Shown: piece after piece, positions 1 through 64,000 of the stretch
How the letters are laid out: each line of letters opens with the position of its first letter
How positions within the stretch are numbered: the stretch's first letter is position 1
NCBI RefSeq assembly: GCF_007666205.1
Contig: NZ_VDOR01000001.1
Span: 372,001-436,000, forward strand
DNA length: 64,000 bases
Origin: Kocuria palustris
GTDB taxonomy: Bacteria; Actinomycetota; Actinomycetes; Actinomycetales; Micrococcaceae
Reading direction: 5' to 3'
The notes under the pieces: model-generated
Seen by the model: the letters and a program-made list of their open reading frames with translations, nothing else
The model's database searches: none
What the model was told of the DNA's origin: nothing
Made by a program: the position numbers and the translations under genes

Positions 1-88
1 GGCCTGTACACATGAGGCCACATGGGTTTGTCTTGGTGAACACAGGTCGGCGGCCCGGTCCGACCGACGACCCGTCACAGGAGACGCC

Positions 89-925
89 ATGAGCTCGTGC
101 TCGGAGGAACCGCGGGACGCCGCCGCCAGGTCGACGCTCGATCGGATCGACGACGAGCGCACCATGCGCCGTGAGATCCCCCAGCGCAGCACGGCCTGGG
201 CCCGGGGCCTGGCCGCTGCGACCGGGCGGGCCGGCATCACGCCGAACATGATCTCGTCCGCATCCGTGCTGATCGCCGCCGGGGGATGCGCCGCGCTCGT
301 CGGATCGGGCTGGGCGGTCGAGGCGGGCGACGACGGCGTGCGCGCGGCCCTGCTGATCGTCGCCGCGCTCACGGCCCCGCTGCGGCTGCTCATGAACATG
401 CTCGACGGCATGGTCGCCGTCGAAGGCGGCCGGCAGACCCCCGTCGGCGATCTCTTCAACGAGGTGCCGGACCGGGTCGCCGATGTGCTCCTGCTGGCCG
501 GTGCCGGCTATGCGATCGCGTCCGTCCACGGCGGCCTCACGATCGGCTGGGTCGCAGCGGTCCTGGCGCTGCTGACCGCCTACGTCCGCTCGCTGGGCGC
601 TGCGCAGGGGCTCTCGAACCACTTCGAGGGGCCCATGGCCAAGCCGCGGCGCATGTGGCTGCTGATGCTCGGCTGCCTGCTCTCCCTGCTGGAGCCGGTC
701 GTGGTCGTCCCACTGGGACTCGAGAGGGGCGCGGTGCTCGGCGTGGTCCTCGCGGTGATCGCGGCCGGGTCGCTGGCCACGGTCGGCATCCGACTGCATC
801 TGATCGGGCGCGAGCTCAAGGAGCGCGCGGCCTCGATGGCCGGCGTCGGTCCTTCCGGGCCGTCCGCTGCTCCATCCGCCGGGCCGGCCGCGGAGCACCC
901 GCGGACGACGACCGGGGAGGGCTGA
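89..925 (+). CDS. CDP-alcohol phosphatidyltransferase family membrane protein
   Basis: Likely moves a phosphatidyl or related group from a CDP-linked donor to an alcohol in the membrane. The 278-residue protein has several hydrophobic helices and a variant family signature: D106-G107-x2-A110, then V111 where the usual Arg stands, G120, N124 in place of one catalytic Asp, and D128. This variant (DGxxA...NExxD) resembles YnbA-type members more than PgsA or PssA. The start has CAGGAG upstream. A CdsA-like gene follows 4 bp later, so the pair probably makes and uses CDP-diacylglycerol. The substrate alcohol cannot be told from sequence. Confidence 0.85.
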   Translation: MSSCSEEPRDAAARSTLDRIDDERTMRREIPQRSTAWARGLAAATGRAGITPNMISSASVLIAAGGCAALVGSGWAVEAGDDGVRAALLIVAALTAPLRLLMNMLDGMVAVEGGRQTPVGDLFNEVPDRVADVLLLAGAGYAIASVHGGLTIGWVAAVLALLTAYVRSLGAAQGLSNHFEGPMAKPRRMWLLMLGCLLSLLEPVVVVPLGLERGAVLGVVLAVIAAGSLATVGIRLHLIGRELKERAASMAGVGPSGPSAAPSAGPAAEHPRTTTGEG

Positions 926-929
926 GCCC

Positions 930-1970
930 ATGGGGCCCGCGACGACGCCCGCAGGGCTGCTCGGCCTCGACGGCCTTCCCCAGCAGATCGGGCTGATCGG
1001 CGGTGCCGCGGCATGGCTGCTGGCGGGATCCGTCGTCGTGCTGATCCTGGCCACGCTCGTCGTTCTGGCCCTGACGGCCCGGATGCCCGCGGCCAAGGCC
1101 GGGTTCAGCACGGAGCTGCGGCAGCGGACCTGGGCCTGGTGGTACATGATCGGCGTCCTGGGCATTGCGCTGCTGGGCGGGGAGACCGCGGTGATCCTGC
1201 TGTTCGCGGTGCTCTCCCTGCTCGGGCTGCGCGAGATGGCCTCGCTGCTGCCGGATCAGCGCGCGGACCGCGCGGTGCTGCTGTGGCTGGCGGTGATCAC
1301 GCCGCTGCACTACTGGTTCCTGTGGGAGCACTGGTACGGGATGTCCGCGATCTTCATCCCGGTCTACGCGTTCCTCTTCCTGCCGGCGGTCTCGGCGCTG
1401 CAGGGGCGCACCGAGGGATTCCTGGCCCGCGCGGCGTCGATCCAGTGGGCGCTGATGGTCTGCGTCTACGCGGTCTCCTACGTGCCGGCCCTGCTCCAGC
1501 TGCCGGTGGCCCTGGAGCAGGGCAAGGCCGCGGCGGAGGGCTCGGCCCCCGGATCCGGCGGGTGGCAGGGCGCGGCGCTGCTGCTGTTCCTGGTGATCGT
1601 GGTCCAGGGCTCCGACGTGCTGCAGTACGTGTGGGGCAAGACGCTGGGGCGGCACCCGGTGGCGCCGTCGGTGAGCCCGAACAAGACGTGGGAGGGGCTG
1701 ATCGGCGGGGTCCTCTCGGCCACGGCGCTGGGTGCGGCGCTGTGGTGGGCCACTCCCTTCGCGCCGTGGCAGGCGGGGCTGCTCGCGCTCGTGAGCTGCC
1801 TGCTGGGCTTCGCGGGAGGCCTGGTGATGTCGTCGATCAAGCGCGATCGCGGGGTCAAGGACTTCGGCGCCGTGATCCCCGGCCACGGCGGGATCATGGA
1901 CCGCTTCGACTCCCTGGTCTTCGCGGCCCCGGTCTTCTTCCACCTGGTGCGCTTCTTCTTCTCCGCCTGA
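930..1970 (+). CDS. Phosphatidate cytidylyltransferase (CdsA family)
   Basis: Makes CDP-diacylglycerol from phosphatidate and CTP at the membrane. The 346-residue protein has many hydrophobic helices. Near the C-terminus, from about residue 301, is the cytidylyltransferase signature: S-x-x-K-R, K-D, PGHGG and DRFD. It lies 4 bp after the phosphatidyltransferase gene, in the same arrangement as E. coli ynbA-ynbB. It may therefore be an accessory rather than the main housekeeping CdsA. It ends convergent with the SsuD-like gene, with a hairpin between. Confidence 0.87.
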   Translation: MGPATTPAGLLGLDGLPQQIGLIGGAAAWLLAGSVVVLILATLVVLALTARMPAAKAGFSTELRQRTWAWWYMIGVLGIALLGGETAVILLFAVLSLLGLREMASLLPDQRADRAVLLWLAVITPLHYWFLWEHWYGMSAIFIPVYAFLFLPAVSALQGRTEGFLARAASIQWALMVCVYAVSYVPALLQLPVALEQGKAAAEGSAPGSGGWQGAALLLFLVIVVQGSDVLQYVWGKTLGRHPVAPSVSPNKTWEGLIGGVLSATALGAALWWATPFAPWQAGLLALVSCLLGFAGGLVMSSIKRDRGVKDFGAVIPGHGGIMDRFDSLVFAAPVFFHLVRFFFSA

Positions 1971-1985
1971 CCCGCCCTCCCCGCT

Positions 1986-2044
1986 GCCGAGCGGGCGATC
2001 TCGAGCCCTGGGCGCCCCGACAGGCCTCGGATCGCTCGTTCGGC
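1986..2044. terminator. Imperfect bidirectional hairpin between convergent genes
   Basis: Arms at 1986-2000 and 2030-2044 pair at 13 of 15 positions. They lie between the converging cdsA-like and ssuD-like genes. There is no U-run, as is common in GC-rich actinobacteria. Confidence 0.45.
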
Positions 2045-2077
2045 GGGAAGGCGGGGCGGGGTGTGTGGAGCGGGGGG

Positions 2078-3190
2078 TCAGGCGGGGTCCGGGGCCAGGA
2101 CTCCGCGGCGGGCGAGCTCCGGGCGCAGGCCCTCGCCCACCCAGTAGGACTCCTCGAGGTGCGGGTAGCCGGAGAGGATGAAGTGCTCCACACCCACCGC
2201 GTGGTACTCCTCGATCAGGTCCGCGACCTCCTCGTGGCTGCCCACGAACGCCGTCCCGGCGCCGCCGCGCAGCAGGCCCACGCCCGCCCAGAGGCCGGGG
2301 TGGACCTCCAGCTCGCGGGCGCTCTCGGGCACGGTGTCGCCGTGCAGCTCGGTCATCCCCTTCTGCGCCGTGGACTCGGAGGCCGCCAGGTGCTTCTGGG
2401 ACTTCCTCACCTCCTCGGGATCCATCTGCTCCAGGAAGCGCTGCGCCGTGGCCCAGGCGTCCTCGGAGCGGTCCCGCGTGATCACGTGCGCGCGGACGCC
2501 GAACTGCAGGGTGCGCCCCTCCTGCGCGGCCATCTCCCGCAGCCGCTCGATGCGCGCCCCGACCTTCTCCGGCTTCTCGCCCCAGGTCAGGTGGACGTCC
2601 GCTCGACGAGCGGCCACGGGCAGCGCCGCCTCCGAGCTGCCGCCGAAGTACAGCGGAGGCACGACCTCGGGCCGCTCGAACGCGGTGGCCCCGCGCACCT
2701 GGTAGTGCTCGCCGTCGAAGTCGACGTCCCGGCCGGTCCAGATCTCCGACACGATCCGCATGAACTCGTCGGTGCGCTCGTAGCGCTGATCGTGATCGAG
2801 CCAGTCGCCGAAGCGCCGCTGCTCGGCGGACTCGCCGCCGGTCACGATGTTGAACATGAGCCGCCCGCCGGAGACCTTCTGATAGGTCACGGCCATCTGG
2901 GCGGCCAGCGTGGGCGTGATGGTGCCCGGGCGGAACGCGACGAGGAACTTCAGCCGCGACGTGGCGCCGATCAGCGCGGCCGTGGCGATCCAGGCGTCCT
3001 CGCACCACGAGCCGGTGGGGGTCAGGACCGCGTGGAAGCCGTTGGCCTCCGCCGCGCGCGCCACCTGGGCCAGGTAGTCGAGGCTCGGCTCCCGGGGCGT
3101 GACCACGGCGCGGTCGTTCGAGTGCGGCCGATCGACCACGGATCGCCCGTCGCCGTTGGTGGGCAGGAACCAGTTCAGAGTCACGCTCAT
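2078..3190 (-). CDS. ssuD: LLM-class FMNH2-dependent alkanesulfonate monooxygenase
   Basis: Cleaves alkanesulfonates to sulfite and aldehyde using reduced flavin, releasing sulfur under sulfate limitation. The 370-residue protein starts MSVTLNWFLPTNGDGR and has the LLM (beta/alpha)8 features: SRLKFLVAFRPG, GGRLMFNIVTGG and PPLYFGGSS. Its length matches E. coli SsuD (about 380). The ATG at 3190 has a GGAGGAAG-type ribosome site upstream. It is divergent from a sulfonate-type ABC transporter, which supports the substrate class. No flavin reductase (SsuE) is in this window. Confidence 0.9.
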   Translation of the reverse strand: MSVTLNWFLPTNGDGRSVVDRPHSNDRAVVTPREPSLDYLAQVARAAEANGFHAVLTPTGSWCEDAWIATAALIGATSRLKFLVAFRPGTITPTLAAQMAVTYQKVSGGRLMFNIVTGGESAEQRRFGDWLDHDQRYERTDEFMRIVSEIWTGRDVDFDGEHYQVRGATAFERPEVVPPLYFGGSSEAALPVAARRADVHLTWGEKPEKVGARIERLREMAAQEGRTLQFGVRAHVITRDRSEDAWATAQRFLEQMDPEEVRKSQKHLAASESTAQKGMTELHGDTVPESARELEVHPGLWAGVGLLRGGAGTAFVGSHEEVADLIEEYHAVGVEHFILSGYPHLEESYWVGEGLRPELARRGVLAPDPA

Positions 3191-3238
3191 CGCGGAGGAA
3201 GCCTTCTCTCGATCCGTCGGGTGCTGCGGTCTGCCCGA

Positions 3239-3363
3239 ATCTACGGCTCGGGCGGCGCGGGCAGGAGTTGTCCGACCCGTTCCGTAGGAATAGTTCACAG
3301 TCCGGCCCGTCGCGTGTGACGAGATGACGACGGGCACGAGAAAAACCCTACGGGATCGGTAGA
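3239..3363. promoter_or_regulatory. Divergent promoter region with repeated CCTACGG motifs
   Basis: The 225-bp gap between ssuD and the transporter operon carries CTACGG at 3240-3245, CCGTAGG at 3283-3289, CCTACGG at 3347-3353 and CGGTAGA at 3357-3363, in both orientations. These could be half-sites for a sulfur-responsive regulator. No known regulator motif is assigned. Confidence 0.4.
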
Positions 3364-3415
3364 GTTTCGGGCTCCGGCAGTCCTGCTTCCCCGCCCTCCC
3401 GAGAACGGATCGCCC

Positions 3416-4330
3416 ATGTCCTCCCAGGCCACCGCAGCGGCCCCGACGACGACGCCCCCCGCATCGACGCAGCCGCCCGACGCATCCGCCGAGGGCCGAC
3501 GCTCCTCGAGACGGACCCGCCGGCGCGGCCGCCTCCAGCGGGTCAGGACCACGCTGATCAGCCTGGTCGTGCTGATCCTGCTCTGGTGGTTCGTCACGGC
3601 GGCGGGCCTGGTCCAGCCGCTGTTCCTGCCCTCGCCCGGCGCGGTGTGGTCGGCCTTCGTCCAGGCCAACTCCTGCCGCCCGGTCACCGACGACGCCTCC
3701 CGGTGGGCCTGCGGCGAGCAGGGCTACTTCCTGTGGGAGCACCTGGCGCACAGCCTGCGCAGGATCGCGATCGGCGTGGGCGCGGGTGCCGTCGTCGGCG
3801 TGGCCCTGGGTGTGCTGCTCGGCGCGTTCCGCCCGGTGCGCGAGATCGTGGAGCCGTACCTGCACTTCCTGCGCGCGCTTCCCCCGCTGGGCTACATCGG
3901 CCTGCTGATCGTGTGGTTCGGCATCGGGGACACCTCCAAGATCTGGCTGCTCTTCCTGGCCGCCTTCCCCCCGATCGCCGTGGCCACCATGCAGGGGGTG
4001 CAGGGCGTGCAGGTCACCCGGGTCAATGCGGCCCGGTCGCTGGGCGCCACGCGCTGGCAGGTCATGCGCCACGTGACGATCCCCTCCGCCCTGCCCGACG
4101 TGATCGGCGGCATCCGCATCGCCACGGGCTTCACCTGGACCACCGTGGTGGCGGCCGAGCTGAACAACGGCATCCCCGGCATCGGCGGGCTCGCCTACGT
4201 CTCCGGAACGCAGCTGCAGACCCCGCTGACCATCGCCTGCATCATCGTCATCGGCCTGGCCGCCGTCGGGCTGGACGCCCTGATCGCGGCCCTGGGCCGC
4301 GTGGCGACTCCCTGGCAGGGACGCGCATGA
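3416..4330 (+). CDS. ABC transporter permease, taurine/aliphatic sulfonate type
   Basis: Inner-membrane permease of a sulfonate importer (TauC/SsuC family). The 304-residue protein has a basic N-terminal tail of about 40 residues, then about six transmembrane helices. The EAA-type loop is seen around ARSLGATRWQVMRHVTIPSA. It is the first gene of a permease-ATPase-binding protein operon divergent from ssuD. The next gene begins within about 40 bp. Taurine, alkanesulfonate or another sulfonate remain possible substrates. Confidence 0.88.
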   Translation: MSSQATAAAPTTTPPASTQPPDASAEGRRSSRRTRRRGRLQRVRTTLISLVVLILLWWFVTAAGLVQPLFLPSPGAVWSAFVQANSCRPVTDDASRWACGEQGYFLWEHLAHSLRRIAIGVGAGAVVGVALGVLLGAFRPVREIVEPYLHFLRALPPLGYIGLLIVWFGIGDTSKIWLLFLAAFPPIAVATMQGVQGVQVTRVNAARSLGATRWQVMRHVTIPSALPDVIGGIRIATGFTWTTVVAAELNNGIPGIGGLAYVSGTQLQTPLTIACIIVIGLAAVGLDALIAALGRVATPWQGRA

Positions 4331-4365
4331 CCGGCCCCAGGAACCCCGGCTCCCAGGAGGATCCG

Positions 4366-5220
4366 ATGACGGCACAGACGACGACGGCACAGATGGCCGG
4401 GCGGCCCCCGCGCGGCCGGGACACGGCCAAGATCCGGCTCGAGGCCGCGGCCAAGGACTACACGACCGACTCCGGGGACACCGTGCGGGCCCTGGCGCCC
4501 ACCGACCTGGAGATCCGGGAGGGGGAGTTCGTGTGCATCGTCGGCCCCTCCGGCTGCGGCAAGTCGACCCTGATGGACATGGTGGCCGGCTTCCACGCCC
4601 CCTCCAGCGGAGCCGTCGTGGTGGACGGGGAGCCGGTGGAGGGCCCATCGGCGGCGCGCGGCGTCGTGTTCCAGCAGGCCAATCTCCTGCCGTGGAAGTC
4701 CGTGCGGGCCAACGTGGAGCTGGGGCCGCGGCTGCGGGGGGTCCCGGCGCAGGAGCGGCGGGAGGCCGCCGAGCGCGAGCTGGCGCTCGTGGGGCTGGAG
4801 GCCTTCGCCGACCGCAAGCCCTACGAGCTCTCCGGCGGCATGCAGCAGCGCGCCCAGATCGCCCGCGTGCTCGCCAACGATCCCGCCGTCATCCTCATGG
4901 ACGAGCCCTTCGGCGCGCTGGACGCCCTGAGCCGCGAGCGCCTGCAGGTCGAGCTGCGCGGGATCTGGCGCCAGGACCGCAAGACGATCGTGTTCATCAC
5001 GCACTCGATCGACGAGGCCGTCTACCTCGGCACGCGCGTGCTCGTGATGAGCCCGCGCCCCGGGCGGATCGCCCTGGACCTGCCGGTCGAGGTCGGACGC
5101 GACCACGACGACGTCTCCGTGCGCACCAGCCCCGAGTTCACCGCCCTGCGCGAGCGGATCGCCGCGGCGATCTACGGCGACGAGACCGCGCCGTCGGGCA
5201 GCGCCACGGTCGGCGAATGA
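4366..5220 (+). CDS. ABC transporter ATP-binding protein, sulfonate/taurine type
   Basis: Powers the sulfonate importer. The 284-residue protein has Walker A GPSGCGKST at residues 60-68, a Q-loop (VFQQANLLPW), signature LSGGMQQR, Walker B VILMDEPFGALD and the H-loop His in FITHSID. The ATG at 4366 is chosen over the ATG at 4327, which overlaps the permease stop, because a full AGGAGG lies at 4355-4360. It resembles TauB/SsuB. The binding protein follows 32 bp downstream. Confidence 0.9.
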   Translation: MTAQTTTAQMAGRPPRGRDTAKIRLEAAAKDYTTDSGDTVRALAPTDLEIREGEFVCIVGPSGCGKSTLMDMVAGFHAPSSGAVVVDGEPVEGPSAARGVVFQQANLLPWKSVRANVELGPRLRGVPAQERREAAERELALVGLEAFADRKPYELSGGMQQRAQIARVLANDPAVILMDEPFGALDALSRERLQVELRGIWRQDRKTIVFITHSIDEAVYLGTRVLVMSPRPGRIALDLPVEVGRDHDDVSVRTSPEFTALRERIAAAIYGDETAPSGSATVGE

Positions 5221-5252
5221 GACACCACCCGCTCCGCCAGGAGGACCGCCCC

Positions 5253-6326
5253 ATGACCACCGCATCCCGCAGGGCAGCGACCGGCCTGTCGCTCGCGGCA
5301 GCCACCGCGCTGCTGCTCACCGGCTGCACCGCGGCCCAGACCGAGCGTCGGCTCAATGCGGAGCACGGCGACGTGCTCGCCGAATGCCCCTGGGAGGCCG
5401 ACGAGTCCGTCACGGGCACGGTCGACGTGGGGTTCCAGCTGCTGCCCAGCGGCGATCTGATCGTGCGCGACCAGCAGGTCCTGGAGGCCTGCATGCCGAA
5501 CGCCGACATCCGCTGGACGCAGTACGCCTCCGGCGCGGAGGTCGTGCAGGGCTTCGGCGGCGACTCCCTCGACATCGCGACGGTGGGCTCCAGCCCGGCG
5601 GTGCGGGCCCAGTCCGCGCCCCTGGACCTGCCCGTCGAGGTGGTGTGGATCCAGGACGTGATCGGGGAGGCCGAGGCGCTGATCGGGGCCGAGGGGATCA
5701 CCGAGCTCGAGGACCTGCGCGGCGGCACGGTCGGGGTCCCGTTCGGGTCCACGGCGCACTTCAGCCTCCTGGCGCTGCTCGAGCAGGAAGGGCTGTCCGA
5801 CGACGTCACCGTCATCAACCTGTCGCCCGACGCGATGCTGGGCGCGTGGCAGTCCCAGGAGGTCGACGCCGTCTACATCTGGGACCCCACGCTCGGCGAG
5901 CTCGAGGCCGACGGCGGCACCCGGCTCGTCTCCAGCGCACGCGCCGCCGAGATCGGGTCGCCGACCTTCGACCTGTCCGTGGCCGGCACCGGCTTCACGC
6001 AGGAGAACCCCGAGTTCATGGAGCAGTGGACCCGGGCCCAGGACTGGGCCGTGCAGATGCTCCAGGACGATCCGCAGCGCGCCGCAGGGATCCTGGCGCT
6101 GCAGACGGGCTCGGATGCCGAGACCGTCCGCCGGCAGATCGACGGCACCGGCTACCTGCGCGCCCACGAGCAGCAGGAGCAGTTCTTCTCCGGTCCGCTG
6201 GCGGATGTCCTGATCGACACCGCGGACTTCCTGGACCAGCAGGGGGAGATCGATGCCCCCGCCGCGCCCGAGCACTACCGGGAGGGCGTCGAGTCCTCGG
6301 CCGTCGAGGAGGTCGCCGCCGGCTGA
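5253..6326 (+). CDS. Sulfonate ABC transporter substrate-binding lipoprotein
   Basis: Captures the sulfonate outside the membrane and hands it to the permease. The 357-residue precursor has a lipoprotein signal peptide ending LLLTGC (lipobox Cys near residue 26). It then shows a TauA/SsuA-type two-lobed binding fold with motifs such as GGDSLDIATVGSSPA and an NMT1-like C-terminal lobe. AGGAGG precedes the ATG. Its last 52 bp overlap the 3' end of the convergent permease gene on the other strand. Confidence 0.87.
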   Translation: MTTASRRAATGLSLAAATALLLTGCTAAQTERRLNAEHGDVLAECPWEADESVTGTVDVGFQLLPSGDLIVRDQQVLEACMPNADIRWTQYASGAEVVQGFGGDSLDIATVGSSPAVRAQSAPLDLPVEVVWIQDVIGEAEALIGAEGITELEDLRGGTVGVPFGSTAHFSLLALLEQEGLSDDVTVINLSPDAMLGAWQSQEVDAVYIWDPTLGELEADGGTRLVSSARAAEIGSPTFDLSVAGTGFTQENPEFMEQWTRAQDWAVQMLQDDPQRAAGILALQTGSDAETVRRQIDGTGYLRAHEQQEQFFSGPLADVLIDTADFLDQQGEIDAPAAPEHYREGVESSAVEEVAAG

Positions 6327-7324
6327 GCCGGGCCCCGGCGCTGCGGCAGCAGTTGCGGCACCGCTCGGACCAGCACCACCATCCCCACGAGCTCGACCAT
6401 GGTCTGCGCCACGACCGCCAGCGGGACCAGCGGGGCCTGCTCCGAGATCGCGACCGCCAGCGGCAGTACGACGAGCGAGTTGCGCGCCGTCGCGCTGAAG
6501 ACTGCGGCCCGGGCCGAGGCCGTCGGAAGCCGGGCGGCGCGCGACACCAGCACCGCGGCGGCCGTCATCGCCGCCAGGAACACGATGTAGACGGGCAGGG
6601 ACAGCGCGATCTCCTCGAGCCGCCCCCGCACCGCCGTGATCTGGGAGCCGATCACGGTCACCAGCACGAGGATCAGGGCGGGGACCATGAGCGCCTGGCC
6701 CGCGCCCTCGACCCGCCGCGCGGCGCCGGCGATGCCGTCAGGCCCCCTGCTGGATCCGCGTCCGGCCCGTTGCGCGAGCGCCTGCACCGCCATCGCGGCC
6801 AGCAGCGGCACGAGCAGCATCCACACCAGGGCGCTGAGGAACGGACCGGGTTCGATCCGCAGGGGGACGTGGGGCCCGGCCAGCAGCCACAGCAGCGGCC
6901 CGAGCAGCACCATCTGGGCGAGCATCAGCAGCGGAGACGCGGCCGTGAGGCGCGCCCGGTCGCCTCCGGCCAGGCCGGCGAACACGATCACCCAGTCGAT
7001 GCAGGGCACCAGCAGCACCACCAGGATGCCCAGCACGAGCTCGGGGTGCCCCGTCAGCGGCCGGGTGAGCAGCCATGCGACCGCCGGGACCACCAGAAAG
7101 TTCAGACCCAGCAGCACCAGCAGGAAACGGCGGTCGCGCAGTCCGTCGCCCAGCTGGGTCAGCGGGATCCCCAGGAACGTGCTCCACAGCAGCACCGCGA
7201 TCAGCGGCGGCACGGCCGGCTCCCACGCGGACGTCACGGCGGGGAGCGCCAGGCCCAGTGCTGCCCCCAGGACCATGGCCGCCAGGTACAGCGGCACCTG
7301 GCGCCGCTCCAGCCACGCGACCAT
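6275..7324 (-). CDS. Arsenite/bile-acid:sodium symporter-fold permease (arsenic resistance type)
   Basis: A membrane permease of the SBF/ACR3-like fold, usually labelled arsenic resistance protein in actinobacteria. The 349 residues form about ten transmembrane helices. Conserved family patches are ERRQVPLYLAAM at the N-terminus, LVPCIDWVIVFAGLAGGD with its conserved Cys, and SATARNSLVVLPLA. The ATG at 7324 is preceded by GAGAGGAGG. No arsR or arsenate reductase adjoins it, so the transported ion is uncertain. The 3' end overlaps the neighbouring binding-protein gene. Confidence 0.75.
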   Translation of the reverse strand: MVAWLERRQVPLYLAAMVLGAALGLALPAVTSAWEPAVPPLIAVLLWSTFLGIPLTQLGDGLRDRRFLLVLLGLNFLVVPAVAWLLTRPLTGHPELVLGILVVLLVPCIDWVIVFAGLAGGDRARLTAASPLLMLAQMVLLGPLLWLLAGPHVPLRIEPGPFLSALVWMLLVPLLAAMAVQALAQRAGRGSSRGPDGIAGAARRVEGAGQALMVPALILVLVTVIGSQITAVRGRLEEIALSLPVYIVFLAAMTAAAVLVSRAARLPTASARAAVFSATARNSLVVLPLAVAISEQAPLVPLAVVAQTMVELVGMVVLVRAVPQLLPQRRGPAQPAATSSTAEDSTPSR

Positions 7325-7418
7325 GGCGCCTCCTCTCCCGATCCTCGATGCCGTCCGGTTCAGTCTCCCGGCGGGTGCAGCAGCGGCACAAACCGGCACC
7401 GTCTCGCGTTGCACGGAC

Positions 7419-7745
7419 ATGACCGATGCACAGGAGCCCTCCGCGCAGCCGTCGCCCACCGCCGAGCTCGAGCTGCGCCACGACACCGCAGCCCATGCCT
7501 TCCAGGCCCTCGACGGCGGCCGCGTCGTCGGCGAGGCCCACTACACGCCGCGGGACCACGACGGCCGCGCCCAGCGGATCTTCGACCACACCCTCACGCA
7601 GCCCAGCCATCGCGGCCGCGGCGTGGCCGACCGCCTGGTCTCCTGGGCGATCGCCGAGACCGCGGCCGAGGGCATCGAGCCGCAGGCCACCTGCTGGTAC
7701 GTGCAGGGGTGGTTGCGCGAGCACCCGGAGGCGCTGGTCGGCTGA
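7419..7745 (+). CDS. GNAT-family N-acetyltransferase, YjdJ-like
   Basis: A compact 108-residue acetyltransferase. The acetyl-CoA loop region is seen as QPSHRGRGVADRLVSWAI, followed by a short C-terminal strand and helix (CWYVQGWLREHPE). This matches the YjdJ/NATD1-like mini-GNAT group, whose substrates are generally unknown. It is divergent from the arsenite-type permease and stands alone. Confidence 0.8.
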   Translation: MTDAQEPSAQPSPTAELELRHDTAAHAFQALDGGRVVGEAHYTPRDHDGRAQRIFDHTLTQPSHRGRGVADRLVSWAIAETAAEGIEPQATCWYVQGWLREHPEALVG

Positions 7746-7773
7746 GTCGGCGCCGCCGTCGACCGGATAGTTA

Positions 7774-7785
7774 GTGACACGTCAC
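7774..7785. promoter_or_regulatory. GTGACACGTCAC dyad upstream of pirin
   Basis: Inverted repeat GTGAC-AC-GTCAC, 23 bp before the pirin start. A near-identical element (GTGATACGTCAC) lies upstream of the split LLM oxidoreductase at 22436-22447. They may share a repressor, possibly of MarR or TetR type (inference). Confidence 0.4.
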
Positions 7786-7808
7786 GTGAAGTGTGCTGGA
7801 ATGAGCGC

Positions 7809-8831
7809 ATGAGCAACGTGGAGCCCGTCCCGCTGGAGACCATCTGCACGACGCAGCCCGGCCACGAGATCCAGATCCTGCCGCCGCGCACCGTCCCCCT
7901 GGGCGGACCGCGCGCCATGGACGTGCGCCGCGTCCTGCCGCAGCGCAAGCGCTCGCTGATCGGCGCGTGGTGCTTCCTGGACAGCTACGGCCCCGACGAC
8001 GTCGCGCAGACCGGGGGCATGGACGTGCCCCGCCATCCGCACACCGGGCTGGCGACCGTCTCGTGGCTGTTCACCGGGGAGATCGACCACCTCGACTCCG
8101 CGGGCAACCGCGTCGTCGTGCGCCCCGGGGAGATGAACCTCATGCTGGCCGGGCGCGGGACCACCCATCAGGAGATCTCGACGGCCGAGACCAGCATCCT
8201 GCACGGCGTCCAGCTGTGGTACGCGCTGCCCGAGTCCACGCGGCACATGGACCACGACTTCATCCATCACGTCCCGCAGCCCGTGCGCGGGGAGGGATCG
8301 CAGATCCGCGTCTTCATCGGGGAGTTCGCCGGCGACGACGCCCAGGTGGGCACTTCCACCCCGCCGCTGCTGGGCGCGGAGATCCTGCTCGAGCCCGGCG
8401 CCGTGCTGGAGCTCGATGTGCAGGAGGGGTTCGAGCACGGCGTCTACCTGGACTCCGGTGCCCTGAGCGTGGACGGGGTCGCGCTGGAGGCCGAGCATCT
8501 GGCCTACGTGGGCCCGGGGCGCGAGAGCCTCCGGCTGGAGGTCGACGACGACGCCGAGCCTGTGCGCCTGATCCTGCTGGGCGGCGAGCCGCTGGGCGAG
8601 GAGATCGTCATGTGGTGGAACTTCATCGGCCGCACGCACGATGAGGTCGCGGCCTACCGGGCGATCTACCAGCACGAGCTGGGCTTCGAGGGCGCTCCGT
8701 CGGAGGAGATCCTGGCCGCCGCAGGCCTGGGCCCGGACGACCCGCCGCGCTTCGGGCCCTACCCCGACGGCGAGCCCGATCCGCTGCCCGCGCCGCCGCT
8801 GCCGAACACCCGGCTGCGCCCGCGCGGCTGA
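7809..8831 (+). CDS. Pirin family protein
   Basis: A bicupin protein. Bacterial pirins act variously as quercetinases or regulatory partners, so the role here is open. The 340-residue chain has the pirin N-terminal cupin with the metal-ligand pattern PRHPHTGLATVSWLF and the following H/E ligands in TTHQEIS. It also has a C-terminal pirin domain ending near ILLGGEPLGEEIVMWWNF. The ATG at 7809 is preferred over an in-frame GTG at 7791. A dyad operator lies just upstream. Confidence 0.88.
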   Translation: MSNVEPVPLETICTTQPGHEIQILPPRTVPLGGPRAMDVRRVLPQRKRSLIGAWCFLDSYGPDDVAQTGGMDVPRHPHTGLATVSWLFTGEIDHLDSAGNRVVVRPGEMNLMLAGRGTTHQEISTAETSILHGVQLWYALPESTRHMDHDFIHHVPQPVRGEGSQIRVFIGEFAGDDAQVGTSTPPLLGAEILLEPGAVLELDVQEGFEHGVYLDSGALSVDGVALEAEHLAYVGPGRESLRLEVDDDAEPVRLILLGGEPLGEEIVMWWNFIGRTHDEVAAYRAIYQHELGFEGAPSEEILAAAGLGPDDPPRFGPYPDGEPDPLPAPPLPNTRLRPRG

Positions 8832-8889
8832 TCCGCCCGGCGACGCTGCCCCGACCCGGCGGAGGACCGCGGCATGCCAGGATCGGCGC

Positions 8890-9447
8890 ATGCGCATGCC
8901 CCGCGAACCCGTCTGGAGCTGGATCGAGACGCCGATCGGCGACGGCCTGATCGTCGTCGGCCCGCATGGTGCCGTGCGCGCCGCGTTCTCCCGTCCCGAC
9001 GGGACCGGCATGCCGAGCGAGGAGTCCGTCCTGGTGGAGGCGGGCGCCCGGCTCGGAGCGCCGCCCGCCCACGATCCGGCCGCGCTGGCCGAGATCGCGC
9101 AGCGGATCGAGGTGTGGTTCGACGGCGGCCTCCGGGACCTGGGCGTCCCCGTGGACCTCGGCGACGCGGAGGGCTTCCGCCGTGCGGTCTGGGAGCGGAT
9201 CGCGCAGATCCCGTACGGGCAGACCCTGCCCTACGGGAGGCTGGCCGCCGCGGCCGGACGCCCCAGGGCCGCGCGGGCCGCGGGCACGCTGTGCTCGGAG
9301 GTCCGGGCGCCGCTCTTCCTGCCCGTGCATCGCGTCACCCGGGCCGACGGCAGCACCGGAGAGCCGGATCCGCGGTCCGCGGTGCGCCGGATGCTGATCG
9401 ACCACGAGCAGGCGGTGCTCACCGGCGGCCCGTCGCCCTGGGCCTGA
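8890..9447 (+). CDS. Methylated-DNA--protein-cysteine methyltransferase homologue lacking the acceptor Cys
   Basis: The 185-residue protein has the two-domain plan of Ogt/MGMT: an N-terminal ribonuclease-like domain and a C-terminal DNA-binding domain with IPYGQTLPYGRLA and PRAARAAG. At the active site the family reads PCHRV, but here it reads P145-V146-H147-R148-V. The Asn usually just before the Pro-rich segment is also replaced (VRAPLF). It therefore cannot transfer alkyl groups by the known mechanism. It could be an alkyltransferase-like damage-recognition protein or a decayed enzyme. A second in-frame ATG is at 8896. Confidence 0.8.
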   Translation: MRMPREPVWSWIETPIGDGLIVVGPHGAVRAAFSRPDGTGMPSEESVLVEAGARLGAPPAHDPAALAEIAQRIEVWFDGGLRDLGVPVDLGDAEGFRRAVWERIAQIPYGQTLPYGRLAAAAGRPRAARAAGTLCSEVRAPLFLPVHRVTRADGSTGEPDPRSAVRRMLIDHEQAVLTGGPSPWA

Positions 9448-9462
9448 GCGTCCCCGGCGGCC

Positions 9463-10308
9463 TCAGAAGCTGACGATGCCCGTGATCGTCACCTCTGCGG
9501 CACCGCCGACCCACACGTCCTGCCCGTCCGAGCGCACGCGCACCCGCCCGCTGCGGCCCAGCGCCGTGCCCTGGGCCGCCGTGTACTCCTCCGGCGCCAG
9601 GCCGGCCCGGATCAGCCACGTCCCGAAGCCGGCCTGCAGGCTGCCCGTCACCGGGTCCTCGCGCATCCCCGTCTCCATGGGGACGAAGGCCCGGACCTCG
9701 ACGTCCGCATCCCGTCCCGGCTCGTGGGGGCCGAAGACGCCCAGGCGCAGATCGTGCTGGGCGATCAGCGTCGGCTCGGGCTCGAGCGCCAGCACCTTCC
9801 GGGCGTCGGCGAGCACGAGCCCGAGCCACCCGGGTCCGTTGTCGACCCAGTTCGCCCCCTGGACGTCGCCGGGGCTCAGCCCGAGCGCCTGCCGGGCATG
9901 GGCCAGGGTCGCGGACTCGACCTCGCCGCCGCGGCGCAGGGGCGGGGCGGAGAAGGACAGGCCGTCGTCGTCGGACAGGACCGTGATCAGGCCCGCCCCG
10001 CACTCCTGGACGACGGTCCCGTCCGGGCGCGGCGCGCCGCCCGCCTCGAGCCAGGCGCGCGCCGAGCCCAGGGTGGGGTGCCCCGCGAACGGCAGCTCTT
10101 CCTGCGGGGTGAAGATCCGCACGCGGTAGTCGGCGTGCTCGTGCTCGGGGGAGAGCAGGAACGCCGTCTCGGAGAGGTTGGTCCAGTTCGCGAACCGGGC
10201 CATCTGCTCGTCCGTGAGCTCGTCGGCATTGTGCACCACGGCCAGCGGATTGCCGCCGTGGGGCGCGGCGGAGAAGACATCGACCTGGGAGAAGCGGAAA
10301 TCGGTCAT
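9463..10308 (-). CDS. PhzF family isomerase
   Basis: A 281-residue PhzF/DapF-fold protein. Visible motifs are the N-terminal QVDVFSAAPHGGNPLAVV, the catalytic-Glu region NLSETAFLL, FAGHPTLGSA, and C-terminal EDPVTGSLQAGFG. Family members isomerize diverse substrates. Nothing nearby suggests phenazine synthesis. A second, frameshifted PhzF copy lies at 26,695-27,530. The start is the ATG at 10308. Confidence 0.88.
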   Translation of the reverse strand: MTDFRFSQVDVFSAAPHGGNPLAVVHNADELTDEQMARFANWTNLSETAFLLSPEHEHADYRVRIFTPQEELPFAGHPTLGSARAWLEAGGAPRPDGTVVQECGAGLITVLSDDDGLSFSAPPLRRGGEVESATLAHARQALGLSPGDVQGANWVDNGPGWLGLVLADARKVLALEPEPTLIAQHDLRLGVFGPHEPGRDADVEVRAFVPMETGMREDPVTGSLQAGFGTWLIRAGLAPEEYTAAQGTALGRSGRVRVRSDGQDVWVGGAAEVTITGIVSF

Positions 10309-10464
10309 GCGGGGAGTCTGGCACCGGCCTCGGACGGCGCAGGGACCGGCCGCGCGATCCCGCTGAGAGCGGATCCGTCTTCTGCGGCGCGGGCCGCCGG
10401 TGGCACTCTGGGAGGACAAGCCCGCCGTGGAGCGCGCGGAGGGCCCGTCGAGAGGAGTCCGACC

Positions 10465-11466
10465 ATGAAGCAGTTCATCGTCCCCGCCGGCGGCGGTCTG
10501 GAGAACCTGCGGCTCGACGACGTCGCCGAGCCCGGCGCGCCCGGCCCCGGCGAGATCCGCGTGGACGTCAGGGCCTCGAGCCTGAACTTCCACGACTACC
10601 TGGTGATCTCCGGCGGCACGCCCCCGGACGAGGACCGCGTGCCTCTCGCGGATGCCTCCGGCGTGGTCGCCGAGGTCGGCGAGGGCGTCGAGGAGTTCGC
10701 GGTCGGCGACCACGTGGTCTCCGTGTTCTTCCCGCACTGGCAGGCCGGCGACGATGTCGCCTCCTCCTTCGCGGGCTCGCCCGGCGACGGCGTGGACGGG
10801 TACGCCCGGGAGTCCGTCGTCCGCCCCGCGAACTGGTTCACTGCGGCCCCTCGCGGATGGACCCACCCCGAGGCCGCGACCATCACGACCGCGGGAGCCA
10901 CCGCGTGGCGCTGCCTGGTGACCGAGGGCGATCTGCGTCCCGGTCAGACGGTCGCGCTGCTGGGCACCGGCGGCGTGTCGATCCTGGCGCTGCAGATCGC
11001 CAAGGCCATGGGGGCGCAGGTGGCGATCACGTCCTCCTCCGACGAGAAGCTCGCCCGGGCCCGGGAGCTCGGCGCCGATGTGACGGTCAACTACCAGGAC
11101 GATCCGGAATGGGGTCGCACGATCAAGAAGGAGACCGGAGGTGCGGACATCGTCCTGGAGTCCGCCGGTGCTCAGACTCTCCCGCAGTCGCTGCGGGCCG
11201 TGAAGCCGGGCGGGACCATCGGCCTGATCGGGGTGGTCGCGGGCAATGCGGGGGAGATCCCCACGGCTCTGCTGATGGCCAAGCAGGTGCGCCTGCACGG
11301 CGTGCTGGTCGGCTCGCGGCGGATGCAGCAGGAGTTCGTGACCGCCCTGGACGGACTCGGCATCCGGCCGGTCCTGGACCGGACCCTCCCGCTGGATCAG
11401 CTGGCCGATGCCTGCCGCGCGATGGAGGGCCGGAGCCACCTGGGCAAGATCGCCCTGGAGTGGTGA
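10465..11466 (+). CDS. Zinc-binding-type alcohol dehydrogenase / quinone oxidoreductase (MDR family)
   Basis: A 333-residue medium-chain dehydrogenase with an N-terminal GroES-like domain (SSLNFHDYLVISGG) and a Rossmann domain carrying LLGTGGVSILALQIAKAMGA. Catalytic zinc Cys residues are not evident. It therefore resembles the zinc-free quinone-reductase-like branch, which uses NADPH to reduce enones, quinones or aldehydes. GAGGAG precedes the ATG. A remnant of an LLM oxidoreductase gene lies just downstream on the other strand. Confidence 0.83.
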   Translation: MKQFIVPAGGGLENLRLDDVAEPGAPGPGEIRVDVRASSLNFHDYLVISGGTPPDEDRVPLADASGVVAEVGEGVEEFAVGDHVVSVFFPHWQAGDDVASSFAGSPGDGVDGYARESVVRPANWFTAAPRGWTHPEAATITTAGATAWRCLVTEGDLRPGQTVALLGTGGVSILALQIAKAMGAQVAITSSSDEKLARARELGADVTVNYQDDPEWGRTIKKETGGADIVLESAGAQTLPQSLRAVKPGGTIGLIGVVAGNAGEIPTALLMAKQVRLHGVLVGSRRMQQEFVTALDGLGIRPVLDRTLPLDQLADACRAMEGRSHLGKIALEW

Positions 11467-11475
11467 GCCGGCGCT

Positions 11476-11550
11476 CCCGTCGACGATGAGGTCGACGACC
11501 TCGGCTTCCTGCGCCATGCGCAGCGGGTTCTCGCGGCGCATGTCCTGGTC
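11476..11550 (-). pseudogene. Short remnant of an LLM flavin oxidoreductase gene
   Basis: Read on the minus strand, these 25 codons give DMRRENPLRMAQEAEVVDL and then IVDG. This closely matches the segment MLYENPLHMAEDAAVADLIADG of the split LLM gene 2 kb away. No flanking LLM sequence continues on either side. It looks like a leftover of a paralogue deleted between the dehydrogenase and lysE. Confidence 0.6.
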
Positions 11551-11568
11551 GAGGCCCCCGGCGGCCGA

Positions 11569-12198
11569 CTACAGGAGCATCGCGATCGCCTTCTCCGCTG
11601 CGAGCAGGACGCCGAGGACGATCATCACGATCCCGGAGACGATCCCGACGGCCTGCGCGGCCTTGGGCCGCTTGACGAGGACCGCAGCGGCGCCGTAGCC
11701 GACGGCGAAGTACAGGACCGCGCAGTTCGCGACGTGCAGCGCCCCGAGCAGGATCATCTGCGCGCCGACCGGCCACGACGCACCCGGCGTGGTGAACTGC
11801 GGGAGCAGCGCCAGGAACAGCAGGAACACCTTCGGGTTCAGCAGGCTGATGCCGACGCCCTTCGCGAACAGTCTCCGCCCTCCGGTCGGCGCGGCCTCGC
11901 CCGTGAGATCCGGTGCGGCGGGGTGCCGCAGTGTCCCGATGCCGAGCCAGATCAGGTACGCGGCCCCGGCGAGGGTGAGCGCGGTCATGGCGATGGGCGA
12001 GGCGGCGAGGACCGCGGCGACCCCGGCGGCCACGATCAGCGTCGCCGTCAGATGCCCGGTGAGCATGCCGGTCACCGCAGGCAGCACACCCTGCCGGTGC
12101 TTCACACCCGAGGCGATCGCGTACGCCCAGTCCACCCCGGGCGTGATCACGAACAGCATGGAGACGCCCCAGAAGGCGACCATCGATCCCGCATCCAT
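11569..12198 (-). CDS. LysE/RhtB family amino-acid exporter
   Basis: A 209-residue membrane protein with six predicted helices. It has the family's N-terminal FVITPGVDWAYAIASG and the mid-protein KGVGISLLNPKVFLLFLALLPQF. It probably exports an amino acid. GCAGGAGG precedes the ATG at 12198. It is divergent from an Lrp/AsnC regulator, the standard exporter/regulator arrangement, with three half-sites in the shared promoter. The substrate is not determinable. Confidence 0.9.
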   Translation of the reverse strand: MDAGSMVAFWGVSMLFVITPGVDWAYAIASGVKHRQGVLPAVTGMLTGHLTATLIVAAGVAAVLAASPIAMTALTLAGAAYLIWLGIGTLRHPAAPDLTGEAAPTGGRRLFAKGVGISLLNPKVFLLFLALLPQFTTPGASWPVGAQMILLGALHVANCAVLYFAVGYGAAAVLVKRPKAAQAVGIVSGIVMIVLGVLLAAEKAIAMLL

Positions 12199-12230
12199 CG
12201 GCGGTTCCTCCTGCAGGGGCTCGGCAATGA

Positions 12231-12278
12231 GGCAAGATTATTCGAGATCACGCGCAATATGATTCGCGAATTGTTGCC
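12231..12278. promoter_or_regulatory. Lrp-type operator with three GCAA..ATTCG half-sites
   Basis: The divergent lysE-lrp promoter is AT-richer than its surroundings. It has GGCAAGATTATTCG at 12231-12244, GCAATATGATTCG at 12254-12266, and the inverse CGAATTGTTGCC at 12267-12278. Two direct and one inverted half-site fit an Lrp multimer binding site (inference). Confidence 0.6.
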
Positions 12279-12310
12279 ATGACCCCTGTTCAGCGGAAGG
12301 ATCTTTCACC

Positions 12311-12760
12311 GTGGATGCACTTGACCGGAAGATCCTCTCCCTCCTCCAGCGGGACGGGCGAGCAACGGTGACCGACGTCGCCTCGAAGGTGGGGCTGAGT
12401 CCCTCGGCGTGCCACCGGCGATTCCGCGACCTGGAGGCGTCGGGGGTGATCCGGGGGTTCGGCGTCGACCTCGACCTCGACCAGCTGGGCATGCCCTTCG
12501 AAGCCCTGGTCTTCGTCACGATGCGCGCCGCCGATCACGCCACCTGGACGGCCTTCGAGGAGGCCGCGGCCGCGATCCCGAACGTCGTGCAGGCGCAGCG
12601 TCTGTTCGGCGAGCCCGACTATCAGCTCTACGTCGCAGCCCGCTCGAAGCAGCACTACCAGGAGCTCTACGACCATGAGCTCAGCCAGCTGCCCGGCGTC
12701 CAGCGGCTGACCTCGACGCTGATCATGAAGACCGTCGTCGCCCACCACGCGCCCGTCTGA
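12311..12760 (+). CDS. Lrp/AsnC family transcriptional regulator
   Basis: A 149-residue regulator with an N-terminal winged helix (DRKILSLLQRDGRATVTDVA, then SPSACHRRFRDLEASGVI) and a C-terminal RAM effector-binding domain. The GTG at 12311 begins the usual VDALDRKIL. It is divergent from lysE and probably senses the amino acid that LysE exports. Confidence 0.92.
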   Translation: MDALDRKILSLLQRDGRATVTDVASKVGLSPSACHRRFRDLEASGVIRGFGVDLDLDQLGMPFEALVFVTMRAADHATWTAFEEAAAAIPNVVQAQRLFGEPDYQLYVAARSKQHYQELYDHELSQLPGVQRLTSTLIMKTVVAHHAPV

Positions 12761-12835
12761 GCGAAGCGAACGACGAGCCTGGTGCCGCGGTCGATCAGGC
12801 GGTCGCCGATGCGGCAGGCGGATGCGCGGGTCGGG

Positions 12836-13606
12836 TCACCCCAGGGCCGGCATGATCTCCCGCTGGATGACCTCGAGCGCCCGGGCGTTGTAGTCCACGC
12901 CGAGCTGGTTGGGGACGGTCACCAGCAGCAGGTCGGCCTCCGCGACGGCCGCGTCCTGGGCGAGCTCCTCGGCGATCCGGGACGGATCGCCCGTGTAGCT
13001 GCGCCCGAAGCGGGCGATGCCGCCGTCGATGTAACCCACCTGGTCGCGGCTGTCCGCCTGGGCGTGGACGCCGAAGTACCGGCGGGAGACGTCGTCGAAG
13101 ACCGGCATGACGGAGCGGGAGACGGAGATCCGCGGCTCGCGCTGCCAGCCCGCATCCCGCCAGGAGCTGCGGAAGACCTCGATCTGCTCGGCCTGCAGGT
13201 CCGCCAGTGACTGACCGGTCTCCTCCGTGAGCAGGGTCGAGGACATGAGGTTCATGCCCTGCTGCGCGGCCCACGCCGCGGTGGCGCGGGAGCCGGCACC
13301 CCACCAGATCCGCTCCCGCAGCCCCGGGGCCTGCGGCTGGATCGGCAGGAGGTCCCGCGAGGCGCTCTGGCGCGGATCGGGGCGCGCCGCGCCGCCGCCG
13401 TCGACGGCCGCCAGAAAGTCCCGGGTGTGCCGACGAGCCATGCCTGCGGCGTCCTCGTCGGCGCGCGGGACGTGCCCGAAGGCCTCGTAGCCGGCGAGGG
13501 CCGGTTCCGGGGAGCCCCGGGAGATGCCGAGCTGCAGGCGCCCGTCGGCGATGAGATCCGCGACGGCCGCGTCCTCGGCCATGTGCAGCGGGTTCTCGTA
13601 GAGCAT
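12836..13606 (-). pseudogene. LLM flavin-dependent oxidoreductase, C-terminal part, split by the integrated element
   Basis: Carries about 255 codons of a luciferase-like oxidoreductase: YENPLHMAEDAAVADLIADG, GRLQLGISRGSPEPALAG, IWWGAGSRATAAWAAQQGMNL and a normal end. It lacks the N-terminal strand, which lies 8.5 kb away at 22144-22395. Joining the halves at the att core gives a continuous frame of about 337 codons, the usual family length. A fortuitous ATG at 13606 might allow a truncated product, but the TIM barrel would be incomplete. Confidence 0.88.
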
Positions 13607-13610
13607 GTCG
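13599..13610. other. attL of the integrated element
   Basis: TAGAGCATGTCG matches the right end at 11 of 12 positions and lies 33 bp before the integrase start. Host-gene sequence is on its left and element sequence on its right. Confidence 0.75.
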
Positions 13611-13643
13611 CGGTTGTGACACTCGTTCCGTAAGCTTGGTTGC

Positions 13644-15080
13644 ATGGTCGAACTGGTAGCGCTGAGGAAGACGAACGAGGTGGCCGCGTACGTCCGCGCC
13701 TCCATGGACCGCAAGGGCGACCGCTGGACGGTCGATACGCAGCTGAGGAAGATCAGGGCGCTGGCCGAGGCCAAGGACTGGAACGTCGTCGAGGTCTACG
13801 AGGACAACGCCGTGTCGGCGACGAAGAAGCGCCGCGCTGGCACCCGCTGGGCCGAGATGCTGGACGACGCCCGCGCGGGCCGCTTCTCGATGGTGGTCGC
13901 CGTGGACATGGACTGGCTGCTGCGCAGCACGAAGGACCTCAACACCTTGATTGACCTGGGGCTGCGGGTCGTCACCGTGGACGGCGAGATCGACCTCTCG
14001 ACGGCCGACGGTGAGTTCCGAGCGACGATGCTCGCGGCACTGGCCCGGTTCGAGGCCAGGCGTAAGGCGGAGCGTCAGATCAGGTCGAACGAGCGCCGAC
14101 GCTTCGAGGGCATCCCGACGAGCGCCTGGAAGGCGTTCGGGTGGACGCGAGAGGGCGAGCTGATCCCGGAGGAGGCCGACGCCGTCCGGCGGGCCTTCGC
14201 CGCGTTCCTCGGCGAGCCGTCGCTGTCGATCCGGCGAATCCGCGAGGATCTGAACGGTGCCGGTCATCTCACCGCCCGCGGGTCGGAGTTCTCCGTCGAT
14301 GCCGTGCGCTACCTCCTGGCGAACCCGCTCTACGCTGGCTACATCAAGCACTACGCGTCGGGCGAGCTGTACCCGGTGCAGGGCGACGCGTTCCCGCCCA
14401 TCGTCGGCGAGCAAACGTGGCGGGCCGCGGTGGCGAAGCTGGAGGACAACGTGCGAAGGTCGGCGAGGCAGGGTAACCAGCCGAAGTACCTTCTGTCCAC
14501 GATCGGGCTGTGCGGGAAGTGCGGCGCGACGCTCGTCTCCGGGACGAACAGTCGCAAGCAGCCGACGTACCGCTGCGGCGAGCAGTTCCATCTCACCCGC
14601 CAGCGCGAGCCCGTCGATGCGATGGTGACCGAGGCGGTGCTCACCCGCTTGTCCTCGGTGGATGTGCACAACCTCGTGATGCCGCAGGAGGACGATGGGC
14701 CAGATCACGAGGAGTTGCTGACGGAGCGGAACGCCCTGGTCGAGCGGGTGAAGGAGCTGAGCCCGCTGCTGCGTGACATCCATCAGCCGGTCCTGGAGAT
14801 CACGGCGGCGATCAACGACGTGAAGGCCCGCATCGATGAGATCGACGCGGAGCTGCTCGACCGTTCGGTGTCGGTGGCGGCGAAGTTGCTCGCGGACGTG
14901 GACGAGCCGGTCGGCACCGCGGAGCGCCGCGAGGTGGTCGAGGCGAAGTGGAAGACGTTGGACGTGGACCGCCGCCGGATGCTCGTGGACGAGCTGGTGA
15001 CGGTGGCCATCGAGCCCATCGCGCCCGGTCACGTGAAGTTCGACCCCGACCTCATTCGTATAGAGCCGCGTCGCGACTGA
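13644..15080 (+). CDS. Large serine recombinase (site-specific integrase)
   Basis: Catalyses integration and excision of the element. The 478-residue protein has an N-terminal resolvase domain with catalytic S20 in AYVRASMD. The helix around TMLAALARFEARRKAERQ follows. A recombinase domain (GIPTSAWKAFGW...LANPLYAGY) comes next, then a zinc ribbon (CGKCG...YRCGEQF) and a C-terminal coiled coil. It starts 33 bp from attL, so the att site and promoter overlap. After excision its upstream sequence would be the mer end of the circle. No excisionase (RDF) is recognised, though a small adjacent gene could serve. Confidence 0.93.
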   Translation: MVELVALRKTNEVAAYVRASMDRKGDRWTVDTQLRKIRALAEAKDWNVVEVYEDNAVSATKKRRAGTRWAEMLDDARAGRFSMVVAVDMDWLLRSTKDLNTLIDLGLRVVTVDGEIDLSTADGEFRATMLAALARFEARRKAERQIRSNERRRFEGIPTSAWKAFGWTREGELIPEEADAVRRAFAAFLGEPSLSIRRIREDLNGAGHLTARGSEFSVDAVRYLLANPLYAGYIKHYASGELYPVQGDAFPPIVGEQTWRAAVAKLEDNVRRSARQGNQPKYLLSTIGLCGKCGATLVSGTNSRKQPTYRCGEQFHLTRQREPVDAMVTEAVLTRLSSVDVHNLVMPQEDDGPDHEELLTERNALVERVKELSPLLRDIHQPVLEITAAINDVKARIDEIDAELLDRSVSVAAKLLADVDEPVGTAERREVVEAKWKTLDVDRRRMLVDELVTVAIEPIAPGHVKFDPDLIRIEPRRD

Positions 15081-15085
15081 CACGC

Positions 15086-15121
15086 GAGTCGACTCGTCAG
15101 TGGACTGGTGAGTCGACTCGT
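15086..15121. repeat. Three tandem 12-bp repeats
   Basis: GAGTCGACTCGT at 15086-15097 and again at 15110-15121, with a degenerate CAGTGGACTGGT between them. Each outer copy contains the palindrome GAGTCGACTC. They begin 5 bp after the integrase stop. A protein-binding array is likely, but the binder is unknown. Confidence 0.6.
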
Positions 15122-15180
15122 GGGAGAATGGTTGCAGACAAGAAGATCCCACCGGGGGCCAGACTTTGAAGCTGGCGGTA

Positions 15181-15198
15181 CTACTCCCGGATGAGTAG
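15181..15198 (+). other. Small hairpin upstream of the small-gene operon
   Basis: CTACTC and GAGTAG pair perfectly around a CCGGAT loop in the 180-bp gap between integrase and the next gene. It could be a weak terminator for int or leader structure for the small genes. Confidence 0.3.
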
Positions 15199-15262
15199 CC
15201 GGTCAAACAGCCCAATTACCGTGGCGGGGAACCGGAAGCACACTCATGTTTGAGGACTTCCG

Positions 15263-15475
15263 ATGTCTGTCGTTATCGACGCTCCCCGCGCATCTGCGCT
15301 GGACTGCCCTGGGCTCGACCAGGATTCGACCCCCGATCCGCAGGCTGATGGGCTCGATCCCGTCATCGCTGCCGCCCTCGCCGCCGGTCGCCGAGCTGGT
15401 GAGCGCCTGGCCCGCACGCCGCTGACTCCGCGCCAGCGGGCCGCGGTCGCCGCCGTGATGGGTGGTGATCGCTGA
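15263..15475 (+). CDS. Small unknown protein of the element
   Basis: A 70-residue protein of unrecognised family. The C-terminal half is helical and Arg/Ala-rich (PVIAAALAAGRRAGERLARTPLTPRQRAAVAAVM). GAGGA lies upstream of the ATG. Its stop overlaps the start of the next gene (TGATG), so the two are probably translationally coupled. It might be a DNA-binding accessory or excision factor, but nothing in the sequence proves this. Confidence 0.6.
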   Translation: MSVVIDAPRASALDCPGLDQDSTPDPQADGLDPVIAAALAAGRRAGERLARTPLTPRQRAAVAAVMGGDR

Positions 15476-15723
15476 TGAGCGCCAACTCCGCCGCCTTCGC
15501 CCACGTGAACGGCTTCCGCTGGCGTGTGGGCGACCCCACCCTCGCCGACAGCGAAGCGCACCTCTACGACCTCGGCGTGCTCCGCTCCGTGCTGGAGGAG
15601 GCCGTCGAGATGGCCGTCGCCGATGCCCGCGCCGACGGGGTGACCTGGGCCAAGATCGGCGACGCCCTCGGCGTCACGCATCAGGCCGTCATCAAGCGTT
15701 ACCGCAAGGGTGGTGCCCGATGA
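15475..15723 (+). CDS. Small helix-turn-helix protein of the element
   Basis: An 82-residue protein whose C-terminal half has a clear helix-turn-helix: DGVTWAKIGDALGVTHQAVI, then KRYRKGG. The N-terminal region is amphipathic helix. It is coupled to the preceding 70-residue gene and lies just before the origin-like region and rep. It could be the element's copy-control or excision regulator (inference). Confidence 0.7.
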   Translation: MSANSAAFAHVNGFRWRVGDPTLADSEAHLYDLGVLRSVLEEAVEMAVADARADGVTWAKIGDALGVTHQAVIKRYRKGGAR

Positions 15724-16058
15724 ACGCCGCCGAACGCACCAGCGCCACCGCTCCCGCTGACCTGACCAGCCCGACCGATGGGCCTGGCCTGGCATCCGCC
15801 GGAGGCGGGCTGCCCGTCGTCGTGATGCCCGTCCTCATCCGTGCTCCGCACTCCAAGAGTTCTGGAAGCCTCATCCGTTCCTACGGGCGCGGCAAGGGCT
15901 TGTCGATTGCCGCGCCATGCAACAACATGCCTGGTCAGCTGCCGGTTTCGCCTTCGCTCCACCGCGTGACCCCGCAGGATCATTTGGGGGTCAATAGGGG
16001 GTCATTTAAGGCGCCGCACGCTCCTTCCGACGTCCTGGGCGGTGGTCGCCGTGGCTAA
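15720..16058 (+). CDS. Doubtful open frame across the origin-like region
   Basis: An open frame of 112 codons starting ATGA-coupled to the previous gene and running into the start of rep. The predicted protein is low-complexity, has no recognisable fold, and covers direct repeats, a stem-loop and iterons. The first 30 codons may be real, but most of it is probably noncoding origin DNA. Confidence 0.25.
   Translation: MNAAERTSATAPADLTSPTDGPGLASAGGGLPVVVMPVLIRAPHSKSSGSLIRSYGRGKGLSIAAPCNNMPGQLPVSPSLHRVTPQDHLGVNRGSFKAPHAPSDVLGGGRRG
15833..16004. other. Candidate replication or transfer origin upstream of rep
   Basis: Holds CCTCATCCGT twice (15833-15842, 15869-15878). A 10-bp perfect stem follows (GGCGCGGCAA at 15886-15895, TTGCCGCGCC at 15907-15916) with an 11-nt loop GGGCTTGTCGA. 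Then comes TGACCCC at 15967-15973 facing two direct GGGGGTCA copies (15986-15993, 15997-16004). The layout fits a rolling-circle origin, an oriT, or both. The nick site is not identified. Confidence 0.55.
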
Positions 16059-17463
16059 GCAGGAGAACAACCCGACGAGCATCGGGCTCACGCAGTACCT
16101 CGATCCGTCGTACTGGACCTGGGTCGCCGAGGACGCGAACGGGGCCGCGCTGCTCCAGCAGGGAGCCGGGGCGATCCTCGCCTACGTGGTGCAGCGGCTC
16201 GAGGCGATCGGCTGTGAGGTCGTCGAGGCCTACGGCATCGTGCACGACAAGGACGAGCGCGAGGTCTGGAGCGACACCGAGAAGACCCTCGTGGTCGAGC
16301 CGAAGCCGGATCACCTGCACGCGGTGATCAAGTTCGCCAGCCGCGCGAAGAGCGCGCCTCTGGATCGGCTCGCGTTTGGCATCGGCGTCGAACCGCAGTA
16401 CGTCGAGAAGCCCGGTCGCGGGCGGTACGCCTTCGACAACATGCTCTCGTACCTGACGCACGTGAAGTACGCGGACAAGCACCAGTACGCGCCTTCGGAG
16501 GTCGCCACGGTGCGCGGGCCGGACTACCTCGGCATCGACGCCCAGCGCCGGGAGACGTGGCTCAAGGGTCGCGCCCACGTGAAGAAGAAGGTCGTCGCCG
16601 AGAACTTCGAGGACATGCGCGAGCGCGTGCTCCAGGGCGAGATCACGCGCGATCAGATCATGCTTACCGATGAACTGTTCGACATCTACTCGCGGCATCA
16701 GCGGGAGATCGACGATGCCCTGTCCGCCTACGGTCAACGCCGCGCGTACCGGGCGGCGGCGAAGCTCCGCGCCGGTGAGTTCTCGACGCACGTGGTATTC
16801 GTGCACGGGGATGCCGGTATCGGCAAGACCCGGTTCGCCACGGACTTCATCACCGAGGCGATCAACGCGGCGAACGCCCACGGCGAGCGGTGGCAGGTCT
16901 ACCGGGCCGCCACGGGGAACCCCCTCGATGACTGGCGCGGGGAGGAAGTGCTGCTGCTCGACGATCTGCGCGCCTCGGCGATGGACGCGAACGACTGGCT
17001 GCTGCTGCTCGATCCGTACAACGCCTCCCCGGCGAAGGCGCGCTATAAGAACAAGGGCGAGGTGGCCCCGCGTCTCATCGTCATCACGGCGACGATCGAG
17101 CCCGTCGAGTTCTTCTACTACGCCCGTCAGAAGGGCAACGTGGACGAGGCGCTGGACCAGTTCATCCGCCGCCTGGCCTCGGTCGTGAAGGTCTACCGTG
17201 CCGACGAGATCAACCGCTACCTCGTGCAGCACATCGGAAGGATCGAGCCCTACGAGTGGCATCAGTGCAGCGTTCCGGCCGCCGCGCACACGCCCGGCAT
17301 GTACGGGAACGCGTACCACCGGAACGCCGGGTCGCGGGAACTGACCTACGGTCCGGAGACCTCGGCCGACCACGACGCGGACGGCGCGGTCGCGGAGCTG
17401 CTGAGCGGGCTCGCCGTGCGGAGTCCGGACGTGCCGCTGGCACTGATCGGAGGTGCCGCATGA
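16042..17463 (+). CDS. Replication initiator with HUH endonuclease and P-loop helicase domains
   Basis: A Rep of about 474 residues. The N-terminal part matches the plasmid Rep_2/HUH nuclease: motif I YGIVHDKD at 64-71, HUH motif HLH at 91-93, and motif III YLTHVKYADKHQY at 137-149 with the likely catalytic Tyr. The C-terminal part has Walker A HGDAGIGKT at 255-263 and Walker B VLLLDD at 303-308, as in SF3-type helicases. This joined arrangement is that of CRESS-DNA virus Reps and their bacterial plasmid relatives. The start is GTG at 16042 or 16051. The stop overlaps mobC by 4 bp (ATGA). Confidence 0.88.
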   Translation: MVAVAKQENNPTSIGLTQYLDPSYWTWVAEDANGAALLQQGAGAILAYVVQRLEAIGCEVVEAYGIVHDKDEREVWSDTEKTLVVEPKPDHLHAVIKFASRAKSAPLDRLAFGIGVEPQYVEKPGRGRYAFDNMLSYLTHVKYADKHQYAPSEVATVRGPDYLGIDAQRRETWLKGRAHVKKKVVAENFEDMRERVLQGEITRDQIMLTDELFDIYSRHQREIDDALSAYGQRRAYRAAAKLRAGEFSTHVVFVHGDAGIGKTRFATDFITEAINAANAHGERWQVYRAATGNPLDDWRGEEVLLLDDLRASAMDANDWLLLLDPYNASPAKARYKNKGEVAPRLIVITATIEPVEFFYYARQKGNVDEALDQFIRRLASVVKVYRADEINRYLVQHIGRIEPYEWHQCSVPAAAHTPGMYGNAYHRNAGSRELTYGPETSADHDADGAVAELLSGLAVRSPDVPLALIGGAA

Positions 17464-18050
17464 GCACCGAACTGGACGCGCTCTTCCAGGGGGTCGAGGG
17501 GGCCGGAGGCCCCTCGCAAGCAGGCATGGAGGACACGAGCGTCAGCGATGTGTCCGACATGCCTACTGCTTGCCACTCTGGCGTACAGGTGGAGCAGCAG
17601 ACCGACTCCCAGGTGAACACGGGTCGGGCTGATGCGGAGGCTGTGCGGCAGAGTCACGGCGGCGCGAAGCGTCGTCGTGGGGGCCGCGCGAAGCTCGATA
17701 CCGACTTCGGAGAGGCCACGCTCGCGGCGCTTCGCACTCGTGCGAAGCGGCTCGGGCTGGCTCCGAGCACGTGGGTGCGGGCCGTCGTGCGCGATGCCCT
17801 CCACGCCTCTCGGAGCGAGGAGCTGGACGCCGCCGTGGCCGCGCACCTGCTCGGCGTCGAGGCGCGCGCGCAGGTGTCGGCGGACGCGCGCGAGCTGGCC
17901 GCGCAGATCCGCCCGCTGGCGATCAACGTCAACGACCTGGACCACCGAGCACGTGCCGGTGAGGCGGTGGCGCTGTCGTCGGAGGTGCCCGAGCTGATCG
18001 AGCTGCTGCGCGAGGTCCGCGCCCTGCTCGGTGATCGGACGGCGTCATGA
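17460..18050 (+). CDS. mobC: MobC-like relaxosome accessory protein
   Basis: A 196-residue protein. An unordered N-terminal 60 residues are followed by a ribbon-helix-helix-like segment (LAALRTRAKRLGLAPSTWVR). The MobC signature follows (IRPLAINVNDLDHRARAGEA, then a Leu-rich helix). It likely binds oriT and helps the relaxase nick. It overlaps rep upstream and the relaxase downstream by ATGA, showing one operon. Confidence 0.82.
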   Translation: MSTELDALFQGVEGAGGPSQAGMEDTSVSDVSDMPTACHSGVQVEQQTDSQVNTGRADAEAVRQSHGGAKRRRGGRAKLDTDFGEATLAALRTRAKRLGLAPSTWVRAVVRDALHASRSEELDAAVAAHLLGVEARAQVSADARELAAQIRPLAINVNDLDHRARAGEAVALSSEVPELIELLREVRALLGDRTAS

Positions 18051-19270
18051 GCACGACGCACTACAGCCCGAGCGCCAGCGCCGCCGACACGGAGCGCTAT
18101 ATCCGGGGCAAGGAGGACGAGCGGGGCGTCGCGATCACGTGCGATGTGCCGGGAGGCCCCGGCGCGTTCTCGGCGCGCGCTCGGGCGCTCACGCAGAACA
18201 CGACGCGCGAGGTCGAGGCGCTGCACTACCGCCAGTCGTTCAGCGACGAGGAGTTCGACCCGAAGAACCCCGAACACGTGCAGCGGGTGAACGACCTGGG
18301 CTACCAGCTCGCCAAGAAGATGCACCCGGATTCCGACTGCCTCGTCGTCAGTCATGTGGATGGGCGGGGAAAGAAGCCGCACAACCATATTTTGGTTCTC
18401 AATCACAACAACCGCACGGGAAAGGCGCTCTCGGACTATCGCACGTTCCACGACCGCAAGGCCGGGAATCAGAAGGGCGTGCAGTCGGCGAACGACGAGC
18501 TGATGCGCGAGCACGGGCTCTCGGTCGTGAAGCGGCTGGAGCACGCGCCGAAGGACTGGGAGCTGCGCCGCGAAGACTTCGCCGAGGGGTCGCTCGACCG
18601 CGAGATGGGCGACCGGATGAGTGCGGCGCTGGCCGATCCCCGCGCGGTGGACAAGGCCGGTCTGGTCTCGGTGATCGAGGAGCAGAACCAGCAGCTCGGT
18701 GATGACGGGGATCGGGTGCCACGGATGCGGCTGCACAGCCCCGTCAGCAAGAAGGGCAAACGCGCCGGGCAGGAGACCTGGACGCTCTACATCGAGGACC
18801 GCCGCGGCGAGTCCGGGCGTGCCGAGCGCCGCAAGCGCACGAGCGCACTCTCGGCGGACTTCACCCCGGAGGGCGCGCAGGCGTTCTTCGACTACCACCA
18901 GCAGCAGAAGGAGCAGGAACATGAGCGCAGCACTCGACAGGCTGAAGCAGCAGAACGGGCCCGTGCAGTCGCCGCAACCGCTCGGCAGTCCGGAGACGAT
19001 GGAGCTGTTGACCTCGATCCTCGCCGCCGTCGAGGCGCAGAATACGAGGATCGCCACGCTGACCGAGCAGCAGAAGAAGCTCGCGGGGTTCGTGAAGGTG
19101 GACAGCGAGGAGCAGGAGAAGCAGCTCTCCGCGATCTCGCATCAGCTGACCTCAACGTCGCCGCCGCCGGAGTCGAACGAGAACAGCGAACTGCTCGCCG
19201 GAATCGCGTCCACTCTCGCGGGTATGAGCGTGAACCTCAACGGGGAGAGTCTGAAGGGCTCAGCCTCTAA
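18047..19270 (+). CDS. mobA: MOBP-like relaxase
   Basis: Nicks oriT and leads the strand during mobilization. The 407-residue frame has the relaxase pattern around residues 60-170: LHYRQSFS, H103, and the metal-binding PHNHILVLN with H112 and H114. A candidate nicking Tyr is near the N-terminus (Y6 or Y19). The last 115 residues are Arg/Ala/Glu-rich, without recognisable structure. They overlap a second gene in another frame. Confidence 0.82.
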   Translation: MSTTHYSPSASAADTERYIRGKEDERGVAITCDVPGGPGAFSARARALTQNTTREVEALHYRQSFSDEEFDPKNPEHVQRVNDLGYQLAKKMHPDSDCLVVSHVDGRGKKPHNHILVLNHNNRTGKALSDYRTFHDRKAGNQKGVQSANDELMREHGLSVVKRLEHAPKDWELRREDFAEGSLDREMGDRMSAALADPRAVDKAGLVSVIEEQNQQLGDDGDRVPRMRLHSPVSKKGKRAGQETWTLYIEDRRGESGRAERRKRTSALSADFTPEGAQAFFDYHQQQKEQEHERSTRQAEAAERARAVAATARQSGDDGAVDLDPRRRRGAEYEDRHADRAAEEARGVREGGQRGAGEAALRDLASADLNVAAAGVEREQRTARRNRVHSRGYEREPQRGESEGLSL

Positions 19271-19808
19271 GTCCGAGGCTGCCGCCAAGCATCTCGATGA
19301 GAGCCGGGCTAAGTTCGAGCGGGCCGCGAACGGTGCGCAGAAGGCCTGGCGGGAGTCGATCACCCAAGCCAGCGCCGAGGCGACGAGTGCGATCAGCACG
19401 GCCCGGGATCAGGCTGTGCAGTCGATCGAGAGGGCCGCTGCCGACGCCGGGGCCGTGGCAACAGCCAAGATTGACGCCGCGAACGAGCGGACCGAAAAGA
19501 TCATCGCCACAACGGCGAAGCTGGAGGCCCGTCAGCTTTGGTCTGTCGCCGCGTCGATGTGCCTCGCGCTGCTGCCGGTCGCAGTGATCGTCGCGGGTGT
19601 TTGGATGGCCGTCGCCGGGCTTATCACGGGCGCTCAGTGGGCCCTCGACGTGGACGGGAGCGTGTGGCTCGGGATCGGTCGCTGGCTCGTGGTCTCCATG
19701 GGCCTCGCCGGGGCCGGCTACGGACTCTTCGCGTCCGTCCGCTGGGTCGCCGGTCTCGTGGAGACCTGGAAGGGCCGCGGGATGCCGAGGTGGCCCCGTT
19801 GGCGGTGA
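18921..19808 (+). CDS. MobB-like membrane-anchored mobilization protein, nested start inside mobA
   Basis: A 295-residue protein: N-terminal coiled coil (MELLTSILAAVEAQNTRIAT, then LTEQQKKL), a long Ala/Glu/Ser-rich helix, and two C-terminal transmembrane helices around residues 205-235 and 250-275. AAGGAG precedes the ATG at 18921. The first 350 bp lie in a different frame within the relaxase gene. The layout recalls mobB nested in mobA of ColE1-type plasmids. It may anchor the relaxosome at the membrane (inference). Confidence 0.72.
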   Translation: MSAALDRLKQQNGPVQSPQPLGSPETMELLTSILAAVEAQNTRIATLTEQQKKLAGFVKVDSEEQEKQLSAISHQLTSTSPPPESNENSELLAGIASTLAGMSVNLNGESLKGSASKSEAAAKHLDESRAKFERAANGAQKAWRESITQASAEATSAISTARDQAVQSIERAAADAGAVATAKIDAANERTEKIIATTAKLEARQLWSVAASMCLALLPVAVIVAGVWMAVAGLITGAQWALDVDGSVWLGIGRWLVVSMGLAGAGYGLFASVRWVAGLVETWKGRGMPRWPRWR

Positions 19809-19826
19809 TGGCTGGATCCGATCGAG

Positions 19827-20129
19827 CTACCGGTTCCGATCAGCAGTCGAAGGATTTTCGCAGCAGCCAGTCCTGCGGCCTCGGTGCCGCCGCCGTAGCC
19901 TGACGAGCATCCCGGCCGTGACGGCCATCGCGACGGCGATCCCGGCACCGATGATCCAGGGATTGCCGAGGAGCCCTCCGACGCCTGCGAGTGCTCCGCC
20001 CGCCGCGATGAGCGGCAGGCCGCAGCAGAGCAGCAACGGAAGCGCGCAGCATGCCAGTAGGAGCAGCCCGGTCCCTGCGGCGACGATGGGACCGGCGCGC
20101 CGTTCGTCGCGGTCGTGATCGGCGCTCAT
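19827..20129 (-). CDS. MerF-like mercury transport protein
   Basis: A 100-residue two-helix membrane protein. Helix 1 holds vicinal cysteines C27-C28 and C35-C36, helix 2 spans about residues 57-77, and a third pair, C89-C90, follows a basic stretch near the C-terminus. MerF has the same plan: a Cys pair in helix 1 and a cytosolic C-terminal pair that passes Hg(II) to MerA. An extra Cys pair is present here. AGAGG lies upstream of the ATG. It lies downstream of merA in the same direction. Confidence 0.68.
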   Translation of the reverse strand: MSADHDRDERRAGPIVAAGTGLLLLACCALPLLLCCGLPLIAAGGALAGVGGLLGNPWIIGAGIAVAMAVTAGMLVRLRRRHRGRRTGCCENPSTADRNR

Positions 20130-20178
20130 CGTCTGCACCTCTTCCGGATGAGATCTCCCCGATTGCATGCGTTGCCGT

Positions 20179-21603
20179 TCATGCGCAGCACGAGAGCAGT
20201 GACGGGTCGGTGGTGAAGGACTTCGCGGCGATCCGGATGCCTTCGGTCATGGTCAGGTAGGGGGCCCAGGCGTCGGCGACTTCGGCGATGGTCTTGCCGA
20301 GCACGTGGACGCCTGCGGCGGCGAGTTCCCCGGCGTCCTTGGCGACGGCGGTGAGGCCGAGGATCTCGCTCGTATCGGCGTTCACGACGATCTTGATGAA
20401 CCCGCGGGTGTCGCGGTTGATCACCGCCCGGGGCACATACTCCAGGGGCAGCACGCGGCAGTCGCAGCGGATCCCCGCGGCGACGACCTCCTTCTCGGTC
20501 ATCCCGACCGCGCCGATCGCCGGTCCGGTGAACGTCACCCGCGGCAGATGGGAGTAGTCGACGGACCGGTCGGCGTCGGCGAACGCGTTCTCGGCAACGA
20601 GGGTGCCGTGGTGGGCCGCGACGTAGACGAACTCCGGGTGCCCGGTCACGTCGCCCGCGGCCCAGATCCGCGGGTTCGACGACTGCAGATGGTCGGAGAC
20701 GACCACCTCGCCGGAGTCCCCGGTCTTCACCCCGACCGCATCGAGGTTCAAGCCGTCGGTGACGGGACGGCGTCCGAGGGCGACGAGCACCTGGTCGGCG
20801 CGGAACTCCTGCGAGCCGCCGGACACGTCCGCGGTAACCACGACCTGCCCGGTCGCCGCGTCCCGGGACACCCGGGTCGGCACCGCGCGGCGGACCACCC
20901 GGATGCCCTCGTCGGCGAACACCTCCTGCAGTGTCCGGGACACCTCCGGCTCCTCCTTCGACGCGAGCCGGGACCGCACCAGCACGGTGACCTGGGAGCC
21001 GAGGCGGGCGAACAGCTGCGCCTGCTCCAGGGCAACGTAGCCGCCGCCGAGCACCAGCATCGACTCGGGGACCTCGGTCAGGTCCATCGCCGTGGTCGAG
21101 GTCAGGTACCCGGCCTCGTCCAGGCCGTCGATCGGCGGAGCCCACGGCCGCGCACCGGTGGCGACCAGGTAGTGCTCGGCCTCGATCGTCTCGACCGCTC
21201 CGTCTGCGGCGGTGACCTCCAACACCGGCGCGTCCGGGGTGCCCGCGAACCCGGCGTCTCCCCGCCGGACGTGCCACCCGTATGAATCGGCGACGTCGGC
21301 GTACTTCTCGCCCCGCATCGTCTCGACCAACGCCTGCTTCCCGGCGATCAGCGCGGGCATGTCCACTGGGCCTGCCGTCGTCGCGATCCCCGGGAACCGG
21401 TCGGCGGCGTCGGCGGCGACGTGCCGTGCATCGGCGGCGGCGATGAGGGCCTTCGACGGCACGCAGCCCGTGTTCACGCAGGTGCCGCCGAGCGTGCCAC
21501 GCTCGATCATCACCACCGACTTCCCGAGCATGGTCGCGCGAATCGCGGCGGCGAACGCTCCGCCGCCCGATCCGATGATGGCGAGATCGTACTTCGTAGG
21601 CAT
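20179..21603 (-). CDS. merA: Mercury(II) reductase
   Basis: Reduces Hg(II) to volatile Hg(0) using NADPH and FAD. The 474-residue flavoprotein has the FAD motif GSGGGAFAAAIRA, redox pair C42-C47 in GGTCVNTGCVPSK, a second Rossmann motif LVLGGGYVALEQAQ, AAGDVTGHPEFVYVAA, and the MerA-specific C-terminal pair C472-C473 (LLSCCA). The N-terminal HMA domain of Tn501 MerA is absent, as in many actinobacterial forms. The ATG at 21603 with GGGAG is chosen over an upstream in-frame TTG at 21618. Confidence 0.92.
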   Translation of the reverse strand: MPTKYDLAIIGSGGGAFAAAIRATMLGKSVVMIERGTLGGTCVNTGCVPSKALIAAADARHVAADAADRFPGIATTAGPVDMPALIAGKQALVETMRGEKYADVADSYGWHVRRGDAGFAGTPDAPVLEVTAADGAVETIEAEHYLVATGARPWAPPIDGLDEAGYLTSTTAMDLTEVPESMLVLGGGYVALEQAQLFARLGSQVTVLVRSRLASKEEPEVSRTLQEVFADEGIRVVRRAVPTRVSRDAATGQVVVTADVSGGSQEFRADQVLVALGRRPVTDGLNLDAVGVKTGDSGEVVVSDHLQSSNPRIWAAGDVTGHPEFVYVAAHHGTLVAENAFADADRSVDYSHLPRVTFTGPAIGAVGMTEKEVVAAGIRCDCRVLPLEYVPRAVINRDTRGFIKIVVNADTSEILGLTAVAKDAGELAAAGVHVLGKTIAEVADAWAPYLTMTEGIRIAAKSFTTDPSLLSCCA

Positions 21604-21645
21604 CGCTGCTCCCGTCAAGGCTTGGACTTCTGTTCCGTTTCAGCC

Positions 21646-21677
21646 ATACTGGACCTTCCAGTGCAGGGGAAGGTCAA
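21646..21677 (-). promoter_or_regulatory. MerR-type operator-promoter for merA
   Basis: Dyad ACCTTCC-N8-GGAAGGT at 21653-21674 sits between -35 TTGACC (minus strand, 21672-21677) and -10 CAGTAT (21646-21651), with a 20-bp spacer. The long spacer is typical of MerR-family activation by DNA untwisting. The arms resemble the copper-type CueR site more than the Tn501 mer site. Confidence 0.75.
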
Positions 21678-21709
21678 GCGTGGCCCCTGCCGAATGATCG
21701 GAGGCCGCA

Positions 21710-22099
21710 ATGCGCATCGGAGAACTCGCCGAACGCGCGGGCACCACCTCGAAGACGCTCCGGTTCTACGAAGAGCAGGGACTGCTGCCCCCGGCCGACC
21801 GGACGCCATCCGGGTACCGCGACTACGCGCCCGACGCCGTCGCCCGGATCGACTTCGTTCACCGTGGCCAGGCCGCAGGCCTCACCCTCGCCCAGATCCG
21901 CCAAATCCTCGACATCCGCGACAGCGGCCACGCGCCCTGCGAGCACGTGCGAGACCTCCTCGACGCGCGCCTGGCCGAGATCGAGCAGCAGATCGCCCAG
22001 CTCACCGCCCTGCACGGCACCATCGCCGACCTCCGGCACGACGCCGCGCACCCGGACCCCGACACATGCAGCCCAGACCAGGTCTGCCGGTACCTGTAG
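21710..22099 (+). CDS. merR: MerR-family metal-responsive regulator
   Basis: A 129-residue regulator with the MerR winged helix (MRIGELAERAGTTSKTLRFY), the family linker and a dimerization helix. Cysteines are at 77, 120 and 126. A three-Cys set with one before the long helix and two after it suits mercury sensing, though the C120-x5-C126 spacing is not that of Tn501 MerR. It is divergent from merA across the operator. It is the last gene before attR. Confidence 0.87.
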   Translation: MRIGELAERAGTTSKTLRFYEEQGLLPPADRTPSGYRDYAPDAVARIDFVHRGQAAGLTLAQIRQILDIRDSGHAPCEHVRDLLDARLAEIEQQIAQLTALHGTIADLRHDAAHPDPDTCSPDQVCRYL

Positions 22100-22136
22100 A
22101 GGGACGCGGACCGAGAAAACGAGAGCCATAACACGA

Positions 22137-22156
22137 ACATGCGCTAGCGCATGTCG
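22137..22156. other. attR with overlapping 18-bp perfect palindrome
   Basis: The core TAGCGCATGTCG (22145-22156) overlaps the palindrome ACATGCGCTAGCGCATGT (22137-22154). Read on the minus strand, the core supplies the TAG stop that ends the host-gene N-terminal fragment. In a reconstructed attP, ACATGC and GCATGT flank GCTAGA, centred on TA. Confidence 0.72.
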
Positions 22157-22395
22157 ATCACGCCCGTGCCGATCTGGAGCCGCGATGTCCGGGCGCCGAT
22201 CGCCGAGAGCAGCGGGAACGGCGCCGAGTGCTGCTGCGCGAAGTGGTGCACGCGGAAGAAGGCGCCGTCCACGCCGAGCTCCTCCGCGGCGACCGACAGG
22301 TCGATCGCCTGGTGCAGCACGTCCGCACCGGTCCGGGTCTGCGATCCGGGCACGTCCGACCAGTGTCCGAAGGACAGGAAGCCGAGCTGGGTCAT
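22144..22395 (-). pseudogene. LLM flavin-dependent oxidoreductase, N-terminal part, split by the integrated element
   Basis: Encodes 83 residues: MTQLGFLSFGHWSDVPG, AEELGVDGAFFRVHHFA, and SRLQIGTGVIDMR, then a stop made by the att core. This is the first third of an LLM (beta/alpha)8 barrel and continues in frame into the fragment at 12836-13606. AGGAG precedes the ATG. The promoter side is intact and may still be transcribed. Confidence 0.88.
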
Positions 22396-22434
22396 GTCAT
22401 CTCCTGGGGGTGAGCGATGTTCCGCCCTCAGTAA

Positions 22435-22448
22435 CGTGATACGTCACG
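22435..22448. promoter_or_regulatory. CGTGATACGTCACG dyad upstream of the split LLM gene
   Basis: Inverted arms CGTGA and TCACG around TACG, 40 bp upstream of the LLM start. It matches the pirin dyad at 11 of 12 central positions. Confidence 0.4.
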
Positions 22449-22481
22449 AGAATCATCCCGCTGTGCTGATCCTCACCAGAA

Positions 22482-22527
22482 GTGCAGTTGTGCACCATTG
22501 GCAGTGATGCAAAAATGCACAGGTGCA
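22482..22527. promoter_or_regulatory. TGCAC/GTGCA repeat cluster at the tetR start
   Basis: GTGCA occurs at 22482 and 22490, and a perfect TGCAC-AG-GTGCA dyad at 22516-22527 overlaps the GTG start codon of tetR. It is a likely autoregulatory operator. Confidence 0.5.
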
Positions 22528-23143
22528 AGAATCAAGCCTGAGGGAGCGGAAGAAGGCCCAGACGTGGCATGAGCTCCATGTCGCCGCGGCCGAAGCCGTC
22601 CTGGACCGGGGGCTCCATGCCGTCACGGTCGAGGAGGTCGCCGCCTCGGCGGGGGTCTCCCCGCGCACCTTCTTCAACTACTTCGCGTCGAAGGACCACG
22701 CTCTCCTGGGCGTGCGCGACCCGGAGCTCCCGCCAGGGATCGCGGAGCACCCGCCCGAGGGGTCCTGCACGCTGCGCCGCGTGGTCGAGCTGTACGTGCA
22801 GCTCATGTACTCGGCCATGCCGGCGAGCAGCGCGCAGCTGCGGAGCCGTCTCATGAAGGCCCATCCGAGTCTCGGGGGCCTGCTCAAGGACACGATGCAC
22901 CGCTGCGAGCACATGGTGCACGACGTCGTGCGCGGCTGGGCCGAGCAGGGCCTCGAGCCGCAGGTCCTCGGGCCGGGCGACGATCTCGACCAGCGCATCG
23001 GCATGCTCGTGCAGATGGCGGGCGCCGTGCTGCGCTTCGTGCTCACCAGCCCGGACCGGGTGCCGGGCACCCGACCTTCCCCGGAGGATCTCGACCGCGC
23101 GGTCGAGCTCCTCGACAGTCTCAGCAGAACGGACCGATCATGA
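22523..23143 (+). CDS. TetR family transcriptional regulator
   Basis: A 206-residue regulator with the TetR helix-turn-helix HAVTVEEVAASAGVSPRTFF and then NYFASKDHALLG. The C-terminal ligand domain is not assignable. The likely start is the GTG at 22523, with no Shine-Dalgarno and an operator dyad over it, so the mRNA may be leaderless. Its stop overlaps the start of the efflux pump gene (ATGA). It probably represses the pump and itself. Confidence 0.87.
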   Translation: MQESSLRERKKAQTWHELHVAAAEAVLDRGLHAVTVEEVAASAGVSPRTFFNYFASKDHALLGVRDPELPPGIAEHPPEGSCTLRRVVELYVQLMYSAMPASSAQLRSRLMKAHPSLGGLLKDTMHRCEHMVHDVVRGWAEQGLEPQVLGPGDDLDQRIGMLVQMAGAVLRFVLTSPDRVPGTRPSPEDLDRAVELLDSLSRTDRS

Positions 23144-25017
23144 CCTCCACACCACCACGGGGCGGCCCCGGCGCGGGGCAGGGCTCCGCGGGGGACCGCC
23201 CGACCGGCACGCTGACCGCGGTCGACACGGCCAGCCTCTCCCTGCCCAGCTCCTCGACGATGACCGGGCAGCTGCCCGCCGTGCGGGGCGATGAGCGGCG
23301 GGAGCAGGAGGCGGCCGCGGCCCCGCGTCCGCGTCTCGTGCCGATCTTCATCGCCCTGATGCTCGCGATGCTGCTGGCCTCGCTGAACCAGACGGTGCTC
23401 TCGACGGCTCTGCCCACGATCGTCGGCGAGCTCGACGGCGTCCACCAGATGCAGTGGGTCATCACCGGCTACATCCTGGCCTCGACCGTGACCATGCCGT
23501 TCTACGGCAAGATCGGCGACCAGATCGGGCGCAAGCCCCTGCTGGTCGGGGCGATCCTCGTGTTCATGGCCGGCTCGATCGTGGGCGGGCTCGCCCCGAC
23601 CATCTGGTGGCTCATCGCGGCCCGCGTGGTCCAGGGCCTCGGCGGCGGCGGCCTGATCATCCTCTCCCAGACGGTGATCGCCGACATCGTCCCGGTGCGC
23701 GAGCGCGGCAAGTACATGGGCGTCATGGGCGGGGTCTTCGCGCTGTCCTCGGTGGTCGGCCCGCTGATCGGCGGCTGGATCACGGAGGGCCCGGGCTGGC
23801 GCTACGCCTTCTGGATGAGCGTCGCGCTGGGCCTGGTGGCACTGGCGGGCGTCGTCTTCTTCCTCAAGCTGCCCACGCACCGCGGCCGCGTCGCGGTCGA
23901 CGTCTGGGGCATGCTGACCCTGGCCGTGGCCACCGTCGCCGTGATCCTGACGATCACGTGGGGCGGCAGCACCTACGACTGGGCCTCCGCGCAGATCCTC
24001 GGCCTGATCGTGGTCGCCGTGGTGTTCACCGCGATCTTCATCGTCATCGAGTCCCGCACGGCCGAGCCCGTCATGCCGCTGCCCATGTTCCGCAGCCGCA
24101 CCTTCGTGCTGGCCACGGTCGCGGGCATGATGATCTCCGTGGCCATGTTCGGCGCGATCGGCTACATGCCCACGTACCTCCAGATGGTCCACGGGGCCAG
24201 CGCGACGTCCTCGGGCCTGCTGATGACCCCCATGATGGCAGGCGTGCTGGTCGCCTCGATCGGATCGGGCGCCCTGGTCTCGCGCTACGGGCGGTACAAG
24301 GCCTACCCGATCGTGGGTGCGGTGCTCGTGATCACGGCGCTGTACCTGTTCTCGCAGCTCACCGTCGACGACTCCGTGTGGCATGTGTGCCTGGCGCTGG
24401 GCGTCATGGGCGTGGGCCTGGGCCTGATCATTCAGATCCTGGTCCTGGCGGTGCAGAACGTGTTCCCGGGCTCGATGGTCGGCACGGCCACCTCGGGCAA
24501 CAACTTCTTCCGCCAGGTCGGCGCCACGATCGGCTCCGGCGTGGTCGGCGTGGTCTTCGCCGGGCGCCTGACCGATCTGATCGCCGAGCGCATGCCGGCC
24601 CAGGCGCAGGCGGCCATGGGGGACCAGGGCTCAGACGCCTCGTCCGGGCTGACCCCGGAGCTCGTCTCGGGCCTGCCGGGCCCGGTCAAGGACGCGGTCA
24701 CGTCCTCCTACAACGACGCCCTGACCCCGATCTTCCTGGTGATGATCCCGCTCGTGGTGCTGGCGCTGCTCCTGATGATCTTCATCCCGGAGACGCCGCT
24801 GTCCACCACGCTCGAGCGCTCCGGGGCGCAGAAGGGCTCGGATGCCGAAGCGGACGACGACGGCCGCGCCGCGTCGGACGACCGTCCGGCCGGGACTGCC
24901 TCCGCGCCGAGCGCGCCGGAGCCGGCGGATGACCGGACGGCGACGGGCCCGTCCCGCCGCGAGCCCGAGCCGAGCGAGCTGCCCGTGATCCGGCAGCGCG
25001 AGGACGGCAGGGGCTGA
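23140..25017 (+). CDS. MFS multidrug efflux transporter, DHA2 (14-TMS) family
   Basis: A 625-residue drug:proton antiporter of the EmrB/QacA type. The N-terminal 65 residues are disordered. Motif A is GKIGDQIGRKPLLVG, motif C is GGVFALSSVVGPLIGGWI, and about fourteen helices follow. A 75-residue polar C-terminal tail is present. It is coupled to tetR by a 4-bp overlap. Substrates cannot be told. Confidence 0.9.
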   Translation: MTSTPPRGGPGAGQGSAGDRPTGTLTAVDTASLSLPSSSTMTGQLPAVRGDERREQEAAAAPRPRLVPIFIALMLAMLLASLNQTVLSTALPTIVGELDGVHQMQWVITGYILASTVTMPFYGKIGDQIGRKPLLVGAILVFMAGSIVGGLAPTIWWLIAARVVQGLGGGGLIILSQTVIADIVPVRERGKYMGVMGGVFALSSVVGPLIGGWITEGPGWRYAFWMSVALGLVALAGVVFFLKLPTHRGRVAVDVWGMLTLAVATVAVILTITWGGSTYDWASAQILGLIVVAVVFTAIFIVIESRTAEPVMPLPMFRSRTFVLATVAGMMISVAMFGAIGYMPTYLQMVHGASATSSGLLMTPMMAGVLVASIGSGALVSRYGRYKAYPIVGAVLVITALYLFSQLTVDDSVWHVCLALGVMGVGLGLIIQILVLAVQNVFPGSMVGTATSGNNFFRQVGATIGSGVVGVVFAGRLTDLIAERMPAQAQAAMGDQGSDASSGLTPELVSGLPGPVKDAVTSSYNDALTPIFLVMIPLVVLALLLMIFIPETPLSTTLERSGAQKGSDAEADDDGRAASDDRPAGTASAPSAPEPADDRTATGPSRREPEPSELPVIRQREDGRG

Positions 25018-25101
25018 GCCTGCCGAGCAGATCCTGCTGAGCGGCGCCCTGCCGCGCCGAGCCCGCTGAGCCGGGCCTCCCGGCCCGATCGGCGCTCCGC
25101 G

Positions 25102-25143
25102 AGCGGCCCGGCGGATGCGAGACATCGCAGCCGCCGGGCCGCT
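25102..25143. terminator. Long GC-rich hairpin
   Basis: Arms of 19 positions with a single A/G mismatch close on a GACA loop. It lies 85 bp after the efflux gene stop and 63 bp before the aldehyde dehydrogenase start. It probably terminates the tetR-MFS transcript. Confidence 0.7.
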
Positions 25144-25206
25144 AGTCTCGGCAGCACCGACGATCCGTCCGGTGCCGGGCGGATCCCGATCAGCAGGGAG
25201 ACCAGC

Positions 25207-26664
25207 ATGGCGCTTCTGGACACGTCCGCGTTCGAGGGCAGGATCTTCACCGGGACCTGGGAGGACGGCGACGGCGAGCCGATCGTCGTCCGCAATCCAT
25301 CCGACGACGCCGAGCTGGCCTCGATCGGCTCGGCCTCCGTGGAGCAGGTCCGCCGGGCGGCGCACCGCGCCGAGGAGGCGCAGCGGCAGTGGTACGGGCT
25401 CCGGCCCTCCGAGCGCGCGGCCGTGCTGCGCCGGGCGGGGCAGGTCATCGAGGAGAACCACGACGAGCTCGCCGACTGGGTCATCCGCGAGACCGGCGGC
25501 ATCCCCGCCAAGACCGGCCTGGAGGTGGGCAATTCCGCGGCCGAGTGCTTCGAGGCCGCGGCTCTCCCGACCCATCCGCACGGCCAGTGGCTGCCCTCCG
25601 ACGGCGCGCACTGGTCGTTCTCGCGGCGCCGGCCCTCGGGCGTGGTCACGGTCATCACCCCGTTCAACTTCCCGCTGCTGCTGGCCATGCGCTCCGTGGC
25701 CCCCGCCCTGGCCACGGGCAACGCGGTGCTGCTGAAGCCGGACCCGCGCACCTCCGTCATCGGCGGCTTCGCGCTGGCCCGCGTCTTCCAGGAGGCCGGG
25801 CTGCCGGAGGGCGTCCTGCAGGTCCTGCCCGGCGGCGGCGAGATCGGGGCCGCCTGCGTGGAGGCCGACGAGGTCCGGGTGGTCTCCTTCACCGGCTCGA
25901 CCGCGGCCGGCCGGAAGATCGGGGCGACGGCCTCGGAGCGGCTCAAGCGAGCGCACCTGGAGCTCGGCGGCAACAACGCCACGATCGTGTTGCCGGGCGC
26001 GGATGTCGATCTCGCGGCCTCCGCCGGGGCCACCGGCTCGTTCTTCCACCAGGGCCAGATCTGCATGACCACCGGCCGGCACATCGTCCACGCCGACGTG
26101 CACGACGAGTACGTGCAGCGGCTGACCGAGCGGGCGGATGCGCTGGCCGTCGGGGACCCGTCGACCGGTCAGGTCCACCTGGGCCCGATCATCGACGAGG
26201 GCCAGCTCAAGTCCATCGACTCGATCGTCCAGGACTCCCTGGCCGCGGGAGCGGCCGCCAGCACCGGAGCCGATCACGACGGCCTGTTCTACCGCCCCAC
26301 GGTGCTCACCGGCGTCACCGCGGACATGCCGGCCTGGTCGCAGGAGATCTTCGGACCGGTCGCCCCGGTGCACTCGGTCGCTTCCGTGGACGAGGCCGTG
26401 GAGCTCGCGAACTCCTCCGAGTACGGGCTGTCCATCTCGATCATGGGCCCGGTGGGGGAGGCCATGAAGGTCGCCGACCGCATCCGCTCGGGCAAGGTGC
26501 ACATCAACGAGATGACGGTCGCCGATGAGGCGAACGCCCCGTTCGGCGGCGTGGGGGACTCGGGCAACGGCGGACGCTTCGGCGGCCCCGAGGCCAACCT
26601 CGAGGCCTTCACCGAGATCCAGTGGGTGACGGTCGCCCCGGACGAGGTCCAGCACCCGTTCTGA
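25207..26664 (+). CDS. Aldehyde dehydrogenase, benzaldehyde-dehydrogenase-like
   Basis: A 485-residue NAD(P)-dependent dehydrogenase. It has VITPFNFPLLLAMRSVAPALA, the nucleotide-binding FTGSTAAGRKIG, general-base Glu in LELGGNN, and catalytic Cys in FFHQGQICMTT. The GDSGNGGRFGG end resembles the benzaldehyde/vanillin dehydrogenase group. The aldehyde is not identified. AGGGAG precedes the ATG. Confidence 0.88.
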   Translation: MALLDTSAFEGRIFTGTWEDGDGEPIVVRNPSDDAELASIGSASVEQVRRAAHRAEEAQRQWYGLRPSERAAVLRRAGQVIEENHDELADWVIRETGGIPAKTGLEVGNSAAECFEAAALPTHPHGQWLPSDGAHWSFSRRRPSGVVTVITPFNFPLLLAMRSVAPALATGNAVLLKPDPRTSVIGGFALARVFQEAGLPEGVLQVLPGGGEIGAACVEADEVRVVSFTGSTAAGRKIGATASERLKRAHLELGGNNATIVLPGADVDLAASAGATGSFFHQGQICMTTGRHIVHADVHDEYVQRLTERADALAVGDPSTGQVHLGPIIDEGQLKSIDSIVQDSLAAGAAASTGADHDGLFYRPTVLTGVTADMPAWSQEIFGPVAPVHSVASVDEAVELANSSEYGLSISIMGPVGEAMKVADRIRSGKVHINEMTVADEANAPFGGVGDSGNGGRFGGPEANLEAFTEIQWVTVAPDEVQHPF

Positions 26665-26694
26665 GCGGGCTCCCGCGGCGCCGCCGGACGGGGC

Positions 26695-27530
26695 TCAGGC
26701 CTCGAGCGTCCCGGCGCTGCGGGAGATCACGGCCCCGCCCACCCAGGTGGCGTCGGACTCGACGGCCACGGTCATCAGCGCGACATGGCCCACGGCCCTG
26801 CCCTGGGCCACCGTGAACGACGGCGGCATCAGCCCGCGCGGCACGAGCCAGGTGGCGAAGGCCGCGCTGAGCGTCGCGGCGGCCCGGGGCTCGTCGATCC
26901 TGCGCGACGGCGTGAACGAGCGCAGCTCGACGTCCGCGGGCCCTCCGGGCTCGTGCGGGCCGAGCACCCCCACCAGGTGCTGTCCGAGCTCGGCGATGCT
27001 CGGCTCCATGGCCATGACCGTCTCCGCGCTGTCCACGAGCAGCCCCAGGAAGCCGGAGCCGGCATCCAGCCACGCGGCCTCGCGCACGCGGGAGGCCTCC
27101 AGGCCCAGGACCTCGCGGATGATCTCCACGGTGAGGTCGTCGGGCTCGCCCGGTCGAACTGACTGGGGGCGGCGAAGCGCAGGGACGTCCCGTCCTGGAC
27201 CTCGACGGCCGTCAGGCCGATGTCGCTCTGCTGGACCAGGCGGCCGGCGGCCGGGGCGCCGCCGCGGTCGAGCCAGGCGCGGGCGGCCGCGAGCGTCGAG
27301 AGGCCGGCGAAGCGGACCTCGGTCTGCGCGCGGAAGGCCCGCGTGCGGAAGTCGGCGCCCTCCTCGGTCGGGGAGAGCACGAAGACCGTCTCCTCGTGCG
27401 GGAACCATTCGACGAGGCTGCGGATCCGCTGCTCGCAGAGGCGGTCGGCCTCGAGCACCACGGCGACCGGGCTGCCCTCGAAGGGCTCGGTGGAGAACAC
27501 GTCGACGACGGCATGGGGAAGGGCAGTCAT
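26695..27530 (-). pseudogene. PhzF family protein with a frameshift
   Basis: A second PhzF homologue. The 5' part (from ATG 27530) reads ALPHAVVDVFSTEPFEGSPV through DGTSLRFAAP. The remainder (GEPDDLTVEIIREVLGLEAS through GGAVISRSAGTLEA) is one frame over. The shift falls at a run of five G at 27165-27169, where one more base would restore RFAAPPQSVRPGEPDD. It may be a true null allele or a homopolymer sequencing error. Confidence 0.78.
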
Positions 27531-27662
27531 GCCCCTGAGCGTAGGTGCGCGCTCACCCGTCCGAGGCCCGGCGGAGGGGTCCCGGCGCAGGTCCGGGTCC
27601 AAGTGCGGACGGGTCGATGCGGACACGTGCGCACCGCAGCCGCTGCGCTCAGCGGCGGGGAC

Positions 27663-27899
27663 TCACTTCTTCGGCGACCAGAACCGGCGGTCGCGATCCC
27701 ACTGGACGGTGCCGTCGTGGGCCTTGCGGAAGGCCTTCACGACGCCCTGGTCGAGGGCGGGATGCCCATGGGGGCTGGTCCGGACCCACTCGGGGCCGAA
27801 CTTCTCCGGAACCAGGCGGACGGCGTCGTCCTGGTCGAGGCGGCCCTCCGTGCGGATCGTCTCGAGCATCCAGTCTGCGATCTCCTCAGGCGTCGTCAT
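27663..27899 (-). CDS. Small DUF6953-like protein
   Basis: A 78-residue soluble protein: TTPEEIADWMLETIRTEG, KFGPEWV, AFRKAHDGTVQWDRDRRFW, ending SPKK. The pattern recalls DUF6953, an uncharacterised family. It follows the TOPRIM gene by 10 bp in the same direction, so the two may be co-transcribed. Confidence 0.65.
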   Translation of the reverse strand: MTTPEEIADWMLETIRTEGRLDQDDAVRLVPEKFGPEWVRTSPHGHPALDQGVVKAFRKAHDGTVQWDRDRRFWSPKK

Positions 27900-27909
27900 G
27901 CGGGACACC

Positions 27910-28773
27910 CTACGCCCCGGCCCCGCCGCCCCGTGCGCGCTGCGGCGGCGGAGGCAGGTCGGGCTCCAGCGCCGCGACCGCCGCGCAGATCCCCCGGAAC
28001 GACGACGGCAGGTCGGTCATCTCGGCCGCGGCGCTCGCGGCGGCCAGGCGCTGCGGGCGCTTGGCCGCCAGGTCCCCGCCCAGGCGCCCCAGAGCCGCCA
28101 TGAACGACGGCCAGCGGGAGAGCTCGTCCTCGAGGTCGATCCCGAGCGCGCTCCAGGTGCGGCCCACGACGGTGGGTCCGCCGAACCCCCAGTCCGCCGT
28201 CGGGTCCTCCGTCGGATCATCGGAGGACTCCGCGGACCGCAGAGCGGCGAGCAGCGCCTCGGTGGCGCCGCGCCGACTGCGCAGCGCCCGGTGGCGCGCG
28301 GCGGAGGAGCCCCCGATCGGACCGCCGTCGCCGTCGAAGAGCACGTGGTGCGGGATGCCCAGGGCCAGGTGGAGGTGGTGCAGCACGGCCAGGCGCGTCT
28401 TGCTGCCGGCGGGCTGCACGAGGCTCAGGGCATCGCCGCAGCGCCCGAGCAGGCTCCCGAGCACGGCCTGATCCGTGGTGCCCTCGACCAGCAGCGTGCG
28501 CGGCGAGCTGAGCATGCGCCCCAGGTCGTCCTCGGGGATCGCGGTCAGCTCCCGGGCCGCGTGATTGCGGGATCGGCCCATCGCCCGGGCGAGGTCCGCC
28601 AGGCGCAGGCTCCGGGGGCCGTCGGCGGTCAGGCGCACGACGGACTCCAGCCCGGCGGCGGGCAGCGAGGGCGGGGAGGAGAGCGGGGACTGCACCGGCA
28701 CCTCGATCCGCCGCGGCGCAGGCGACGGGCCGTGCGGGGCCGACGGGCTCGGCTGCGGATCTCGGGCTGTCAC
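27910..28773 (-). CDS. TOPRIM-domain protein (OLD-like without ATPase)
   Basis: About 287 residues. After a Pro-rich N-terminal tail and a helical region comes a TOPRIM core: RTLLVEGTTDQAVLGSLLG with the metal Glu, then HHVLFDGDGGP with the DxD pair. This resembles the TOPRIM half of OLD-family nucleases, but no ABC-type ATPase domain is present or encoded next to it. Function is unknown. The start is uncertain: GTG 28773, or GTG 28824 with AGGGGAGG only 1 nt away. Confidence 0.62.
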   Translation of the reverse strand: MTARDPQPSPSAPHGPSPAPRRIEVPVQSPLSSPPSLPAAGLESVVRLTADGPRSLRLADLARAMGRSRNHAARELTAIPEDDLGRMLSSPRTLLVEGTTDQAVLGSLLGRCGDALSLVQPAGSKTRLAVLHHLHLALGIPHHVLFDGDGGPIGGSSAARHRALRSRRGATEALLAALRSAESSDDPTEDPTADWGFGGPTVVGRTWSALGIDLEDELSRWPSFMAALGRLGGDLAAKRPQRLAAASAAAEMTDLPSSFRGICAAVAALEPDLPPPPQRARGGGAGA

Positions 28774-29003
28774 GCGGCCCAGGGTAGGCGGAACCGCCCG
28801 GGGACCCGCGGGTCCGATCCGCACGCGCCTCCCCTGAAAGGATGAGGTCGACGCCGCCCCGCACCGGACGACGGGCCCGAGAGTTCACTCTCCGGTCTGA
28901 TGCAGGGCACCCGTGTATGGGACAGGATGAGTCCCAGCCGGCCGAGCCCGGCCCGGAGCTCCCGGGCCGCGCGTCGCCGAATCCCCGATCAGGAGGCACC
29001 ACG

Positions 29004-29951
29004 ATGGAACCCGCGGTCCTGGAGACCGAGAATCTCGTCAAGGTCTACGGCAAGGGCGAGACCCGCTTCGACGCGCTCAAGGGCCTCACCCTGGAGATCC
29101 GCCGCGGCGAGTCCGTGGCCGTGGTGGGCAAGTCCGGCTCGGGCAAGTCCACGCTCATGCATCTCATGGCGCTGCTCGACCGCCCCACGCAGGGCGTGGT
29201 CGCACTGGACGGCAGCCCCGTCTCGGAGCTGAGCACCAAGGAGATCAACCGTCTGCGCAACGAGCGCTTCGGCTTCGTCTTCCAGCAGTTCTTCCTCAAC
29301 GCCAACCAGACCGTCCTGGAGAACGTGGTCCTGCCCCTGAAGATCGCCGGCGTCAGGAAGTCCGAGCGCAACCGCCTGGGCATGGAGGCCCTCGAGCGGC
29401 TGGACATGGCCGACAAGGCCTCGAACAAGGCCACGAACCTCTCCGGCGGCCAGAAGCAGCGCGCCTGCATCGCCCGCGCGCTGGTGACCGAGCCGTCGGT
29501 GATCTTCGCCGACGAGCCGACCGGCAACCTGGACAGCCGCACCTCCGAGGTGGTCGAGGACATCCTCTTCGGCCTCCAGCGCGAGCAGGGCATCACGCTG
29601 GTGATCGTCACCCACGACGACGACCTCGCCTCGCGCTGCGATCGCCGCATCAACCTGGTCGACGGCGAGATCACCTCGGTCCAGGACCTCGACGACCAGC
29701 CCGCGGCCCCGGCTGCGGAGGCTCGGGCGTCGGAGGCCGCGGGCGAGCCCGATCCGAGCGCGGGACCGTGGGCCATGATCCCCGACGGCAACGGCGCCCA
29801 CCGCGCCGAGACCGGCCCCGACGGCGCCGCGGGCCCGGAGCCGACCCGGCAGCCGGCGCAGCCGGGGGACCAGGACGGCCACGATCACGGGGACGGCCAT
29901 GACCGCCAGGGCGGCCTGCGCCGCCTGTTCAAGAAGGGAGGCCGCCGATGA
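29004..29951 (+). CDS. ABC transporter ATP-binding protein, MacB/LolD type
   Basis: ATPase partner of the FtsX-like permease that follows with a 4-bp overlap. The 315-residue protein has Walker A GKSGSGKST, signature LSGGQKQR, Walker B VIFADEPTGNLD and the family's VIVTHDDDLAS. About 80 extra residues at the C-terminus are Pro/Asp/His-rich (DGHDHGDGHD) and end in a basic patch. This tail is unlike ordinary LolD proteins. AGGAGG precedes the ATG. Confidence 0.9.
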   Translation: MEPAVLETENLVKVYGKGETRFDALKGLTLEIRRGESVAVVGKSGSGKSTLMHLMALLDRPTQGVVALDGSPVSELSTKEINRLRNERFGFVFQQFFLNANQTVLENVVLPLKIAGVRKSERNRLGMEALERLDMADKASNKATNLSGGQKQRACIARALVTEPSVIFADEPTGNLDSRTSEVVEDILFGLQREQGITLVIVTHDDDLASRCDRRINLVDGEITSVQDLDDQPAAPAAEARASEAAGEPDPSAGPWAMIPDGNGAHRAETGPDGAAGPEPTRQPAQPGDQDGHDHGDGHDRQGGLRRLFKKGGRR

Positions 29952-31231
29952 AGGCCACGGACATCGTCGCCACCGCGGCGGGGAACACGCTGCGGTCCAA
30001 GGCGAGGACGCTGCTGACGGTCATCGCGATCTTCATCGGCGCGTTCACCCTCACCCTGACCTCGGGTCTGGGCGTGGGCATCAACAAGTACATCGACACC
30101 CTCCTCCAGGGCTTCGGCAGCGAAGACCAGATCTACGTCATGAAGACCGCCGATCAGGCCTCCGGCACCGCCCAGGAGGGCCCGCAGGAGTACGACCCCG
30201 AGGCGGCCCAGAGCAGCAGCATGTTCGGCGGCTCGGAGATGCTGACCGAGGGCGACATCGAGACCATCGAGGGCATCGACGGGGTCGAGTCCGTCGAGCC
30301 GGTGGTCTTCGTGCAGCCGTCCTTCCTCGAGGTCGAGGACGGCTCGCAGTACCAGCTGACCCTGGGCTTCCCCACGGACGTCGAGGCCTACACCTACCTG
30401 GCCGGCGAGGCCCCCGCCTCCGACGCCCACGAGATCACGATCCCGCAGTCCTGGGTCGAGCCCCTGGGCTTCGACTCGGACGACGACGCCGTCGGCCAGA
30501 GCGTCCAGATCGGCATGCACAACTCCGTGGGCGAGGAGGACACCTTCGAGGCCACCGTCAGCGGCGTGACCGAGGAGCTCGCCTCCGGGCAGGGCGGATC
30601 GCCGACCCCGTCGGACGCCCTCAACCAGGAGCTGTACGACTACCAGACCTCCGGGATGGTCGAGCAGCGGCCCGAGGGCTACATCCAGGCCGTCGCCGAG
30701 GTGCCGGACGTCGATCGGCAGGGGCCGGTGAAGTCCGAGCTGATGGACGAGAACATGATCGGCATGACGGTTGAGGACCAGATCGGCGCGCTCAAGGGGA
30801 TCATCAACACGGTGACCTGGGTGCTCAACGGCTTCGCCCTGATCGCGCTGCTGGCCGCGAGCTTCGGCATCGTGAACACGCTGCTGATGTCCGTGCAGGA
30901 GCGCACCCGCGAGATCGGCCTGATGAAGGCCATGGGCATGTCCGGAGGGAAGATCTTCGGGCTGTTCTCCGCCGAGGCCGTGCTGATCGGCCTCTTCGGC
31001 TCCGTGGCAGGCGTGATCGGCGGCGTGGCCGTGGGCTCGATCGCCAATGCGGTGCTCACCGGCGAGGGCGGCGCCCTGGCCGATGTGGCCGGTCTGACCC
31101 TCTACTCGATCGCCCCGCTCCAGCTGGTCCTCATCATCCTCGTGATCATGCTGATCGCCTTCCTGGCCGGCACCCTGCCGGCGGCCCGGGCGGCCAAGAA
31201 GGACCCGATCGAGGCCCTGCGCTACGAGTGA
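29948..31231 (+). CDS. FtsX-like ABC permease, MacB type
   Basis: A 427-residue permease with one N-terminal helix, a large extracytoplasmic domain of about 230 residues, and three C-terminal helices. It carries the FtsX-family GIVNTLLMSVQERTREIGLM, KAMG and ends PAARAAKKDPIEALRYE. It forms a tripartite-like exporter with the ATPase. The exported substrate is unknown. Two membrane proteins downstream may belong to the same unit. Confidence 0.9.
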   Translation: MKATDIVATAAGNTLRSKARTLLTVIAIFIGAFTLTLTSGLGVGINKYIDTLLQGFGSEDQIYVMKTADQASGTAQEGPQEYDPEAAQSSSMFGGSEMLTEGDIETIEGIDGVESVEPVVFVQPSFLEVEDGSQYQLTLGFPTDVEAYTYLAGEAPASDAHEITIPQSWVEPLGFDSDDDAVGQSVQIGMHNSVGEEDTFEATVSGVTEELASGQGGSPTPSDALNQELYDYQTSGMVEQRPEGYIQAVAEVPDVDRQGPVKSELMDENMIGMTVEDQIGALKGIINTVTWVLNGFALIALLAASFGIVNTLLMSVQERTREIGLMKAMGMSGGKIFGLFSAEAVLIGLFGSVAGVIGGVAVGSIANAVLTGEGGALADVAGLTLYSIAPLQLVLIILVIMLIAFLAGTLPAARAAKKDPIEALRYE

Positions 31232-31236
31232 CCGCG

Positions 31237-31269
31237 GCCGGCGGCCGGTCGCTCCGATCGGCCGCCGGC
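31237..31269. terminator. GC-rich hairpin after the permease gene
   Basis: Perfect 11-bp arms (31237-31247 and 31259-31269) immediately after the permease stop, without a U-run. Confidence 0.55.
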
Positions 31270-31334
31270 TCCCCCAGAACCCTCATCCCCCGACCGACGA
31301 CGCACCGCCCCCTCGCACGACAAGGAGAGATGTC

Positions 31335-31946
31335 ATGACGAACACCCCTCAGGGCTCCTCGGCGCCCGACCACGGTCAGCCCACCCCCGGCCCCGCCGAC
31401 GGCCAGCTCGGCAACCGGTACGGCACGGCCGCCTACGACCCCCAGCGGTCCTTCGAGCAGGGCAAGCCCGACAAGGTGAGCACCCTGCACCGGATGACCA
31501 TCGCGTCGCTGGCGATCTGGGTGATCTCCCTGATCCCGAGCGCCCTCATGACGCTATCCCCCGACTACGAGGAGCAGCTGCGCCAGACCTATGTGGACGG
31601 CGGCATGAGCCAGGAGATGGCGGACCAGGCGGCCTCGTCCGCCGGGGTCCTCGGCATCGCCACCCTCGGCGTCATGCTCGTCCTGTCGCTGATCCCCTAC
31701 ATCCTGGTGCTCGTCGGCGTGCCCAAGGGGAAGAACTGGGCTCGGATCCTCGGCATCGTGTTCTGTATCATCGGCATCGTCTTCACCGCCTTCGGCGTGG
31801 TCACCTCCCTCGGCACCCTGGGCGACGGCGGCGCCATGGCGATCGTCGGGCTCCTGCTGAGCCTGCTGTTCCTCGTGGTGAACATCTACTGGCTCGTCCT
31901 GGCCTTCAACGGCCGCGTGGCCGCCTGGTTCAAGGACCGCCGCTGA
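31335..31946 (+). CDS. Unknown four-helix membrane protein
   Basis: A 203-residue protein not assigned to a named family. An unordered N-terminal 45 residues (Pro/Gly/Gln) are followed by about four transmembrane helices around residues 55-75, 100-125, 132-155 and 165-190. A conserved-looking GVPKGKNWARILGIVF segment joins helices 2 and 3. AAGGAGAG precedes the ATG. It resembles the next gene in plan (polar tail, four helices), suggesting a paralogous pair. Confidence 0.7.
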   Translation: MTNTPQGSSAPDHGQPTPGPADGQLGNRYGTAAYDPQRSFEQGKPDKVSTLHRMTIASLAIWVISLIPSALMTLSPDYEEQLRQTYVDGGMSQEMADQAASSAGVLGIATLGVMLVLSLIPYILVLVGVPKGKNWARILGIVFCIIGIVFTAFGVVTSLGTLGDGGAMAIVGLLLSLLFLVVNIYWLVLAFNGRVAAWFKDRR

Positions 31947-32116
31947 ACGGCTGAGGCCCGGCAGCACCGCGCCCCCCCGCGACTCGTGACGACCCATCCG
32001 GTGTCACGGGGCGCGGGGGGCCTGTCGTCTCAGTAGGCTGACGCCAGAACCCGGGGTGAGGCGCTGTCGAGGCGCCGACTCCGGTGCCCGCCGGATCCCC
32101 ATCGAAGGAGCACGAC

Positions 32117-33160
32117 GTGTCGCAGAACCCCCAGGACGACGAGATCCGCCCGGAGGGCGGGCAGCCCCAGCACGAGGCCCCGCGCTATCAGGTCCCGGGC
32201 CAGCAGCCCCCGACCGATCAGCAGCGCGGCGACGGCTCGGGCTCCTCCTACGGAGCCCCGAGCTTCGGATCGCAGCAGCAGGCATCGCCCGGGCAGGGCG
32301 ACGATGCCGCGCGGGGCTCCGGCTCCGGCAGCTCTGCCGTCGGAAGCTCGGCGGCGGGGGGCTCCGGCTACGGGCAGCCCTCCTACGGCGACTCGAGCCA
32401 GAGCCAGTCCCCGTACTCGCAGCCGTCGCACGGCCAGCAGGGGTACGGCCAGTCGGGCTATGGCCAGTCCGGTGAACCGCAGGCCTCTTCGTACGGGCAG
32501 GCTCCCCAGTACGACCAGACCGGCTACGGCCAGGCTCCGGCCTACGGCGGCCCGCAGCAGGCGTCCCAGGGCGCGCCCGGATACGGCCAGGCTCCCGCCT
32601 ACGGCGGTCAGCAGGCGGCTCCCCAGTACGGCGGAGGCCAGACCCCGCAGTACCAGCCGACCCAGGCCGGCGGTCAGTGGAACGGCGCCCCGGCGACGAC
32701 CACTGGCGCTCCGGGGAACCTCAAGCGGCTGCGCAGCCTGCTGATCGCCTCGGCGGTGCTGTTCCTGCTGCTGGCGCTGGCGCAGATCATCGGCCGCACG
32801 ACCATGGCCTATGCCCGGTCCCTGCAGGACGCCGCTCAGATGTACGAGGGCCTCGGGATCCCCATGAGCGGCGCCCAGACCGGCGGCCTGGCCTTCGGCG
32901 TGAGCAACATCATCAGCTGGGTGGTCACCCTGGCCCTCTACGCCCTGGTCTTCGTGCTGCTGACCCGCGCACCCGGCCCTGCGCGCATCCTGGGCATCAT
33001 CCTGGCGATCCTGGGCTCCATCGGCGCGCTGTTCGCCTTCATCAGCGCCTTCGCCTACGGCTGGGCCGCAATCCTGGTGATCCTCGCGGGGCTGGCGTTC
33101 ATCGTCGTGAACATCATGTGGATCGTCCAGGCGGTCAAGACGAAGCCCGCGACCCGCTGA
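32117..33160 (+). CDS. Membrane protein with a Tyr/Gly/Gln/Ser-rich low-complexity N-terminus
   Basis: A 347-residue protein. Residues 1-205 are low complexity, with repeated YGQ units (GYGQSGYGQSG, YGQAPAYGG), and lack charged clusters. Four C-terminal transmembrane helices follow. GAAGGAG precedes the GTG at 32117. Such prion-like tails on small actinobacterial membrane proteins are of unknown role. It has the same plan as the preceding gene. Confidence 0.72.
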   Translation: MSQNPQDDEIRPEGGQPQHEAPRYQVPGQQPPTDQQRGDGSGSSYGAPSFGSQQQASPGQGDDAARGSGSGSSAVGSSAAGGSGYGQPSYGDSSQSQSPYSQPSHGQQGYGQSGYGQSGEPQASSYGQAPQYDQTGYGQAPAYGGPQQASQGAPGYGQAPAYGGQQAAPQYGGGQTPQYQPTQAGGQWNGAPATTTGAPGNLKRLRSLLIASAVLFLLLALAQIIGRTTMAYARSLQDAAQMYEGLGIPMSGAQTGGLAFGVSNIISWVVTLALYALVFVLLTRAPGPARILGIILAILGSIGALFAFISAFAYGWAAILVILAGLAFIVVNIMWIVQAVKTKPATR

Positions 33161-33192
33161 CATCGGCCCGCCCGCACCGGTGCTCGGAGCGG

Positions 33193-33228
33193 CGCCCCGG
33201 TCCCTGCCGCCCGGCAGCGACCGGGGCG
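33193..33228. terminator. Bidirectional hairpin between convergent genes
   Basis: Perfect 10-bp outer arms (33193-33202, 33219-33228) with an inner 5-bp stem lie between the low-complexity membrane protein and yihY. Confidence 0.65.
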
Positions 33229-33316
33229 TCGTCCGTCGTGGCCCCGGCGCGCGCCGTCTCCGGCGAGCCTGCTCCGGGCCGCGAGGGCCCGGAGCCATCG
33301 GGTGCTCGGCTCTCGC

Positions 33317-34660
33317 TCAGCCGTCCTCCCGCTCGTCGTCGCGGCCCGCTTCCGGGCCCGGGCCGGGGTCCTCGGTGGAGCGGCGCCGCTCGAGCTGATG
33401 CCGCAGCGCGCTCGCCGCGGTGGAGCCGCCGCCCCGGGGCATGCGGTGCACGGCTCTGGTCGTGGCCGAGCGCAGCTCGCCCCAGCTGTGCACGAGCGCC
33501 TCGCGGAAGGCCTGGGCAGAGGAGTCGCCGTCCTCGGCGGGCACCTGGCGAGCGCGCTCCTCGTCGGCGGCCTCCCGGAGCTTCTGCTGCATCGCCGGCG
33601 TCCCGGTGACGGCCAGGGGGCTGTCGGCCTCGGTCAGCCACAGGGAGCGAGGCAGGCGGCGGGACAGATCGTCCACCGCGCTCTGCGCCACGATCTGCCC
33701 GAGCCTGGTGGCCTTCTGCCGGTCGTCGCGCAGGAAGTCGAGGGTCCAGCGATGGCGCGGGCGCAGATCGATGCGCTCCCAGGCCCGCAGGCCGATCGCC
33801 AGCTGCCGAGCGCGCAGCAGCTCGGCGTCCAGCGCAGCTCCGGCGATCAGCACGATGCTCGCGCACCAGGTCAGCACCAGGACGATGAGAACGCCGTTCA
33901 GCGTGCCCAGCAGGGCGTCGACGCTGCCGGCGATCGTCGTCAGCCAGCCCAGCAGCACCGCCATGGCGAACAGCGCCACCACGCTGACCAGTGACCCGGC
34001 GCTCATGATCCCGAAGCGCGGCAGCTCGACGTTGGGGCCCATGTGGTAGGCCACGTTGACGTAGATCACGAGCACGAACAGCAGCAGCGGCCAGCGCAGG
34101 AGGTTCCACGCGGAGACGACGGCCTGGTCGATGCCGAGGACCTCGCCCAGCCGGGAGGCCAGGTCCCCGCCGACCGCGATCATGAGCGCGGCGGCGGCGA
34201 TGGCCACCAGCAGCACGATGGTCTCGAAGAAGACGATCGTGCGGAACGGCAGGAACTGCCGGCCCTCGCGGGTGTCGTAGATCCGGTGCATCGAGCGGTG
34301 GAACGCGGCGACCGCGTTCGAGGCTGCGATCAGGGTGCCGATGAATCCCAGGATCGCACCGGCGACGGTGCCGCCGTCGGGGTTCAGCGAGTGCAGGGAC
34401 TCCGTCAGCGCCTCGGTGTCCACGGGCGGGAAGAGCACACCCACCAGATCGACGATCCCCCGCAGGACTCCCTCCTCCAGCCCCAGCAGGTTGATGATCG
34501 ACACGAGCGAGACCAGCAGCGGGGCGATCGACAGCAGCAGGAAGAACGTCATCGACGCCGCCTGGTCCCAGACCTGGATGTAGATGAGCTTCATGACCGC
34601 GCGGCGGATGACATGCAGGACCGTCAGACGGGGGCGCTGGAGGGTCTGAGATCGCGTCAC
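33317..34660 (-). CDS. YihY/BrkB family membrane protein
   Basis: A 447-residue integral membrane protein with about six helices (residues 35-290) of the YihY/virulence-factor-BrkB family, once called RNase BN. Recognisable parts are AASMTFFLLLSIAPLLVSLV and NAVAAFHRSMHRIYDTREGR. The C-terminal 150 residues are cytoplasmic and charged. Function of the family is unsettled. It is divergent from the cardiolipin-synthase-like gene with a short gap. Confidence 0.87.
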   Translation of the reverse strand: MTRSQTLQRPRLTVLHVIRRAVMKLIYIQVWDQAASMTFFLLLSIAPLLVSLVSIINLLGLEEGVLRGIVDLVGVLFPPVDTEALTESLHSLNPDGGTVAGAILGFIGTLIAASNAVAAFHRSMHRIYDTREGRQFLPFRTIVFFETIVLLVAIAAAALMIAVGGDLASRLGEVLGIDQAVVSAWNLLRWPLLLFVLVIYVNVAYHMGPNVELPRFGIMSAGSLVSVVALFAMAVLLGWLTTIAGSVDALLGTLNGVLIVLVLTWCASIVLIAGAALDAELLRARQLAIGLRAWERIDLRPRHRWTLDFLRDDRQKATRLGQIVAQSAVDDLSRRLPRSLWLTEADSPLAVTGTPAMQQKLREAADEERARQVPAEDGDSSAQAFREALVHSWGELRSATTRAVHRMPRGGGSTAASALRHQLERRRSTEDPGPGPEAGRDDEREDG

Positions 34661-34762
34661 GCTGGGCTTCCCGGGTCGGGGCAGGGCCGATCGATGAGGT
34701 CGGGCGGGGGCGGGGCCATCCTCCCACGTCGCCTCCGGGCCGGGTCACGTAGGCTTCGCCTC

Positions 34763-36019
34763 ATGCTCACTCGAATCCCTCAGCCGGTGCGCCGGATCGT
34801 CGCCCGGACCGCCGCCCGCGCCGCGGTGGGCGTCGTGGCCGTGCAGGCCACCACGATCGCCGGCCTGGTCGGCTACGACGCCGTGAAGAAGCACTACCGC
34901 AAGTCCCGCTCGGGGTTCCCCAAGCCGGGGCACTACGGGGCAGACGTGGCCGGATCGGACATGGAGGTCTTCACCTACGGCGCGGAGCTCTACGACGACA
35001 TGATCGCGTCGATCGACGCCGCGCAGCGCACCGTCTACCTCGAGACGTACCTCTGGAAGGGCGACGAGTACGGCCGGCGCTTCCGGGACGCGCTCAACCG
35101 CGCCGGCGCCCGCGGTGTGGACGTCAAGGTCATCTACGACGGCGTCGGCAACATGGTGGTCGATCCGCGCTTCTACCGCTTCGGCCCCGGCGTCCAGGCC
35201 TATCGCTTCCCCGTGGTCCGGCCGCGGCTGCTCGTGACCCCGCTGCGGGCCAGCGGCCTGACCCACCGCAAGCTGCTGATCGTGGACGACCAGTACTCGT
35301 ACATCGGCGGCTACAACCTGGGCTCCACGTACGCGACCGAGTGGCGGGACACCCATCTCAAGATCTTCGGCGCCGACTCGTGGCAGCTGCGCCAGGCCTT
35401 CGTCGCGACGTGGAACACGATCGCGGCCAGGAAGTTCGAGCAGATCGAGCGGCTGAACCCGACCGAGTGGGAGTCCCGGGTCCGGGTCCTGACCAACATG
35501 CCGGTGCGCCGCGTGTACCCGATCCGCAACATGTACCTCCAGGCGATCGACCAGGCCTCGCGCAGCATCTTCATCTCGACGGCCTACTTCATCCCGGATC
35601 AGCAGATCCTCGACGCCCTGATCCGCGCCCGGCACCGCGGCGTGGACGTCCGCCTCATGTTCCCGGCCGAGTCGAACCACGTCGTGGCGGACTGGGCCTC
35701 CCGCGGCTTCTACTCGCAGCTGCTGCGCGAGGACATCACGGTCCTGCAGTACCAGCACGCCATGATCCACGCCAAGACGGCCACGATCGACGGCATCTGG
35801 TCCACGATCGGCACGGCGAACATCGACCGCCTCTCGCTGAGCTTCAACTACGAGGTCAACATCGAGATCGTGGATCGGGACCTCGCGGCCGTGATGGAGC
35901 GGATCTTCGAGTTCGACAGCGACAACTGCCACCGGGTCACCAAGCAGGAGTGGGACGAGCGGCACCCCCTGGCATGGGTGGGCGAGGCCGCTCTCGCACC
36001 GTTCCGCCCGCTGCTCTGA
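34763..36019 (+). CDS. Phospholipase D family cardiolipin synthase
   Basis: Probably joins phosphatidylglycerol molecules, or a CDP-linked lipid, into cardiolipin at the membrane. The 418-residue protein has one N-terminal membrane helix and two HKD motifs: HRKLLIVDDQYSYIGG and HAKTATIDGIWSTIGTANID. No Shine-Dalgarno precedes the ATG at 34763, so translation may be leaderless. Phospholipid genes also open this window. Confidence 0.88.
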   Translation: MLTRIPQPVRRIVARTAARAAVGVVAVQATTIAGLVGYDAVKKHYRKSRSGFPKPGHYGADVAGSDMEVFTYGAELYDDMIASIDAAQRTVYLETYLWKGDEYGRRFRDALNRAGARGVDVKVIYDGVGNMVVDPRFYRFGPGVQAYRFPVVRPRLLVTPLRASGLTHRKLLIVDDQYSYIGGYNLGSTYATEWRDTHLKIFGADSWQLRQAFVATWNTIAARKFEQIERLNPTEWESRVRVLTNMPVRRVYPIRNMYLQAIDQASRSIFISTAYFIPDQQILDALIRARHRGVDVRLMFPAESNHVVADWASRGFYSQLLREDITVLQYQHAMIHAKTATIDGIWSTIGTANIDRLSLSFNYEVNIEIVDRDLAAVMERIFEFDSDNCHRVTKQEWDERHPLAWVGEAALAPFRPLL

Positions 36020-36064
36020 TCCGGGCTCGGACCCGATCCGTCCCGGCGGGCATGGGGCGGGCGG

Positions 36065-36114
36065 AGGACGACGGGGGGCGACCGGCATCAGCCGGTCGCC
36101 CCCCCCGTCGTCCT
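36065..36114. terminator. Strong bidirectional terminator hairpin
   Basis: A 22-nt left arm (36065-36086) pairs with 36091-36114 around an ATCA loop, with only a 2-nt C bulge. It lies between convergent genes. Confidence 0.85.
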
Positions 36115-36159
36115 GAGCCGCCGCCCTGCAGGAGCAGGCGGCTCGGGTCGGCTGCGGGA

Positions 36160-36519
36160 TCAGTCCTCGTCGTTGCGGTGCACGTACCAGGCGACGGCCA
36201 GGACGCCGACGACGACGAAGCCGCACAGGGCGGCGCCGAAGCGGTCGTCGTCGTACCAGGGCGTCCGGCCCGAGGCCAGGCCCCGGCCGCGGGCGCCGGC
36301 GGAGCTGACCTCGGCGGCGCGGCTGCCGGAGCCGACGCGCTCGCGGGAAGCGAGCGGGCCTGCAGCGGCGGCGCCGTGGTCCGAGTGCTCGGGGCGGCCG
36401 TGCTCGGCGGCGTAGGCGTCGGGCGTGGTGCCCTCGCGCTGGGCTGCGATGGCCGTGGGGGTGCCGGCGGCGGGCGTCTCGTGGTACTCGCCGTGACCGG
36501 GGATGGCATTGTGCGGCAC
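36160..36519 (-). CDS. Small unknown protein with one C-terminal membrane helix
   Basis: A 119-residue protein without recognised homology. The N-terminal 90 residues are polar and disordered (His, Gly, Ala, Arg), followed by one helix GAALCGFVVVGVLAVAWYV and a short charged tail. The GTG at 36519 has AGAGGAG upstream. It lies between two hairpin terminators and appears monocistronic. Confidence 0.65.
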   Translation of the reverse strand: MPHNAIPGHGEYHETPAAGTPTAIAAQREGTTPDAYAAEHGRPEHSDHGAAAAGPLASRERVGSGSRAAEVSSAGARGRGLASGRTPWYDDDRFGAALCGFVVVGVLAVAWYVHRNDED

Positions 36520-36647
36520 GTGTGACTCCTCTGTGCTCGAAGGGCGGGGTGCTGGCCGGGGCGTGCGCGTCCGGCCACTGCCTCCAGCGTAGCCCGCGTC
36601 ACCTCGCTGCGGCTCGGCCGTCGGGCGCGGATCAGCCCGGACATGCA

Positions 36648-36680
36648 GAAGCGCCCGGTGCGATCCGCACCGGGCGCTTC
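36648..36680 (-). terminator. Terminator of the cold-shock gene
   Basis: Perfect 15-bp stem with an ATC loop, 15 bp beyond the csp stop. Confidence 0.85.
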
Positions 36681-36695
36681 CGAAGCATCAGGTGA

Positions 36696-36902
36696 TCAGT
36701 CGATCACGGTGATGTTCGCGGCCTGGAGGCCCTTGGGGCCCTCCTGGACCTCGAACTCCACGCGCTGGTTCTCCTCGAGCGAGCGGTAGCCGCTGCCGTT
36801 GATGGCGGAGAAGTGGGCGAAGACGTCCTGCTGGGAGTCATCGGGGCTGATGAAGCCGAAGCCCTTGTCGGCGTTGAACCACTTGACGGTGCCGGTCTGC
36901 AT
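36696..36902 (-). CDS. Cold-shock protein (CspA family)
   Basis: A 68-residue single OB-fold RNA chaperone with both nucleic-acid-binding motifs, KGFGFI and VFAHF. It is full length: [16 protein letters not shown] to the end NITVID. GGAAGGA lies about 11 nt upstream of the ATG. A long AT-richer untranslated leader is likely upstream, typical of csp genes. Confidence 0.96.
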
Positions 36903-37651
36903 TGTTCTGGTCGATCCTTCCGGAACGGTTGACGAGGCGCCGACTTTCGGCGCTCGTTTGCCGTCGTGCTCCACATGACTACATCCGAGTGGACTACGTC
37001 GACCGCCTTGGTGAGCGGCAGTGGGTCCCGTCGATGCGGGGGTCGTACGACAACTGATGATGACGGTACACGAGTCGGAGCCCGTGCGGTGAGGCCGACG
37101 GGGCAAATGTCCGCCTGAGACGCCCGGAGGGCGTCGCGCCGATCACATCCGAGGCGCCCAGGGGTGTCCAGCCAATGCCCAGAGCATCCCCCGGCAAGGT
37201 GCAAGCGCATTCCAGCGCCATGCCAGGCGCGCGGGGTTGGGTGGTGCACACCTCGGCAACGAGGGCAGCGACGTCGACTGGAGGGTTCGCGTCAGCTGAG
37301 CTTCCCGCACCGGGAGGACGGTGGTGGTGCGTCGTCCATCCGCAGCAGATGAGGTGCGGGGAGGGGACACACAGAGAGCCGTTCGACGCCAGCCCCTGGC
37401 GTCGAACGGCTCTCTGCGTCGTGCGCGAGGATGCGCAGCCCCAGGGCGGCCTCAGGACGCGACCCGGGGCGAGCGCGGGCCGTTCCGCTTCCGGGCCGGG
37501 ACGCGCCGGCTCCTGTGGGCCCTAAGGGGGACGGGATTCTGACGGGCCGGCCGTCCTGGGGCGGGTGCCCGCCGCTACTGTGAGGATCTCCGGGGACCCG
37601 TCAGCCGCTGCCCGTTCTGGCGCCCCCGCCGAGCAGGGAGGTCGAGGCGCC
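36903..37651. other. Gene-poor 750-bp region
   Basis: No convincing coding frame was found. The first 150 bp probably hold the csp promoter and leader. The centre holds a long perfect hairpin at 37372-37416. The final 100 bp presumably hold the promoter of the gene at 37652. An unannotated RNA could lie here. Confidence 0.5.
37372..37416. other. Perfect 21-bp hairpin with CCC loop
   Basis: Arms 37372-37392 and 37396-37416 pair without mismatch. No gene ends nearby on either strand, so it may end or form part of a noncoding RNA, or be a repeat-element remnant. Confidence 0.6.
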
Positions 37652-38338
37652 ATGTCATCCGGTGTCGACCCGGGGGGTCACTACCTCACCGACAGCCCCA
37701 CGGCGTGGCGCGTGCGGATCCGCGTGCTGGACACGGCATCGGCCCTGACGCACGTCGACTCGCAGACCATCGAGCGCGCCCGCAGCGGCGTGGCTCGCGT
37801 CTTCGAGGTCGCCTTCGCAGCCGTGGTGCGGGCGGAGAACGCCGACCGGCTGGTCCGAGCGACGCCGCTTCGGGTCGAGCACGTGGAGCTGGGCCGGGGC
37901 AGCATCGGGCTGTGGTTCGACGTCCGCGACGAGCGCAGTCGGCTGGCCCGCCTGGTCACCGAGCCCTCGGTGTGGGCCGAGAGCGTCGATCGGCTGCTCG
38001 GGATCGCCTCGAAGGAGCTGATCGCGATCCTGCGGAGCCAGCTGATGCGGTTCGAGGTCGCCGCCGATCAGCTGCTCGTGCGGCGGATCCCCGGCCCCGA
38101 CGGCCCCCGCTCGCGGGTGGAGGTCTCCGTGCCGGGGGCGCCGCCGTCGCGCATGCACTCCGATCTCTGGGAGTGGGCCCTCGGCGACGACGGCCGCGCG
38201 GCGCGCCGGGACCTGCTCGCGGTGCTCGCGGCGCCCGGGGTGGACCGCCTCGAGATCATCTTCTACGAGGGCCAGGAGAGCGAGCACGTGATGGTCGTGC
38301 AGAGCACGCAGGGGCTGCGGGACTTCGCCGCAGGGTGA
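37652..38338 (+). CDS. Unknown soluble protein
   Basis: A 228-residue acidic/basic mixed protein with no recognised domain. It has alternating strands and helices (WRVRIRVLDTAS, VEHVELGRGSIGLWFDVRD, VDRLEIIFYEGQESEHVMVV) and no signal peptide or membrane segment. GGAGGTC precedes the ATG at 37652. The gene ahead of a lipoprotein gene starts a two-gene strand run. Confidence 0.65.
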   Translation: MSSGVDPGGHYLTDSPTAWRVRIRVLDTASALTHVDSQTIERARSGVARVFEVAFAAVVRAENADRLVRATPLRVEHVELGRGSIGLWFDVRDERSRLARLVTEPSVWAESVDRLLGIASKELIAILRSQLMRFEVAADQLLVRRIPGPDGPRSRVEVSVPGAPPSRMHSDLWEWALGDDGRAARRDLLAVLAAPGVDRLEIIFYEGQESEHVMVVQSTQGLRDFAAG

Positions 38339-38359
38339 GCCGCGGATGATCGGGGGATC

Positions 38360-39274
38360 ATGGGGGACAGCATCGGGAGTCCGGAGAGGACGTCGGGGAC
38401 GAGGAGGCGGGGGTTCGCCGTCGCGGCAGCGGGGGCTGTCGGAGTGAGCGCGCTCTCCGGGTGCACGGCGGGCAGCGGGGAGCCGGCCAGGGCGCAGGGC
38501 GTCACGTGCCTCGCGCCCGAGGCCCTGCAGGTCCAGGTCGCGCACAAGCCGGGGGAAGGTGAGCTGATGATCATCTCCGGCGGCATCGGCGCCACCGAGC
38601 TGGCGACGGGCGATGCCCCCTCCGCCGGGCACCCGCAGGCCCCCGGCGGCGAGATGCCGGTGCAGGATCTGCCGCCCGGGGTCCATGCTCGGATCGCAGA
38701 CACCTCGAGCGGAGAGGTCGTCCGAGCCGAGACCCTTGAGGGCGGCGTGGCCGGCACCGGGCCCCTGCCCGAAGGCGACTACCTCGTGGGGCTGGTCTCC
38801 GTGGAGCAGCCCGGTCGCATCGACGGGGTGGCCACGGCCGAGCTGCGGATCGACGACCGGGGCGGCCTGGTCGGCCGCCCCGCCGTGGAGCGCAGGCGCG
38901 AGCTGCCCGTGACGGGGCTGACGATCGACGACGGAGCTCTCAGGGCGGAGCTCAGCCCTGCGGAGGAGGCCGCGGCCGAGGCCGAGTGGTGGCTCGACGC
39001 CCCGGGAGCCGGCGCGTCCGGAACGACCGGGGAGGACGGGACCCTGAGCGTCGAGGGGGTCTCCGACGGGCCGCACACGCTGAATGCCGCCGCCGCCTCC
39101 GAGCACGCGCCGGGGATCGTCGAGCAGGCCGTGCGGTGCGAGTTCGGCGCGACCGACGGCGAGCTGATGCCGACGCCGGGCGCCGTGCGGACCGGCGATC
39201 CCGACCCGACGGATCCCGCCGCGGGCGCGGATCCGGGCCGGGACTCGAGCGCAGCGGCCGGGCAGCAGGGCTGA
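38360..39274 (+). CDS. Unknown secreted lipoprotein
   Basis: A 304-residue precursor with a twin-arginine-like start (TRRRGFAVAAAGAVGVSA) and lipobox LSGC near residue 35. The body shows immunoglobulin-like strand alternation, for example GPHTLNAAAASEHAPG, and ends in a Pro/Asp/Ala-rich tail. No family is recognised. It is 21 bp after the previous unknown gene. Confidence 0.62.
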   Translation: MGDSIGSPERTSGTRRRGFAVAAAGAVGVSALSGCTAGSGEPARAQGVTCLAPEALQVQVAHKPGEGELMIISGGIGATELATGDAPSAGHPQAPGGEMPVQDLPPGVHARIADTSSGEVVRAETLEGGVAGTGPLPEGDYLVGLVSVEQPGRIDGVATAELRIDDRGGLVGRPAVERRRELPVTGLTIDDGALRAELSPAEEAAAEAEWWLDAPGAGASGTTGEDGTLSVEGVSDGPHTLNAAAASEHAPGIVEQAVRCEFGATDGELMPTPGAVRTGDPDPTDPAAGADPGRDSSAAAGQQG

Positions 39275-39506
39275 GGCCCGGGCGGCGCGGCTCCGGGCCG
39301 GTCGGCGGGCCCGCCCTGCCGCGGCATCCTGTCCGCCGGGCTTCACCGAGTGTTCATCGCACGAGGCCCGCGCGGGCGGATCGCGGTGCCAGGCTGGGGG
39401 CCGCTCCTCACGATCCCGACGACGCCCGCGCCGTCCCTGCGGTCCGCTGCGGAGCACAGCCATCAGCCACGGGCGCCGCAGCCGGCGTGCCTGCACAGGG
39501 AGAGCC

Positions 39507-41180
39507 ATGACCGCGCACGATCCATTCGCACGTCACGAGACCGAGGCATGGGACGCGGAGGGGGCGGTCCGCGCCGGCCGCGCCCGCAGCGGGGCGGGGG
39601 AGTCGGCAGGCCGCGTCCTCCGGCCGTCCCGGCGCGCGATGCTCGCCGGCGCGGGCCTGACCGGCGTCGGAGCGGCGACCGCGGGGCTGGCGACGCCGAC
39701 GTTCGCGGTGACCGAGGACAATCCGTTCCAGCTCGGCGTCGCCTCCGGCGACCCCTGGCCCGACGGCTTCGTGATCTGGACCCGTCTGGCCCTGATCCCG
39801 GAGGCCGAGGACGGCCGCGGCGGGATGCCCCGCTCGAACATCGTGCTGACCTGGGAGGTGGCCGAGGACGAGGCCTTCACGCGGGTGATCCGCAAGGACC
39901 GGGTCACTGCGACCCCCGAGACCGCCCACGCGGTGCACGTGACGCTGACGGGCCTGGAGCCGCAGCGCGAGTACTGGTACCGGTTCTCCGCCAACGGGTA
40001 CCGCTCGCGCATCGGGCGCGCCAAGACCGCGCCTGCCGCCGGGGCCATGCCCTCCAGCCTGAGGTTCACGATGGCGTCGTGCGCCCAGTGGGAGCACGGC
40101 TGGTTCACCAGCTACCGGCACATGGCGCAGGAGCGCCCGGACCTGATGCTCCACCTGGGCGACTACTACTACGAGCACTCGGCGGCCGGCTATCCCGTGA
40201 GCTCCGGGGCCGTCCGCTGGCATCCGGTGGGGGAGATGCGCGACCTCGCCGCCTACCGCCAGCGCATGGCCATCTACAAGTCGGATCCTGACCTGCAGGC
40301 CGCCCACGCGGCGGCTCCCTGGGCCGTGATCTGGGACGACCACGAGGTGGACAACAACTGGGCCGACGACACCCCTGAGGTCGTGCAGGCGGACTGGATG
40401 CGTCGCCGCCGCGATGCCTTCCGGGCCTACTACGAGAACATGCCGCTGCGGGCATCCTCGGCGCCGACCGGGTACGACATGCAGCTCTACCGGCGCATCC
40501 AGTGGGGGCAGCTGGCCACCTTCCACATGCTCGACACCCGCCAGTACCGCGACGACCAGGCCAATGCCGATCTGGTGAAGATCATCGGGAAGCAGGCCAA
40601 GGACCCCCGGCGCACCATCACGGGGAAGGCGCAGGAGGACTGGCTCCTGCAGGGCTTCGGGGCCTCGACGGCGCGGTGGGACTTCGTGACGCAGCAGGTG
40701 CCCTTCGTGCAGTACGACCGCAACGGCGGGCTGCACGTATGGGGGGACATGGACTCCTGGGACGGCTACATCGGCTCCCGCGGCCGGGTCATCGACGGAT
40801 GGGTGGGCGCGGGCGTCCGCAATCCGGTGGTGCTCACGGGCGATATCCACGAGTCCTTCGCCGCCGAGATCCTCTCGGACTTCGCGGACCCGACCTCCGA
40901 GCCGGTGGGCGTGGAGCTGATCACCACCTCCATCACCTCGGGCGGCGACGGCTCCGACGCGTCGGCGTCGAACCTCCAGTACAACCCGCACATCAAGTTC
41001 AACAACGACCTGCGCGGCTACCTCTCCGTGGAGGTCACCCCGCAGGCCACGACGGCGCGGTACCGAACGGTGGACAGGGTCTCGGTCCAGAACCGGCCGG
41101 TCGCCGAGCGAGCTCGGTTCGTGGTCGCCGACGGCGACCGCCGGCTGCACAAGGTGCACGACACGCCCCTCGGGTCCTGA
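39507..41180 (+). CDS. phoD: Secreted alkaline phosphatase D (PhoD family)
   Basis: A 557-residue phosphomono/diesterase exported by Tat: RPSRRAMLAGAGLTGVGAA follows a polar leader. It has the PhoD N-terminal fibronectin-like domain and the metal-site motifs: SCAQWEHGWF, LHLGDYYYEH, WDDHEVDNNW and VVLTGDIHESF. It likely releases phosphate outside the cell. GGGAGAG precedes the ATG. Confidence 0.9.
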   Translation: MTAHDPFARHETEAWDAEGAVRAGRARSGAGESAGRVLRPSRRAMLAGAGLTGVGAATAGLATPTFAVTEDNPFQLGVASGDPWPDGFVIWTRLALIPEAEDGRGGMPRSNIVLTWEVAEDEAFTRVIRKDRVTATPETAHAVHVTLTGLEPQREYWYRFSANGYRSRIGRAKTAPAAGAMPSSLRFTMASCAQWEHGWFTSYRHMAQERPDLMLHLGDYYYEHSAAGYPVSSGAVRWHPVGEMRDLAAYRQRMAIYKSDPDLQAAHAAAPWAVIWDDHEVDNNWADDTPEVVQADWMRRRRDAFRAYYENMPLRASSAPTGYDMQLYRRIQWGQLATFHMLDTRQYRDDQANADLVKIIGKQAKDPRRTITGKAQEDWLLQGFGASTARWDFVTQQVPFVQYDRNGGLHVWGDMDSWDGYIGSRGRVIDGWVGAGVRNPVVLTGDIHESFAAEILSDFADPTSEPVGVELITTSITSGGDGSDASASNLQYNPHIKFNNDLRGYLSVEVTPQATTARYRTVDRVSVQNRPVAERARFVVADGDRRLHKVHDTPLGS

Positions 41181-41196
41181 GCAGGACCGGAGCCCA

Positions 41197-42000
41197 TCAG
41201 CGGGCGTAGGCGATGAACGAGCCGCCCCGGCCGTCCATGCGGATGCAGGCCCACATCTCCCGGGTGCCGTCGTCGAAGGCCTCCGTGCCCTGGTTGCAGC
41301 GCACGCCGTCCATGACGCCCTCGACCTGCTGATCCAGGAAGCCCTGCATCACGTCGTCCACCTCGGCGCAGTCCAGGCCCTGGACGTCCGCGAAGTCGTA
41401 GTCGTCGTTGAAGCACTCGGCGTCCACTGCGTCCGCGTACGTGCCCAGCCCGGAGACCCCCGGGGCCTTCGACGGGTTCGCAGCCCCCGACTCCGGCTCG
41501 AGGGCGGTGACCGACCCGGTCTCGGCCAGGGGGTCGTCCTCCGGATCCCGGGGCTCGAGCTCGATGGTCGCCGGGGACTTCTCACCGGCGAACGTGCAGG
41601 TCCACCGGCCGCTGCCCGGGGTGCAGGCGGTCTTCCCGTCCTCGACGGAGAGGTGGGTCTTCTTCCCGTTGTCCACGACGCCGCGGACGGCCTTCCGAGC
41701 ATGGTCGCAGCTCACGAGCTCGAGCAGCACGTAGTCGTAGTCGTCGTCGGAGCACTGCCCGGCATCGTCGGCCGTCTCCTCGGCGGAGGGGGTGACCTCG
41801 GCCTGCGCCTCTGAGGGCGCGGCGCTCGGCGCGCTCTGCTCGTCCGACGGGTCGCCGCCGGCCGCCTCGGCCTGCGTGTCGTCGGGCTGCGGCGTGCAGG
41901 CGCTCAGCAGCAGAGCAAGGGCCAGGACGGCAGCGGCGCCGCGCCGGATCGGCCGGAGCGCGGCCCTGGAAGCGACAGTGATATGAGCCATGCGTCGCAT
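41197..42000 (-). CDS. Unknown lipoprotein with Cys-rich repeats
   Basis: About 267 residues with a basic, hydrophobic signal and lipobox LLSAC. A disordered Ala/Glu/Ser linker follows, then two Cys-containing segments of similar kind (CSDDDYDYVLLELVSCDHA and CFNDDYDFADVQGLDCAE), which look like an internal duplication. Starts at 42000 and 41991 are both possible. Confidence 0.62.
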   Translation of the reverse strand: MRRMAHITVASRAALRPIRRGAAAVLALALLLSACTPQPDDTQAEAAGGDPSDEQSAPSAAPSEAQAEVTPSAEETADDAGQCSDDDYDYVLLELVSCDHARKAVRGVVDNGKKTHLSVEDGKTACTPGSGRWTCTFAGEKSPATIELEPRDPEDDPLAETGSVTALEPESGAANPSKAPGVSGLGTYADAVDAECFNDDYDFADVQGLDCAEVDDVMQGFLDQQVEGVMDGVRCNQGTEAFDDGTREMWACIRMDGRGGSFIAYAR

Positions 42001-42178
42001 GATGCCCGAGGTTCGCGACAGGGAACATCCATCTCCCCCGGGCAGCGCCTCATGACGGCCTGGATGCGGTCCCGCCGTCGGCGAACACCCTTCATCCGGC
42101 TCGGCGGCGGAGAGACCATGGAGGCATCACGTGACAAGAGGGGCGGTCTCCCGCACCGCCTCGGGAACGGAGGACATC

Positions 42179-42838
42179 ATGACGAACATCACGATCATCG
42201 GCGGCCACGGCAAGGTCGCCCTGCGCCTGGCGCCCATGCTGACCGAGGCGGGCGACGAGGTCACCTCGTGGATCCGCAAGGAGGAGCAGATCGAGGACGT
42301 CGAGCAGACGGGCGCCACCGCGAAGGTCCTCGACGTCCAGCAGCTGTCGACCGAGCAGCTGGCCGACGAGTTCGAGGGCGTCGACGTCGTCGTCTGGTCG
42401 GCGGGCGCCGGAGGCGGCGATCCCGAGCGCACCTGGGCCATGGATCGCGACGCCGCGATCCGGACCATGGACGCGGCCGAGCGCGCCGGCGTCGGCCGCT
42501 ACGTGATGGTCTCGTACCTGAACGCCGGCCCGAACCACGGCGTGGACGAGTCCGACGACTTCTACGCCTACGCCGAGGGCAAGAGCCAGGCCGACGAGCA
42601 CCTGCGCAAGTCGTCCCTGCGGTGGACGATCCTGGGCCCGGGCATGCTCACGCTCGACGACGCGTCCGGGAAGATCGCGGTCCTGCCCGAGGGCCAGCAG
42701 CCGGAGAACGCCGACACCTCGCGCGCCAACGTGGCGCAGGTGGCCAAGGCCGTCATCGCCGACGACTCCACGATCGGGCGCAAGATCGACTTCGTCGACG
42801 GCGACACCCCGATCGCCGAGGCGGTCTCCGCCTCCTGA
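42179..42838 (+). CDS. NAD(P)-binding SDR/NmrA-like protein
   Basis: A 219-residue atypical short-chain dehydrogenase with Rossmann start ITIIGGHGKVALRLA and segments VDVVVWSAGAGGG, GVGRYVMVSYLNA and WTILGPGMLT. It lacks the classical YxxxK pair, apart from YAYAEGKSQAD, which may serve. It resembles YwnB-like oxidoreductases. GGAGG precedes the ATG. It is divergent from the lipoprotein gene. Confidence 0.85.
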   Translation: MTNITIIGGHGKVALRLAPMLTEAGDEVTSWIRKEEQIEDVEQTGATAKVLDVQQLSTEQLADEFEGVDVVVWSAGAGGGDPERTWAMDRDAAIRTMDAAERAGVGRYVMVSYLNAGPNHGVDESDDFYAYAEGKSQADEHLRKSSLRWTILGPGMLTLDDASGKIAVLPEGQQPENADTSRANVAQVAKAVIADDSTIGRKIDFVDGDTPIAEAVSAS

Positions 42839-42876
42839 TCCGCTCCCGCCCCGGAGGGCGCGCCAGGGATTCCCCC

Positions 42877-42914
42877 GACGGCCGCCCCGAGCTGAACAGC
42901 TCGGGGCGGCCGTC
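42877..42914. terminator. Nested terminator hairpin
   Basis: Perfect 17-bp stem with a GAAC loop, itself flanked by an outer GGGATTCCC/GGGAATCCC pair. It ends the SDR transcript. Confidence 0.85.
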
Positions 42915-42978
42915 GTCTGCGTGGCGGGAATCCCCGGCCGCCGCTCCAAGCGGCCCGGGAAGCGGCTAATGTCGGCCA

Positions 42979-43007
42979 CCGAGAGGTGGACCACAATGGT
43001 CCCTCGG
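42979..43007. promoter_or_regulatory. Nested dyad operator before the sugar porter
   Basis: CCGAG...CTCGG outer arms enclose GGACC-ACAAT-GGTCC, starting 46 bp upstream of the porter start. It is a candidate repressor site. Confidence 0.45.
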
Positions 43008-43024
43008 CACCATGGAGGCATGCG

Positions 43025-44494
43025 ATGAGTCAGGTTCGGAGCGCAGGAGCAGGTGAGACGGGGCTGCCGCCGCTGACCAAGGGCCCGCACTCGAGGTTCC
43101 TGGATCGGCTCGTGGTCATCGCGACCTTCGGAGGGCTGCTCTTCGGCTACGACACCGGCGTGATCAACGGCGCCCTGGGCCCCATGTCGGAGCCCGATGC
43201 GCTGGACCTCTCCCCGGTCGAGCAGGGGGTCGTGACGTCGTCGCTGCTGATCGGAGCCGCCGTCGGCGCCCTGGTGGGGGGACGCTGCTCCGATCGCTGG
43301 GGCCGCCGGAGGACGATCCTGGCCATGGCGGTCCTGTTCTTCATCGGCGCCGTCGGCTGCGTGCTCTCCCCGACCGCGGGCTTCATGGTGCTGTTCCGCG
43401 TCGTGCTGGGCCTGGCCGTCGGCGGCGCCTCCGTCACGGTGCCGGTCTACCTCTCCGAGATGGCTCCCACCGAGCGGCGCGGGGCCATGTCCGGGCGCAA
43501 CGAGGTCATGATCGCGGTCGGCCAGCTGCTGGCCTTCGTCATCAACGCGATCATCGGCAGCGCCTTCTACGAGGTCCCGGGCCACTGGCGGATCATGCTC
43601 GCGATCGCCGCGCTGCCGGCCATGGCCCTGTTCTTCGGCATGCTCCGGATGCCGGAGTCGCCGCGGTGGCTGCTGGCCCGGGGCGATCGCGATGCCGCGC
43701 TCCAGGTCCTGGGCCGGGTGCGCTCGCCGGAGCGGGCCGAGGCCGAGCTGAGCGAGGTCGAGGGCCTGGCCGCCCGCGACGCCGCCGAGCACGAGGGCGG
43801 GATCGTCACCCTGCGCACCGAGCCGTGGGTGCGCCGCGTGCTGCTGATCGGGATCGGCGTGGCCGTGTCCCAGCAGCTCTCGGGCATCAACTCGGTCATG
43901 TACTACGGCACGCTGCTGCTCGAGCAGGCCGGCTTCTCGTCGTCGGCGGCCCTGATCGCCAACGTGGCCAACGGCGTCATCGCCGTGATCGGCATGCTCA
44001 CCGGCATGGCGCTGATCGACCGCGTGGGACGACGGCGGCTGATGATCGCCGGCTTCACGGGCATCACCTCGATGCACCTGCTGATCGGGCTGAGCGCGCT
44101 GCTGCTGCCCGAGGGGCTGGGGCGAGCGATCTTCATCCTGATCTTCGTGGTGCTGTTCGTGGGATGCATGCAGGCCTCGATCGGCTTCGGCGCGTGGATC
44201 ATCCTGGCGGAGATCTTCCCGCTCAAGTTCCGCGGCGCCGGCATCGGGATCTCGGTGCTGATGATGTGGCTGGCCAATGCCACGGTGACCCTGCTGTTCC
44301 CGGTGGTGGTCTCGGCCACGGGCATCACCGTGACGTTCTTCCTGTTCGCGGGCCTGGGGGCGGTCTGCCTGTTCTTCTTCTGGCGCTTCGTGCCGGAGAC
44401 CAAGGGGCGCTCCCTCGAGCAGATCGAGGAGTCCTTCGCCGCGGGGGAGCTGCAGCGGATCCACCAAGGGCAGCGGGAGAGCGCACAGAGCTGA
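43025..44494 (+). CDS. Sugar porter (MFS)
   Basis: A 489-residue twelve-helix proton:sugar symporter. Family marks: GGLLFGYDTGVINGAL, RWGRR, PVYLSEMAPTERRGAM, the sugar-binding QQLSGINSVMYYG, and PETKGRSLEQIEE. GGAGG lies before the ATG at 43025; a GTG at 42986 is also in frame. It converges with galactokinase across a terminator, and a hexose such as galactose is plausible but unproven. Confidence 0.9.
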   Translation: MSQVRSAGAGETGLPPLTKGPHSRFLDRLVVIATFGGLLFGYDTGVINGALGPMSEPDALDLSPVEQGVVTSSLLIGAAVGALVGGRCSDRWGRRRTILAMAVLFFIGAVGCVLSPTAGFMVLFRVVLGLAVGGASVTVPVYLSEMAPTERRGAMSGRNEVMIAVGQLLAFVINAIIGSAFYEVPGHWRIMLAIAALPAMALFFGMLRMPESPRWLLARGDRDAALQVLGRVRSPERAEAELSEVEGLAARDAAEHEGGIVTLRTEPWVRRVLLIGIGVAVSQQLSGINSVMYYGTLLLEQAGFSSSAALIANVANGVIAVIGMLTGMALIDRVGRRRLMIAGFTGITSMHLLIGLSALLLPEGLGRAIFILIFVVLFVGCMQASIGFGAWIILAEIFPLKFRGAGIGISVLMMWLANATVTLLFPVVVSATGITVTFFLFAGLGAVCLFFFWRFVPETKGRSLEQIEESFAAGELQRIHQGQRESAQS

Positions 44495-44505
44495 TCCCCA
44501 GCCCG

Positions 44506-44547
44506 GACGGATCGCCGTCGCACCCCGAGGGGCGGCAGCGATCCGTC
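44506..44547. terminator. Bidirectional terminator between sugar porter and galactokinase
   Basis: Perfect arms GACGGATCGC/GCGATCCGTC with an inner CCCC/GGGG stem. Confidence 0.8.
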
Positions 44548-44550
44548 GTC

Positions 44551-45918
44551 TCAGCGGCAGCCGAGCGCGGCCAGCTCGACGCAGTCCCGGCAGACCAGGC
44601 CCCCCGGGCCCGAGGGCACGATGTCCAGGAAGCGGGGGCTCGGCAGCTCCGCGGCAGCCATGGCAGAGGCCACCGCGGCCGCGATCGGCTCCGTCCGCGC
44701 CGTGGGGACGAGCATCAGCACCGAGCCGCCGAAGCCGCCTCCGATCAGGCGGGCGCCGTCGGCGCCCTCGGCCAGGGCGGTGTCCACGATCAGGTCTGCG
44801 GCCCAGAAGGAGGCCTCGGCGTCATCGCGCATCGAGAGATGGCCCGCGGTGAGGATGCGCCCCACCGCCTCCGGGACGGAGGTGTCCGAGACGCTGCCGC
44901 TGAGCAGCGCGTCGATCTGCTCGGAGCGCAGCATCTCCGTGAGGGCATGGCGCAGTCGGCGTGCTGCATCTGCCGGATCGCGGCCGTCGAGCTGCCCGGC
45001 AGCGGGCGCGGCGGCCTCCCACCGGCGCAGGACGGCGTCGACGTCCTCCTGGGCGGGCGTCTCGGGCAGCAGGTCGCGCAGTCGACCCGCGCCGAGGAAG
45101 CGCGCCGCGGCCTCCGCGTCGAGACGGCGCGAGGAGAAGTCGTCACCGCCGAGCCAGTGGGGCGTGCGGGTGTCCACGGCGATCAGGCGGCGGCCCGCCA
45201 GCAGCGCCTCGGCGGAGCGGTACGTGATCGAGAAGTCGCGGCAGTCCAGGGAGACCACCTGCCCTGGGTGCGAGCGCAGGCTCGCGGTCTGGTCCAGGCC
45301 GCCCGTGCTCGCGCCCACGACCTTCACCTCCGCCATCATGCAGGCGTGGGCCAGGACGGCGCGGACGTCGTCGTCGTGGTCGTCGGAGTCGGTGATCATC
45401 CCGGCGAAGGCCAGGATGGAGGCGCACTCGAGCGCGGCCGACGACGACAGCCCGCCGCCCACCGGAAGCGTCGAGCGGATCAGCATGTCCGCACCGAAGC
45501 CCTCCGGGATCCGGATCCCGGAGACGGCGGCCGATTCGTGGAGGCCCCACAGGGCGCCGGCCACGTAGCCCGTCCAGCCCTCGGGGCGGCCCGGTCCGAC
45601 GTCCTCGGTGCGCACCTCGACGATGCCCGTGTCCAGGGACGGCTCGAGGGTGCGCATGCGCAGGAGGCCGTCGGTGCGCGGCGCGGCGGCCACGAGCGTC
45701 CCGTAGGGCAGCGCCATGGGCAGGCAGCGCCCGCCGAGGAAGTCGATGTGCTCGCCGTTGAGATTGGCCCGGCCGGGCGACTGCCAGATGCCCTCCGGTC
45801 GGCGGCCGAAGACGGCCTCGAAGTTCTCGAGGCCGCGGCGGGCGATCGCTGCGTGGTCCGGATGGGGCACCCACTCAGGCGCGACGGACCCCGGATTCTC
45901 GGAGCGGACGTGATGCAC
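44551..45918 (-). CDS. galK: Galactokinase
   Basis: Phosphorylates galactose at C1. The 455-residue GHMP kinase has the galactokinase signature GRANLNGEHIDFLGG, the ATP loop LPVGGGLSSSAALE and C-terminal GGGFGGSVLML. The GTG at 45918 has AGGAGG 4-5 nt upstream. No galT or galE adjoins it. The Asn and Ile/Phe in the signature differ slightly from the consensus GEHTDYN, so a related sugar kinase is possible. Confidence 0.87.
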   Translation of the reverse strand: MHHVRSENPGSVAPEWVPHPDHAAIARRGLENFEAVFGRRPEGIWQSPGRANLNGEHIDFLGGRCLPMALPYGTLVAAAPRTDGLLRMRTLEPSLDTGIVEVRTEDVGPGRPEGWTGYVAGALWGLHESAAVSGIRIPEGFGADMLIRSTLPVGGGLSSSAALECASILAFAGMITDSDDHDDDVRAVLAHACMMAEVKVVGASTGGLDQTASLRSHPGQVVSLDCRDFSITYRSAEALLAGRRLIAVDTRTPHWLGGDDFSSRRLDAEAAARFLGAGRLRDLLPETPAQEDVDAVLRRWEAAAPAAGQLDGRDPADAARRLRHALTEMLRSEQIDALLSGSVSDTSVPEAVGRILTAGHLSMRDDAEASFWAADLIVDTALAEGADGARLIGGGFGGSVLMLVPTARTEPIAAAVASAMAAAELPSPRFLDIVPSGPGGLVCRDCVELAALGCR

Positions 45919-45996
45919 GAGGCCTCCTGGTGCTGAGCAGTGCGCACCACTCTAGACCCGCGGTGACGCGGCCGACGGAGTCCTGCTGCTGCATGC

Positions 45997-47283
45997 TCAG
46001 CGTCCGCCTCGCTCGCGGCCGGAGCCGGGGCCCTCGGCGGTGCGTCGCGGGCGCAGCGACCGCCGCGGCTTGGGCGGCGGATTCGACGCGCCGTGGGTCG
46101 TGACCACCTGGAGGATGCGCTCGAGGTCGGTGCCCACGGTGACCAGCCACCAGTGGTCCCAGGAGTTGCGGATCTCGAGCTCCTCGAGGCTGTCGGAGAG
46201 GTCGGCGACGTGACCGCGGGCCTTGTCGGCGAGGATCTGGATCTCGTCCTTCGCCTCGTCGTCGGGGGCCAGCGGGACGGTCGACAGGACGGTGGTCATG
46301 GTGGAGAACGACTCGGTGTCCACGTGCCAGGCCACGCGCATGACCTCGGCGACGGCGCGCAGCGTGCGCTCCAGCTCCCGGGAGACCCCGGCGGGGACGA
46401 CCATGTGGGATCCGTCGGCCGCGAAGAGGCGACGCAGGACGTCGGTGAGGTCGCGCATGTAGAAGGACACGTGCTCCACGCGGATCAGGCGGGCCAGGCC
46501 GGGGTCCTGGCCCTTGTTGTTGGGCAGCATCATGCGGGGATTGCCCTTGGCCGATGACGCCGACTCCTGGACCACGCCGCGGACCTCCGCCGCGACCGCG
46601 GCGAGCTGGTTGTTGACCTCGAGCCAGTCGGTGCGGGAGGTGGAGCCCGGAGTGCGGACCTCCATGGCGACGTCGCGCAGGTAGAACACGAGCAGCCGCT
46701 CGATCCGTCGGAGCTCGAGCGAGGCGGAGCGGAAGTCGACCGGCTGGGCCACGAGGTAGTTGACCAGCAGGCCGATCGCGGCGCCCGTCGCCATCTGGAC
46801 GATGTAGCCGAGCGAGTACTGGTCGGCGTTCGGGCCGCCGACGATCAGCACGAACAGCGCGGTGATCGGGATGTAGTCCGCTCCTGCCCCGAACCATCGG
46901 AAGCCGGCCAGGATCACGCCCACCGCGATCGCCAGGAACATGGTGACGAGCGTGGCCCAGGGGGTGAGCTGCACCAGCAGGGCCAGCACCATGCCGATGC
47001 CGAGGCCCAGCAGCGTCTGCCCGGCCGTGCGCAGCGAGCCGGTCAGGCTCGGGTACATGACCACCAGGGCGCCCAGGGGCGCGTAGTACGGGTACTGCGC
47101 GACGACGCCCGGCATGAACGGCGCCACCAGGTAGGCCAGGGCGCAGGCCAGGCCGGCCTTCAGGGCGAGCAGCAGGCGCGACGTGTTGATCGAGCTGTTG
47201 TGCCAGGGGCGCAGCAGCGAATCGTCGTCGTCGTGGACGGGCGACGACGCCTTGGGGGAGAAGCGCAAGGTGGTCCTGTTCAA
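45997..47283 (-). CDS. FUSC/aromatic-acid-exporter-like membrane protein
   Basis: About 428 residues. Around six N-terminal helices (ALKAGLACALAYLVAPFMPG through MATGAAIGLLVNYLVAQP) are followed by a 230-residue cytoplasmic helical domain and a basic tail. This matches the FUSC/ArAE half-size proteins, proposed exporters of aromatic acids. The start is uncertain: TTG 47283 lacks a Shine-Dalgarno, and further TTG codons follow. Confidence 0.75.
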   Translation of the reverse strand: MNRTTLRFSPKASSPVHDDDDSLLRPWHNSSINTSRLLLALKAGLACALAYLVAPFMPGVVAQYPYYAPLGALVVMYPSLTGSLRTAGQTLLGLGIGMVLALLVQLTPWATLVTMFLAIAVGVILAGFRWFGAGADYIPITALFVLIVGGPNADQYSLGYIVQMATGAAIGLLVNYLVAQPVDFRSASLELRRIERLLVFYLRDVAMEVRTPGSTSRTDWLEVNNQLAAVAAEVRGVVQESASSAKGNPRMMLPNNKGQDPGLARLIRVEHVSFYMRDLTDVLRRLFAADGSHMVVPAGVSRELERTLRAVAEVMRVAWHVDTESFSTMTTVLSTVPLAPDDEAKDEIQILADKARGHVADLSDSLEELEIRNSWDHWWLVTVGTDLERILQVVTTHGASNPPPKPRRSLRPRRTAEGPGSGRERGGR

Positions 47284-47570
47284 GCGGGGCGAGCGCCCGG
47301 GGTCAGAAGCTTGAGAGGCGTGAGAAGTGATCTACGCGACGGTCACCTTAGCGGTCGGCGACGGGCCTGGTCGATGGCTGTGGACGCCCGATCCCGGTGC
47401 TCCCATCTCGATGCAGATTCGACCCGTGACCTGCTGTGACGAGCATCCGCCCGGGTCGTCCACACCGGGCACGCGCACTCTGTTGCCCGTGCGTGCCCCG
47501 CGCCTACGATCACGGCACTTGCCGACATGCGCCCCTGCCTGCAGCGGGCGCCGAGCACTGGGGTCTCCTG

Positions 47571-48239
47571 ATGAGCACTCGAACCGTCACGCTGTCCGTC
47601 CTCGCTGCGGGGCTCGGGCTGCTGCTCGCGGGCTGCAACGAGTCCGGCGGGCCCTCGCCCGATGAGTCACCAGCCGATCCGGCGTCTGCTGTCGCGACCT
47701 CGGAGTCTCCCGGGAGTGAATCCACGGGCGGTGACGGGGAGTCCCCCGGGGGCGAGGGGGAGTACGTCCCGGCCTCCGCCGAAGGCCCGGCGCAGAACGT
47801 CCCCAAACCCGAGAAGCCCGCTCTGGCCGATGAGGAGAGCTACGAGGGCGCCCAGGCCTTCCTGGACTACCTCGCCGATGCCCGGGCCTACGCGTGGCAG
47901 ACGGGCGATACGACGCTGATCCGCGAGATCACGTCTGATGCATGCGAATCGTGCCTGGCGGAGTACGACGAAATTGAATTGGTGTATGACGAAGGTGGAT
48001 GGGCCAGCTCGGGCCAGGAGGAAATCGAAATCATAGACACGGATATGCCTGTCAACTCATTCGGTTTTCCCTCTCCTCGCGCTGATGTTCGGTATGAGGG
48101 TCAGACTATCTGGAATTCAAGCGGGGAAATCGATCAGAAATACCCTCCAACTGGAAGCGACGACAGTTTGACACACATGCACATGAGTCACGACGGGGTG
48201 GAGTGGATATTTGTTGTCGCTTCGGCTGATGCGATGTGA
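47571..48239 (+). CDS. DUF6318-like lipoprotein
   Basis: A 222-residue lipoprotein with lipobox LLLAGC and a Ser/Glu/Gly-rich linker of about 50 residues. The C-terminal domain has AFLDYLADARAYAWQTGDTT, SDACESC and WASSG, like the actinobacterial DUF6318 family of unknown function. The 5' half has the usual high-GC codons. From about 47,940 the codons turn AT-rich, a sign of recombination. Confidence 0.75.
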   Translation: MSTRTVTLSVLAAGLGLLLAGCNESGGPSPDESPADPASAVATSESPGSESTGGDGESPGGEGEYVPASAEGPAQNVPKPEKPALADEESYEGAQAFLDYLADARAYAWQTGDTTLIREITSDACESCLAEYDEIELVYDEGGWASSGQEEIEIIDTDMPVNSFGFPSPRADVRYEGQTIWNSSGEIDQKYPPTGSDDSLTHMHMSHDGVEWIFVVASADAM

Positions 48240-49319
48240 GTGCTCGGCATGAGATCTGGATTTCACAGAATGTTCACCATTTCGCTTATGTCGAGCATCG
48301 CGCTAGTGGGATCTGCCGGGATTGTCGTTGCCGACCCTGGAGAACGTCGCAGGGGCGGGCTCGAGGGGACGCGGGTTGAGTCAGATGCGAGTGCCTCCGG
48401 GTCTCGCATCGATGTCGAAGTGAGCTTGGAAGGGTTGGCGAGGGGCCAAGCAAAGACCCCCGGTACTTCGAGGTCGCAGCCCGACGTCTCCCCCGCCACT
48501 GGGGGCTCCGGAAAGGCTTCCGGTCCAGATAGTGCTAGCGCTCGGGATTCGCACCAACTGGAAATGACCTTAAGGAAATTTGTTGCCGATACTGAGCCCG
48601 CGGAACTCAAAGCGGATACCGCCAGCGTGGAAATGGCTGACTACACTCTGGTCGACATCTGTTCAGAGGCAGGGGCCTCGTGCGCGGAACAGGAAGCCTG
48701 TACGTTGCCAGACGGGGCGGCGGGTCAGAATCTCTACGTAGAGTACGAGACGGATGAGGGGGAGCCCGTGCGAGCATCGACCCCCATCTGCTCGCCGCGC
48801 GACCAGATCCCCGAGGGCGATGAGCCGGCGCCGCTGCCGGTCTTCACCGTCGAGGATCTCCGGCGGCTCGCGGTCAGCCCCGCTGTCTCCGCCGTCGAGC
48901 CTGCGCCGGACACGCTCGTCGGGCTGCACACCAACATGTATGCGACGGCCGAGGAGCAGGTCTTCGACACCGAGCTCGCGGGCTTCCCCGTGCGGGTGCG
49001 GGTGACGCCCGAGTCCTTCACCTGGGACTACGGCGACGGTGCGACGCTCGGCCCCACCGCGCTCGCCGGCGGCCCGCTTCCGGAGGGATCGTGGGACGTC
49101 CCCACAGACACCAGTCATCAGTACGCCGAGACCGGCGACGTGGGCGTCGTGCTGACCACCGAGTTCTCGGGCGAGTACTCGATCAGCGGCGGGCCGTGGC
49201 TGCCCGTGGACGGGACCAGCACAGTCGCCAGCGAGCCCGTCCAGCTCAGCGTGTGGCGCTCGACGGTCCGCAACTACGCCGACGACTGCTTCGAGAATCC
49301 GAGCGGCGCGGGCTGCTGA
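48240..49319 (+). CDS. Secreted protein with PKD-like domain
   Basis: About 359 residues with a hydrophobic export signal (residues 10-31), an unordered middle, and a C-terminal PKD-like unit (FTWDYGDGATLG...SHQYAETGDVGVVLTTEFSG). It begins at the stop of the lipoprotein gene (GTG 48240, or ATG 48249). The first 450 bp are AT-richer than the rest. The pair is probably a surface protein set subject to exchange. Confidence 0.68.
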   Translation: MLGMRSGFHRMFTISLMSSIALVGSAGIVVADPGERRRGGLEGTRVESDASASGSRIDVEVSLEGLARGQAKTPGTSRSQPDVSPATGGSGKASGPDSASARDSHQLEMTLRKFVADTEPAELKADTASVEMADYTLVDICSEAGASCAEQEACTLPDGAAGQNLYVEYETDEGEPVRASTPICSPRDQIPEGDEPAPLPVFTVEDLRRLAVSPAVSAVEPAPDTLVGLHTNMYATAEEQVFDTELAGFPVRVRVTPESFTWDYGDGATLGPTALAGGPLPEGSWDVPTDTSHQYAETGDVGVVLTTEFSGEYSISGGPWLPVDGTSTVASEPVQLSVWRSTVRNYADDCFENPSGAGC

Positions 49320-49340
49320 AGCTCAGGCCACCGAGGGGTC

Positions 49341-49910
49341 TCAGCCCTGGTGGGCGTAGAGGTCCCGCAGCAGCGCGACCTCGGCGAGGTGATGGATCAC
49401 CTCGCGATTGATGTGCAGGGCGAGATCGATGAACGGCCGCTCGCCCCACGGGCCCTCGGCGGGGCCGCAGGGCTGCTGCATCCGGGCGCCATCCATGCCG
49501 CGCAGCCCCTCGAGCCACCGGGCGACCTCCGCATCGAGCTGAGCGAGGGCCTCCCCGGCGGTGGTCGCGAAGTCCCACGAGGCATAGGAAGCCTCGGGGC
49601 CGTCGAAGTGGCTGTGGCTGCGCATGGCGAGCACCCCCACGATCACGTGACCCAGGCGCCACGCGATCGTCGTGAACGGCTGGGGCTGCCCCTCGACCAG
49701 GTCGAAGTCGATCACCAGCGCCCCTGCGCCGGCTTGGTGGGTCGTGCGCTGCTCGTCGGCGGGGTGGACGGTCCACGCGGGTCGGCCGTCGGGCGTGGGA
49801 TCCCAGAAGAGCTCGTCGTCCGTCAGCCCCTCCAGCCGGGGGCGCAGCAGGTTCTGCCAGTGCCACTCGAGCTGCTCGACGGCGGCGGCGGTCATGGGGT
49901 TCTCGGTCAT
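49341..49910 (-). CDS. DinB family protein
   Basis: A 189-residue four-helix-bundle protein of the DinB/YfiT fold, with metal-ligand histidines visible in RLGHVIVGVLAMRSHSHFDG and HINREVIHHLAEVALLRDLY. It is possibly a thiol- or metal-dependent transferase; the substrate is unknown. GAGGAC lies before the ATG at 49910. Confidence 0.82.
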   Translation of the reverse strand: MTENPMTAAAVEQLEWHWQNLLRPRLEGLTDDELFWDPTPDGRPAWTVHPADEQRTTHQAGAGALVIDFDLVEGQPQPFTTIAWRLGHVIVGVLAMRSHSHFDGPEASYASWDFATTAGEALAQLDAEVARWLEGLRGMDGARMQQPCGPAEGPWGERPFIDLALHINREVIHHLAEVALLRDLYAHQG

Positions 49911-49941
49911 GTCGTCCTCCGGGAGCTGTCGAGGGGGCGGC

Positions 49942-51003
49942 TCAGGCCATGCCCAGGCCGCGGATCTGCTGGGCCAGCGCCTGGGACAGGATCACCAGGC
50001 CGTAGGCATTGAGGTGCGCGTGGTCGTGGGCGATCAGCGACTTCGGCGGCAGCCCGAGGGCCACGCGCTCCTGATCGACGTCGCTCTGCCCGATCCCCTT
50101 GTCGGCGATCTCGGGCAGCCGCCACATCTGCGGGTCGAGCAGATGCCGGGCGGTGTCGAAGAAGCGGGGCCCGTACTCCTCGGCGTACGCCCGGTTCAGC
50201 TGATCGATGGGCTCGCTCTTCTCGGTCCCGGGGCGGTTCATCCACGTCTTCCAGTGCCCCATGACGATGGTGCGCTCCGGCTCGACCGCTGCCGCCCGAC
50301 GGGTGTCCTCGAGCACCTGCGACAGGTCCAGCACATTGTTCTTGCCCATCCACAGCACGTGCACGTCGCCGCGGTGGTGCTGCTCGAGCGCGGTCCGCCA
50401 CGTCCCGTCCGATTCGGCGTGCAGGTCCACGGGCTCGCCGGGCTCCAGCCGCCGCAGCCGCACCAGGCGGTCGCTGCCCCAGATCCCCGACGCGGTCACC
50501 GGCAGCCCCGCGAGCGTGCCGGGGATCGGCTGGTTCGTGATGGGCACGCGCCCGTCGCGAGCGGTGAGGACGATCTCCCCGGAGGTCGGCAGGACGCCGT
50601 CGAAGCCCCGGAAGCCCAGGTCCAGGTCGATCCCCGTCGCCTCCGAGCGCCTGATCAGCACCTCGGTGGAGTCCGCGCGGGACATCGCCCGGTTGATGCC
50701 GGTGGTCCCGAGCAGGCGGGCCACCTCCCGATGCAGATGCAGCGTGCGGAACCCGCGGGGCTCGTCGCCCAGGTAGGAGGCCGCCGACGACGACCCCCAG
50801 ACGACGATGCGCCGCCCGTCCTGGGCTTCGGGGGCCGTCGCCGTGATCAGCGTGCTCGCCGCGGCGAGCGCACCGCCGGCGAGCAGCGCCCGGCGCGTGA
50901 GGGACCGGGTGCTCGGCCGGGCGGGGGAGTCGTCTCCCTTCGAGTGCGGGCAAGCGGGGTCTGACGTCACGTTCTGCTTTCCGGCGGCGGTCTGGGGCGG
51001 CAT
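49942..51003 (-). CDS. Secreted SGNH-type hydrolase (first of two paralogues)
   Basis: A 353-residue protein with a Tat-like leader (TRRALLAGGALAAAST), block I VVWGSSSAASYLG with the nucleophile Ser, Asn in VLWMGKNNVLDLSQVLED, and a late D-x-x-H in AHDHAHLNAYGLVIL. This resembles GDSL/SGNH esterases acting outside the cell. It is clearly related to the gene at 51613-52659, and an SLH protein lies between them. Confidence 0.78.
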   Translation of the reverse strand: MPPQTAAGKQNVTSDPACPHSKGDDSPARPSTRSLTRRALLAGGALAAASTLITATAPEAQDGRRIVVWGSSSAASYLGDEPRGFRTLHLHREVARLLGTTGINRAMSRADSTEVLIRRSEATGIDLDLGFRGFDGVLPTSGEIVLTARDGRVPITNQPIPGTLAGLPVTASGIWGSDRLVRLRRLEPGEPVDLHAESDGTWRTALEQHHRGDVHVLWMGKNNVLDLSQVLEDTRRAAAVEPERTIVMGHWKTWMNRPGTEKSEPIDQLNRAYAEEYGPRFFDTARHLLDPQMWRLPEIADKGIGQSDVDQERVALGLPPKSLIAHDHAHLNAYGLVILSQALAQQIRGLGMA

Positions 51004-51042
51004 CGATTCTACGAGCCGTCGGACCGCCGTCGCCCGCCGGGA

Positions 51043-51588
51043 TCAGCCGACCGCCAGGTCGAAGCGGCGCAGGAAGGCGGCCATGGCGTTGCGGGCGGTG
51101 GGGCTCAGGGGGCGGAAGGTGCGATCGGGCCAGCCGGTCGTGATCCCGACGCTGTGCGCCCAGCAGATCTCCTTGTAGAACTGCGTGCGGGGTGAGATGT
51201 CCCGGAACGGGGATCCCGCGGGAGCCGAGTACCCCGGGGAGCCGGCGGCGCGGTAGAACAGCGCGCACGAGGCGTCGCGGGTGATCGGGTGCAGCGCGCG
51301 GAACGCGCCGTTGCTCCAGCCGGTGAGCAGCCCGCGGTCCCGGGCCCAGCAGATCTCCCGGTAGAACTGCTGGTGGGGACGGATGTCCGCGAAGGGCGAC
51401 GACGCCGGGGGCGCGAAGTCCGGCGAGCCCGCCATGCGGTGGAAGACCGCCGCCATGGCGTCGCGGTGGATGGGGCTGTAGGGGCGGAAGGTGCCGTCCG
51501 CCCAGCCGCGCAGATAGCCGAGGTCGGAGACCCAGCCGATCTCGGCGGCGAACGGCGACGTGGTCCTGACATCCCTGAAGATCGTCAT
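51043..51588 (-). CDS. Three-repeat S-layer homology (SLH) protein
   Basis: 181 residues made almost wholly of three SLH repeats, each with the F-x-D-I/V, GYLRGWADGTFRP-type and RDAMAAVFHRMAG-type parts (residues 1-60, 61-120, 121-181). No signal peptide is visible: the frame begins directly at MTIFRDVRTTSPFAAEIGWV. It may be exported otherwise or be a detached anchoring domain. It is in the same direction as the flanking SGNH hydrolases. Confidence 0.85.
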   Translation of the reverse strand: MTIFRDVRTTSPFAAEIGWVSDLGYLRGWADGTFRPYSPIHRDAMAAVFHRMAGSPDFAPPASSPFADIRPHQQFYREICWARDRGLLTGWSNGAFRALHPITRDASCALFYRAAGSPGYSAPAGSPFRDISPRTQFYKEICWAHSVGITTGWPDRTFRPLSPTARNAMAAFLRRFDLAVG

Positions 51589-51612
51589 GGGGAGTCCTTT
51601 CGAGGGGTCCGG

Positions 51613-52659
51613 TCAGTACCAGCCGAGAGCGCGCAGCTTCTCGGCGATGGCGGTCGCGACGATCAGGTAGCCGAAGCGGTTGAGGTGGAAGTTGTCGCCC
51701 TTGAGCTCGAGCGGTGCCATGCCCCATGACGCGCGCTGACGATCAGCTGCTGTCGAGCCGATGTTGTAGCGGCGCAGCTCGGGGTGCTGCCAGCGGCGGG
51801 GGTCCGTGATCACGGCGTTGATGTCCAGGTACTGAGCCCCGTAGTCGCGCGCATAGGCCCGGTTGACCGTGTCCACCTGGCCGTAGGCGGCGGTGCCGGG
51901 GGTGTCGAGGAAGTTCTTCCAGTGGCCCAGGACCAGGGTGGAGCCCGGTTCGACGTCGAAGGCGGCGCGGGTGTCGGCCAGGACGCGGTCGACGTCGGCG
52001 ATGTTGTTCTTGCCCATCCACAGCAGATGCGTGCTGCCGCGGTGCCGCGCCTCCAGGTCGGTGACCCACCGGGAGCGCTCGGAGCCGCCCACGTGCACGG
52101 ATGCGCCGGCGTTCGCGCGGCTGATCTGCACCTTGCGGTTCGTCCCCCCGACGTATCGGAGATCGAACGCGGCCCCGTCGATGGTGCCCGGATAGGTGCG
52201 TCCGGTGTTGGGCGCGCGGCGGTCGAGCGTGGGCAGGACGAGGCTGCCGGAGGCCGGGAGCATGCCGGCTGCGCCCATGTATCGGAAGTCCAGGCGCACG
52301 GCCGCCCTCTCGGAGCGGGCCAGCAGGATCTCCGGCGACTGCGCGGCGGGCGTGGCCTCGGACCGGGCGTTCGTCCCCAGCAGCTTCGCCAGCTCGGTGT
52401 CCAGGTGGACCACTCGGAAGCCGTCGGTGATGGCACTGGCATGGGAGGCCGCGGACGAGCTGCCCCACAGGACGATCGGACGTCCGGCGGCGGAGGCCGG
52501 TGCAGCGGCGCCGAGGGCGCCGGCGCTCAGGGCGGTCAGGGAGCCGGCTGCGAGCAGGCCGCGGCGGGACAGCTCGCGCGGGCCGCGAGCCGCGGGATCG
52601 GAGGAGGGGCGGGCCGGGCGAGGATCCGGGCAGGGTGAAGCCGCGCGGTGCTCAGTCAT
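51613..52659 (-). CDS. Secreted SGNH-type hydrolase (second paralogue)
   Basis: A 348-residue protein with Tat leader (SRRGLLAAGSLTALSAGALG), block I IVLWGSSSAASHAS, LLWMGKNNIADVDRVLADTR, LVLGHWKNFLDTPGT and D-x-x-H in LKGDNFHLNRFGYLIVA. It is a paralogue of the gene at 49942. It is first in a three-gene minus-strand run: hydrolase, SLH, hydrolase. A cell-envelope substrate is plausible (inference). Confidence 0.8.
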   Translation of the reverse strand: MTEHRAASPCPDPRPARPSSDPAARGPRELSRRGLLAAGSLTALSAGALGAAAPASAAGRPIVLWGSSSAASHASAITDGFRVVHLDTELAKLLGTNARSEATPAAQSPEILLARSERAAVRLDFRYMGAAGMLPASGSLVLPTLDRRAPNTGRTYPGTIDGAAFDLRYVGGTNRKVQISRANAGASVHVGGSERSRWVTDLEARHRGSTHLLWMGKNNIADVDRVLADTRAAFDVEPGSTLVLGHWKNFLDTPGTAAYGQVDTVNRAYARDYGAQYLDINAVITDPRRWQHPELRRYNIGSTAADRQRASWGMAPLELKGDNFHLNRFGYLIVATAIAEKLRALGWY

Positions 52660-52812
52660 GGGAGGGAGCCTCGGGTGAGTGAGAGGGCGGTCGGTGCCGC
52701 GGCGCAGGGAGCGCCCGGTGAGATTGTGGCCGCCGGCGAGCACGTCGTGATCTTGGAGTCGCACTGTGACGCGGGGTACTCTCGCCTCGGAAGACGACGA
52801 CAAGACACGCCT

Positions 52813-53016
52813 ATGAGCGGTTCCGGGAGAGACCCCGCGGACACCGCCGCGCGGGCGCCGTAGGAGCAACCCTCCCCGGGAAACTCTCAGGCACCGGCAC
52901 CGGAATCGCTCGGCACCTCTGGAAAGCGCGGAGCGGCTCGCGGGCCGCTCCGGCACCGACGGAGCAAACGGGTCAGCCCGTGGAAACTCTCAGGTCCCAC
53001 GACAGAGCGGGGAGGA
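52813..53016 (+). ncRNA. Tandem glycine riboswitch
   Basis: Two similar aptamers precede gcvP. Each has the conserved core: GGGAGAGAC (52825) leading to GGAAACTCTCAGGCACC near 52879, and CTCTGGAAAGC (52917) leading to GGAAACTCTCAGGTCCC near 52982. They lie in series with a short linker and end 38 bp before the gcvP start. By family knowledge it activates the glycine cleavage operon when glycine is abundant. Confidence 0.93.
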
Positions 53017-53054
53017 ACCGACGGGGCGCGGCCCCTCAGACCAAGGAGTTCCCC

Positions 53055-56122
<3,068 letters not shown>

Positions 56123-56126
<4 letters not shown>

Positions 56127-57280
56127 GCACCGACGCCGCATCCCGCCCCACGGCTCTGGCCCCCGTCCACGAGCGCCTGGGCGCGTCCTTCACCGACTTC
56201 GGCGGCTGGTGGATGCCCCTGCGCTACGGCTCGGACCTGGCCGAGCACCGCGCCGTGCGCGAGGCGGCCGGCATCTTCGACCTCTCCCACATGGGCGAGC
56301 TGCTCGTCGAGGGCCCGGACGCCGCGGCGTTCCTGGACTACGCCCTCGTGGGTCGGCTGTCGGCCATCGAGATCGGCAAGGCCAAGTACTCGCTGCTGTG
56401 CAACGAGCAGGGCGGCGTGATCGACGACCTGATCACCTACCGGCTCGGAGAGGACTCCTACCTGGTGGTCCCGAACGCGGCCAACACCCCCGCGGCGCTG
56501 GCCGCGTTCCGCGAGCGCACGACCGCCGCCGACGGCACCGCCTTCGACGTCGGGATCACGGACCGCACCGAGGCCACCGCGCTGATCGCCGTGCAGGGCC
56601 CGGCCGCCGAGGCCGTGCTGCTCGACGCCGTCGAGGCGGACTCCGCGCAGGCCGTGAGGGACGTGAAGTACTACGCCATCACGGCCGTCGTCTTCACGAC
56701 CCCGGAGGGGCCCCTGCCCGCGCGGCTGGCCCGCACCGGCTACACGGGCGAGGACGGCTTCGAGATCTACCTCGATGCCGAGGCGGACGCCTCCGCCCCC
56801 GAGCGGCTGTGGAGCGTGCTCGAGAAGGCCGGCGAGTCCCACGGCCTGATGCCGTGCGGGCTGGCCGCGCGCGACTCCCTGCGCCTGGAGGCCGGCATGC
56901 CGCTGCACGGCCACGAGCTCTCCCCGGAGATCAGCCCGTACCAGGCCAACCTGCCGATCGTCGCCCTCAAGTCCAAGGACTCCTTCGTGGGCCGCGAGGC
57001 CCTGGCGAGGATCAAGGAGGAGGGCCCCTCCTCCCGGCTCGTGGGCCTGGTCAACGACGGCAAGCGCGCCGCCCGGCCCGGCTACGCGGTGCTCAAGGAC
57101 GGCGAGAAGGTCGGGGAGATCTCCTCCGGTGCCCCGAGCCCCACCCTGGGCCACGCGATCGCCCTGGCCTTCGTCTCGCCGGAGCTGACCGAGCCCGGCA
57201 CCGAGCTCGACGTCGACCTGCGCGGCAGGCCCACGCCGTTCCGCGTCGTGCAGCTCCCCTTCTACAAGCGCGACAGCTGA
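56123..57280 (+). CDS. gcvT: Aminomethyltransferase, T-protein
   Basis: Passes the methylene group from GcvH to tetrahydrofolate, releasing ammonia. It is a 385-residue GCV_T protein with [31 protein letters not shown], the folate-binding [11 protein letters not shown], and [22 protein letters not shown]. The start overlaps the gcvP stop (ATGA). gcvH follows 85 bp later. Confidence 0.97.
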
Positions 57281-57365
57281 TCCTCCGCCGTCCCGCCGCA
57301 CGACCCGCCCCGCCCGGGGCTGGACATCACCCCTCAGCAGGACCCCATCATGGAAGGACCAGGCA

Positions 57366-57746
57366 ATGAGCGCTCTGGACAAGGTCAACAAGGACTACCG
57401 CTACTCGGCTGAGCACGAGTGGATCGACTCCTCGTCCCCGGCCAAGGTCGGTCTCTCGCAGATCGCCGTGGACGCCCTGGGCGAGGTCGTGTACGTCGAC
57501 CTCCCGGAGGCCGGCGCCTCCGTCACCGCGGGCGAGGTCTGCGGCGAGGTCGAGTCGACCAAGTCGGTCTCCGAGCTGTACTCGCCCGTGACCGGCACCG
57601 TCGCCGAGATCAACGACGAGGTCGTGGACAACCCCGGCGTCCTCAACGAGGACCCCTACGGCGCCGCCTGGCTCTTCACCGTCGAGGTGGAGTCCGAGGG
57701 CGAGCTGCTCAGCCCCGAGGACTACGCCGCAGCACAGGAGGACTGA
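57366..57746 (+). CDS. gcvH: Glycine cleavage H-protein
   Basis: A 126-residue lipoyl carrier with the lipoylation lysine K66 in [12 protein letters not shown]. The fold is complete from [10 protein letters not shown] to [17 protein letters not shown] precedes the ATG. The GcvL (dihydrolipoamide dehydrogenase) is not encoded here, as usual. Confidence 0.97.
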
Positions 57747-57752
57747 GCCCTT

Positions 57753-59183
57753 ATGACCGTCAGCGTCTTCAATCTCTTCAGCATCGGTGTCGGCCCGTCG
57801 TCGTCCCACACCGTGGGCCCCATGCGCGCAGCCGCGGACTTCGTCGCCGATCTGGTGGACGAGGGGCTGCTGACGCGTCTGGATCATCTCAAGGTGGACC
57901 TGTACGGGTCGCTGTCCTCCACGGGCCGCGGGCACGGCACGTTCGACGCGGTGCTCATCGGCCTGGAGGGCCACCAGCCCGACAAGGTCCTGCCCGCCAC
58001 CATGGACTCCCGCAAGGAGGCCCTGGCCGCCGGCCAGCCGCTGCGGGTGGCCGAGGCCATCGACGGGGTCGAGCAGCCGGTCGAGCTCGACTACCACGTC
58101 GAGGACATCGTCCAGCACCCGCTGACGCTGCTCCCGTACCACCCCAACGGCATGACGATGGCCGCCTACGACGCCGACGACAACGTGCTCGCCGAGCGCA
58201 CGGCGTACTCCGTGGGAGGCGGATTCGTCGTCGTCGATCCGGTCGAGGGGGAGGATCCCCTGCCGGACGAGGGCGAGGTCGAGATCCCGTACCCGTACGA
58301 GGACGCCGAGGGGCTGCTCGCGCACTGCCTGACCCACGGCCTGTCGGTCGCGGAGCTCGCGATGGCCAACGAGTCGGCCCGGCGCTCGCCGGAGGAGGTC
58401 CGCGCAGGCCTGCTCGAGATCGCCCAGGTCATGGAGGACTCCAAGAACTCCAACCTGGAGCGGGAGGGCCCCCTGCCGGGCGGTCTCAAGGTCCGCCGCC
58501 GCGCGCCCGAGTGGTACGCGCGGCTCAAGGAGATCGACGAGGACTTCGATCCGCAGCACTGGGTCGAGTGGGTCAACCTCGTGGCGCTGACCGTCAACGA
58601 GGAGAACGCCTCCGGCGGTCGCATCGTCACCGCGCCCACGAACGGCGCGGCGGGCATCGTCCCGGCCGTGATGTTCTACGCCACGCACTACACTCCGGCC
58701 GCTCGCGGCCCGGAGCAGCGCTCGCGCGAGGACATCACGGTGGACTACCTCCTGGCCGCCAGCGCGGTCGGCTCGCTGATCAAGGAGCAGGCCTCGATCT
58801 CCGGCGCCGAGGTCGGCTGCCAGGGCGAGGTCGGCTCGGCCTCGTCGATGGCCGCGGCCGGACTGGCGCAGGTCCTGGGCGGCACCCCCGTCCAAGTGGA
58901 GAAGGCCGCCGAGATCGCCATGGAGCACCACCTGGGCCTGACCTGCGATCCGATCGCCGGGCTCGTCCAGGTGCCATGCATCGAGCGCAATGCGATCGCC
59001 GCGGCCACGGCCGTGAACGCGGCGCGGATGGCGCTGTTCGAGGAATCCGGCCCCGGCTTCGTGAGCCTGGACCAGGTCGTCGAGACCATGCGCTCGACGG
59101 GCGCGGACATGTCCGAGAAGTACAAGGAGACCGCCCGCGGCGGGCTCGCGGTCAACGTGGGCGTCAACATCGTGGAGTGCTGA
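57753..59183 (+). CDS. sdaA: L-serine ammonia-lyase (iron-sulfur, single chain)
   Basis: Deaminates serine to pyruvate, consuming serine made from glycine. The 476-residue protein has the N-terminal [20 protein letters not shown] and C-terminal alpha domain with cluster cysteines in [19 protein letters not shown] and [19 protein letters not shown]. It is 6 bp after gcvH, whose end contains the AGGAGG used here. It belongs to the riboswitch operon and ends at a strong terminator. Confidence 0.96.
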
Positions 59184-59220
59184 GGCGCCCCTTCGACGGC
59201 GCCCTGGCCGGCGCACTGCG

Positions 59221-59257
59221 CACGAGGCGCGGATCCCCTGAGGGTCCGCGCCTCGTG
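59221..59257. terminator. Terminator of the glycine operon
   Basis: CACGAGGCGCGGA pairs perfectly with TCCGCGCCTCGTG. It lies between sdaA and the convergent CPBP gene. Confidence 0.85.
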
Positions 59258-59281
59258 TGCGTCCTGCCGCCGTGGGGCCGG

Positions 59282-59812
59282 TCAGCCCGTGATCAGGACC
59301 ACGAGCACCACGGCGGTGACCAGGGCGTTGTTGATCGCATGCAGGATCAGCGGGGCCCACAGCGAGTCGAACCAGAGCCGGGTGAGTGTGAGCGCCGTGC
59401 CGAGCAGCGCGATGCAGAGGATCGCTGCGGGGTGCACGTGCACTGCCGCGAAGGCGATGACCACCAGGACGGCCGCTGCGGCCGTGGGCAGATGCGCGCG
59501 CAGTCCGTCGAGCAGCAGTCGCCGGAAGATCACCTCCTTGAAAGCCGGGAGGATGACCACGGCCGCCAGGACGATCGTCGCCGCGGACAGGGGGCCCAGC
59601 TCGAGTGCCTCCGATGCCGAGGACGACGCCGGCGGGGCCGGCGATCCGCCGCCGAGCAGCCCGAGCCCGACCGCACCGGCGGCCATGAGCAGGCTCGCCA
59701 CCAGGCTCCACAGCAGATGCGGCAGCCGAGGTGTCGGGAAGGGCCTGCGATGGCCGTGGGCCCGGGGTGCGCGGGCCCCGGAGCCGATGCTCTGGGAGAG
59801 AGTCGTGGTCAT
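59282..59812 (-). CDS. CPBP-family (Abi) membrane protease homologue
   Basis: A 176-residue protein with about four helices. Motif 1 reads [12 protein letters not shown], where the family has EExxxR: the first Glu is Lys, while the second Glu and the Arg remain. Motif 2 has FAAVHVHP and motif 3 has LHAINNAL, supplying His ligands. Protease activity is uncertain without the first Glu. The start at 59812 lacks a clear ribosome site. Confidence 0.72.
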
Positions 59813-59929
59813 GCTGCCGAGCGCAGGGGGCACTGGGGCGCGGCGTCGTCGTTCCTGCGGAGGATCCCCGCAGGATCGTCCCCGGAGAGGAGACCCCGCA
59901 TCGCTCGGGAACCCGCAGACCGGGCCGGA

Positions 59930-61555
59930 TCAGCTCCCGCCGGTCGGAGATCCGCCCGTCGGGGCATCGCAGGCGGCGACGAGCTGCGGCAGCACCCTCC
60001 GGAGCACCTGCTCGTCCGCTCGGGCGAAGCCCACCACGACGCCGTCCTCGCCCCCGTCGGCCTCCTCTCCGGCGGGCGCCCCGGCCCAGTAGGCGCTCCG
60101 CCGCCCCACGAGCAGCCCGGCCTCCCGGCAGCGCCGCGCCACGGCGTCCCCGGGGGCCGCGGTGGTGATCAGGGCGTCGACCCCGCCGTGCATGGGCGCC
60201 AGCCGCGCGTGCGCGCACTCGGCGAAGGCCTCGACCACCCGGTCGCGGCGCCGGGCGTAGACCGAGCGCATCCGCCGCGTGTGCCGGCGCAGATAGCCGG
60301 AGTCGAGCAGGTGGGCGATCGCGGTCTGGGTGAGTGCGGAGACCGGGACGCCGAGCTGGCGGCGCCGCTCGAGCACCTGCCCCAGCAGCGGTTCGGGCAG
60401 CACGAGGTAGCCGGTGGCCAGGGCGGGGCTCAGCAGGGCGGAGAAGGTGCCGAGCAGGGCCACGGACCCTCCCGTGCGGTCGAGCGCGGACAGCGCGGGC
60501 AGCGGGGCGCCGACGTAGCGCAGCTCGGAGTCGAAGTCGTCCTCGATGAGCAGGACGTCGTGGTCCTGCGCCCACTCGAGCAGATCCAGACGTCGCTGCA
60601 GGCCCAGCGAGCCGCCCAGGGGGTACTGGTGGCTGGGGGTGACGATCAGGGCGTCGGGGGCTTCTTCTGCCGCGGGCAGGAGGTCGATGCGCAGGCCGTC
60701 GTCGTCGACCGGACAGGGGACCCGCTCATGGCCCAGTGCCTCCACCGCCGCGCGCAGGGTCGGGTATCCGGGCGATTCGACCCCCACGCGCAGCCGCGCG
60801 CGACCGGTCCGGGCAGCCAGTGCGCCCAGCAGCAGGCTCAGGCCCTCGCGGGCGCCGGCCGTGATCGCGAGCCGATCGGGCTGCGCCGGCAGGGCGCGCA
60901 TCAGGCGCAGATGCTCGGCCGAGGCGCGGCGCAGGGCCTCCTGCCCCGCCGGATCAGGGCGAACGGGCAGCGGCTGGGCGGCGGCATGGCGCCAGGCCGC
61001 CCGCCACGCGGCGCCCTCGAGGCGGCTCGTGTCGGGCTGCCCCGGGCGCAGATCGAGCAGGACCTCCCCGCCGTCCTCGCGCGCTTCGCCCACCTCCTCT
61101 TCCGCGACTGGCCGATTCCGCACCGCTTCTGCCGCGAGGGGCCGCTTCTTCACCGCTTCGTCGTCGAAACGGTGAAGATTCGGCCACTCGGAGGTTATGG
61201 GGTGAGGAATCGGCCGCTCGGCGAGTGGGGGTGCCGACGGCGCGCGGGCCGCACCGGGGTGCGGATCCGCCGTCGGCGGATGGATGCGCGCGAGGTCGGG
61301 GTGGACCACGGTCGGGCGGCCCTGAGCTGCCAGGAGGAACCCCTCCCCGGCGAGCTGATCGAATGCGGCCACGACCGTGCCGCGGGAGATCCCGTGGCGC
61401 ATGGCCAGGAACCGCGAGGAGGGGAGGGGGTCCCCGGGGCGCAGCCGACCGTCGGAGATGCGGGTGCGCAGGGCGTCGGCGATCTGCACGGGCAGGGAGC
61501 GCTCGTCGGCGCGGTCCAGCGGCAGGGAGAGATCGATGCTCGAGCGCGCGGTCAT
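59930..61555 (-). CDS. MocR/PdxR-type GntR regulator lacking the PLP lysine
   Basis: A 541-residue GntR-aminotransferase fusion divergent from pdxS, as PdxR activators are. The winged helix spans about residues 20-85 ([37 protein letters not shown]). An unusually long linker of about 80 residues carries repeated [24 protein letters not shown] units. An aminotransferase-like domain follows. Where the family has GTFSKxLxPxLRxGY, this reads [16 protein letters not shown]373 replaces the Schiff-base Lys. PLP could still bind noncovalently. Confidence 0.87.
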
Positions 61556-61582
61556 GCGCACGATCCTGCCCGCCCGGCATCT

Positions 61583-61629
61583 ACTGGTCCACTCGGAACG
61601 TGCGGAAGTGGATCTTGTGATGGACCAGT
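61583..61629. promoter_or_regulatory. PdxR-type operator between pdxR-like gene and pdxS
   Basis: ACTGGTCCA at 61583-61591 and TGGACCAGT at 61621-61629 are exact inverses. AAGTGGATC lies between them at 61606-61614. From memory, AGTGGWC-type repeats are bound by PdxR of corynebacteria. The last copy lies 22 bp before pdxS. Confidence 0.6.
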
Positions 61630-61651
61630 GGTGGGCGACAGCATGGCGGGC

Positions 61652-62569
61652 ATGACTCAGAGCACCACCGCATCCACTTCCTCCACCGGTTCCCCCCTGG
61701 TCAAGCGCGGCCTGGCCGAGATGCTCAAGGGCGGCGTCATCATGGACGTCGTCACCCCGGAGCAGGCCCGCATCGCCGAGGACGCCGGGGCCGTCGCCGT
61801 CATGGCCCTCGAGCGCGTGCCGGCCGACATCCGCGCCCAGGGCGGCGTGGCCCGCATGTCCGATCCCGACCTGATCGACGGCATCGTGGAGACGGTCTCG
61901 ATCCCGGTCATGGCCAAGGCCCGCATCGGCCACTTCGTGGAGGCCCAGGTCCTGCAAGCGCTGGGCGTGGACTACATCGACGAGTCCGAGGTGCTCAGCC
62001 CCGCCGACTACTCGCACCACATCGACAAGCACGGCTTCACCGTCCCGTTCGTCTGCGGGGCGACCAACCTGGGGGAGGCCCTGCGCCGCCTGGCCGAGGG
62101 CGCGGCGATGATCCGCTCCAAGGGCGAGGCCGGCACGGGCGACGTCTCCGAGGCCACCAAGCACATCCGGACGATCCGACGGCAGATCGCCGAGCTGCAG
62201 GCCGCCTTCCGGAGCAGCCCGGACGAGCTGTTCGTGGCGGCCAAGGAGCTGCAGGCGCCGTACGACATCGTCCGCGAGGTCGCCGAGACCGGGAAGCTGC
62301 CGGTCGTGCTGTTCACCGCCGGCGGCGTCTCCACCCCGGCCGACGCCGCGATGATGATGCAGCTCGGCGCCGACGGCGTCTTCGTGGGGTCCGGCATCTT
62401 CAAGTCCGGCAACCCCGCCGAGCGCGCCGCGGCGATCGTGAAGGCCACCGCCCAGTACGACGACCCCGCCGCGATCGCCGAGGCCTCCCGCGGGCTGGGC
62501 GAGGCCATGGTGGGGCTCAACGTGGCCGATCTGCCGGCTCCGCACCGCCTGGCCGAGCGCGGCTGGTGA
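61652..62569 (+). CDS. pdxS: Pyridoxal 5'-phosphate synthase, PdxS subunit
   Basis: Builds PLP from ribose 5-phosphate, glyceraldehyde 3-phosphate and ammonia. It is a 305-residue TIM-barrel protein with [21 protein letters not shown], the active-site Lys in VMAKARIGH, and [14 protein letters not shown], ending [12 protein letters not shown]. Its stop overlaps the pdxT start by 4 bp. A second ATG lies 9 bp upstream (61643). Confidence 0.96.
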
Positions 62570-63444
62570 GTCCGGCCCGCATCGGCGTCCTGGCCCTGCA
62601 GGGCGGGGTCGCGGAGCACGTCCGGATGATCGAGGGCCTGGGCGCCGCGGCCGTGCCGGTGCGCTCGACCGCTGCCCTGGAGCAGCCGCTCGATGCGATC
62701 GTGCTGCCCGGCGGCGAGTCCTCGACGATGGACCGCCTGCTGCGAAGGCTCGGGATGCGGGACCGTCTGGCGCGGCTGCTGGGGGACGGGCTGCCCGTGC
62801 TCGGAACGTGCGCCGGGCTGATCATGCTGGCCCGCGAGGTCGTGGATCCCGCCCCCGAGCAGACCGGCCTGTCCGTGCTGGACATCCGGGTGCGCCGCAA
62901 TGCCTTCGGCCGGCAGGTGGATTCGACGGCCGAGACGGTACACACCGCGCTCGGGCCGGTGGCCGGGGCCTTCATCCGCGCTCCCGAGGTCCTCGAGGCG
63001 GGGGAGGGGGTCGAGGTGCTGGCCCGCCGCGGGACCGCCCCGGACGGCGACGGCCCGGTGGTCGCCGTCGGGACGCCCACGGCGCTGGGCCTGTCCTTCC
63101 ACCCGGAGCTCACCGGCGACGACGCCTTCCACCGGGAGCTGCTGCGCCGGCTGGCATGGGGCGGACACGACGGGAGGGCCGAGCCGTCCGGCTCGGCCCT
63201 CCCGTCGTCCTGGGCTTCGGGGAGCCGGCCTCAGGCGGCGGGCAGGTCCGGGAACTCCGCGATGACGTCGGCGTTGCGCAGCTTCCCGTGCGAGGTGCTC
63301 AGCCCGTGCTCGAGCTCCCGGGAGTCCGCGCAGGCCTTCTTCCAGCCGTCGTCGGCCACCCGCAGCACGTACGGCAGCGTGGCATTGGTCAGGGCCGCCG
63401 TGGAGGTCGCCGGCACGGCGCCGGGCATGTTGGCGACGCAGTAG
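62566..63444 (+). CDS. pdxT: PdxT glutaminase, reading frame without a stop at the usual place
   Basis: Supplies ammonia to PdxS. The first 200 or so residues form a complete class-I glutaminase: [24 protein letters not shown], nucleophile Cys in [10 protein letters not shown], and the His/Glu pair in LSFHPEL. Family proteins end near here. This frame instead runs on through a terminator hairpin and overlaps the convergent alanine dehydrogenase gene, stopping only at 63444. The tail (after about 63,195) is probably not natural protein. GTG start, coupled to pdxS. Confidence 0.82.
63167..63208. terminator. Perfect 19-bp terminator hairpin at the pdxT/ald junction
   Basis: Arms 63167-63185 and 63190-63208 pair perfectly around GTCC. 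The hairpin lies inside the extended pdxT frame and just beyond the ald stop. Confidence 0.85.
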
Positions 63445-64000
63445 AAGACCGCGGGGCCGACCTCGAAGGTGGGGTCCTGGTGCGTGGTCGGGCGGGTGTC
63501 CTCGAAGCAGCCGCCCTGATCCACGGCGATGTCCACGAGCACGGCGCCCTTCTTCATCTTCAGCACCATCTCGTGGGTGACGACGTTGGGTGCCTTGCGT
63601 CCCGGGATCAGCACGGCGCCGACCACCAGATCCGAGTCGACCACGCAGTTCTCGACCTCGTACGGGGTCGACATGATCGTGCGCACGCGGCTGCCGTAGA
63701 GGTCGTCCATCCGACGCAGCGCGTCGATCGAGGTGTCCAGGACGGTCACGTCGGCGCCCATCCCCACGAGCTGGTGGACCGCGCTGCCGCCGGCCTGGCC
63801 CGCGCCGATCACGGTGGCCCGGGCGGGGCGCACGCCGGGCACTCCCGCCATCAGGATCCCCCGGCCGCCGTGCGAGGACAGCAGGGCATTGGCCCCGACC
63901 GTGGCGGCCATGCGCCCGGCGACCTCGGACATGGGCGCCAGCAGCGGGAGGGTGCGGCGCTCGGTCTGCACGGACTCGTAGGCCAGCGACGTGGTCCCCG
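63231..64000 (-). CDS. ald: Alanine dehydrogenase, 3' part (cut by window edge)
   Basis: NAD-dependent alanine/pyruvate interconversion. The last 256 or so codons are present: LAYESVQ, MSEVAGRMAATVGA, the Rossmann motif TVIGAGQAGGSAVHQLVGMG, VVGAVLIPGRKAPNVV, DIAVDQGGCFEDTRPTTHQD and [16 protein letters not shown]. The start lies beyond position 64000. Family length is about 370 residues, so about 115 are missing. Confidence 0.96.
   Translation of the reverse strand, partial: GTTSLAYESVQTERRTLPLLAPMSEVAGRMAATVGANALLSSHGGRGILMAGVPGVRPARATVIGAGQAGGSAVHQLVGMGADVTVLDTSIDALRRMDDLYGSRVRTIMSTPYEVENCVVDSDLVVGAVLIPGRKAPNVVTHEMVLKMKKGAVLVDIAVDQGGCFEDTRPTTHQDPTFEVGPAVFYCVANMPGAVPATSTAALTNATLPYVLRVADDGWKKACADSRELEHGLSTSHGKLRNADVIAEFPDLPAA

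Follow-up and report, generated by a model that had tools for sequence, protein, structure and literature searches.

The stretch of DNA analysed here, referred to as the window, comprises 64,000 nucleotides of a Kocuria palustris contig (NZ_VDOR01000001.1, positions 372,001 to 436,000) and carries a pdxR-like gene next to pdxS. The following features were assigned at this locus.

59930..61555, minus strand: pdxR-like MocR regulator gene, 541 amino acids (NCBIfam NF052282, Pfam GntR and Aminotran_1_2, AlphaFold2 model)
61304..61486, minus strand: winged helix-turn-helix, residues 24–84 (PF00392)
61064..61303, minus strand: interdomain linker, residues 85–164, with pLDDT below 50 at residues 102–159 (AlphaFold2 model)
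59963..61063, minus strand: aminotransferase-like domain, residues 165–531, free of Lys (sequence, AlphaFold2 model, structure match)
61556..61651, no strand assigned: putative pdxR-pdxS intergenic operator region (sequence, spacing analysis)
61622..61627, minus strand: predicted operator half-site TGGTCC (pattern search)
61586..61591, minus strand: predicted operator half-site TGGACC, 36 bp from TGGTCC (pattern search)
61652..62569, plus strand: pdxS, PLP synthase subunit (Pfam SOR_SNZ, 347.6 bits)
62566..63444, plus strand: pdxT ORF, SNO glutamine amidotransferase, 292 residues (Pfam SNO, 147.9 bits, match at residues 8–187)

An earlier note on this DNA had proposed that the gene encodes a PdxR-like regulator, and profile searches agree: the reading frame of 541 amino acids is intact, its product scores 409.1 bits against the NCBIfam PdxR equivalog NF052282 (cut-off 320), and PF00392 (GntR) and PF00155 (Aminotran_1_2) are both detected above their Pfam cut-offs. 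An AlphaFold2 model, which was built on an alignment of 16 sequences and reached a pLDDT of 79, matched GabR (5x03) with a Z score of 39.2 and Bacillus clausii PdxR (7pq9) with a Z score of 39.0, over 354 residues. Judged by this model, the window protein folds as a MocR protein.

The ligand pocket of the aminotransferase-like domain was examined at the following codons.

60848..60850, minus strand: Arg236 in the phosphate-loop segment TAGAREG (Arg in 20/20 aligned proteins lacking the Schiff-base Lys)
60539..60541, minus strand: Asp339, matched by motif to the GabR Asp279 column (Asp in 58/58 aligned proteins)
60437..60439, minus strand: Ala373 at the position of the Schiff-base Lys (alignments with GabR and PdxR)
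60416..60418, minus strand: Ala380 at the position of the phosphate-binding Arg, GabR Arg319 (alignments with GabR and PdxR)

In alignments with GabR and B. clausii PdxR, Ala373 occupies the column of the Lys in the GTFSK-type motif, exactly as the earlier note had suggested, and the window protein thus lacks the conserved Schiff-base Lys by which PLP-aldimine MocR regulators are recognized. The further suggestion that the Arg of the phosphate segment had changed to Thr proved to be off by one residue: the column of the Arg in the LRISY segment of GabR holds Ala380, and Thr381 is its neighbor. A GabR Arg319-type Arg is therefore absent as well, a trait that is weakly defining because this Arg is also missing in 33 of the 38 Lys-bearing proteins of our alignment. 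The third pocket residue considered, the Asp that in GabR (Asp279) contacts the pyridine nitrogen of PLP, is present as Asp339. A different Lys might in principle form the aldimine, as the earlier note had allowed. However, the only lysines of the window protein are residues 136 and 137, both of which lie in the repeat-derived linker, while the aminotransferase domain has none, which rules out a substitute in this protein. The window protein is consequently a PdxR by descent, neighbors and profile, and not a PLP-aldimine regulator by the lysine test.

Orthologues from close relatives were compared, as the earlier note had advised. The Schiff-base Lys is absent from 6 of the 23 full-length PdxRs encoded next to pdxS in Kocuria, two of which have Ala and four Thr at this position. 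It is kept in the other 17, which sit on other branches of the tree described below. In G014, G017 and G022, a second MocR copy was left out of the count. Lys is also seen in the PdxRs of G002 (broken frame, incomplete genome) and G011 (cut at a contig end), which were excluded from the tree and the pocket statistics together with a second, 113-residue piece from G084. Beyond Kocuria, pdxS is present in 128 of 148 other sampled genomes of the order. The regions upstream of pdxS were read in 73 of these 128 genomes, about one per genus, with some genera covered more deeply owing to earlier matches. A MocR gene divergent from pdxS within 400 bp was found in 28 of the 73; 13 of these MocRs have no Lys (Thr in 9, Ser in 3, Ala in 1) and 15 retain it. 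As a single deeply sampled genus (g16) accounts for nine of these 13, and g13, g21, g29 and g50 for one each, 13/28 is no estimate of frequency. Lysine-less orthologues in Kocuria and in other families rule out a point loss restricted to a single strain.

For comparison of all these proteins, 58 aminotransferase domains were aligned, including six from MocRs not encoded within 400 bp of pdxS (G034, G042, G043, G045, G056 and G122). Twenty of the 58 lack the Lys and carry Thr (13), Ala (3), Ser (3) or Gln (1) instead; the Gln protein of G122, whose gene lies 2.3 kb from pdxS, belongs to these 20 and stands outside the 28 adjacent genes. In a class-level search, in which 53 of 148 genomes gave a match, Lys was kept at 17/17 new loci, these being the best loci. 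Lysine-less MocR-like proteins of another kind were encountered at five loci of other orders (L074–L077 and L079). Those of L074–L077, from Rhizocola, Spongiactinospora and Lentzea, share absence of the Schiff-base Lys with the window protein but differ from it in an altered Asp motif, and pdxS was not found in the loci examined; possibly they are regulators that left PLP altogether.

A tree was calculated from the 58 domains after removal of the Lys and Arg columns. It requires three changes between presence and absence of the Lys: one for group I, comprising eight lysine-less proteins, one for group II, comprising 11 proteins from four families (the six Kocuria proteins and those of G096, G064, G092, G106 and G157), and one for the solitary protein of G054. 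Some branches are long, among them the one joining G054 and G038. A common origin of all 20 lysine-less proteins was rejected (AU test, p 0.00123). A single clade of the 19 proteins without G054 was not rejected (p 0.187), and the three changes in the tree are therefore not proven. The topology thus supports at least two independent losses of the Lys, and perhaps three. All 20 lysine-less proteins possess the loop Arg, 18 of them as the only phosphate-type Arg and two together with Arg319, while among the 38 Lys-bearing proteins 24 have the loop Arg only, five have Arg319 only and nine have neither. This distribution would fit an order of events in which the Arg changed first and the Lys was lost later.

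Besides the loop Arg, the equivalent of Asp339 is likewise found in 20/20 lysine-less proteins, and we lean towards reading the two residues as signs of a retained pocket. In the lysine-less set, the pocket columns, hand-chosen from known fold-type-I positions, have a conservation of 0.83 as compared to 0.55 for the rest, a value reached in 0 of 5000 permutations. The corresponding values for the Lys-bearing proteins with loop Arg are 0.88 and 0.66, and conservation of the pocket columns may therefore be structural, being equally favored when the Lys is present. Two observations speak against a working PLP pocket. The residue stacking on the ring is variable among the 20 lysine-less proteins (Tyr 7, Phe 7, His 4, Ser 1, Ile 1). 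Since 14 of the 20 carry one to six lysines elsewhere in the aminotransferase domain, an alternative aldimine Lys is excluded only for the window protein and five others. Ratios of dN/dS ranged from 0.09 to 0.38 in eight lysine-less pairs, in three of which dS exceeded 1.3, and from 0.15 to 0.28 in 11 Lys-bearing pairs. The highest ratio, 0.375 with the linker included, belongs to the window's own pair (genomes G000 and G021). The tested lysine-less pairs are under purifying selection.

Divergence from pdxST with a repeat operator, the arrangement expected of a PdxR gene, was found at the locus in the window. Both elements had been pointed out in the earlier note and are borne out: pdxR and pdxS diverge with 96 bp between them, and the operator repeats correspond to the TGGTCC and TGGACC half-sites, between which a third, middle site was seen by eye. 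In 6/6 Kocuria with a lysine-less PdxR, 36 bp was the best half-site spacing (mean of 11.5/12 matches vs 7.28 in shuffled sequences), and the same spacing was best in 13 Lys-bearing Kocuria (mean 11.54/12 vs 7.50), the count excluding four Kocuria with a gap of approximately 1.3 kb between pdxS and pdxR. Outside Kocuria, a TGGWCC-type pattern was strong in two of the 13 genomes with lysine-less proteins (G054 and G064) and gave 0 to 2 matches in the remaining 11; a TGGC/GCCA-like variant was noticed in lysine-less operators outside Kocuria by eye only. Scanning of positions 59900–62600 with Rfam yielded no match at E 0.1.

Among the 27 Kocuria genomes, the 25 with a pdxR match at E up to 1e-40 are the very ones that have pdxS, and the two genes are divergent in all 24 genomes in which both lie on one examined stretch. 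In G004 and G016, neither pdxS (at E 1e-10) nor PdxR (at E 1e-40) was detected, making B6 auxotrophy or an alternative route of synthesis possible there. The wide gaps mentioned above occur at L104 (G006) and at L090, L091 and L092 (1.33–1.36 kb); in G006 a gene for an AAA-type ATPase (PF13191, L104:2723-3922) is located between pdxS and pdxR. In seven sampled genomes (loci L174, L175, L176, L177, L178, L190 and L199), a Lys-bearing MocR of a different type, with an RSVSKF-like motif, is divergent from pdxS, which seems to have had unrelated MocR neighbors.

The linker between the two domains harbors an element of a different nature.

61105..61220, no strand assigned: in-frame array of a dispersed repeat, residues 112–151 (repeat search, RNA fold); two minus-strand 20-bp units (61105, 61135), a 16-bp centre, and two plus-strand units (61171, 61201)

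The earlier note had described a repeated, RP-rich linker of about 80 residues. The interdomain stretch does measure about 80 residues (85–164), but only residues 112–151 form the repeated RP portion, which corresponds to four copies of a 20-bp unit from a dispersed DNA repeat, arranged as two pairs inverted around the 16-bp centre. Allowing up to three mismatches, four units are present in the window where 0.07 are expected, the pattern having been written after inspection of the sequence. When no more than two mismatches were allowed, 72 units were counted in the window's genome, G000, and 22 in G021, and the reversed control matched in neither genome; the remaining 25 Kocuria genomes have at most one unit each. 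Specificity was poor with a looser pattern (118 matches vs 91 for its reversed control). The pdxR gene of G021 itself contains one unit, in the linker, and entry of the repeat probably predates the split of G000 and G021. By a crude codon-usage model, 18/18 other arrays, i.e. those of two or more units on 13 stretches chosen among the matches listed for the looser pattern, are intergenic (11 between convergent, four between codirectional and two between divergent genes, one at a contig end). This model wrongly placed a plus-strand segment over pdxR, and the intragenic status of the array in the window is based on the ORF, the Pfam domains and the positions of the array. The arrays have a period of 30 bp and a GTTTC/GAAAC centre, further examples in G000 being L121:1622-1767 and L128:1635-1750. 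On the array strand, the RNA of positions 61085–61235 folds far more stably than shuffled sequences (z -7.5), and the array might affect the pdxR transcript.

REP/BIME and Rickettsia palindromic elements are dispersed palindromic units, and the Kocuria array, which sits inside a coding frame, resembles them in this respect. It differs in its 30-bp period around the GTTTC/GAAAC centre and in that a Y1 transposase (PF01797) was found in 0/27 Kocuria genomes (positive controls matched in 5/14), by which an origin from a REPIN/RAYT system was dismissed. A literature search on the Kocuria repeats returned nothing relevant. The array is best read as an intergenic palindromic repeat that entered a tolerant linker in frame.

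Which role could a PdxR without its lysine fulfill? With a probability of about 0.4, we favor the reading that the window protein is a regulator of pdxST that senses a B6 phosphate non-covalently. In its PdxR lineage, the role of the classical phosphate Arg would have passed to the phosphate-loop Arg, and loss of the aldimine-forming Lys would have followed. The lysine-less PdxR would still bind the pdxR-pdxS operator. Its old pocket would still accept a B6 phosphate, whether PLP, the aldimine of PLP with an amino acid, PNP or PMP, and would hold it non-covalently through contacts with Asp339 and Arg236. The ligand-free form would activate pdxST, as in known PdxRs; according to PMC5320631, apo-PdxR activates pdxST in the species studied and PLP is the anti-activator.

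The activating nature of the apo form would also suit a protein that cannot hold PLP at all and stays in this state, leaving pdxST constitutively expressed and feedback lost or exerted elsewhere. Absence of both the Lys and the classical phosphate Arg from the window protein speaks for such a locked regulator, and so does EnuR K302H, which is unable to retain PLP and behaves as a constitutive repressor (PMC8739950). However, with the K314A exchange in MpaR no activity of the target promoter could be detected, and the promoter was not locked on (PMC10790758), and a dead pocket would need neither Asp339 nor the loop Arg, which all 20 lysine-less proteins have kept. Because these two residues are retained, non-covalent sensing is preferred over an always-on regulator, which we consider unlikely. 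It is improbable that the pocket was re-purposed for another phosphorylated ligand, e.g. a sugar phosphate substrate of PdxS, bound via the loop Arg: presence of this Arg in place of the classical one and the variable stacking residue would be compatible with such a change, but a sugar phosphate has no need for the pyridine-nitrogen Asp, which is invariant in the alignment. Finally, a functionless, decaying gene or a recent loss in one strain, to which the top dN/dS of the G000-G021 pair and invasion of the linker by a repeat might point, is very improbable given the intact frame, the occurrence of lysine-less orthologues beyond this strain (five more Kocuria genomes as well as other families), the conserved operator geometry and dN/dS values that are all well below 1.

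Compared with PdxR of B. clausii, Corynebacterium glutamicum and Listeria, which belongs to the MocR subfamily of GntR regulators, the protein proposed here to sense B6 phosphates non-covalently shares domain order, fold, divergent pdxS and repeat operator, but lacks the Schiff-base Lys and the phosphate Arg, has the phosphate-loop Arg and is free of Lys throughout the aminotransferase domain. It has the same fold as GabR of Bacillus subtilis and keeps the Asp279 column, but the columns of Lys312 and Arg319 are Ala, and the neighbor of its gene is pdxS. The aldimine Lys is replaced as in the laboratory mutants EnuR K302H and MpaR K314A; the latter were produced by single engineered exchanges and have disrupted control, whereas the window protein belongs to a natural lineage with further changes in the pocket. 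The Lys is described as conserved across the MocR groups (PMC6677901) and in all MocR-like regulators (PMC2018728). Within the reach of our literature search, beyond which many relevant papers lie, no report of a natural lysine-less PdxR was found.

Tentatively, we propose that a natural and repeatedly evolved class of PdxRs monitors the B6 pool with no covalent aldimine being formed, replacement of the phosphate Arg by the loop Arg having made the Lys dispensable. Such regulators may sense B6 phosphates generally (PLP, PNP, PMP, PLP-amino-acid aldimines) and not free PLP alone. The natural replacements of the Lys by Thr, Ala, Ser or Gln provide material for testing the role of this residue, and they caution against annotating such proteins as PLP-dependent. 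A lysine-less PdxR may detect its signal by different means or no longer detect it. If the members of this lineage beside the PLP-synthesis genes are real regulators, the aldimine would be unneeded for regulation there.
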